A DNA stretch of 34,819 bases from the NCBI GenBank assembly GCA_012730015.1, contig JAAYBT010000118.1, positions 1 to 34,819 of the forward strand, written 5' to 3'. Every line of letters starts with the position of its first letter. The first letter of the stretch is position 1. The notes beneath the pieces are model-generated. The model was not told the DNA's origin. It was given only the letters and a program-made list of their open reading frames with translations, and made no database searches. This DNA comes from Clostridiaceae bacterium (GTDB taxonomy: Bacteria; Bacillota; Clostridia; Acetivibrionales; DTU013). This document shows positions 1 to 34,819 of this stretch, piece after piece. A program made the translations under genes and the position numbers.

Positions 1-443
1 GGTCTTAAGAGCATTTGATAAATCTCAAAGCCATTCTGATTCAGCAATTCCGCGGTAACACCATTTCCATCTATCAGTCTGCCACTAAAGCTGCCGTCAT
101 ATATTTTCCCGAATCCACAAGAAGGACTCCTGGACTTTAGTATCGCACTTTTTACCTTACAGGCTTTTGCTAACTTCAGGCTCTCCCTGGCGCCATTTAT
201 GAAGCTTTCGGTCATATCCGTGCCGTTCTCATTTATCACAGAGCATCTTCCTGCAAGCACGTCCTCCCCTGTGCCGCCTACTATCTCACATCTGGGTCTC
301 GGCGTCGGGCACCCCCCCAGCTGTTCGGGACAAATTGGTATAACCTTCCCCTCTGCCGCAAGCTCCATCAAGGCTTTGTTACTTCTCGCCAAACCATCAT
401 AGCGGCAATTAATTCCCAAAAGGCACGCGCTGACTAGAATCAT
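1..443 (-). CDS. DUF523 family protein, partial (runs off the left edge)
   Basis: Manual minus-strand translation from ATG at 443: MILVSACLLGINCRYDGLARSNKALMELAAEGKVIPICPEQLGGCPTPRPRCEIVGGTGEDV...; typical DUF523 N-terminus with CxxxxCRYDG and CPEQLGG motifs. Absent from the ORF track because no stop lies inside the window. Confidence 0.88.
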   Translation of the reverse strand, partial: MILVSACLLGINCRYDGLARSNKALMELAAEGKVIPICPEQLGGCPTPRPRCEIVGGTGEDVLAGRCSVINENGTDMTESFINGARESLKLAKACKVKSAILKSRSPSCGFGKIYDGSFSGRLIDGNGVTAELLNQNGFEIYQMLLR

Positions 444-533
444 TCAGACCTCCCCCTATAATCTTTCATCTATAACATAACCATTCTTTTGAACAGGACA
501 GTTATATGGCTACAATTACCGGGTGCTTCTTTA

Positions 534-2894
534 TTAATACGATTTCCCCGATTTTTTTGACATCCGTGTTCCCTTAGGCTTTCGTGACTTCTGCAGCTCC
601 AGTTTCTTTGGCTTCTTCACTCTGTTTATTGCCTTTGGTCTCTTTTCAGCAACCTTAGGCGTCTTAATTTCGCGCTTCTTACGCCCCGTTCGAGTCTTAT
701 CGCCCTGCGCCAATACTGCGGCAGGCATTTCCTCAAAGACGACCTCTTCCTTACCGGCACCGTTCTTCTCATTCTCATCAATAACTATAAAATCTAACTG
801 ACGTGATGGAATATCGGCTCTGACCAACAGCACTCGAATCTGGTCACCAATGCTATAGCGCTTGCTTGTATGCTCCCCAATCAGGCAATAATGCTTCTGA
901 TCAAAAATGTAATAGTCATCGTCCATGTTGCTAACCTTCACAAGTCCCTCGATGGTATTGTCAAGCTCGACAAACATGCCAAAGGAGGTCACATTTGAAA
1001 TTATTCCCTCAAACGCTTCGCCTACCTTTTCCTTCATGAACTCAACCTTTTTTAGATCTACTGTTTCCCGTTCCGCCTCATCTGCATCCCGCTCCCGCGC
1101 TGAGCAAAGTCTGGCAATTTCGGGCAGCTTCTCTATAAGCTCCTGCTCCCGCCGTTCCGTCATAATGCCCTTTAGCTCTTCCTTCATCAGCCTGTGAATA
1201 ATCAAATCGGGATACCTTCTAATCGGCGCTGTAAAGTGGCAATAATACTTGGCTGCAAGTCCAAAATGTCCATCATTCTCAGGGCTGTATCTGGCCTTTG
1301 CCAGCGAGCGCAGCATAACCGTACTCACAATGGTTTCTTCCCTGGAGCCCTTCACCTTGGTCAAAATATCCTGAAGCGCTCTTGGATGGACCTTTGTTAT
1401 CCCCTTTAGCGGATAACCCAGGTTTCTAGAAAACTCTGCAAACGCGGCAATCTTCTCGCTGTCAGGCTCCTCATGAATTCTGTAGACAAATGGCATGTCT
1501 GCCCAAAAGAAGTGTTCTGCGACAGTTTCATTGCACACCAGCATGAATTCCTCAATCACCCTGTTTGCTATGGTTATCTCATACTTTCTTACCTCGGTGG
1601 GCTTTCCCTTTTCATCAAGTATGACCTTTGCCTCAGGGAAATCGAAGTCTATTGAGCCTCTATCCATCCTCTTCTTGCGCAAAATGAGTGCCAGCTCCTT
1701 CATAGCACAAAAGTCGTCCAGGAGATGGCCATATCTGTCTTCAAGCTCCTCATCCTGCTCCTCGAGCAGCTTATATACATCAGTGTAGGTCATTCTCTCA
1801 TTGACATTTATAACACTCTCAAATATGTCATGGCTTATCACCTTACCGTTATAATCGATATCCATCGTTACCGTGAAAGCCAGCCTGTCCTCTTTTGCAT
1901 TAAGGCTGCACACGCCATTTGACAATTTGGCCGGTAGCATAGGTATAACCCTATCCACAAGATAAACGCTCGTGCCTCTTTCTATAGCCTCTTTATCCAA
2001 GGCTGAGCCCTCGGTCACATAATTGCTAACGTCCGCAATATGTACCCCGAGTCTGAAGCCATTGGGCAATCTTTCTATGGATACCGCATCATCCAGATCC
2101 TTAGCATCCTCGCCGTCTATCGTAACCATCACCAAGTCTCTTAAGTCCCGTCTACCCTTCATTATGCTTTCGCTGATTTCTTCCGGAATAGCCTCTATCT
2201 GCCTGATTACCTGTTCGGGAAAGGTTTCCTTCAAATTGTAGGATTTCATAATGGACAGGATATCAGTACCGGCCTCATTGATGTCACCTATGACCTCAAA
2301 AATCCTTCCTTCGGCATTGCGCCTTTTTTCTGGCCATTTGACAATCTCTGCAACAACCTTGTAGCCGGGCTTTGCACCCTTAGTCTCATCCTTTGGTATG
2401 AAAATATCACCTGTGATTCTTCTGTCATCAGGCACTACAATGCCAAAATACCGACTGTCTTCAAAGGTTCCTACAACCTTTGTAACAGCTCTTTTCAGTA
2501 TCCTGACTATTTCACCCTCTGCGCGCCTGTCTCCGGCTTTCACGGTCACCCTTGCAACGACTCTATCGTTATGCATAGCTCCCGCCATGTTATCAGCAGA
2601 AATAAAAACGTCCGATGCCGTCTCATCATCGGGGATTAGAAAACCATAACCCCGTTCATTTCCCTGCAGTCTGCCCACCACAAGATTCATTCTCTCCGGA
2701 ATACCGTATCTATCCTTATTGGTCTTGTATATAGCGCCTTCCTGTTCCAGATCTTCCAGCATCTGCGCCAGCTGCTCTCTGTCCTCCTTTGGCACATCAA
2801 GAATGACGGCAAGCTCACTTAGCCTCAATGGCCTGTAGGAGCTCTCCTTCATAAACTCCACTATTTTGTTCTTTCGCTCCTGGCTAATATCCAT
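534..2894 (-). CDS. rnr: Ribonuclease R
   Basis: 786 aa; RNB motifs (DAKDLDDAVSIERLPNGFRLGVHIADVSNYV), S1 domain and a Lys-rich C-terminal tail. Confidence 0.95.
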   Translation of the reverse strand: MDISQERKNKIVEFMKESSYRPLRLSELAVILDVPKEDREQLAQMLEDLEQEGAIYKTNKDRYGIPERMNLVVGRLQGNERGYGFLIPDDETASDVFISADNMAGAMHNDRVVARVTVKAGDRRAEGEIVRILKRAVTKVVGTFEDSRYFGIVVPDDRRITGDIFIPKDETKGAKPGYKVVAEIVKWPEKRRNAEGRIFEVIGDINEAGTDILSIMKSYNLKETFPEQVIRQIEAIPEEISESIMKGRRDLRDLVMVTIDGEDAKDLDDAVSIERLPNGFRLGVHIADVSNYVTEGSALDKEAIERGTSVYLVDRVIPMLPAKLSNGVCSLNAKEDRLAFTVTMDIDYNGKVISHDIFESVINVNERMTYTDVYKLLEEQDEELEDRYGHLLDDFCAMKELALILRKKRMDRGSIDFDFPEAKVILDEKGKPTEVRKYEITIANRVIEEFMLVCNETVAEHFFWADMPFVYRIHEEPDSEKIAAFAEFSRNLGYPLKGITKVHPRALQDILTKVKGSREETIVSTVMLRSLAKARYSPENDGHFGLAAKYYCHFTAPIRRYPDLIIHRLMKEELKGIMTERREQELIEKLPEIARLCSARERDADEAERETVDLKKVEFMKEKVGEAFEGIISNVTSFGMFVELDNTIEGLVKVSNMDDDYYIFDQKHYCLIGEHTSKRYSIGDQIRVLLVRADIPSRQLDFIVIDENEKNGAGKEEVVFEEMPAAVLAQGDKTRTGRKKREIKTPKVAEKRPKAINRVKKPKKLELQKSRKPKGTRMSKKSGKSY

Positions 2895-2955
2895 TCCTTC
2901 CTTCTCCTGTCAACCTTCTTATCTTTATTATGCCTGTATCTGTCCGCCTTTAATC

Positions 2956-2983
2956 AAAAAAGGCCATGCATCTGCGCATAGCC
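2956..2983 (-). terminator. Rho-independent terminator downstream of secG
   Basis: Minus strand GGCTATGC-GCAGAT-GCATGGCC followed by TTTTTT. Confidence 0.75.
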
Positions 2984-3003
2984 TCTTGAGCACCAAGCAT
3001 TAT

Positions 3004-3294
3004 TTATTTTAGAACAAGAAACAGTACGATAGATGTAACCATGAACATGATCGCTACTGCGGACGTATACTTGCTCAAAATAGCATCCATTGTCCTGCCT
3101 TTGTTTTTCCCAAAAAACGTTTCTGCTCCACCGGCTATAGATCCCGAAAGTCCTTCGGACTTAGCAGACTGCAGTAAGATTATAATAATGATGGCTAAGG
3201 AAAAAATTATCTGTAACACCGAAACAATAATCTGAGCCGCTGTCAATACAAACACCTCCCGAAAAATTAACAAACTAAATTGTAACACATGCAC
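3004..3294 (-). CDS. secG: Preprotein translocase subunit SecG (start probably TTG near 3240 after GGGAGGTG)
   Basis: Two hydrophobic helices, LLQSAKSEGLSGSIAGGAETFFGKNKGRTMDAIL motif; position next to eno and rnr. Confidence 0.92.
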   Translation of the reverse strand: MHVLQFSLLIFREVFVLTAAQIIVSVLQIIFSLAIIIIILLQSAKSEGLSGSIAGGAETFFGKNKGRTMDAILSKYTSAVAIMFMVTSIVLFLVLK

Positions 3295-3318
3295 TTCAAA
3301 AAAACAACTCTTACTTAA

Positions 3319-4641
<1,323 letters not shown>

Positions 4642-4742
4642 TCATTGCCTTTCGGCGCTTTATCTGCGATGCTTGCTAATCGTGGATAAAACTTACCTGT
4701 CCTCTATTCTAACCACAAAAGGCAAGCTTTAAAACACCCGGC

Positions 4743-6275
4743 CTATTTCAACAGGGATTCCCCTGTCATCTCTGCTGGCTTATCGATTCCCAGCAATTCA
4801 AGCATTGTCGGCGCAAGATCCGCAAGACGGCCCTCCTTCAATTGCTTGCCCTCCAGGCCGATACCAATAAGAGGTACCAGATTCGTAGTATGGGCAGTAA
4901 ATGCACCTCTGGTCTCATAATCGAGCATCTGCTCCGCATTACCATGATCTGCCGTTATCAGTGCCACTCCATTTTTCGCCTGAATCGCCTTCACAATCCT
5001 GCCAACACATTCATCCACGGCCTCAACCGCCGCCTTTGCAGCATCAAAGAAGCCGGTATGTCCTACCATGTCGCAGTTGGCGAAGTTGAGCACTATTACA
5101 TCATATTTCCCGGAATCTATTCTCCTGAGCACTTCTTCAGTCACTTCATATGCGCTCATTTCCGGCTTAAGATCATAGGTGGCTACCTTTGGCGAAGGGA
5201 TTAGTGCGCGATCCTCGCCCTCATACATGGCCTCCACTCCGCCGTTAAAAAAGAATGTAACATGAGCATACTTCTCCGTCTCTGCAATTCTCAGCTGCTT
5301 CAAGCCATTTCGACTTATAATTTCACCGAAGGTGTTTGTAAGGCTTTCAGGCTTAAATGCAATCACTACATTAGGAATGGTTTTGTCGTATTGGGTCATG
5401 CACACATAATACAGCGGGAAAAATCCCCTTTGCCTGTCAAAGCCTGAAAACTCACGATCCACAAAGGTCCTGGTAATCTCCCTTGCCCTATCCGGCCTGA
5501 AATTATAGAAAATTATTGAGTCATTACTTCCAATTGTGGCGACAGGCTTGCCGTCTTCCATAATAACTGTGGGCTTTATGAACTCATCGAGCTCATTTCG
5601 TCCATAAGATTCGGTCACCGCTACGGCTGCGTTTGCAGCACTGAGACCTTTGCCCAAAACCATTGCATTGTAGGCTTGTTCAACCCTTTCCCAGCGGTTG
5701 TCTCTGTCCATTGCGTAGTATCTGCCCATAACAGTGGCTATCTTACCCACTCCTATTTCGTCCAGCTTGGCTTCGAGCTCCTCCACAAAGCCAATACCGC
5801 TATCGGGAGGCACATCTCTGCCATCAAAGAAGCAGTGTACAAAAACATCCTTCAATCCCTGCTTCTTTGCCAACTCTACCAAAGCATAAAGGTGTGTATT
5901 ATGGCTATGTACCCCGCCATCCGAAAGCAGGCCCATGAGGTGCAGCTTTGAATTATTAGCTTTGCAGTTTTCAATCGCTTTCAAAAATTCTTCTTTCTCA
6001 AAGAAGTCCCCGTCCTCAATAGATTTTGTGATACGGGTGAGCTCCTGATAGACAATCCTCCCGGCACCAATATTGGTATGCCCAACCTCAGAATTGCCCA
6101 TCTGGCCGGTTGGCAGTCCCACATCCATTCCACTTGTTCGAATGACGGTGTTGGGATAATCCTTCATAAAGCCGTCCAAATTTGGCTTGTTCGACGCATA
6201 TACAGCGTTACCCTCAGGGTTACTATTTATGCCGAATCCATCAAGTATAATCAGTGCTATCAACTTATTCTTCAT
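4743..6275 (-). CDS. gpmI: 2,3-bisphosphoglycerate-independent phosphoglycerate mutase
   Basis: [46 protein letters not shown] track starts at 6284; the RBS AGGAG fits the ATG at 6275 (MKNKLIALI) better. Confidence 0.96.
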
Positions 6276-6392
6276 ACAATTCACTCCTATTTAGGACATT
6301 TTACAATGTATCTTGTCTTAGCTCTGCAACACAATATATCGTAGGTTTGTATAAAAGTATATCGCTATATATTGCCCCACCTGTGTCTTACC

Positions 6393-6418
6393 AAAAAAGG
6401 CTGTCTGTCCGGACAGCC
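6393..6418 (-). terminator. Rho-independent terminator downstream of pgk-tpiA
   Basis: Minus strand GGCTGTC CGGACA GACAGCC followed by TTTTTT. Confidence 0.85.
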
Positions 6419-6512
6419 CTCTCCAGTTAGGACATTTTACGATACATCCCAAGTCAACAAAGGTTCATCGTAAAAGCCTTATATAAAAAATTACTTTGTT
6501 CAATTACTGCCT

Positions 6513-8462
6513 TTATATATCATAGTACTTGACTATCTTCTCGAAATCATCAAGCTTCAGGCTCGCGCCGCCGACCAGACCACCATCGATGTCCGACATG
6601 TTGAACAGCTCATTTGCATTTGCTGCATTAACGCTGCCGCCATACTGGATGCGAACAGCATCAGAGGTTTCTTCGCCATAAAGAGCCTCGACGGTCTCCC
6701 TTATGATGGTGCATACCTCATTGGCCTGCTCATTGGTCGCCGTTTTTCCTGTTCCAATTGCCCAAATAGGCTCATAGGCAATAACAAGATTGCATACCTG
6801 CTCTGCGCTAAGGCCAAGAAGAGCAATCTTCACCTGATATCTAATAAGATCGGCTGTAATCCCCTGCTCTCTTTGTGTAAGTGACTCGCCCACACAAACT
6901 ATGGGTTTGAGCCCACACTTAAACGCAGCGTGAACCTTCTTATTTACAGTTTCATCGGTCTCGGCGAAATACTGTCTTCTCTCCGAATGGCCTATAATGA
7001 CGTAGTCTACTCCCAGATCCTTAAGCATTGGTCCGGATACCTCTCCAGTGAAGGCGCCCTTATCTTCCCAGTGCATGTTCTGGGCGGCAACCTTTATATC
7101 TGAACCTTCTACAGCCTTAATCACGTTAGGAATGCATACAAAGGGAACCCCTACAACAACCTCGGTGTCGACATTTTCCACTCTGGGCTTAAGCTCATTT
7201 ACAAACTCAAAGGCTTCTGCAGCTGTCTTGTTCATCTTCCAGTTTCCTGCAGCAATCTTCTTCCTTGAATTTTTGTCAAGTAACACAGCTATACCCGGAA
7301 GCACCTTGCCCTCAAGGAATTCGAGTGAAGCACCGCCGCCTGTAGAGATGTGTGTTATCCTGTCTGCATAGCCCAGCTGTTCAACAGCTGCAGCTGAGTC
7401 TCCTCCGCCTACGATGGAAACAGCGCCGGAATCTGCAACAGCCTTGGCTATTTCTCTGGTGCCCGTTGCAAAGTTCTCAAATTCAAATACGCCCATAGGG
7501 CCGTTCCACACAATAGTCTTGGCCTTTTGTATTTCCTTGGCGAAGGTTTCTATTGTCAATGAGCCTATATCCATGCCCATCCAACCGTCGGGCATATCGT
7601 CGGAGGGAACATACATATGCTCGGTGTCATTCTTAAATTCCTTGCCGACAATGCTGCCTACTGGAAGCATCAATTTTACACCCTTCTTATCCGCTTTCTC
7701 GAGGAGGCTCTTCGCAAGATCCAGCTTATCCTCTTCACAGATAGAATTACCTATCTTGTAATCCTTTGCCTTCAGAAAAGTATAGGCCATGCCTCCGCCT
7801 ATGATCAATGTATCCACTTTGTCCAGAAGATTCTCAATAACACCGATTTTATCTGAAACCTTTGCGCCACCCAGTATTGCAACAAAGGGTCTTGCAGGGT
7901 TTAATAAAGCCTTACCCATAATGCCTATTTCCTTTTTAATCAAATAGCCGCATACAGCCGGCAGATAATCGGCCAGTCCAGCAGTTGAAGCGTGAGCCCT
8001 GTGTGCTGTTCCGAAAGCATCATTCACGAATATCTCCGCAAGCGTAGAAAGCTCTTTTGCGAAGGCCGGATCATTCTTTTCCTCTTCCTTGTGGAATCTG
8101 ACGTTCTCCAGCATCAGTATTTCTCCATCCTTCAGCGCAGCAGCCTTCGCCTTTGCATCAGGACCGATTACATCGGCAGCCATTATTACAGGTTTGCCCA
8201 GAATTTCACTTAATCTGATAGCCGTAGGCTTCATGCTGAATTTCGCTTCAGGACCGTTCTTCGGTCTGCCCAGGTGGGATACTAGTATTATTTTCGCACC
8301 CTTGTCAACTAGATATTGTATAGTGGGGACAGCTCCAACGATTCTCTTATCATCGGTTATGTTGAGATCATCATCCAGCGGTACGTTAAAGTCAACTCTT
8401 ACAATTACCCTTTTACCCTTTACATCGATATCTTCAATAGTCTTTTTATTGTACAATGCCAT
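6513..8462 (-). CDS. pgk-tpiA: Bifunctional phosphoglycerate kinase / triosephosphate isomerase fusion
   Basis: One uninterrupted ORF: PGK N-terminal part ([13 protein letters not shown] ... [13 protein letters not shown] ... [19 protein letters not shown]) runs directly into TIM ([15 protein letters not shown] ... [13 protein letters not shown] ... [15 protein letters not shown] ... [10 protein letters not shown]). Likely start ATG 8462 after AAGGGTGAATTGC. Confidence 0.95.
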
Positions 8463-8615
8463 GCAATTCACCCTTTCAATAATATTGAAAAGGTCTGCCC
8501 TTCAACCGCTCACTAAAGGTAAGGGTAAGAGTAGACCTTCTGTTCATAAGGGGACGTTCCCGGGATACAGCTTCCTGAGAAGCATCCCCTCACTTGAGAA
8601 TTCTAAAACCTCATG

Positions 8616-9629
<1,014 letters not shown>

Positions 9630-9691
9630 TTATTACCTCCTATATAAATTGTGTATTTCACTCTTTGTTGCCAACATTCAAACCAACAATA

Positions 9692-9720
9692 ATTTTACAT
9701 TATTATATCCATTTTTTCAA
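9692..9720 (-). promoter_or_regulatory. Predicted sigma-A promoter of gap / glycolytic operon
   Basis: Minus strand TTGAAA - 17 nt - TAAAAT upstream of gap. Confidence 0.55.
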
Positions 9721-9873
9721 TACCCTGTTGTAAAATAATTAAATTTTTAACAAAGTTTCAGTCACGGCTCAGACCGCCAGGCCGCTTACCAAGCTTAGCA
9801 CCTGAATAGAAACGGTTTTACGTGCCGCATTCCAATCTATATGCTTTCCGGCTGTATAAAAAATATACCTCCA

Positions 9874-10770
9874 CTAATCGGCGTAGACAGTGTATTTTTC
9901 AACCAGCTGAATCGGCTGGTAGGATAGCTTTGACCTGCGCATTCCTTCCAGTCCCAAGTCCTGCTCCCTGTTGATATATCTGGTCCCGCCCCACTCTCTT
10001 TGCGCAAATTGCTGGTTGATGAGGGTATAGAGCCCATCTATTGAGTTTTTCGCCTTCTCAATATGTATTACTGCTGTATCCTCGTTTAGCATTTCTCCGA
10101 CGGTAAATGCCTCAAAGGCGCCATCGACTTTGATTAGAGCGCCTTTACAGCCAAGGGTCTTAAAGTTTCTCAGCAGCTCCAGGTTTGCCTCGCGCTCACA
10201 GTATTCTCCCTCCTGGCAGTCACAGTCCTTTTCCTCGCACCACTCTTCCATGATTCTGCTGCATTCACTTATAAACGAGCATTCCAGGGGAACATATTCG
10301 TAGGTGTGACGTTTTTTAAACCTGTTTATATGGTTGCGCTTACCATCATATCTTTTGCCACGCAGCTCAATAAGGTCGAAGGTGTTATAAAGGTAATCAC
10401 TGTTGTCCCTGTCAAAGACAATAGCCTCCTCGGACGAAACCTTATCCTTAAAGAAATCCAGCATATGGCCGGGTATTTTTTTAAATACCGGCTGCCAGCC
10501 CTGCTCAATAAAATATTGCCTTAGCTTCGAAAAAGCCTCCGCGAAGTTCTCCTCATTTACATCGCCTATTGGCATCATTGCAAAATGATCCCCTCTGCAA
10601 GGAACCGATACGACACAAAGCAGTCCTGCAATAACTGCATATCTAAATCTATAAAAATATCTCCATGCGAAAAAATTAGTAAAGGTCATTTCAGATGTTA
10701 ACACCCTATGCTGCCCGATATAATGGTCAAACTCTGCCTTACTTTCTAACGTGATTTCCGAAAAATACAT
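9874..10770 (-). CDS. DUF2156 / phosphatidylglycerol lysyltransferase C-terminal-domain-like protein
   Basis: 298 aa; GNAT-like architecture with RGKRYDGKRNHINRFKKRHTYEYVPL and INREQDLGLEGMRRSKLSYQP. Confidence 0.75.
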   Translation of the reverse strand: MYFSEITLESKAEFDHYIGQHRVLTSEMTFTNFFAWRYFYRFRYAVIAGLLCVVSVPCRGDHFAMMPIGDVNEENFAEAFSKLRQYFIEQGWQPVFKKIPGHMLDFFKDKVSSEEAIVFDRDNSDYLYNTFDLIELRGKRYDGKRNHINRFKKRHTYEYVPLECSFISECSRIMEEWCEEKDCDCQEGEYCEREANLELLRNFKTLGCKGALIKVDGAFEAFTVGEMLNEDTAVIHIEKAKNSIDGLYTLINQQFAQREWGGTRYINREQDLGLEGMRRSKLSYQPIQLVEKYTVYAD

Positions 10771-10814
10771 TCAACAATCTCCCCAGTTTAGTCACAATTA
10801 ATTTGATAAAAGGC

Positions 10815-11921
10815 TTAATCACCAAAACCGACCCCAACACTCTTGGCTATGCAGACCATCTCACCATCGGGTGGAACCTGCTTCAGAGTTCCTACTGCGT
10901 CCTCCAGGGGCTCTGCCGTTACCTCGTTTCCTCTGAGCGAAACCATCAGGCCGAATTTGCCTTCATTGGCCAGCTCAACCGCTTTCACCCCATATCTGGT
11001 TGATAGAACCCTGTCGTATGGGTTTGGCCTGCCCCCTCTTTGCAGATGACCAAGCACAGTGACTCTGGTTTCAATCCCCGTAAGCTTCTCAATTTCTGCG
11101 GCGACCTTGTTGCCAACTCCCCCCAGTCGAATAGGGTCGGGGCTACTCTCGTCAACCTTGCTGACTGTTAATTCTCCCTTAATCTCCTTAGCTCCCTCAG
11201 CCACGACAACAATGCTGAAATGCTTGCCCTCAACCTTCCTTTGCAGTATGCTGTCTGCCACCTTCTTAATGTCATATTCTATTTCCGGTATCAGAATAAC
11301 GTCCGCACCGCCTGCAATTCCAGCGGTCAATGCAATCCAGCCAGCGTATCTGCCCATTACCTCCAGAATCATGACCCTGTGGTGGGATTCTGCTGTTGAA
11401 TGCAGCTTGTCGATTGCCTCCGTAGCCGTATCCACAGCCGTCATGAAGCCGAAGGTGGTGTCTGTTGCCGATAGATCATTGTCTATGGTTTTGGGAACGC
11501 CAATGACATTCATTCCCTTCCTGGAGAAATCTCTTGCACTGGTAAGAGTACCATCGCCTCCGATAATTATCATGCAATCAATACCGTGGGCATTTACATT
11601 CTCCATTGCCTTATCTGACATATCTACATAATTGACCTTGCCATTATTCTCGACTCTGAACTTAAAGGGATTGTCTCTGTTGGAGCTGCCAAGAATGGTC
11701 CCTCCCTTGTCCAGTATGCCTGAAACATCTCCTGATTTGAAGTGCACATAGTCGTTCAGGACCAATCCCCTATATCCATCTCTAAATCCAATTACCTCAT
11801 ATCCATACTTGACCATGGCAGTTTTAACAACGGCTCTTAATACCGCATTCAGCCCCGGACAGTCTCCACCACCAGTCATTACTCCAAGCCTTCTAACCAT
11901 TTCGCCCCTCCATCTCAGCAT
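10815..11921 (-). CDS. pfkA: 6-phosphofructokinase
   Basis: GGGDCPGLNAVLRA, IIGGDGTLTSA, PKTIDNDLSATDTTFGF, VLGHLQRGG. Confidence 0.94.
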   Translation of the reverse strand: MLRWRGEMVRRLGVMTGGGDCPGLNAVLRAVVKTAMVKYGYEVIGFRDGYRGLVLNDYVHFKSGDVSGILDKGGTILGSSNRDNPFKFRVENNGKVNYVDMSDKAMENVNAHGIDCMIIIGGDGTLTSARDFSRKGMNVIGVPKTIDNDLSATDTTFGFMTAVDTATEAIDKLHSTAESHHRVMILEVMGRYAGWIALTAGIAGGADVILIPEIEYDIKKVADSILQRKVEGKHFSIVVVAEGAKEIKGELTVSKVDESSPDPIRLGGVGNKVAAEIEKLTGIETRVTVLGHLQRGGRPNPYDRVLSTRYGVKAVELANEGKFGLMVSLRGNEVTAEPLEDAVGTLKQVPPDGEMVCIAKSVGVGFGD

Positions 11922-11925
11922 TTAT

Positions 11926-13038
11926 CTAGTAAATATTTTGTATAATTGACAGTAAAAACTCCGTTGCCGAAGCCATATCATCTACAAGAATATTCTCATC
12001 CACGCTGTGAACCTGCTTCATTCCTACGCTTATATTAACCGACTCGATACCATTCTCATTAAAAATGCTCGTATCACTACCGCCGCCGGTCTCTTCCGGC
12101 AAGAGCTTTATATTGGTATCATCGGCAGCCCTTTGCAGCATGCTCATTATTTTTGCATCCATTGGTATGCTAAAGGACGAGTATTCAAGGTCTGCCTTGA
12201 AATCCACCTTGCCGCCAAACTTTACAGCCGCCTTCTCAAAACATTCTCTCATGTGGGCTGTCTGCTCATCCAGCTTCCGATTATCAAGGCTCCTTGCTTC
12301 TGCCTTGATCTCTACCTTGTCACATATGATATTGGTCTGCCCGCCGCCATGAATGGATCCAATATTAGCTGTTGTCTCAGAATCAATTCTACCAAGCTTC
12401 ATGGACGCAATAGCCGTCGATGCTATCTGAATCGCGCTGATGCCATTTTCAGGTTCGATACCCGCATGAGACGCCAGCCCTTTTACCGTGGCATTGATTA
12501 TGTTATGGGAGGGAGCCTTAACAGCCACTGTGCCTATTGGGCCACCAGTATCAAGCACAATTGCATATTTCGCATAAATGCGGCTGTAGTCCAAATTCCT
12601 TGCGCCCAACAGACCGCCTTCCTCCGCTATGGTGAACACCACCTGAATGTCTCCGTGCTCGAAAGCCTCTTCCTTTATGACCTTAAGCGATTCCAATATG
12701 CATACGATACCCGCCACATCGTCACTGCCAAGCACCGTTGTACCATCCGACCTGATCACATCCCCATCCACGATCGGCTTTTTCCCCGTTCCCGGCTCGA
12801 CCGTGTCCATATGCGCCGCCAGCATCACAGCCGGCACGCCCTTAGTACCCTTAATAGTACAGATTAAGTTGCCTGCAGTTCCGCCTATCTTTTCTCCCGC
12901 CTTATCCTCCTCAACCTCATAACCCATCTGCTGGAGCTTCTGCTTCAACACATCCGCCATCTGGCGCTCTTTCCCTGTGAGGCTGTCAATGCTGGTAAGT
13001 TCAACAAATTCACTGCTTATCCTATCCTTATTAACTAT
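11926..13038 (-). CDS. M20 family metallopeptidase (PepT-like); start uncertain
   Basis: LAAHMDTVEPG, VLGSDDVAGI, EEGGLLGARN. The ORF track starts at internal ATG 12960; the same frame continues upstream to the trmL stop and encodes family-like residues VNKDRISSEFVELTSIDSLTGKERQ. Confidence 0.88.
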   Translation of the reverse strand: MVNKDRISSEFVELTSIDSLTGKERQMADVLKQKLQQMGYEVEEDKAGEKIGGTAGNLICTIKGTKGVPAVMLAAHMDTVEPGTGKKPIVDGDVIRSDGTTVLGSDDVAGIVCILESLKVIKEEAFEHGDIQVVFTIAEEGGLLGARNLDYSRIYAKYAIVLDTGGPIGTVAVKAPSHNIINATVKGLASHAGIEPENGISAIQIASTAIASMKLGRIDSETTANIGSIHGGGQTNIICDKVEIKAEARSLDNRKLDEQTAHMRECFEKAAVKFGGKVDFKADLEYSSFSIPMDAKIMSMLQRAADDTNIKLLPEETGGGSDTSIFNENGIESVNISVGMKQVHSVDENILVDDMASATEFLLSIIQNIY

Positions 13039-13044
13039 AGCTGA

Positions 13045-13533
13045 TCACTCCATTCCCATTTTCCCTGTTTTATTTAAGCTATCAAACCCCTGCTGCCTCA
13101 GCACTTCGTAAAGCACTATCGCAACAGAGTTGGACAAATTCAACGAGCGGATGTCCGGTCTCATCGGAATCCTGATACACATTTCCCTATTGGCCTCAAG
13201 CAGCTCCTCAGGAAGGCCGGCTGTCTCCTTCCCAAAGACAATAAAGCTCTCCTTGGGATAATTCACTTCGGCATAACATTTTCCGGCTTTTGTCGAGGCA
13301 AAAAAGAAAGGCTTATCAGCGTATCTTTCCCTTAATTCTGTAAAGCTATCGCAACAGCTTACCAACACCTTATCCCAATAATCAAGGCCGGCCCTTTTAA
13401 GATATCTATCCTCAATGGAAAACCCAAGAGGCTTTATCAAATGAAGCCCAGCCCCGGTGGCCGCACATGTACGAGCAATGTTCCCAGTATTCTGAGGTAT
13501 TTGCGGCTCAACAAGCACAATATGGTTAATCAA
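13045..13533 (-). CDS. trmL: tRNA (cytidine(34)-2'-O)-methyltransferase TrmL
   Basis: SPOUT motifs: VLVEPQIPQNTGNIARTCAATGAGLHLIKPLGF, FGKETAGLPEELL, IRSLNLSNSVAIVLYE. Confidence 0.93.
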   Translation of the reverse strand: MINHIVLVEPQIPQNTGNIARTCAATGAGLHLIKPLGFSIEDRYLKRAGLDYWDKVLVSCCDSFTELRERYADKPFFFASTKAGKCYAEVNYPKESFIVFGKETAGLPEELLEANREMCIRIPMRPDIRSLNLSNSVAIVLYEVLRQQGFDSLNKTGKMGME

Positions 13534-13628
13534 TTCTCATTCACTCCAAATAATTACACATAAATTAATATTACCACAAATATAGAATTGTATATAAAAT
13601 TTTTTCAAAACATTGTATTTTGCTATTA

Positions 13629-13657
13629 TTGACAGATATAATTCTCATTGCTATAAT
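13629..13657 (+). promoter_or_regulatory. Sigma-A promoter for gdhA
   Basis: TTGACA - 17 nt - TATAAT. Confidence 0.8.
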
Positions 13658-13843
13658 AATTTTATCTTGAAGCAGTGGTATCACAGATTCTACAAAGGTT
13701 TTACCGGTGGGCATTTCATCCGTTCAAAGGTGAAATGCCCATTGTTATGAAGTAGGGCATCCCCGCTTTAGTAATTACTGTTTCAGGTAGTTGATAATGG
13801 TTATATCGCATTTTTTCACAAATCTAAATTAGGAGGAACAGTA

Positions 13844-15130
13844 ATGAGTAATACAAAGTACAACCCTTATGAAAATGCACAGGCACAGTTTGATAAAGTG
13901 GCTTCCATCCTTAATCTGGATGAGGCAACCCGCGAGCTGCTTCGCCAGCCTATGCGTGAGTATCATGTAACAATACCTGTTCATATGGACGACGGTAGTG
14001 TCAAGGTGTTTAAGGCATATCGCATACAGCACAATGATGCAAGAGGCCCGGCAAAGGGAGGAATACGCTTCCATCCTCAAGAGACTATTGATACAATTCG
14101 TGCCTTATCTATGTGGATGACATGGAAATGCGCCGTTGTAGATATCCCCCTTGGCGGTGGTAAGGGTGGCGTTATTTGTGATACCCATAATCTTTCACCG
14201 CGTGAGCAGGAGCAAATATGCCGCGGGTATGTGCGGCAGCTGGCTTCCAACATAGGCCCAAACAATGATGTTCCCGCTCCTGATGTTATGACGAATGCGC
14301 AGCATATGCTTTGGATGCTGGACGAATATGAGACCATACATGGCGGACGCTATCCGGGATTTATCACCGGTAAGCCGGTGGGCATGGGAGGATCTCTTGG
14401 AAGAACCGAGGCTACAGGCTTTGGTGTAGTTTACGTTCTAAACGAAGCATTGAAAGAGCTGGGAATAGACATTGAGAGCACCTCCGCTTCCTTCCAGGGC
14501 TTTGGAAATGTGGCGCAATACGCTGTCAGATTGTACCTGCAGCTGGGCGGAAAGGTTACTGCCATATCCTGCTGGGACAATAAAGATAAGAAGTCATACA
14601 CCTTCCGCAATGTAAATGGAATGGATATTGACTCACTACTCAGCATTACAGACTCCTTTGGCACTATAGACAAGGACAAGGCAAAGGCACTGGGCTATGA
14701 AATACTTCCTGGAGAAGCATGGATCGAGCAGGATGTTGATATTCTCGTGCCGGCTGCTTTGGAAAATCAGATCACCGCAGAAAATGTAAATAAGATAAGC
14801 AAGCAGGTAAAGGTCATTACCGAGGCTGCAAACGGTCCTACAACTCCTGATGCGGATAAAGTCATCAATGATCGTGGTATCTTCGTTTTGCCGGACTTCC
14901 TGACCAATGCCGGAGGAGTTACCTGTAGCTATTTTGAACAGGTCCAGTGTAATATGAACTATTTTTGGCAGAAGGATGAGGTTCTGGAAAAGTTGAATAC
15001 CAAAATGACCTCAGCATTCAAAGCCGTATATGAAATGGCACAAAGCAGGAAGCTTACAATGCGAGACGCCGCATATGTCATATCAATAAACAGGGTCGCC
15101 GAGGCAGTCAAACGCCGCGGTTGGGTATAG
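13844..15130 (+). CDS. gdhA: Glu/Leu/Phe/Val dehydrogenase (glutamate dehydrogenase)
   Basis: GPAKGGIRFHPQETIDTIRALSMWMTWKCAVVDIPLGGGKGGV; RBS AGGAGG; NAD-binding FQGFGNVAQYA. Confidence 0.95.
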   Translation: MSNTKYNPYENAQAQFDKVASILNLDEATRELLRQPMREYHVTIPVHMDDGSVKVFKAYRIQHNDARGPAKGGIRFHPQETIDTIRALSMWMTWKCAVVDIPLGGGKGGVICDTHNLSPREQEQICRGYVRQLASNIGPNNDVPAPDVMTNAQHMLWMLDEYETIHGGRYPGFITGKPVGMGGSLGRTEATGFGVVYVLNEALKELGIDIESTSASFQGFGNVAQYAVRLYLQLGGKVTAISCWDNKDKKSYTFRNVNGMDIDSLLSITDSFGTIDKDKAKALGYEILPGEAWIEQDVDILVPAALENQITAENVNKISKQVKVITEAANGPTTPDADKVINDRGIFVLPDFLTNAGGVTCSYFEQVQCNMNYFWQKDEVLEKLNTKMTSAFKAVYEMAQSRKLTMRDAAYVISINRVAEAVKRRGWV

Positions 15131-15139
15131 AACAAGTTA

Positions 15140-15162
15140 GGGGCTTCCGTTATGGAAGCCCC
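15140..15162 (+). terminator. gdhA terminator
   Basis: GGGGCTTCC GTTAT GGAAGCCCC followed by TGTTTAT. Confidence 0.75.
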
Positions 15163-15227
15163 TGTTTATGCAAAAATATAATAGGCCTTTTGCCTTCATC
15201 AGAAACTTGGCTGATGTGCAAACAGAA

Positions 15228-15692
15228 TCAGATTTCACTTGAGATATCAAGCTCTACCACATCACTATCACCAACAATCAAAGGCACACAAATTGTTTTC
15301 ATCTTGTTCGGCGTTATTTGCAGGTTCTCACCCATCAATAAGGATGGTGGTGTAATATCGATATTAATCCCTTTATTGTAAAGGATCGTCGCTGCGTTAC
15401 CCATAATCATGTTGGCCATCTCTGAAATAGCACTCTTTGACATCTCATCGAACTCGGTAACAGGCATACCCATCATCATACTAGATGCAATTTTCATCCC
15501 CAGGCTTTTCTTCATGGAGAAAATAGCCTGACCACGGATCTTGCCCGTAAGTCCTACCATAATTATTAAATCCTCGCTTCTGTAGGGGGCGGTCTTTAAG
15601 TAAACCTTTCCCAGCTTTGCTTCAAATGTTGTAATTTGTTTGATAACCGTCTGGCTTGCTTCAATAAATGGATTAATATATTCTATATTCAT
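15228..15692 (-). CDS. cheX: Chemotaxis protein CheX-type phosphatase
   Basis: MNIEYINPFIEASQTVIKQ; EMSKSAISEMANMIMGNAATILYNKG. Confidence 0.88.
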   Translation of the reverse strand: MNIEYINPFIEASQTVIKQITTFEAKLGKVYLKTAPYRSEDLIIMVGLTGKIRGQAIFSMKKSLGMKIASSMMMGMPVTEFDEMSKSAISEMANMIMGNAATILYNKGINIDITPPSLLMGENLQITPNKMKTICVPLIVGDSDVVELDISSEI

Positions 15693-15861
15693 TATGCCAC
15701 CCCACTGTTTTCTGCAAAGTCATAATATTTTGTAATATATATTCTATACTATATCCAATAAACCTCTTTTTCAAGGGCTATTTTACTCATAACTAATACT
15801 TATCAACTCCGGAAACAATCAACTCCGCATTATAGGCTGTTTCCAACGGGTATATCCCATT

Positions 15862-16233
15862 TCACGCCTTTGCCTTAGGCTTAAAAATAACTGCGACAAG
15901 GTATCCAAAAACGATTGCGGCTGACACCCCGCCGGCAGTTGCTCGGATTCCCCCGGTGAATGCACCTAACAGTCCGTGCTTATCTACATCGCTAAAGGTT
16001 CCCTTGGCCAGGCTGTAACCAAATCCCGTAAGCGGTATTGTGGCGCCTGCCCCCCCAATGTCAACAACCTTTTGGTAAAGACCAAGTGCAGTTAAAAAAA
16101 CGCCTACAGTGACAAACAGCACCAGTATTCTGGCAGGAGTCAGCTTCGTCTTGTCAATAAGAATCTGCCCAAGAGAACAAATTACACCTCCGACCAGAAA
16201 AGCACTTATATATGAAATCAATGTGTTATTCAT
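15862..16233 (-). CDS. spoVAE: Stage V sporulation protein AE
   Basis: 123 aa membrane protein with GFGYSLAKG; SpoVA cluster context. Confidence 0.9.
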   Translation of the reverse strand: MNNTLISYISAFLVGGVICSLGQILIDKTKLTPARILVLFVTVGVFLTALGLYQKVVDIGGAGATIPLTGFGYSLAKGTFSDVDKHGLLGAFTGGIRATAGGVSAAIVFGYLVAVIFKPKAKA

Positions 16234-16236
16234 TAT

Positions 16237-17256
16237 TTACCCTCCTATTACATTTTCAATCACAATAGCATGCGCAACACAGGGAATGCTTTCCCCCTGC
16301 TGTACGCTCGTAGGGCTCAACAATGCGCCTGTGGGAACAAGTAATATTTTTCTCAGCTTTCCCTTTTTCAAGCTATCGTACAAATAACCTGCTAATACCG
16401 AGGCACAACAGCAACATCCGCTGCCTCCTGCATGAACATCCTGCTTCTTATCAAATATCATTACTCCGCCGTCGTTCAATACCTTACCTATTCTAATGTC
16501 GTTTGATGAAAGAAGATCGTCCAAAATCTCCAGTCCAATCGATCCCAGATCGCCTGTAATCACCATATCATAGTAGTCATGGGGAAGACCGGTATCTTCA
16601 AAGTGAGCATAAATAGTATCTGCGGCAGCAGGTGCCATTGCCGCACCCATGTTGTTTTGATCCTTTATACCCAGGTCAACGACTTTTCCCGTCGTTATTT
16701 TCGTAATAAAGGGACCTGTCCCCTCTGCAGATAGAAGTACACCTGCGGAGCCTGTAACAGTCCACTGTGAAGTGGGAGCCCTCTGCGAGCCAAGCTCCAA
16801 GGGGAATCTGAACTGCTTTTCTGCAGAGCAGAAATGGCTGGAGGTTATGCATACCACATTGCTGGCAAACCCACCATCAATCAGCATTGCGCCAAGGCCC
16901 ATGGACTCACCTATAGTCGAGCATGCGCCATAAACTCCATAAAAAGGCACACCCGAGTCTCTTAATCCAAAGGTCGAAGCAATAGATTGGTTCAGTAGAT
17001 CACCGGCAATAATGTAATCCACGCCATTGGCTGCCAGTGAAGCGTTTGACAGAATCTTTGCATAGGTCTCCTTAACAAACTTGCTCTCTGCTTTTTCCCA
17101 TGTTTTTTCCCCCCATAGCTCATCATCCACAGTTAAGTCAAAATGGGCTGCAAGAGGCCCCTTTCCCTCCTTAGGTCCTACAATCGATGCCGTGGCAGTG
17201 ATGACAGGCGGATTATGAAGCCGCCGAGTTTGCTTTCCCACCTTTTTGTCCAGCAT
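16237..17256 (-). CDS. spoVAD: Stage V sporulation protein AD
   Basis: Thiolase-like fold; GVYGACSTIGESMGLGAMLIDGGFA, HAGGSGCCCCASVLAGYL. Confidence 0.94.
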   Translation of the reverse strand: MLDKKVGKQTRRLHNPPVITATASIVGPKEGKGPLAAHFDLTVDDELWGEKTWEKAESKFVKETYAKILSNASLAANGVDYIIAGDLLNQSIASTFGLRDSGVPFYGVYGACSTIGESMGLGAMLIDGGFASNVVCITSSHFCSAEKQFRFPLELGSQRAPTSQWTVTGSAGVLLSAEGTGPFITKITTGKVVDLGIKDQNNMGAAMAPAAADTIYAHFEDTGLPHDYYDMVITGDLGSIGLEILDDLLSSNDIRIGKVLNDGGVMIFDKKQDVHAGGSGCCCCASVLAGYLYDSLKKGKLRKILLVPTGALLSPTSVQQGESIPCVAHAIVIENVIGG

Positions 17257-17288
17257 AATAGTCGCTCCTTATAAAATGTTTGTTACAA

Positions 17289-17735
17289 TCAGGTAGTTAC
17301 CAGGTAATAGATAATTCCAACAATAATTGATGCACCTATGCCATGAACCAAAACAGGGCCGGCGATTAAAAACATTTTGGCACCAATTCCAAGCACAAGT
17401 CCCTCGCTTTTGTACTCCATTGCAGGAGAAGCGATCGAATTTGCAAACCCGGTAATCGGTACAATAGAACCTGCACCTGCAAACTTACCCAAATCATCAT
17501 ATAGATTAAGGGCAGTAAATAATATTCCCAGAGATATCATCACAATAGAGGTCAGGGATGAAACAGCGTCCTTTTCCATTCCCATGCCCTTAAAAGTATT
17601 AGTGAAAAACTGACCTACAACGCAAATCAGTCCGCCAACCAGAAAAGCTTTTGGAATATTTCGAATAAGACTTGAGTTAGGTGATTTCTTGTCCACATAT
17701 TTCTTATATTCATCCTTGGTCATTACCTGCTGCAA
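17289..17735 (-). CDS. spoVAC: Stage V sporulation protein AC
   Basis: 148 aa membrane protein; GGLICVVGQF, GSIVPITGFANSIASPAMEYKSEGLVLG. Confidence 0.93.
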   Translation of the reverse strand: MQQVMTKDEYKKYVDKKSPNSSLIRNIPKAFLVGGLICVVGQFFTNTFKGMGMEKDAVSSLTSIVMISLGILFTALNLYDDLGKFAGAGSIVPITGFANSIASPAMEYKSEGLVLGIGAKMFLIAGPVLVHGIGASIIVGIIYYLVTT

Positions 17736-17918
17736 TTAAATCCCTCCTCCCTGCATATCCTGCGGGAGAATATTATCCAGAACAAAAACTCCTCTGGATG
17801 GAATATTGTCTGTCTGTTGGTTCCCCATAAATAGCCAGGCCAATAGAACCATAATAATTATTGTCATAATAATAAAAATCACTTTGTGTCTGTTGATTAC
17901 TGCTAACATAAAATACAC
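17736..17918 (-). CDS. Small single-pass membrane protein in the sporulation cluster (unknown function)
   Basis: 60 aa ORF between sigF and spoVAC with one strong TM helix; its stop directly abuts the spoVAC ORF. Confidence 0.5.
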   Translation of the reverse strand: MYFMLAVINRHKVIFIIMTIIIMVLLAWLFMGNQQTDNIPSRGVFVLDNILPQDMQGGGI

Positions 17919-18017
17919 CTCGATTTGATTGACTTTTAGCTCAGCCTCTTCTTATTATGCAGACAAAGCAAAGCAAGTATGCAGAAAATAAATGTTAATA
18001 TTGAAGCCTATAAAGGT

Positions 18018-18785
18018 TTAGAAATGATTTATTTTTTCACGTATGTTTTCAAGAATCTTTTTCTCAATTCGTGATACCTGCACCTGCGATATCCCAAGCA
18101 TCTTAGCGATCTGAACCTGGGTTTTCTCTTTAAAATATCTCAGAACAATGATTTGCTTTTCTCGAGGCTTTAGCGTATCCATCACCTGTCTTAGGGCTAT
18201 CCTATCAACGATGTCCGACTCGTTATCACTACAGCTATCATTGAGCTTATCAATAAGCATCAGGGATGAATTGTCACCATCGCCAACCGAATTGAAGAGT
18301 GAGTCAGGAGAGTGAGCGGCTTCAACAGCCATGGCAAGCTCTTCGACAGGAATGTCAAGCCGCTGCGCAATCTCACCGATAGCCGGTTCCCGTCCAAGCT
18401 CCTTGCTCATGACCTCTCTGACAACTCTGGCCTTAATAGATGTTTCCTTAAGAGAGCGACTCACCTTAATTATACCGTCATCGCGCAGAAAACGCTTGAT
18501 TTCTCCTATAATCATCGGTACGGCATAGGTCGAAAGCTTAACGTCAAAGGAGGTGTCAAATTTGTTTATAGCCTTAATTAACCCGATACATCCTATCTGA
18601 AATAGGTCCTCTGTTTCATGGCCTCTATTTTGAAATCTTCGCACAAGACTCCACACAAGGCCAATATTCTTCTCCACAAGATAGCTTTGGGCAAGCTTGT
18701 CGCCTTCCTTTGCCATAATAATCAATTTTATTGTATCTATACCTTCATATGGACTCTCGCTCATAAAGCAAAACCTTTCTCTCAA
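18018..18785 (-). CDS. sigF: RNA polymerase sporulation sigma factor SigF (likely start ATG near 18767)
   Basis: Sigma-70 regions 2-4: GHETEDLFQIGCIGLIKAINKFDTSFDVKLSTYAVPMIIGEIKRFLRDDG; LGISQVQVSRIEKKIL. Confidence 0.95.
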   Translation of the reverse strand: MRERFCFMSESPYEGIDTIKLIIMAKEGDKLAQSYLVEKNIGLVWSLVRRFQNRGHETEDLFQIGCIGLIKAINKFDTSFDVKLSTYAVPMIIGEIKRFLRDDGIIKVSRSLKETSIKARVVREVMSKELGREPAIGEIAQRLDIPVEELAMAVEAAHSPDSLFNSVGDGDNSSLMLIDKLNDSCSDNESDIVDRIALRQVMDTLKPREKQIIVLRYFKEKTQVQIAKMLGISQVQVSRIEKKILENIREKINHF

Positions 18786-18871
18786 GCCTTAAATATCCTT
18801 GCATCAGCTAACAACCATAAGAGCTATGCTATTATATTTTGCTAATTCTGCTATATTTTTACATCGCATAG

Positions 18872-18899
18872 AAAAAAAATAAATAGCAGCTCTGCTATT
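18872..18899 (-). terminator. Terminator-like hairpin overlapping the spoIIAB stop codon
   Basis: Minus strand AATAGCAGAGCTGCTATT (8-bp arms) followed by TATTTTTTTT. Confidence 0.6.
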
Positions 18900-19335
18900 G
18901 TAAGCCATCCAATGAGTTAAACTCCTTATAGAGGGTCACAGTTGTTCCTTCGCCAGGCTTTGAGCGCACCTGAATTTTGTCCATAAAGCTCTGCATGACT
19001 GTAAAGCCCATCCCCGACCTCTCCATATCCGGCTTGGATGTATACAGGGGCTGCATGGCCTCCTCAATGTTTTCAATACCTTTACCTTCGTCAGATATTT
19101 CAATTTCAACGCTCTTCTCAAACTGACGGCAAACCATTTTAATAATACCATACCGGTTTTCATAGCCGTGAATAATTGCGTTTGTAACTGCCTCTGAAAC
19201 TGCAGTTTTTACATCGGCAAGCTCCTCAATAGTAGGATCCAACTGGGATGCAAACGCAGCCGCCACCACCCTTGCAAAGGCTTCATTGCTCGATTTGCTC
19301 ACAAATTCCAGTTTCATTTCATTTATTGGCTGCAT
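18895..19335 (-). CDS. spoIIAB: Anti-sigma F factor SpoIIAB
   Basis: HATPase motifs ([43 protein letters not shown]). ORF track start at 19395 is overextended; RBS and homology favour [11 protein letters not shown] at 19335. Confidence 0.93.
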
Positions 19336-19387
19336 ACCACTTCTCTCCCTCAATAAAAATCTGTGTACTACTACCTGTCGCCGTCGC

Positions 19388-19732
19388 TCATGCACTTAGT
19401 AATGCCTGTAGGGCACTGTCCAAATTCTCGAAAACGGGCATAAGCTTTAAAATCCCCGATATCTCCAACAAGCGGTAAATCTTTTGATTACTACATATAA
19501 TCACTGAACGCCCTCCGAGCTTCATGATCTTGGCGTATCTGCCAACAATCACTCCAATGCCGGAGCTATCCATAAAGTTTAGCCCTGTTAAATCAAAAAC
19601 CACATTTCGTGTAGTAGCCTTCATTAGCTCCCGCTCAATTTTATTGCGGGCATATTCCGCAAAGTGATGGTCCAGCTCCCCGGTGAACATGGCAATTAAG
19701 GTCGATCCCCTATTGGAAAATTTTATATCCAA
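19388..19732 (-). CDS. spoIIAA: Anti-sigma F factor antagonist SpoIIAA
   Basis: STAS domain; [26 protein letters not shown] start after CGGAGGAG. Confidence 0.93.
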
Positions 19733-19770
19733 TCTTATCTCCTCCGAATATCCAATATGTAATACTAACT

Positions 19771-19798
19771 ATTTCTTCAACTAATTGGAATATCCTTC
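19771..19798 (-). promoter_or_regulatory. Predicted sigma-H promoter of the spoIIA operon
   Basis: Minus strand GAAGGATAT (matches RnAGGAwww) - about 11-12 nt - GAAGAAAT (one mismatch to RnnGAAT). Confidence 0.55.
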
Positions 19799-19878
19799 AA
19801 AGAATCCTGGGAACCTTTGTAGAAATCGGACATTTTTCCTACAAAATACGCCCCTGCTCACTAAACCTCCTCCTGCTC

Positions 19879-20829
19879 TTACAGCTTCTCCTCTCTGTGC
19901 TTCTCGGCAATCATGTCAAGCTTTCTGAGCCTGTGGTTAACCCCCGATTTGCCCAGTGGAGGTGACAGCATCTGCCCCAGCTCTACAAGGCTTGCATCGC
20001 TGTATTCCATCCGCAAAGAGGCTATCTCCTTGAGGCCGGGATTTAGCTTGTCAAAACCAATGTTTTCTGCGATGTATTTGATGTTTTCCACCTGCCTAAT
20101 AGATGCATCTATTGTTTTGCCTAGATTTGCAGTCTCGCAGTTAACAATCCTGTTGACATTGTTTCTCATATCCTTAAGAATCCTGACATTTTCCAGCTCC
20201 ATTAAGGCATTGTGAGCCCCAGCAATATTCAGGAAATCAACGATATTTTCTCCCTCTTTTAGATAAGTCACGAAGCTGCCCTTTCTTTGTATAATTCTTG
20301 CCCGAAGCTTGAAAAGCCCTAATATCCTCTTCAGCTCATTAGCCTGTGCACTTGTTCGGGAGGTCAGCTCAAGATGATATGTTTTTTCCGGATCGCTGAT
20401 AGATCCACCCGCCAGGAAAGCGCCCCTTAGAAATGCTTTTGTGCAGCATTGCCTCTTCAAAATTGATTTGTCAGCTATCACAAGCATGGGTGATTTTTCA
20501 TCTTCAATCGTTACACCTGCTTGCTTCATCAGCTTCTCCGAGCCAATACAGGGTGTAATAAAGAGCATATATGAAGCGTGCTTTTTCAGCTTCTTACTCT
20601 TTCGTATGGCTACCTCCGGATTGATGCCGCAAAGCTTTTTAATACTACTATAAATCCTTCTGGCAAAGGCCGCATTCTCTGTGGTAATCCTAATATTATG
20701 TCCGCCACCGGCAGCTGTAGCCACCAGACCGCTAAAGCAGAGCGCTGCAGTCACTTCCGATAACAGGCAGCAATCATTTACATTCTCGAGCCGGCACAAC
20801 TCGTTTTTCACAGTTGAAGAAAACGACAA
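19879..20829 (-). CDS. whiA: DNA-binding protein WhiA
   Basis: LAGLIDADG-like N-terminus with C-terminal HTH (LGQMLSPPLGKSGVNHRLRKLDMIAE); AFLRGAFLAGGSISDPEKTYHLE. Confidence 0.94.
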   Translation of the reverse strand: MSFSSTVKNELCRLENVNDCCLLSEVTAALCFSGLVATAAGGGHNIRITTENAAFARRIYSSIKKLCGINPEVAIRKSKKLKKHASYMLFITPCIGSEKLMKQAGVTIEDEKSPMLVIADKSILKRQCCTKAFLRGAFLAGGSISDPEKTYHLELTSRTSAQANELKRILGLFKLRARIIQRKGSFVTYLKEGENIVDFLNIAGAHNALMELENVRILKDMRNNVNRIVNCETANLGKTIDASIRQVENIKYIAENIGFDKLNPGLKEIASLRMEYSDASLVELGQMLSPPLGKSGVNHRLRKLDMIAEKHREEKL

Positions 20830-20873
20830 TTAACAACACTCCTTTCTCAGCTATGCTCTTCGCATATCCACAC

Positions 20874-22832
20874 TCAATCGCAAAAGCCTTTATATGCTCT
20901 GAGTACCTCGGCCACGCTCCAGGCCTGCGCGCAGCAGCCCCGAGGATTTAGTGGCTCATCGCCATCGAATATTTCGGAAATGCTGCCAAGGCATGCATGA
21001 TATAAATGATCCTTAAAGGGCTTGAGAAACGAAGCCATCATATCCCCGTATTCAGGCTCCTGGCCAAGGGTCTTTGCAAAAGCGTCGACGAAATGCCCGA
21101 TAGGCCAGGCCCAGACAGTACCCTGATGATAGGCAGAGTCCCTTGTATATCGGTCTCCCTTATATAATCCTCTATAACCGGGAGAATCCTGCGACAGGCT
21201 CCTTAGCCCGTAGGCCGTGTAAAGCTCCTTCCACACCTTCTCAACTACACACCTTGCCTGCATGCCTTCTATGACAGGATAAGCCAGGCTTACGGCAAAA
21301 ATCTGATTAGGCCTGACGCGCTTATCCTTATATACTCCATTGACAACATCATATAGATATTTCCCATCCTCATACCAGAAAGCCTTGGCAAAGCTATCCT
21401 TCACTTGCATTGCCAATGAGGCATATTCACTTGGATCCTGATCAAATTCCCCGGCAAATGCCTCCAGTATCTTAAGTGCATTGTACCACAGTGCATTTAT
21501 CTCAACAGCCTTGCCATGCCTGGGCGTAAAAACCACATCATCAACCTTGGCATCCATCCAGGTCAACTGAGTGCTTTCATCCCCTGCTGTGATAAGACCG
21601 TCTTCCTCCATGTGAATATTGTGTAGCGTTCCATCCTTGTAGCCTCTGTAAATTTGCAGCATGGATGGAAAAAGCTTTTCTTTAACAAGAGCCTTATCAC
21701 CGGTATATTTCAAATAATGATCTACCGCATCAACATACCACAAGGCAGCGTCGACAGTATTATAACCAGGTTCACCGCCCTCATCCGGAAACATGTTTGG
21801 AACAAGACCGCCCTTTATGTATTCGCTGTAGGCTGAAAGTATCTGGGCAGCGTCCTTAAAACGCCCTGTTGATAAGGTCAGGCCGCGCAAGGAAATCATT
21901 GCGTCCCTTCCCCAGTCAGTAAACCAGGGATATCCAGCCAAAATTGTCTTTGAGCCGGTAGATTTTCTATCTACAATAAATTGATCAGCAGCTCTCACAA
22001 GCAGAGCAGAAAAATCATCCCGACAGCCTGCCCTATCTACTAATTCTGCCTGTCTGGCCTTTTCAGCCTTTGTCAACAAAGTACCTTCCCTAAATATCCA
22101 CTCCTTCTCGGTAGTGCAGACAAATGAGAGAACCCTGTCGCAGCCTGCCTCTACGTCTATACTAAAGCTGCCCGGTATATAGTGATCTTCATAAGCATGA
22201 AGTCCTCTTTCCTCTTCAACAGCATAAAACATATTTTCGAACCAGCAGCCCTCTGCCGGGGTATAACTGCTGCCAGCGCAGTAGAGCCTTATGGGTGTAT
22301 CTAGATCGTAGGGCCGGATGAGCGTGTTGTCGCTTCCAGCCTGCTGAGTAAATCTCATATGTGTACGGCTAGAATTACCATGATAATCCCTAAAATTAAT
22401 AAGAGGTGCAATTTTCAGTGTGAGGCCCTCACTGCCGCTTCTTATGCGATATACAATCGCCACAGTGTTCTCACCATAGACCATTGTGACAGTTTTCTCT
22501 ACGGAAATATCCCCAAGTGAATATGTAAACACAGGCAGAGGATTTAGCTCAAAGCTTTGCTGGTAATGAAAGCCCTCCATAACAAAATCACCCGTTGAAA
22601 AGGAATGAAGGCTGTAGTCCCTATCCTTTGTAACAATGGTTTCATGTAGCTGAGACAAAATAAGGTGTCTTTGAACCGGTGGCTTCAGCGATGCTACCAG
22701 CAAGCCGTGGTATCTGCGGGAATTCGCTCCGGTAATAGTCCCCGACGCAAAACCACCTATACCATTTGTAAGAAGCCACTCTCTTTCGAGTCCCCTGTTA
22801 TAGTTGCTCCATTCAGCTTTGCCAAATCTCAT
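20874..22832 (-). CDS. Amylo-alpha-1,6-glucosidase / glycogen debranching enzyme family
   Basis: EWLLTNGIGGFASGTITGANSRRYHGLLVASLKPP; YPWFTDWGRDAMISLRGL; YHQGTVWAWPIGHFVDA. Confidence 0.92.
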   Translation of the reverse strand: MRFGKAEWSNYNRGLEREWLLTNGIGGFASGTITGANSRRYHGLLVASLKPPVQRHLILSQLHETIVTKDRDYSLHSFSTGDFVMEGFHYQQSFELNPLPVFTYSLGDISVEKTVTMVYGENTVAIVYRIRSGSEGLTLKIAPLINFRDYHGNSSRTHMRFTQQAGSDNTLIRPYDLDTPIRLYCAGSSYTPAEGCWFENMFYAVEEERGLHAYEDHYIPGSFSIDVEAGCDRVLSFVCTTEKEWIFREGTLLTKAEKARQAELVDRAGCRDDFSALLVRAADQFIVDRKSTGSKTILAGYPWFTDWGRDAMISLRGLTLSTGRFKDAAQILSAYSEYIKGGLVPNMFPDEGGEPGYNTVDAALWYVDAVDHYLKYTGDKALVKEKLFPSMLQIYRGYKDGTLHNIHMEEDGLITAGDESTQLTWMDAKVDDVVFTPRHGKAVEINALWYNALKILEAFAGEFDQDPSEYASLAMQVKDSFAKAFWYEDGKYLYDVVNGVYKDKRVRPNQIFAVSLAYPVIEGMQARCVVEKVWKELYTAYGLRSLSQDSPGYRGLYKGDRYTRDSAYHQGTVWAWPIGHFVDAFAKTLGQEPEYGDMMASFLKPFKDHLYHACLGSISEIFDGDEPLNPRGCCAQAWSVAEVLRAYKGFCD

Positions 22833-22872
22833 TCTACCCTCTCAATTCTAAGCTCTGTATCAATACTTTTTA

Positions 22873-23886
22873 TCACTTAATAGTTACCTGGCTCCGACCC
22901 GCCAATTTTTCCGTAACAAACTCAATTATCATAGCAGCCAGCTTCCGAGGGTCATGTCTTACTAGATTCCTCTCAAAGGATAGAATGTCTCCCTCCAGTA
23001 GCTTAATGCCCACATCAGATATCCTATCATAATCAATCCTGACCCGATCAGCACCTTCCTCAAGGTACCTCTTCCTAATCTGTGCCGGTATATCGGCCTT
23101 ATTGACAATACAGTGATCGACGATTCCCCTTAGGGAATGGGACTCCAATGCAGCTATATGGTCGTACACACTATAGTTTTCCGTTTCACACTGCTGGGTC
23201 ATCACATTGCATACATACACTTTGAGTGCCGGGCTTTCCTTTATTGCACTGCCTATGCCATCAACGAGCAGGTTAGGGATAATGCTGGTGTAGAGGCTGC
23301 CTGGTCCCAGCAGAATAACATCCGCATTCTCAATTGCATATAAAACATCCTGTAAAGGCTTGGCATGGTGGGGCTTCAAATACACACGCATAATCTTGCC
23401 CTTGTGAAAATCATTGTGCTTGCCTATCTTTGACTCTCCACAGATTGTGTATCCATCCATAAGCTCAGCGCACAGCGTCACATTATCAAGCGTTACGGGA
23501 AGCACCCTGCCTGTAACCGCCAGTACATCACTCACCCTCTTAATGGCCTCTTCAAACCCCGAAGATATGCCATTCATTGCCGCCAGGAACAGATTGCCGA
23601 AGCTCTGACCCTTTAGAGAGCCATCCTGAAAGCGGTATTGCAGCAGCTGCTCTAGTATAGGCTCTGTTTCAGCCAAGGCCAATATGCAGTTTCGGATATC
23701 ACCGGGCGGCAGTATTCCAAGCTCCTCACGGAGCACGCCTGACCCTCCTCCGTCATCTGCTACTGTTACAACTGCAGTGATATTTGAGCTATATTCCTTC
23801 AGCCCGCGCAGCATGGTAGAAAGACCTGTTCCTCCACCAATCGCGACTATTTTGGGCTCCCTGATCAAACCTCTGTCATCCCTCAT
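22873..23886 (-). CDS. yvcK: YvcK/GlmR family protein (UPF0052)
   Basis: VAIGGGTGLSTMLRGLKEYSSNITAVVTVADDGGGSGVLREELGILPPGDIRNCI. Confidence 0.95.
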   Translation of the reverse strand: MRDDRGLIREPKIVAIGGGTGLSTMLRGLKEYSSNITAVVTVADDGGGSGVLREELGILPPGDIRNCILALAETEPILEQLLQYRFQDGSLKGQSFGNLFLAAMNGISSGFEEAIKRVSDVLAVTGRVLPVTLDNVTLCAELMDGYTICGESKIGKHNDFHKGKIMRVYLKPHHAKPLQDVLYAIENADVILLGPGSLYTSIIPNLLVDGIGSAIKESPALKVYVCNVMTQQCETENYSVYDHIAALESHSLRGIVDHCIVNKADIPAQIRKRYLEEGADRVRIDYDRISDVGIKLLEGDILSFERNLVRHDPRKLAAMIIEFVTEKLAGRSQVTIK

Positions 23887-24758
23887 CTTCCCGAGCTCCT
23901 GCCATCCTTTTCTATATCTCTGTGCTCAACAACAACACGGTTCTGCTTCTGCGAAAGGTTTAGGCCCAGCTCGTCCGCAATTGCGACAGAGCGGTGGCGT
24001 CCTCCGGTGCAGCCAATACCAATCACAAGCTGAGACTTGCCCTCTTTTATATAGTTTGGTATAAGAAAGTCAAGCATGGAATAGAGCTTGGCAAGGAATT
24101 CTTTGGTCTCCGGCATCTCAAAGACATACTTCCTCACCCTCTCGTTTTTCCCTGTGAGCTTCCGCATGGACTCAATATAGTATGGATTTGGAATAAACCT
24201 GACGTCAAAAATCAGGTCACATTCAATCGGAATGCCATATTTAAAGCCGAAGGATATGATGTTAACAACAAGCCCCTGCATTGAATTGTCATTACCGATG
24301 ATCCCTGTAACTGATTCTTTTAGCTGTTTCGGAGCAAGGCTTGATGTGTCGATTATGTAATCGGCGCGGTCCTTGATTTTCTGCAGCAAACGCCTCTCCT
24401 CTGCTATCCCCTTTGCTATTCTACCTTCAAGCGCCAAGGGGTGAGACCTTCTGGATTCCTTATAACGATCTATAATTATCTTATCTGAGGCCTCCATAAA
24501 AAGTATCTCAAAGGTGTAGCCATCATCAGTTAGCTCATCGAGCGCAGGAAAGAGGTCATTCAGAAGCTCGCCTCCGCGAACATCAATAACAACTGCGATT
24601 TTGTCCATTTTCCTGTAGCTCTGCGAACATATTTCAACTATTTTGGGTATTAGAAGCGGTGGCAAATTGTCAATGCAAAAATATCCTGCATCCTCCAAAT
24701 GCTTAGCAACCAAGCTCTTGCCCGCTCCCGATATTCCTGTGATTACAATAAGCCTCAT
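23883..24758 (-). CDS. rapZ: RNase adapter RapZ
   Basis: VITGISGAGKSLVAKHLEDAGYFCIDNLPPLLI; IGCTGGRHRSVAIADEL; 4-bp overlap with yvcK. Confidence 0.95.
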   Translation of the reverse strand: MRLIVITGISGAGKSLVAKHLEDAGYFCIDNLPPLLIPKIVEICSQSYRKMDKIAVVIDVRGGELLNDLFPALDELTDDGYTFEILFMEASDKIIIDRYKESRRSHPLALEGRIAKGIAEERRLLQKIKDRADYIIDTSSLAPKQLKESVTGIIGNDNSMQGLVVNIISFGFKYGIPIECDLIFDVRFIPNPYYIESMRKLTGKNERVRKYVFEMPETKEFLAKLYSMLDFLIPNYIKEGKSQLVIGIGCTGGRHRSVAIADELGLNLSQKQNRVVVEHRDIEKDGRSSGR

Positions 24759-24770
24759 AGTGCTACCTCG

Positions 24771-25685
24771 CTATTCTTCACCAACAATTTTCACTTCCAG
24801 ATTGAGCTGCACTCCAAAATCAGCCAATACCTTATCCTGCACATATTTTATGAGTGACGTCACGTCCTCAGCCGTAGCGTTGCCTTTATTTACAATAAAC
24901 CCGCAGTGCAGGCCGGATACTTCCGCTCCGCCGATCCTATAGCCCCGTAAACCACAGTCCTGTATCAGCTTTCCGGCAAAATATCCTTCCGGCCTTTTAA
25001 ATATGCTACCTGCGCTTGGCAATTCCAGCGGCTGTTTCTCACGACGTTTTGCTCGAAATTCGCTCATTTTCGCAGCTATATTCTCACGCTCACCCCTTTT
25101 GAGGGAAATCCTTGTCCTTAGCACAACACCTGAGTCACTTTGTACAAGGCTTGATCTCTTGCTGAAGCAGAGCTGCTCATTATTTAGCATGCATATTTGC
25201 CCATTGGAACGAAGGTATTCTACTTGCCTTACAATGAATGACATCTCGCCATCATAGGCGCCCGCATTCATGGTAACGGCGCCGCCAAGAGTACCGGGAA
25301 TGCCTTCAGCAAACTCCAACCCACTAAGCTCCTGATCCAGTGCAATTCTAGAGAGTCGTGACAGCAATATTCCCGGCTCCGCCACAATATCTTCTCCTTC
25401 TATCCCATATGCACTCATGTTGTCGGTTATCTGGATCACAAGGCCCCTAATCCCCTTATCGCGCACAATCAAATTCGTGCCGTTTCCCATAATCATTACC
25501 GGCAACTGTCTTTGAGCACTTATATTCAAAACCTTCATGAGATTGTCACTATTTGTCGGTCTGACAAAAATATCAGCGGGCCCGCCTATCTTAAATGAGG
25601 TATGCTTTGACATCGGCTCATCTACCAAAACGCTACAGTACTCCGATAGCTGATTGAATAGCTCCTCTTTTAGCTCTTTATTCAA
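24771..25685 (-). CDS. murB: UDP-N-acetylmuramate dehydrogenase
   Basis: HTSFKIGGPADIFV, GNGTNLIVRDKGIRG, GIPGTLGGAVTMNAGAY, LPSAGSIFKRPEG. Confidence 0.95.
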   Translation of the reverse strand: MNKELKEELFNQLSEYCSVLVDEPMSKHTSFKIGGPADIFVRPTNSDNLMKVLNISAQRQLPVMIMGNGTNLIVRDKGIRGLVIQITDNMSAYGIEGEDIVAEPGILLSRLSRIALDQELSGLEFAEGIPGTLGGAVTMNAGAYDGEMSFIVRQVEYLRSNGQICMLNNEQLCFSKRSSLVQSDSGVVLRTRISLKRGERENIAAKMSEFRAKRREKQPLELPSAGSIFKRPEGYFAGKLIQDCGLRGYRIGGAEVSGLHCGFIVNKGNATAEDVTSLIKYVQDKVLADFGVQLNLEVKIVGEE

Positions 25686-25746
25686 AGTATTACTCCTCCG
25701 TCCTTAGTCTCATCTCTTGTTTATTAGTATGTGAGTAATCTCCGGC

Positions 25747-26661
25747 TTAATCATATTTCATAAATCTCTCGCTAATCACCTTTGCCGCATTGTATCCCAT
25801 CTTCTTCTGCCGGTTGTTCATGGCTGCAACCTCAACAATGATAGCCAGGTTCCTTCCCGGCCTGACCGGAATCACCAGAGAAGGCACAGATATGCCAAGT
25901 ATATCAGTGAATTGATCATCAAGCCCCAGTCTATCATAAGTCTTTTTATTGTCCCAAAGCTCCAGCTTGATAACGAGGTTTATATTCTCCTGTATTTTGA
26001 CGGCGCCCATTCCGTATAGATTCTTAACATCAACGATTCCAATGCCGCGGATTTCTATGAAGTGCCTGATGTTTTCAGGAGCTGCGGCAAGCAAGGTACT
26101 GTCGGAAACCCTTCTGATTTCGACAATGTCATCGGCAATCAATCTATGCCCTCTCTTTACAAGCTCAAGAGCAGTTTCACTCTTCCCGACTCCACTCTCG
26201 CCCAGCATTAAAATGCCTTCACCGTATACTTCGACCAGCACACCGTGCTCGGATATCCTCGGCGCAAGCATTACATTCAGGTAACGAATCAATCCGCTCA
26301 TGAATCTTGATGTGATATCATCTGTCCTTAATAGGGGTACCCCATATTTTTCTGATACAGAAATCATTTCCTCGAAGGGTTCAATATTTCTGGCAAGCAC
26401 CAGGCAGGGAAATCCCGTTCTAAAATACTCGTCCAGCCTTTTATATCTATCCTGGGGCGATAAGCTTGTTAGGTAGGTAGTCTCCACCTTGCCAATAATC
26501 TGTATCCTGTCCGTGCCGAAATACTCCATGTATCCGGATAGCTGAAGCCCCGGCCTGTTGACATCGGAAGTGGTTATGACAATATCATTGTCGGATTCGT
26601 CCATGCGAAGCTTCTCTAATCTAAATTCCTTAATCAGTTCACTCAGTTTTACAGTAAACAT
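25747..26661 (-). CDS. hprK: HPr(Ser) kinase/phosphatase
   Basis: GEGILMLGESGVGKSETALELVKRGHRLIADDIVEI; EIRGIGIVDVKNLYG. Confidence 0.95.
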   Translation of the reverse strand: MFTVKLSELIKEFRLEKLRMDESDNDIVITTSDVNRPGLQLSGYMEYFGTDRIQIIGKVETTYLTSLSPQDRYKRLDEYFRTGFPCLVLARNIEPFEEMISVSEKYGVPLLRTDDITSRFMSGLIRYLNVMLAPRISEHGVLVEVYGEGILMLGESGVGKSETALELVKRGHRLIADDIVEIRRVSDSTLLAAAPENIRHFIEIRGIGIVDVKNLYGMGAVKIQENINLVIKLELWDNKKTYDRLGLDDQFTDILGISVPSLVIPVRPGRNLAIIVEVAAMNNRQKKMGYNAAKVISERFMKYD

Positions 26662-26791
26662 GCTTTATCCGTGCACCTCCCTCTGCAAAGCTCATCGCTA
26701 TAAATTATATAGCATTCCTGCTGATTTTACCATTTATATCTCCATAGGGCATTTGCCCTCCGCGGTTGTTGTGCCATAGATGCGAAAAAAA

Positions 26792-27058
26792 CTAGGGATT
26801 CTTAAGCGTCCGGTCATGTTCCCCAAGGCTCCTAAGTAAAATCCCATCTGATATGTACTGCCAGGTCATTCGTATATCCATATTAATGCTGGCCTCAAAT
26901 ATATCGTCAGTACCTTCAATCTTTTTACTTCGCAAAGAAGGGTGTCTTGGATTCTCAATCATGATTTCAAGCTTTATCTTCAGTTGCCTTTTAGCCTCCG
27001 GAGAGAGATTTTGAACAGCATCTCTAAAGCTCTCAGAGTATTTAATCTTCATTATCAA
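26792..27058 (-). CDS. RelE/ParE-family toxin-like protein
   Basis: KIKYSESFRDAVQNLSPEAKRQLK...KKIEGTDDIFEASINMDIRMTWQYISDGILLRSLGEHD; overlaps the AbrB-type antitoxin ORF. Confidence 0.78.
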   Translation of the reverse strand: MIMKIKYSESFRDAVQNLSPEAKRQLKIKLEIMIENPRHPSLRSKKIEGTDDIFEASINMDIRMTWQYISDGILLRSLGEHDRTLKNP

Positions 27059-27323
27059 GACCTAATTCATCAAACAATTCGCCCTTTGAATTTGCTTCAT
27101 GAACTTTCCCCTCTGCAATCTGTTGATCTACTTTCTTCTCTTGTTCTTGCCATTCTTTAGAATAATACCAGGCTTGACTCTTTGGAATAACTATAACTGG
27201 TGTTATAATTAGCTTTCCGTCCTTTTCCACTACATCAAGCTTATCACCCACAGATAAATTGAGCTTATTAACCAATTCCTTAGGTATAGTAACCTGTGAT
27301 TTCTGCTTTAAATCTACTATCAT
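27042..27323 (-). CDS. AbrB/SpoVT-type antitoxin
   Basis: MIVDLKQKSQVTIPKELVNKLNLSVGDKLDVVEKDGKLIITPV swapped-hairpin motif. Confidence 0.85.
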   Translation of the reverse strand: MIVDLKQKSQVTIPKELVNKLNLSVGDKLDVVEKDGKLIITPVIVIPKSQAWYYSKEWQEQEKKVDQQIAEGKVHEANSKGELFDELGLDNED

Positions 27324-27406
27324 AATAAGACCCCTTAAGTATAAAAGTTTAACTTTCTAACTTTATTATACTCCAACATTTATTAAGTATGCAACTAAAT
27401 ATTCTC

Positions 27407-28186
27407 CTATAATTCAAAACTCGGTTCGCCTGCCACATCTTTAATTAGGGCATCTACCTCACTCAACTGTTCCTGGGTTCCGCAAACTGCTATCCAGCAG
27501 CTTCCCTCGGCCCCACAAACGCCGCCACTGGCTACAAGCTCAGCGTGCGCACCTGTAATAATGTTGATTGCCTCCAGTTCAGTTATTATGTTCCCACACA
27601 CCGGCAGATACCTTGAGCCAGTTGCACTCGTGGAATTTAGCTTCACAGCTATTTCATTTATGTCTCCATCTATTCTTTTTTCCAAGCCAATTGGCAAATA
27701 GAGTTCAACCCTCCTGCCTAAGACTGCCTGGAGCGCAGCACTTATTGTGCCTGCCTTTGGATGACCAATCAGAACTGCGGCCTGCTTACTCTTCAAGTTG
27801 ATTGCGTTAGCCCCTTTTATTATGATATCGCCCTTTTCAAGACTGTCGGCAACATCAAATATCGTTTTCCCCTTGTCCCATTTCCCCTTAACAATGACAA
27901 CGTCACCGGGGAATTTACTTTCGTCGCTCAGCCTGCCCTCATTATTAACGGCATGCTTTGGAGGCAATGATATGCCTCTGAAAAATCTTTTCTTGGAAAA
28001 ATCGTTATCTTGGTTTTTCAGCTTGAAGATCTCTTCAACAATATATCCATTTGTTGTGCCGGCAATAATCACGACGGTTCTATTCTCCAGAGCTTCAACT
28101 ATTGAAGGAATGTGTAAAATAGATTTTGCAATTAGCCTTTTCCCCGCTGCTGGTGATAAAAAATACTGTTTGATTCTCTTATCCAT
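27407..28186 (-). CDS. Conserved-looking hypothetical protein, function unknown
   Basis: 259 aa ORF with a glycine-rich nucleotide-binding-like segment (TVVIIAGTTNGYIVEEIF) and VASGGVCGAEGSCWIAVCG. Confidence 0.75.
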   Translation of the reverse strand: MDKRIKQYFLSPAAGKRLIAKSILHIPSIVEALENRTVVIIAGTTNGYIVEEIFKLKNQDNDFSKKRFFRGISLPPKHAVNNEGRLSDESKFPGDVVIVKGKWDKGKTIFDVADSLEKGDIIIKGANAINLKSKQAAVLIGHPKAGTISAALQAVLGRRVELYLPIGLEKRIDGDINEIAVKLNSTSATGSRYLPVCGNIITELEAINIITGAHAELVASGGVCGAEGSCWIAVCGTQEQLSEVDALIKDVAGEPSFEL

Positions 28187-28329
28187 TATTCTTCTCCCTC
28201 TCCTCTAATTCATACCTCAGTTTCCCGCCACTCGCCGACTCTGTGCGAGTTTAAAACCATTGTCAGCTTTTCTGCTTGCCCTAATATTCATCCTACCATC
28301 CTTTATCAGTTTAGAAAAGCCTTAGGTAT

Positions 28330-28369
28330 AAAAAATCGACATAGCCGCTAAAACAGCCAGACTATGCCG
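28330..28369 (-). terminator. Terminator downstream of the flavodoxin-type reductase
   Basis: Minus strand CGGCATAG ... CTATGTCG followed by ATTTTTT. Confidence 0.6.
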
Positions 28370-28490
28370 ATGTTGCTTATGCTTGCTCCTGATGGTAAGC
28401 CCCTTCTTTCAACCTATCCGCTTGCATCTGCTATCATAAAGTGTATCGGATCGGTATGATCATGACAGTACGCAACCTATCTCATATTTC

Positions 28491-29069
28491 TCATGCTCGC
28501 TTTATCATGCTTGCATATTTTAGAATATTTACTCCCAGCGTATTTGCTTGTCGTAGCCGCCTTTCCTGAGTCAGTATATCGCCGCATTTATCTGCTCTTG
28601 CTGTTAATCCATTTAATTCGCCCGGCACGCAAATTGCTCCGGATGAAAGGTAGTAGTTATGTATTATATTCAGGACTATGCTCTGGCCTCCGCCCTCACC
28701 TCTACCAACCGCTATTGCCCCTCCGACCTTTCCTTCTAAAGGCTTCTTGTCGCCGAACGCATAACTCCTGTCAAATAATGCCTTAAGCTGAGCACTAACA
28801 TTTCTATAATAGGTAGGAGAGCCAATAATAAGTGCATCACAAGAGGAGAACTCCTCACAAATAGAACTCATGTCATCATCCCTAATGGAACACTCTCTGG
28901 TTTGTGTGCAGCTCTCACATCCTATGCATGGCTTTATTATCTTTTCACTTAGAAAGAATTCCTTTACATCCCACCCTTGAGCCTTAAAAGGCTCCAAAGC
29001 AAGCCTAACTAAAATCTCGGTATTACCGCCTTTTCTCGGGCTACCGGATATGCCAATTACTTTCAACAA
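28491..29069 (-). CDS. Flavodoxin-fold NAD(P)H-dependent FMN reductase / iron-sulfur flavoprotein-like
   Basis: MLKVIGISGSPRKGGNTEILV; CIGCESCTQTRECSIRDDDM; GSPTYYRNVSAQLKALFDRS. Confidence 0.88.
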   Translation of the reverse strand: MLKVIGISGSPRKGGNTEILVRLALEPFKAQGWDVKEFFLSEKIIKPCIGCESCTQTRECSIRDDDMSSICEEFSSCDALIIGSPTYYRNVSAQLKALFDRSYAFGDKKPLEGKVGGAIAVGRGEGGGQSIVLNIIHNYYLSSGAICVPGELNGLTARADKCGDILTQERRLRQANTLGVNILKYASMIKRA

Positions 29070-29122
29070 ATCACCCCCCCTTAATAATACTTTTAAGTGC
29101 TATAACCCCATGTGTGAGGTTA

Positions 29123-29148
29123 TTATACCATAATTTATTATGGTATAA
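29123..29148. promoter_or_regulatory. Perfect 11-bp-arm palindrome upstream of the flavodoxin gene (putative operator)
   Basis: TTATACCATAA TTTA TTATGGTATAA, with TATAAT on both strands. Confidence 0.5.
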
Positions 29149-29464
29149 TTGTGCATGTGCATTTTCGCACCAGCGAAAAGCTTGCACGCACCTAAATTCC
29201 GCCGGAGGCGTATAATAGCCTCAAATAGCCTTTCCTTATAATGATGCGCCTGCTCCAGCATCATGTCCTTGACCTCTCTAAGTCTAATGTACCATTTCGT
29301 CCCAAACAGTCTTTTTTATTACCTTTTACCTTTATTAACATCCAATTGTATACCACCTTATGGTAAGCAATGTTATGCTGATCTCGGTAAAATCTCGGTA
29401 AAAGCCCCCGACGTTTCATGCAACGTTTCGTAATAAATGGGGGTTCCTATTGCGAAAATGAGTA

Positions 29465-29618
29465 GACCAACGCCGCTTTTGGACTAGCGGAGCCCCCCTT
29501 CCTTGGCGGCGCTTGCCGCCCGGTGAAGGAATGTGGTGCCTGCTCGCGCTCCTGCTGTCGATGGTATAAGGCTGGGTGACTTTCCCCTGGCACCCTTGCG
29601 CTGACTGCTTTGTTATGT
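29465..29618 (-). repeat. attC-like site A (distal-most; R' side degenerate or truncated)
   Basis: R''/L'' side ACATAAC AAA GCAGTCAGCGCAAGGGTGCCAGGG is clearly homologous to sites C, D and F; no convincing R' box, GTTGGTC is the best candidate. Confidence 0.5.
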
Positions 29619-29733
29619 AAAGTACCGCCCACCCTCCGGCCGCACGGCAAGGCCAAGGCTGGAGCCCCTTTTCTGTTCATATTAATTTATATAATATTCG
29701 TTGATATTTTCACCGCACCAAATTGAAATTCAA

Positions 29734-30189
29734 TTAGAAATAATGCTCCATTAATCTGTACACCCATTCCGGCACAGTAGCATTTTCCTTATAATCATAC
29801 ATTGGATAGTAAGGTTTGATATCTATTATTGGAGTTGAGTTAATTGCATCCAGCCCCTTTACAATCAGTGTATCATTTTTTAACGACATGATTTGAACTG
29901 CTGTTATTCCAATTTGATTTGGCCTATCCTTCCCTCTTTGAGAAAAGATGCCTACTAAAGGCATATCTTCTCTGTTTTGCGGCTTGCGCTGTATATGTTT
30001 ATCTCTTTCAAAATGTGCTTTATCTAAATAATAAATAATAATTGCATGAGAAAAATCATCTAAACCTTTTAGGCCACCTGAGTATTCTTCTTCTAATATG
30101 ATTTTTGATACATCCTCACCCCAAGTAGTGTCCTTTCTATTTTCTATTTCGTTACTCACGTAACCAATCGGATTTAATGATATAGTCAT
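29734..30189 (-). CDS. TrmO/TsaA-like tRNA methyltransferase-family protein (cassette gene)
   Basis: ISLNPIGYVSNEIENRKDTTWG...GIFSQRGKDRPNQIGITAVQIMS...DIKPYYPMYD. Confidence 0.88.
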   Translation of the reverse strand: MTISLNPIGYVSNEIENRKDTTWGEDVSKIILEEEYSGGLKGLDDFSHAIIIYYLDKAHFERDKHIQRKPQNREDMPLVGIFSQRGKDRPNQIGITAVQIMSLKNDTLIVKGLDAINSTPIIDIKPYYPMYDYKENATVPEWVYRLMEHYF

Positions 30190-30316
30190 TATTCAATCTC
30201 CTTTACAAATTCCTCTTTATATAATATTTACTTTATACGTGGCGCATCCTTTTTACAGAGCGCTTGTTATTCGCCCGACGGCCGGAAGCCCGGGCGACGT
30301 CGATGGACTACATTTC

Positions 30317-30452
30317 GCAGAACGTGTTCGCACTCACGACATCCTTGAACCGGACCTCAGAGCCCTTCTCCTTAGCGGAGCTCCGCTCCCGGTGAGACGG
30401 TGTGGCAGACATGACCCGTGAGCACGCCCGAAGCGTGAAAATATTGTTCTCT
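30317..30452 (-). repeat. attC-like site B
   Basis: R'' AGAGAAC, R' GTTCTGC(GAAAT); L-box pairing weak. Confidence 0.6.
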
Positions 30453-30593
30453 GATGTGAAGGGCTCTGCAAAGCCTAGCCGCCATGGACGGCGGCGCCCT
30501 TAAATAACTTTGAAAAACCACTTACTACATCATTTATAAAGATTACGACCACAATACTATCACTGTATATGTACTCTTATAATAAAGCGAAGG

Positions 30594-31046
30594 TTACCTA
30601 TCTGTCTGTTCTGTCATAAGTCCCCATCTAAAACCAAATTTGTCTATCAAACTACCTACACAGGAACTGTATGTCGTACTACGCAAAGGATAGATTATCG
30701 TACCTTCTTCTGATAAAATTCTATATGCTTGCTTAACCTCTTCTGCTGTATCAAATGTAATAGTCAAAAATATGGAAGTAGCTTTAGAATATTCTTGTTC
30801 CATTTCATCAGCAAGCATAAACCTCTGTCCTCCAATATATCCCTCTGAATGATATACGAATTTCTTTTGTTCCTCTGATAATTCAATATTCCAATCATGT
30901 TTGTCTGCATCACTATAATGCAATATATGACTGATTTTCAAATCAAAAGCTTTTTGATAAAAGCAAATCGCTTCTTCGCATCTTCCTTGAAAATGCAATG
31001 TAGGTGTAACAATCATCATAATCCCCTCCGAAAAATATATAATCAA
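30594..31046 (-). CDS. VOC superfamily / PhnB-like protein (cassette gene; likely start MMIVTPTLHF near 31019)
   Basis: TPTLHFQGRCEEAICFYQKAFDLKI...FGFRWGLMTEQ. Confidence 0.88.
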   Translation of the reverse strand: MIIYFSEGIMMIVTPTLHFQGRCEEAICFYQKAFDLKISHILHYSDADKHDWNIELSEEQKKFVYHSEGYIGGQRFMLADEMEQEYSKATSIFLTITFDTAEEVKQAYRILSEEGTIIYPLRSTTYSSCVGSLIDKFGFRWGLMTEQTDR

Positions 31047-31143
31047 TATTCCGCCTTATACAGCAATCGTGCATAGCAACCTTACATAGATAGAACCCAT
31101 GCATATCGGGCCACGGATGGCGCGTCCTTTTGCCCTCCATTTC

Positions 31144-31306
31144 AGAGAACGTCCCGGTTTTACGACGCCGACGAACCGGACCAGCGGAGTCCCTGGCGGT
31201 GCTTGCACCCGGTGAAGGAATGTGGTGTGCTGTAGGGACAATTATTTCAGGAACCAAATCCGGGACTCAGACCATGCACACCCTTGCGCCGACTGCTTTG
31301 TTATGC
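31144..31306 (-). repeat. attC-like site C
   Basis: R'' GCATAAC AAA GCAGTCGGCGC; R' GTTCTCT(GAAAT); internal homology to A, D and F. Confidence 0.65.
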
Positions 31307-31367
31307 GCAGTACCATCCACCTTCCAGCCGCACGGCAAGGCCAAGGCTGGAATTCCTTATAACTAAA

Positions 31368-31640
31368 TCAATCCTCATAATGTCCTTTACACGAAATAAT
31401 CATCAAATTGTTTTTATCATCAAAAACGTACACCAACCTATGTTCTTCGTTAATCCGTCTGCTCCAAGCCTTTCGATACTTTAGTGGTTCAGGTTTCCCA
31501 ATACCTTTTGATAAGCCATTTCTTTCAATATCTTTCACAAGATCATTAATACGTTTGAGTATCTTTTTATCTTGAGTTTGCCACGATAAATAATCATCCC
31601 AGGATCTATCCGACCATATTTTATTCATCACTAACCTCAA
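31368..31640 (-). CDS. yoeB: YoeB/Txe-type mRNA interferase toxin (cassette gene)
   Basis: WSDRSWDDYLSWQTQDKKILKRINDLVKDIERNG...KPEPLKYRKAWSRRINEEHRLVYVFDD...CKGHYED. Confidence 0.95.
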   Translation of the reverse strand: MRLVMNKIWSDRSWDDYLSWQTQDKKILKRINDLVKDIERNGLSKGIGKPEPLKYRKAWSRRINEEHRLVYVFDDKNNLMIISCKGHYED

Positions 31641-31875
31641 TCAGTTCATGAACAGTTCCCTTTCCAGATGCAAGCTGTTCCATTGATCTGTCAATCATTG
31701 CAAGGTATTCTGCATTCCTCACTGCTTTTATCATTGAGTTGTATTCCTCTAGGCTTATTATTACTACATTCTTTTCATCTTTACGGGTAACAATTACTGT
31801 TTCACGATCATCAGTAACGCGATCACAATATTCCTTCAATTTATTTCTTATTGTTGAATAATTTACAGCCAACAT
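31621..31875 (-). CDS. yefM: YefM/Phd-type antitoxin (cassette gene)
   Basis: MLAVNYSTIRNKLKEYCDRVTDDRETVIVTRKDEKNVVIISLEEYNSM; overlaps yoeB. Confidence 0.95.
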   Translation of the reverse strand: MLAVNYSTIRNKLKEYCDRVTDDRETVIVTRKDEKNVVIISLEEYNSMIKAVRNAEYLAMIDRSMEQLASGKGTVHELIEVSDE

Positions 31876-31894
31876 ATCAAATATCTCCTTTCAC

Positions 31895-31926
31895 GTACGT
31901 ACAATATTATGTACAATATATTGTAC
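31895..31926. promoter_or_regulatory. Putative YefM-YoeB operator
   Basis: GTACGTACAATATTATGTACAATATATTGTAC: tandem and inverted GTACAATA arms, perfect GTACAATATATTGTAC palindrome, TGTACA core at 31910-31915. Confidence 0.65.
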
Positions 31927-32019
31927 CATTATTGCGCTTCATTTTCAAGAAATAATACACGTAGAGTGCATATTTTCGCCCGTGGTCGGAGACAGGGCGA
32001 CGTCGGTGGATGGTATTTC

Positions 32020-32238
32020 GCCTAACGTCTCGCAGTCGCGACGCCGATGAGCTGGACCCTCGAAACCCTTCTCCTTGGCGGTGCTTGCCACCTAGTATGT
32101 TGAGTGCGCTAGCACGAATTACCTTTACAACATACAAAGGAGCGAATCGGTGTGGTGCCTGCTCGCGCTCCTGCTGCCAATGGTATAAGATTGGATGTCA
32201 TTCTCCCTGGCACCCTTGCGCCGACTGCTTTGTTATGC
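32020..32238 (-). repeat. attC-like site D
   Basis: Gene strand GCATAAC AAA GCAGTCG[G]CG ... CGCGACTGC GAGAC GTTAGGC. Confidence 0.8.
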
Positions 32239-32383
32239 GTAGTGTTGCCCATCCTCCAGCCGCTCGGCGGAGTCAAAGCCGGATTTCCTTATTTATTCTT
32301 TTTTATTCTTTTTTCTTCTTTCAACATATATAAACATTACGCATCAATCTCGGTACAGAAAATGCTTATTTGCTTTGGTTTGA

Positions 32384-33114
32384 CTATTCATATTGAAATG
32401 GTACATAAGGTAAAACTGCCCATGTTATATCATCGGCTGAAATACTTCTTGGCTCTAATTGTCTGTAGCCAACAGTTGCGTTTTGACATGGATAAACAGC
32501 ACATTCTATACAGGTTTTATATTCTTTAGTTTGGAGACATTTCAATGGCTCGCACAACTCATTACCATCGCAATAACAATGACAGCCAGATGTATTACAT
32601 CCAGTGCAACGCATATTCCAATCGGGATTCCCATACACCGCAGTTAGATGTGGAATTAACATTTCTCTGAAATCTTCAGCAAGTCCTGTATAATGAACAC
32701 ACAAATCGCATCGGTGTCCGCATTTCCCATACACTGCATTTTCTTTTGGGAACGGTTTTCGATTAGGGTTTTTCTTGATTAAGACGAGTTTTTTTACTTC
32801 CTCTAAGGTTTTAAGGTTATCCACTCGTATCAAGAGCCATTTCCCATCATGAAGAGTGCGTTCTCTGTCATAAAGTTCTTGTATTTCTTTGGAGAATTCA
32901 TTACGCTGTGCATCAAATTTTTCTCGTTCTTTTTTACCGAGAATAAGCTGAAAATCATAGTGCTTCTCGTGTATATTAATAGAAAGAATGGTTTTTTTCC
33001 TTGACGAAACTTCAAGCAATCAATATCGTAATACTTGCCAGCTACTTCATCAAGTCGATATTTCCCACGCATAAATTTTACAGTTTCAAGCTTTACTTTA
33101 CCAAATTCGGTCAT
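32384..33114 (-). pseudogene. DUF3788/DUF3795-like cassette gene split by a -1 frameshift at an A7 run
   Basis: MTEFGKVKLETVKFMRGKYRLDEVAGKYYDIDCLKFRQGKK in one frame continues in the -1 frame as ...TILSINIHEKHYDFQLILGKKEREKF...GKCGHRCDLCVHYTG...C-rich tail. Confidence 0.65.
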
Positions 33115-33264
33115 TATTCTTCACCCCGAGCTAATATAAATTTTGAGTGCTACAGTTTCAGTCTGCTTAAATAAATTATCCATACTGCACAATATCATAC
33201 CAATACGCAGAGCACCTTTTTCGCCCGACGACGGAGTCCGGGCGACGTCGGTGGAATGCATTTC

Positions 33265-33449
33265 ATATAACGGTTTGCATTTGCGACGCCTGCCTGCTTA
33301 CAGGAAGGCGCTTATGCCCGGGTGCCCTCCGGGCGGGCTAATGCGGCGACCGACTCGGTTAGCGGGCGGGTGTGAGCAGGAATGACATCATGCCCTGCTC
33401 ACAACGCCATGCTACATGCTTTGCCCTTTATGCAAATGCGTTGTTATGT
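33265..33449 (-). repeat. attC-like site E
   Basis: Gene strand ACATAAC AAC GCATTTGC ... GCAAATGC AAACC GTTATAT; L-box sequence differs from D and F but stays complementary. Confidence 0.78.
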
Positions 33450-33497
33450 AAAGTTGCGCGCCCCTCGAAGCCAGAGATTGACAGGACGTCAGTCCCA

Positions 33498-34331
33498 TTA
33501 ATTCTTTGAGTTTAAGCTAAACCAATACACATTATACTCATATTCTTTAATAAATCCCAGTTTTTCAGCTAAGTTATAAGATGCTACATTATCTTTCATA
33601 CAGTCCCAATATGAATTAGCTCCAAGATTCATATGTGCTTTTTTTACCTCTTGTGCTACTAATTCGGCAAAACCCCTGCGTCGATAATCCTTTACTGTTT
33701 CAATACCTATTGTATATGTTGAACCTGCAATAAATCCTGTGTACGCAGTACTCACAATCCATTTATCTGTAGTAATACAGTACCCAACACCTTTAGATAA
33801 AAAATTAGTCTTTGTCCCCCAAAAACTTTCAATGATATTTAATAAAAACTCAATATTTTCATACTCTTTTGATTTTTCCAAAACATTACTTATTGACTGA
33901 AGATAGAAACCTTGTGGAACATGACTAACTTGATTAATGTTGAAATCTGACTTTTTGAATGTATAGACAATTTGTTTTCCAACACAAAGACCTCTAGACG
34001 AGAAAACATCTTCAATTGTCTGTTCCCATCCAGGGTCACCACTTACCTCAAAATCATTGAAGCCAACATCCTTGAGCCTTTGAACCAAATATCCATCTAT
34101 AAAAGAATTTAATCCACTGATAAATGTATTATTTTCACAATCTCCTATTAAATGAAAGCCTTCCATTCCTTTGCACCAAATTAAGGCTGTTATCGGATTA
34201 TCCTTACTATCAACAAAAATCCATCCAGGATTATTACCATCAACAACCGCAATAGCTTCTGGCCTAAACTTATTTTTTCGTTCAATTAAATCTTTGACTA
34301 AATAAAAATCTTCATTATGTAGCTCAATCAT
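33498..34331 (-). CDS. GNAT acetyltransferase, ZmaR/GNAT_acetyltran-like (cassette gene)
   Basis: AIAVVDGNNPGWIFVDSKDNPITALIWCKGMEGFHLIGDC...TIGIETVKDYRRRGFAELVAQEVKKAHMNLGANSYWDCMKDNVASYNLAEKLGF. Confidence 0.85.
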   Translation of the reverse strand: MIELHNEDFYLVKDLIERKNKFRPEAIAVVDGNNPGWIFVDSKDNPITALIWCKGMEGFHLIGDCENNTFISGLNSFIDGYLVQRLKDVGFNDFEVSGDPGWEQTIEDVFSSRGLCVGKQIVYTFKKSDFNINQVSHVPQGFYLQSISNVLEKSKEYENIEFLLNIIESFWGTKTNFLSKGVGYCITTDKWIVSTAYTGFIAGSTYTIGIETVKDYRRRGFAELVAQEVKKAHMNLGANSYWDCMKDNVASYNLAEKLGFIKEYEYNVYWFSLNSKN

Positions 34332-34398
34332 TATTCCTTACCCAGAGCCTTCCCTAGTATTCCCGTGCCCGGACGGCATGGTTTTTGCACTGTCTTTC

Positions 34399-34618
34399 TG
34401 CTAACGTCTCGCAGTCGCGAAGCCGATGAGCAGTGACCCGCGCTAACCCTTCTCCCTGGCGGTGCTTGCCACCTAGTATGTTGAGTGCGCTAGCACGAAT
34501 TACCTTTACAACATACAAAGGAGCGATTCGTTGTGGTGCCTGCTCGGGCTACTTCTGTTAATGGTATAAGGTCAGATGTCTTTCCCCAGGCACCCTTGCG
34601 CCGACTGCTTTGTTAGCT
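34399..34618 (-). repeat. attC-like site F
   Basis: Gene strand AGCTAAC AAA GCAGTCGGCG ... CGCGACTGC GAGAC GTTAGCA; R'' and R' changed together relative to D. Confidence 0.8.
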
Positions 34619-34665
34619 GATGTCGGACGGCCCATGACTCGGAGCAAGCCACGGATGGCTTGCCC

Positions 34666-34819
34666 TCAACTAGTCTCTATACCACTAAAAGCTTTGTTGC
34701 ACTCATCATTTATAGCAGTCTTCATTTTATCAATGAAATCATAGAACTCAGTACCTTTATATACCGAGCCTTCGATCTTATATGCATTTATTGGTATACC
34801 TTCAAATCTATCATTTTGA
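34666..34819 (-). CDS. C-terminal end of an unidentified cassette ORF (truncated by the window edge)
   Basis: Minus-strand translation NDRFEGIPINAYKIEGSVYKGTEFYDFIDKMKTAINDECNKAFSGIETS*, immediately upstream of attC F. Confidence 0.55.
   Translation of the reverse strand, partial: QNDRFEGIPINAYKIEGSVYKGTEFYDFIDKMKTAINDECNKAFSGIETS

Follow-up and report, generated by a model that had tools for sequence, protein, structure and literature searches.

We identified, in a 34.8-kb stretch of clostridial DNA (34,819 nt, hereafter the window), part of what is very probably an integron-type cassette array, whose cassettes, judged from sequence patterns, would in relatives be recombined by a tyrosine recombinase devoid of the I2 helix. 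In our reading the system is of integron type but a new variant, one that would stand outside the IntI-defined family, and we know of no report of such an I2-less class of integrases. I2, the additional domain of IntI, reads extrahelical bases of the attC hairpin. According to published accounts, Firmicutes have almost no integrons, and the I2 helix occurs in IntI alone and is required for capturing cassettes (PMC9024848, PMC7790495). The integron-like reading of the original prediction is supported by (i) independent covariance matches, (ii) arm and boundary complementarity and (iii) arrays of relatives that lie beside an integrase and attI.

We derived a covariance model, R1, from 29 attC-like sites taken from other Clostridia genomes, leaving out both the window and its MAG. 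The original prediction had claimed six related sites and called for an attC covariance search; run with this independent model over the whole 34.8-kb window, the search recovered all six at the predicted places, all on the minus strand (E 4e-17 to 4e-10), and matched nothing besides them. A comparison with Rfam gave no match that attained a gathering score. The structure of R1 holds an internal helix of 7 pairs only, the outer arms having been missed by RNAalifold on the MAFFT alignment, and the test of L-arm pairing is therefore independent of the model. R1 gives no match on class 1/2 integron plasmids or a Chryseobacterium plasmid and therefore describes this family of sites rather than attC sites at large. 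The sites and the inserts within them are as follows.

29418..29618, minus strand: attC-like site A, R1 57.7 bits, E 5.1e-11; R'' ACATAAC, R' GTTGCAT
30317..30452, minus strand: attC-like site B, R1 79.3 bits, E 1.2e-15; R'' AGAGAAC, R' GTTCTGC; L arms 3 bp
31144..31306, minus strand: attC-like site C, R1 86.3 bits, E 3.8e-17; R'' GCATAAC, R' GTTCTCT; L arms 2 bp
32020..32238, minus strand: attC-like site D, intact, R1 75 bits, E 1e-14; R'' GCATAAC, L'' GCAGTC, L' GACTGC, R' GTTAGGC; 7-bp L stem
32092..32136, minus strand: 45-nt palindromic insert in site D
33265..33449, minus strand: attC-like site E, intact, R1 53.9 bits, E 3.3e-10; R'' ACATAAC, R' GTTATAT; 8-bp L stem, DNA fold z -5.9
34399..34618, minus strand: attC-like site F, intact, R1 53.5 bits, E 4e-10; R'' AGCTAAC, R' GTTAGCA; 7-bp L stem
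34473..34517, minus strand: 45-nt palindromic insert in site F

The R' heptamers proposed earlier are right for sites B–F, and at site A the R' is GTTGCAT at 29424-29418, replacing the proposed GTTGGTC at 29465. The predicted R''-L''-L'-R' layout holds in D, E and F, where the L''/L' arms pair over 7–8 bp, and fails at the L arms of A, B and C, where they pair over only 2–3 bp. DNA folding likewise favours outer-arm pairing only in D, E and F and yields weak or nil excess stability in A–C. Sites A, B and C are probably decayed or hybrid; site A, the last of the array, has unpaired L arms and is probably decayed. Sites D and F reach ~220 nt because of the 45-nt insert, which is identical in both.

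Each cassette consists of one gene or a toxin–antitoxin pair together with its 3' attC-like site. Cassette limits were set from the R' positions of the sites.

29424..30322, minus strand: cassette 5 (TrmO), bounded by G^TT of site B and the G of site A
29734..30189, minus strand: TrmO-like tRNA methyltransferase gene (PF01980, 6e-27)
30323..31149, minus strand: cassette 4 (glyoxalase-like); its own R'' AGAGAAC exactly mirrors its 5' end GTTCTCT
30594..31046, minus strand: 3-demethylubiquinone-9 3-methyltransferase/glyoxalase-like gene (PF06983, 4.4e-10; PF00903)
31150..32025, minus strand: cassette 3 (toxin–antitoxin); its 5' end mirrors its own 3' end at 16/19 nt
31368..31640, minus strand: YoeB-like toxin gene (PF06769, 2.9e-31)
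31621..31875, minus strand: YefM/Phd-like antitoxin gene (PF02604, 6.7e-15)
32026..33270, minus strand: cassette 2 (DUF3788/DUF3795 gene), from R' positions
32384..33114, minus strand: DUF3788/DUF3795 gene (PF12663, 1.7e-13; PF12675, 7.9e-11)
33222..33244, minus strand: leader hairpin CGCCCG...CGGGCG at the 5' end of cassette 2
33271..34404, minus strand: cassette 1 (GNAT acetyltransferase), from R' positions
33498..34331, minus strand: GNAT acetyltransferase gene (PF12746, 4.6e-36)
34666..34819, minus strand: further cassette, 3' end of a gene in an open ORF cut by the contig end

The sites, the Pfam-backed genes (TrmO, glyoxalase-like, YoeB/YefM, DUF3788/3795 and GNAT) and the open terminal ORF bear out the predicted five complete cassettes and one truncated one, and every site does lie just 3' of its minus-strand gene. 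The partial gene at 34666..34819 matched no Pfam family. The DUF3788/DUF3795 gene is frameshifted close to a T run at ~33,000, splitting it into ORFs 32384-33019 and 32830-33114, and its Pfam match begins at profile position 52 of 128. The hairpin of cassette 2 is one form of a leader common to many cassettes, and the same layout occurs 3' of attI in relatives.

The array neighbours genes for spoVAD, spoVAC, sigF and a spoIIAB-like protein, in agreement with the spore-gene flanks (spoIIA-sigF, spoVA) claimed earlier. Position 34819 is the contig end, and nothing further right is assembled on it. The host MAG (87% complete) holds 11 attC-like sites spread over four contigs and, on contig C241, an attI-like core by itself; the assembly, queried with Phage_integrase, TIGR02249 and the new recombinase, yielded no integrase. 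The only candidates to match were XerD, another Xer-like gene and one degraded recombinase, which lies on contig C102 between a diaminopimelate dehydrogenase-like gene and serS. A CALIN is defined by two or more attC <4 kb from each other with no intI close by; with six sites in 5.2 kb and the integrase of the host MAG missing or lost, the window array formally counts as one, and half of its sites are probably decaying. For this MAG the original caution about a CALIN was correct.

Strictly defined, an integron combines an IntI that bears the additional domain and has its characteristic catalytic fold, attI beside the integrase, attC with R''/L''/L'/R' arms and a folded structure, a mobile circle cut at G^TT, recombination of the attC bottom strand in single-stranded form and a Pc promoter that drives the array. 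At the head of the arrays of relatives stands a tyrosine recombinase of ~350–400 aa; an attI-like core and attC arrays come after it, in the same orientation. Sequence comparison places the start of these arrays at the attI-like core just 3' of the recombinase: the core follows closely after the stop codon, on the same strand, in 40/46 loci versus 9.6 expected, compared with 4/14 versus 2.7 expected in controls. In loci with the integrase, each of the 88 R1 matches shares its strand, and the complete genome G365 carries 35 sites over ~65 kb after the integrase. Across 390 genomes, attC is present in 16/20 with the integrase versus 15/370 others (p 1e-16), and, outside the genomes that trained the covariance model, in 7/10 versus 15/370 (p 9e-8). 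The new recombinase occurs in ~5% of sampled Clostridia species. Exact-pattern matches in Armatimonadetes and Terriglobia MAGs (L043, L044) were chance-like, with no site or array around them.

The recombinase comprises PF00589 and PF13495, and VchIntIA (2A3V) is its best PDB match in sequence as well as in fold, so that its catalytic fold is nearest to IntI; in the tree, IntI falls outside the new group (support 94/93). TIGR02249 scores new recombinases at 211, 200 and 227 bits against a cut-off of 265, with IntI2 as positive control reaching 394 bits. The alignment to 2A3V skips residues 171-238, versus 25 residues in the query, and the KDR and LRHSFA motifs are 59 aa apart compared with 100 aa in IntI1: the I2 additional domain that marks a strict IntI is absent from the new recombinase. 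The original prediction expected an integrase with the IntI-specific patch as partner; integrase-led arrays are indeed found in relatives, and the patch is not, so the expected integrase needs replacing by an I2-less recombinase. This recombinase carries an extra N-terminal domain, weakly HARP-like at sub-threshold level (E 0.0006 at best, 7/9 members), for which PDB profiles give only 4o66, the HARP of SMARCAL1, at E 0.42; AlphaFold of L169 models the catalytic part well and the N-terminal domain at pLDDT <50.

The cassette ends bear indirectly on mobility. Over ~19 nt, 27 cassettes from sixteen loci mirror their own ends with 335 matches versus 198 permuted (p<1e-4), whereas the next cassette's end gives 214. 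As a cassette's start mirrors its own end, the moving unit is, by sequence, a circle that is cut at G^TT in the manner of integrons, and this boundary complementarity is indirect evidence for the mobile circle of the strict definition. The sites share the pattern R''(NNNNAAC)-L''-...-L'-R'(GTTNNNN) with co-varying L arms: stems of at least 7 bp occur in 46/77 non-training sites, versus 3.7 expected with arms permuted across sites and 19.2 within locus. Armed and folded attC are thus found, with the arms intact in the window only in D, E and F. We propose that the recombinase would capture circular cassettes at attI and excise or shuffle them through folded attC, and that transcription would enter the array from the integrase side. 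A single-strand attC mechanism is suggested by analogy only, and the N-terminal, weakly HARP-like domain is a speculative candidate for the reading role of I2.

A rather unlikely alternative is that the recombinase uses the sites as double-stranded or cruciform DNA like Xer/dif, unlike IntI. The missing I2, which is tied to single-strand recombination (PMC7790495), the 59 versus 100 aa spacing and complementarity running ~19 nt beyond R fit such use, but arms that co-vary while their sequence is free are a mark of structure recognition, and the asymmetric spacers and 100–220 nt imperfect palindromes of attC are kept. Very improbable is a canonical IntI, unassembled or lost, that built the arrays and left the I2-less recombinase as a passenger. 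CALINs without intI are common (PMC9668308) and R1 sites occur in 15 genomes that lack a strong match to the new integrase; however, TIGR02249 exceeds its cut-off in 0/60 relatives and 0/22 array genomes, several of them complete, and in many families the new recombinase heads the array beside attI, besides co-occurring with attC.

We give even less credence to six dispersed repeats (MITE or terminator families) lying between genes by chance. The 45-nt element inside D and F is a true repeat and the L arms of A–C are unpaired, yet in many families the sites invariably follow genes at their 3' side, share the strand of the integrase and start at attI, the units between them have mutually mirrored ends, and no match to Rfam attains a gathering score. 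Some arrays contain IS91-type transposases with shorter homologous recombinases. An IS91-like rolling-circle element that moved the genes, which these could suggest, is nevertheless hardly credible: the window array has no IS91 transposase ORF, boundary complementarity at G^TT disfavours it, and the N-terminal domain is missing from the shorter recombinases, which make up a separate tree group and have an attI-like core not above chance.

The I2-less system that we favour shares with IntI chromosomal integrons (Vibrio, Xanthomonas, Shewanella) and class 1–3 mobile integrons a tyrosine integrase, attI, R''L''L'R' attC, unidirectional one-gene cassettes, toxin–antitoxin cassettes, within-genome attC likeness and the G^TT cut. 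It differs in an integrase with an N-terminal extra domain and no additional domain, core complementarity ~19 nt past R, an attC interior conserved across Clostridia families and an integrase co-directional with its cassettes. Treponema integrons (PMC3607928) share intI transcription towards attI and the cassette direction, but their intI is classed with patch-type IntI in the literature. CALINs match the window's own MAG, whereas its relatives show the partner integrase, which is not IntI. From the same phylum, Limnochorda pilosa has a complete integron, which, like a few Firmicute CALINs, was found by a patch-based IntI search (PMC9024848). IS91-associated, XerA and XerC/D recombinases share the catalytic domain without I2, with an SPLD-type C terminus in the IS91 group, and differ in having no N-terminal extra domain, attI core or cassette array.

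The few integron reports from Firmicutes probably reflect search tools that demand the patch. Among spore-forming Clostridia, integrons are far more frequent than such reports suggest, and probably follow a second design. We consider it evenly balanced whether this is a separate integron lineage, widespread in Bacillota and perhaps Bacteroidota (Chryseobacterium plasmid), that recombines folded attC without the I2 helix, its N-terminal domain reading folded DNA; structure-guided recombination would then have arisen twice or predate I2. An I2-less integron-type platform in ~5% of sampled Clostridia species, with some arrays of 35 cassettes, would explain the misses by patch-based searches, would widen the range of cassettes known from anaerobes, for example those of digesters, and would supply the natural I2-less comparison that work on I2 evolution has lacked.

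R″-L″…L′-R′ repeats in gene direction are recognisable by eye in the window, as at site D (GCATAAC-AAA-GCAGTC…GACTGC-GAGAC-GTTAGGC, read in gene direction), and sites of the same type occur on contigs C241, C68 and C246 of the host metagenome-assembled genome (MAG) and in other Clostridia MAGs (loci L040, L041, L042 and L045). We trained a covariance model (R1) on 29 sites from other genomes, with the window and its MAG left out. R1 matched 11 sites in the host MAG and, in the window, exactly the six related sites of the original prediction, all on the minus strand. Because the L″ and L′ arms are not part of R1, their pairing could be tested on the sites that the model detected: a stem of at least 7 bp forms in 46 of the 77 sites outside the training set, compared with 3.7 when arms were swapped between sites and 19.2 when they were swapped within a locus. 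Sites D, E and F of the window are intact; sites A, B and C are not. A very compact attC-like site on C246 (L026, ~6160–6217, minus strand; GCATAAC-GTCTCAATTCCCGAAATTGATTCGGGAATTGAAAC-GTTCTCT) is a near-perfect hairpin and resembles one beside attI in the relative G001. A 45-nt imperfect palindrome (TGTATGTTG…CAACATACTAG) is present in identical copies in two window sites and in near-identical copies elsewhere in the MAG:

Window 32092–32136, in site D
Window 34473–34517, in site F
L024 1547–1594, near-identical copy
L024 1616–1741, near-identical copy
L025 7294–7338, near-identical copy

One copy is not part of an attC but lies close to a topoisomerase-like gene. The palindrome is a small mobile repeat able to sit inside attC.

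If a cassette moves as a circle opened at G^TT, the sequence that follows its upstream core and the sequence around its own R″ would once have formed opposite arms of a single palindrome. Comparing the start of each of 27 cassettes (sixteen loci) with its own end gave 335 matches across ~19 nt (p<1e-4), and the next cassette's start gave 214, no better than chance (permuted mean 198). Window cassette 4 mirrors itself (5′ GTTCTCT, R″ AGAGAAC), as does cassette 3 at 16 of 19 nt. In canonical integrons the own-end match spans the 7-nt core, whereas in the Clostridia arrays it extends over about 19 nt. The DUF3788/DUF3795 cassette gene at window 32384–33114 is broken in two by a shift of frame close to a T run (about 33,000), the sign of a pseudogene or else of an error in the assembly.

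The window spans the whole of contig C47, and the MAG to which it belongs is fragmented (2.85 Mb, 278 contigs). The remaining genes of the window include spoVAD, spoVAC, sigF and a spoIIAB-like kinase gene, so that the host is an endospore former, as originally proposed. No IntI-like integrase of any kind was found in this MAG (87% complete), which upholds the caution that an array without intI could be a CALIN, an attC cluster without integrase. On C241, an attI-like core (GTAGTTAGACGAAAT) lies ahead of the first cassette. C241 seems to run on into C102 (right end of L023, left end of L027), a join that would place the array beside a diaminopimelate dehydrogenase-like gene, a degraded tyrosine recombinase and serS.

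In relatives, the array is headed by a tyrosine recombinase on the cassette strand (G001, at L060; G002, at L058, frameshifted; G029, G060, G034, G042, G044, G048, G054 and G019); G002, Clostridiaceae bacterium AS22ysBPME_234, shares its GTDB family with the host. At 40 of the 46 loci with enough sequence (expected 9.6), an attI-like core is located no more than about 150 nt from the integrase stop codon, often preceded by ACGAAC/ACGACAT…GTTCG repeats. Among control recombinases of IS91, Xer and IntI type, 4 of 14 have such a core (expected 2.7). Downstream of the integrases, a sequence-blind hairpin scan yielded 33 candidates versus 6.5 in shuffles, and R1 arrays in the stretches analysed there comprise up to 12 sites, all on the integrase strand. 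In G365, a genome assembled as a single contig of 3.26 Mb, 35 attC-like sites follow an integrase lacking I2, the additional domain of IntI, over about 65 kb (G365:C1:2085351–2149805; L121, L248–L250); binning artefacts therefore cannot explain the system. This array is of superintegron size. At L069, L070, L071 and L064, an IS91-type transposase and a shorter homologous recombinase lie among attC-like sites, as if an IS91-type element lands in cassette arrays.

The new integrase contains Pfam domains SAM_4 and Phage_integrase, and its best solved relative in sequence comparison is VchIntIA (2A3V; 2.5e-36), to which the fold of the L169 homologue likewise comes closest (4.7e-19). The alignment skips VchIntIA residues 171–238, where the new integrase has 25 residues, and the interval from KDR to the LRHSFA motif measures 59 residues in the new group versus 100 in IntI1. 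The new integrases score under the cut-off of TIGR02249, and in the tree IntI forms one group (100/98) outside a group of new and IS91-type enzymes (94/93). In most members, ~85 extra residues form an N-terminal domain, with sub-threshold likeness to HARP in 7 of 9 (best 0.0006). The HARP domain of SMARCAL1 works on DNA that is branched or annealing, so a plausible, if speculative, role for the N-terminal domain would be to read folded attC.

Among 390 genomes of the class, the new integrase occurs in 20 (E≤1e-55), R1 sites in 31 and both together in 16 (Fisher p 1e-16); outside the genomes used for training, R1 sites occur in 7 of 10 integrase genomes versus 15 of 370 others (p 9e-8). Canonical IntI exceeded the cut-off in none of 60 relatives and none of 22 array genomes. 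Four genomes (G167, G292, G309 and G318) have at least 7 R1 sites each without a strong match to the new integrase or IntI, and are either CALIN-like or use a third integrase type. Across the wider phylum, matches to the new integrase at E≤1e-60 occur in 27 of 399 genomes, some of these matches being IS91-type. The system is also present on two IMG/VR contigs: on the metagenome contig L169 (6914–14564), four weak R1 sites and an attI-like core accompany an intact I2-less integrase of 341 aa, and the first cassette encodes a caspase-like protease with a match to a defence-system model; L168 encodes a related integrase. On a Chryseobacterium plasmid (L127, NZ_CP041688.1, 4950–10759), co-directional genes for Crp-like, RidA and metallophosphoesterase proteins come after an integrase homologue (38% over 90%), and between these genes lie three near-identical 209-nt palindromes (arms AACGGCCAGCTCGGC…GCCGAGCTGGCCGTTA); these palindromes are an attC-like array in Bacteroidota.

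For Firmicutes, IntegronFinder 2.0 reported a single complete integron, that of Limnochorda pilosa, and few CALINs (PMC9024848). Surveys pick IntI via its additional domain (PMC2426708, PMC9668308), and the I2 helix has been described as necessary for cassette capture and unknown in any other protein (PMC7790495). Treponema integrons likewise have an integrase co-directional with the cassettes (PMC3607928), so integrase orientation alone is not new. Our search of the open literature, with subscription journals and preprints outside its scope, found no publication on an I2-less integron platform. The integron-like reading of the original prediction is supported: judged from sequence, all evidence indicates that the Clostridia system works like an integron, but its integrase is not the IntI by which integrons are defined today. 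The window array is a CALIN-like, partly decayed piece of this I2-less system.

Follow-up and report, generated by a model that had tools for sequence, protein, structure and literature searches.

The leader with which the cassettes of a clostridial integron array begin probably belongs to an extended attC recombination site as its outer half on the right-hand side; the site would be completed in the excised cassette circle. We draw this reading from the sequences of the two cassette ends, because the arm of a leader is complementary to the end of its own cassette, with one fixed mispair in the paired stretch and a hairpin on each flank. Many of the sequences are from draft metagenome assemblies, and all are from one order.

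A leader shared by unrelated cassettes

The window, that is, the whole stretch of 34,819 nucleotides that was analysed, is one whole contig (C47) of an assembly of 2.85 Mb in 278 contigs. Its final 5.3 kb hold a minus-strand cassette array, open at the contig end. The hallmarks of attC sites are present, namely R'' (..AAC), R' (GTT..) and the inverted repeats L'' and L'. R' was located by a profile of attC right halves, and R'' from the complementarity of L'' and L' together with the AAC core. The leaders behind R' and the tails before R'' are both of two types:

29496..34615, minus strand: cassette array with the complete cassettes A, E, D, C and B; attC sites of about 120-210 bp
34612..34680, minus strand: tail of the cassette truncated by the contig end, with hairpin CAAGCCA-TCCG-TGGCTTG and R'' AGCTAAC
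34340..34405, minus strand: type 2 leader of cassette A (GNAT), with R' GTTAGCA, arm GAAAGACAGTGC, hairpin TGCC-GTCCG-GGCA and a GGCTCTGGG box
33443..33512, minus strand: type 2 tail of cassette A, with R'' ACATAAC
33200..33271, minus strand: type 1 leader of cassette E (DUF3788/3795), with R' GTTATAT and arm GAAATGCATTCCACC
33221-33245: leader hairpin of cassette E, TCGCCCG-GACTCCGTCGT-CGGGCGA, followed by a GCTCTG box and a -10-like TATGAT
32232..32300, minus strand: tail of cassette E, with a type 1 hairpin, arm GATGGGCAACACTAC and R'' GCATAAC; no match to E's own leader
31960..32026, minus strand: type 1 leader of cassette D (yefM-yoeB), with R' GTTAGGC, arm GAAATACCATCCACC and a hairpin at about 31977-32001
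31300..31365, minus strand: tail of cassette D, with hairpin CCAGCC...GGCTGG, arm GGTGGATGGTACTGC and R'' GCATAAC; complements the D leader
31085..31150, minus strand: type 2 leader of cassette C (glyoxalase-like), with R' GTTCTCT, arm GAAATGGAGGGC and hairpin GCCA-TCCG-TGGC
30446..30520, minus strand: tail of cassette C, with type 2 hairpin GCCGCC-GTCCAT-GGCGGC, an arm and R'' CAGAGAAC
30250..30323, minus strand: type 1 leader of cassette B (trmO-like), with R' GTTCTGC, arm GAAATGTAGTCCATC and a hairpin at 30271-30297
29612..29680, minus strand: tail of cassette B, with a type 1 hairpin, arm GGTGGGCGGTACTTT and R'' ACATAAC; B's own leader matched poorly
32088-32137 and 34470-34515: palindromic insert TATGTTGTAAAGGTAATTCGTGCTAGCGCACTCAACATA, found also at about 2400-2445 of locus L020 and about 1550-1660 of locus L021, with two copies in contig C68

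The earlier note on this DNA had placed a conserved leader just after R' in three cassettes, at 30271-30316 (B), 31976-32019 (D) and 33221-33264 (E), and it was confirmed at all three sites on the minus (gene) strand. Cassettes E, D and B indeed start with R' (GTTATAT, GTTAGGC and GTTCTGC, respectively), and behind R' come GAAAT, a short variable stretch, TCCAYCGACGTCGCCC and CGGGCGAA. The core TCCAYCGACGTCGCCC, of 16 nt, has exactly three exact copies in the 2.85-Mb genome, those of sites B, D and E, and a 72-nt query taken from the E leader finds B, D and E together with contigs C241, C68 and C246 of the same genome, as well as two copies each in G001 and G002, which represent other genera of the family (E-values of about 5e-5 to 7.5e-32). 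As the earlier note had proposed, cassette 5' ends were collected from related genomes and a covariance model was built, from ten copies of this type 1 leader; it retrieved further copies in these genomes and in G035, a member of another family. Far from being absent from other cassettes, the element occurs on three further contigs of this genome and in three relatives. The genes behind it are unrelated, as had been claimed: TrmO, YefM-YoeB and DUF3788/3795 in the window and, as read from the sequence elsewhere, HAD-like, APH-like, NUDIX-like, VOC-like, methyltransferase-like and L-PSP-like genes. The leader is thus conserved, cassette-borne and gene-independent, and a larger duplicated block including the coding sequence is ruled out, since the downstream genes are unrelated. 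Among 391 genomes drawn evenly from the class and screened with strict filters, only G000 and G002 were positive for the type 1 leader; a search for its spread found no match in plasmids, phages or viral contigs, and the Rfam 15 models gave no family match in the array region except one chance-level hit.

The window cassettes A and C also bear a leader, of a second kind, type 2 (R'-GAAAG/GAAAT...GCAAA-hairpin, TCC in the loop). An order-wide search with the attC of this array found arrays in G038, G041, G034, G054, G044 and G022 whose cassettes begin with type 2 leaders, a type that is widespread among the other integron arrays of the order. In its layout, R' is followed by GAAAT or a close variant, some 7 nt with GC as a frequent ending, a GC hairpin and a GGCTYTG box. 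Leader and tail types agree, by eye, in nearly all cassettes. Hairpins scoring at least 18 are present in 47% of the leaders, 30% of the tails and 1.3% of shuffles. A hairpin structure is conserved at both cassette ends, with stems that are unrelated (also among type 2 leaders) and loops of TCC type. Wobble counts in the hairpin stems (G.T against A.C) were 8 v 4 and 10 v 7, which does not tell DNA and RNA apart. The first cassette beside intI is also leader-bearing, and the conserved leader extends up to about 60 nt into the cassette. We take the leader hairpin, provisionally, to bound or support the folded site.

Some features of the array touch other parts of the cassettes. The DUF3788/3795 gene of cassette E (32384-33114, minus strand) occupies two overlapping frames, 94 and 211 aa long; a frameshift is probable close to the run of A at about 32998. 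The attC site of cassette D (31150-31300, minus strand) is chimeric, its left half AGCAGTCGGCGC and right half CGTCGTAAAACCGG coming from different attC families, and its L stem is poor (score 8). Several attC sites share the palindromic insert, of about 50 nt, in the region of their terminal loop.

Complementarity between the two ends of a cassette

The first 19-22 nt or so of a cassette, comprising R' and the arm, are complementary to approximately the last 19-22 nt up to its own R''. Leader and tail of one and the same cassette were compared in 54 distinct cassettes, drawn from eight genomes. With the 7-nt R boxes left out, leader arms scored on average 7.76 against the tail arm of their own cassette and 3.65 against those of other cassettes (n = 54; 0 of 20,000 permutations), the cassette being the statistical unit and the relatedness of arm families within genomes being not fully removed by the permutation test. 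The same was found for type 1 alone (7.25 v 4.27; 2 of 20,000 permutations) and for type 2 alone (7.90 v 3.64; 0 of 20,000); some cassette boundaries had been set by hand after the complementarity was noticed by eye, and most type 2 boundaries come from a rule that ignores the arms. Leader arms compared with the adjoining tail of the neighbour in the array gave 3.49 over 37 junctions, that is, no complementarity signal.

Per-position identity stays high up to position 19 in type 2 (0.76, then 0.07 at position 20) and up to position 22 in type 1, the arms being positions 8-19 and 8-22, respectively. Over positions 13-19, 38 of the 55 cassettes match at 6 or 7 positions, and differences there are compensated: among 56 cassette pairs with leader differences at 1-2 of these positions, the tails differ in 49 in such a way that every pair is kept. 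Position 11 behaves otherwise, with an identity of 0-2%, an A in the leader in 54/54 cassettes and a G at the complementary place of the tail in 51/54. This fixed mispair is A.C when the gene strand is read and T.G, a wobble, when the bottom strand is read. Among matched cassettes, mispairs favour the wobble on the bottom strand in 46 of 47 cases at position 11 and by 27 v 13 elsewhere.

In the window, the leader arm of cassette D (GAAATACCATCCACC) is fully complementary to D's own tail and that of cassette C (GAAATGGAGGGC) partly so, while A, B and E are unmatched. Only 2/9 cassettes of this genome match at >=6 of the 7 positions, versus 10/12 in G034 and 12/16 in G054, and the window array is a worn example of matched-arm cassettes. 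In raw counts, 26/32 cassettes are matched in G001, G034, G035 and G054, where an integrase homologue was found, and 12/23 in G000, G002, G038 and G041, where no integrase passed the threshold.

The arms belong to a limited set of families (GTTATATAAAATCGCGYGC, GATATATGGAATTCCCTGC, GTTATCGGAAAGATGAGGC and others) that recur with different genes, both within and between species; examples lie in loci L086 and L087 (G034) and L088, L089 and L092 (G054). Chimeric cassettes, in which leader and tail come from different families, also exist (e.g. L086 11193).

Other possible roles for the leader

A 5'-UTR element, an insulator and a promoter component had been put forward in the earlier note. These readings appear at best secondary, as the first 20 nt or so of the cassette are half of an inverted repeat with its own 3' end. 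It is possible, though we hold it doubtful, that the leader is a 5'-UTR or promoter module, whose hairpin and box would let each cassette be expressed from a signal of its own, without reliance on a common promoter. Leaders lie 60-100 nt upstream of start codons, a conserved GGCTYTG-like box stands behind both types, and the -10-like hexamer after the type 1 hairpin reaches a mean best score of 5.3, against 3.57 +/- 0.49 in shuffles; the box of C246 reads TATAAT and several type 1 boxes are TGn-extended. However, B and C241 are without a -10-like box, none was seen by eye in type 2, no clear -35 was recognized, and such a module leaves the cassette-specific complementarity to the 3' end unexplained. 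Cassettes that bear a promoter-like sequence of their own have been described (PMC6557892); compared with such promoter-bearing or ORF-less cassettes, the promoter-like box is here only part of a leader common to unrelated genes. Since type 1 hairpins are followed by a -10-like box with a frequency above that of shuffles, type 1 leaders may have an additional role in expression, which leaves room for the promoter component of the earlier proposal.

Rather unlikely, but a live rival, is the view that the leader is a relic of cassette birth: genes would have been inserted into, or captured beside, a ready-made palindromic tail-attC-leader unit, and the arms would be the old palindrome halves, of no present function. 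Among the roles suggested in the earlier note, where it figured as a relic of how cassettes are made, this one came closest. It fits the recurrence of a limited set of arm families with different genes and across species, the chimeric cassettes (such as that of L086), and the fact that arms match least in this genome, which yielded no integrase, and well in the integrase-bearing G034 and G054. In this genome a worn relic would look the same, precisely because no integrase was found there. Against it as the best explanation count the matched arms and the fixed mispair. Indeed, pairing kept in 38/55 cassettes and in 49/56 pairs of similar arms would need selection, repair through a folded form or many independent origins, and the invariant A.C/T.G mispair is unexpected for a decaying perfect palindrome.

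That the leader hairpin insulates the cassette, as an intrinsic terminator blocking readthrough from upstream cassettes, seems improbable: about half of the type 2 leader hairpins do consist of a GC-rich stem followed by 3-5 T, but these T-tracts are short, and behind type 1 hairpins the gene strand reads GAAAA and has no T-tract. For type 1, the idea of a terminator does not hold up, A and not T standing behind the hairpin. Pairing of the 5' and 3' arms in a cassette's own transcript, as an mRNA panhandle, is very improbable, for although the gene strand of a cassette carries both arms, and these complement each other, 46/47 mispairs at position 11 of matched cassettes are A.C on the RNA strand, and mismatches on that strand that are wobbles on the other are in excess.

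A proposed split attC site and its integrases

We therefore return to the leader as the outer half of an extended attC site. Each cassette would carry, at its 3' end, a tail hairpin, an arm and R'' with the remainder of attC and, at its 5' end, R', the complementary arm and the leader hairpin. Excision to a circle would bring these ends together, and the two arms could then pair, which would extend the 7-bp R''/R' stem to about 19-22 bp. The long stem would hold a single invariant mispair, at position 11, and have a small hairpin on either side. As the arms of array neighbours mismatch, this long stem would exist only in the circle.

Predicted folding, computed with DNA parameters for the circle junction and the array junction, agrees with this scheme: on the bottom strand, a cassette's own circle folds 8.8 kcal/mol better on average than the array site, and is more stable in 30/37 cases. 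For cassette D, the circle is predicted to fold into the leader hairpin, a long stem with attC, and the tail hairpin. In classical attC sites it is the bottom strand that recombines (PMC2727003); here, the evidence for this strand is indirect and consists of the wobble asymmetry and the predicted folds, the predicted bottom-strand preference of the whole circle being slight (-0.9 kcal/mol). We infer that the stem may form in single-stranded bottom-strand DNA, that the mispair could help strand choice, and that, thanks to the long stem, integration of the circle would have a better substrate than excision from the array.

The sites resemble classical attC (class 1, Vibrio) in their R''/R' with AAC/GTT cores, their L''/L' repeats, the cassette boundary in R' and the self-pairing of the ends. 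In most classical cassettes the pairing goes beyond the R boxes, with 9-11 consecutive nt paired in all (PMC2727003), and class 1 control cassettes gave about 10-13 nt (aadA1, aadA16, catB3, aac(6')), with 7 for blaOXA-2. Unlike these, the present sites pair over 19-22 nt with an invariant mispair at position 11, have a conserved hairpin flanking each end, and mostly have L stems without a bulged base. The L stems measure 8-10 bp in most of the 37 attC sites; 23/37 align without a bulge, and no fixed extrahelical G was found. As the site is attC-like, yet fails two textbook features, we file it as a variant: an extended attC with a split outer stem is most likely an unusually long variant of the known attC.

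The arrays of G001, G002 (where the open frame is broken) and G034 adjoin a recombinase gene, which is followed by the R' of the first cassette. Homologues of the array integrase were found in G034, G054, G001 and others; in this genome none passed the threshold, the sole match to TIGR02249 being short and partial. The array integrases match this IntI model over most of its length, but at 211-233 bits, below the family cut-off of 265, and the best stretch of the G001 integrase ends at model position 180. By eye, all are without the insert between the two catalytic halves that bears the IntI patch. Three of five array integrases pass the cut-off of NF040815 (XerA-type recombinase/integron integrase).

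These recombinases form a family of tyrosine recombinases of about 355-400 aa, with an extra N-terminal stretch of about 90 residues and no IntI patch:

L046 2953-4155, L101, L100, L103 and L106: patch-less recombinase family; adjoins cassette arrays where read (G001, G034)

In G002 the integrase gene (L045 10298-11261) is split into two open frames and is therefore probably broken, with intact homologues in G001 and G034. The array of G038 contains transposase-like sequence, apparently fragments (L083, about 9000-9700 and about 7100-7600), which we take to resemble an IS110-type transposase.

Tentatively, the patch-less, XerA-like integrases of these clostridia may use a different site code, in which a cassette-specific split stem would replace the extrahelical bases read by the IntI patch. 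The stem, completed only in the circle, with its invariant T.G wobble and two flanking hairpins, would mark the right strand and favour integration of the circle over excision from the array.

Integrons in Firmicutes are not new as such, since a review already lists this phylum among those with integrons (PMC8618304). A literature search on clostridial integrons, with subscription papers outside its reach, found nothing on this leader. Here is an integron lineage whose integrases appear patch-less and whose attC stems are mostly without extrahelical bases. To our knowledge, cassette 5' ends are usually regarded as empty space. In these arrays they would be half of a recombination site, tied in sequence to the other end of the cassette, and would offer a candidate mechanism, open to test, for telling the circle from the array site. 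Matching arms may moreover serve as a record of which ends belong together, and so help to spot chimeric cassettes and the birth of cassettes.
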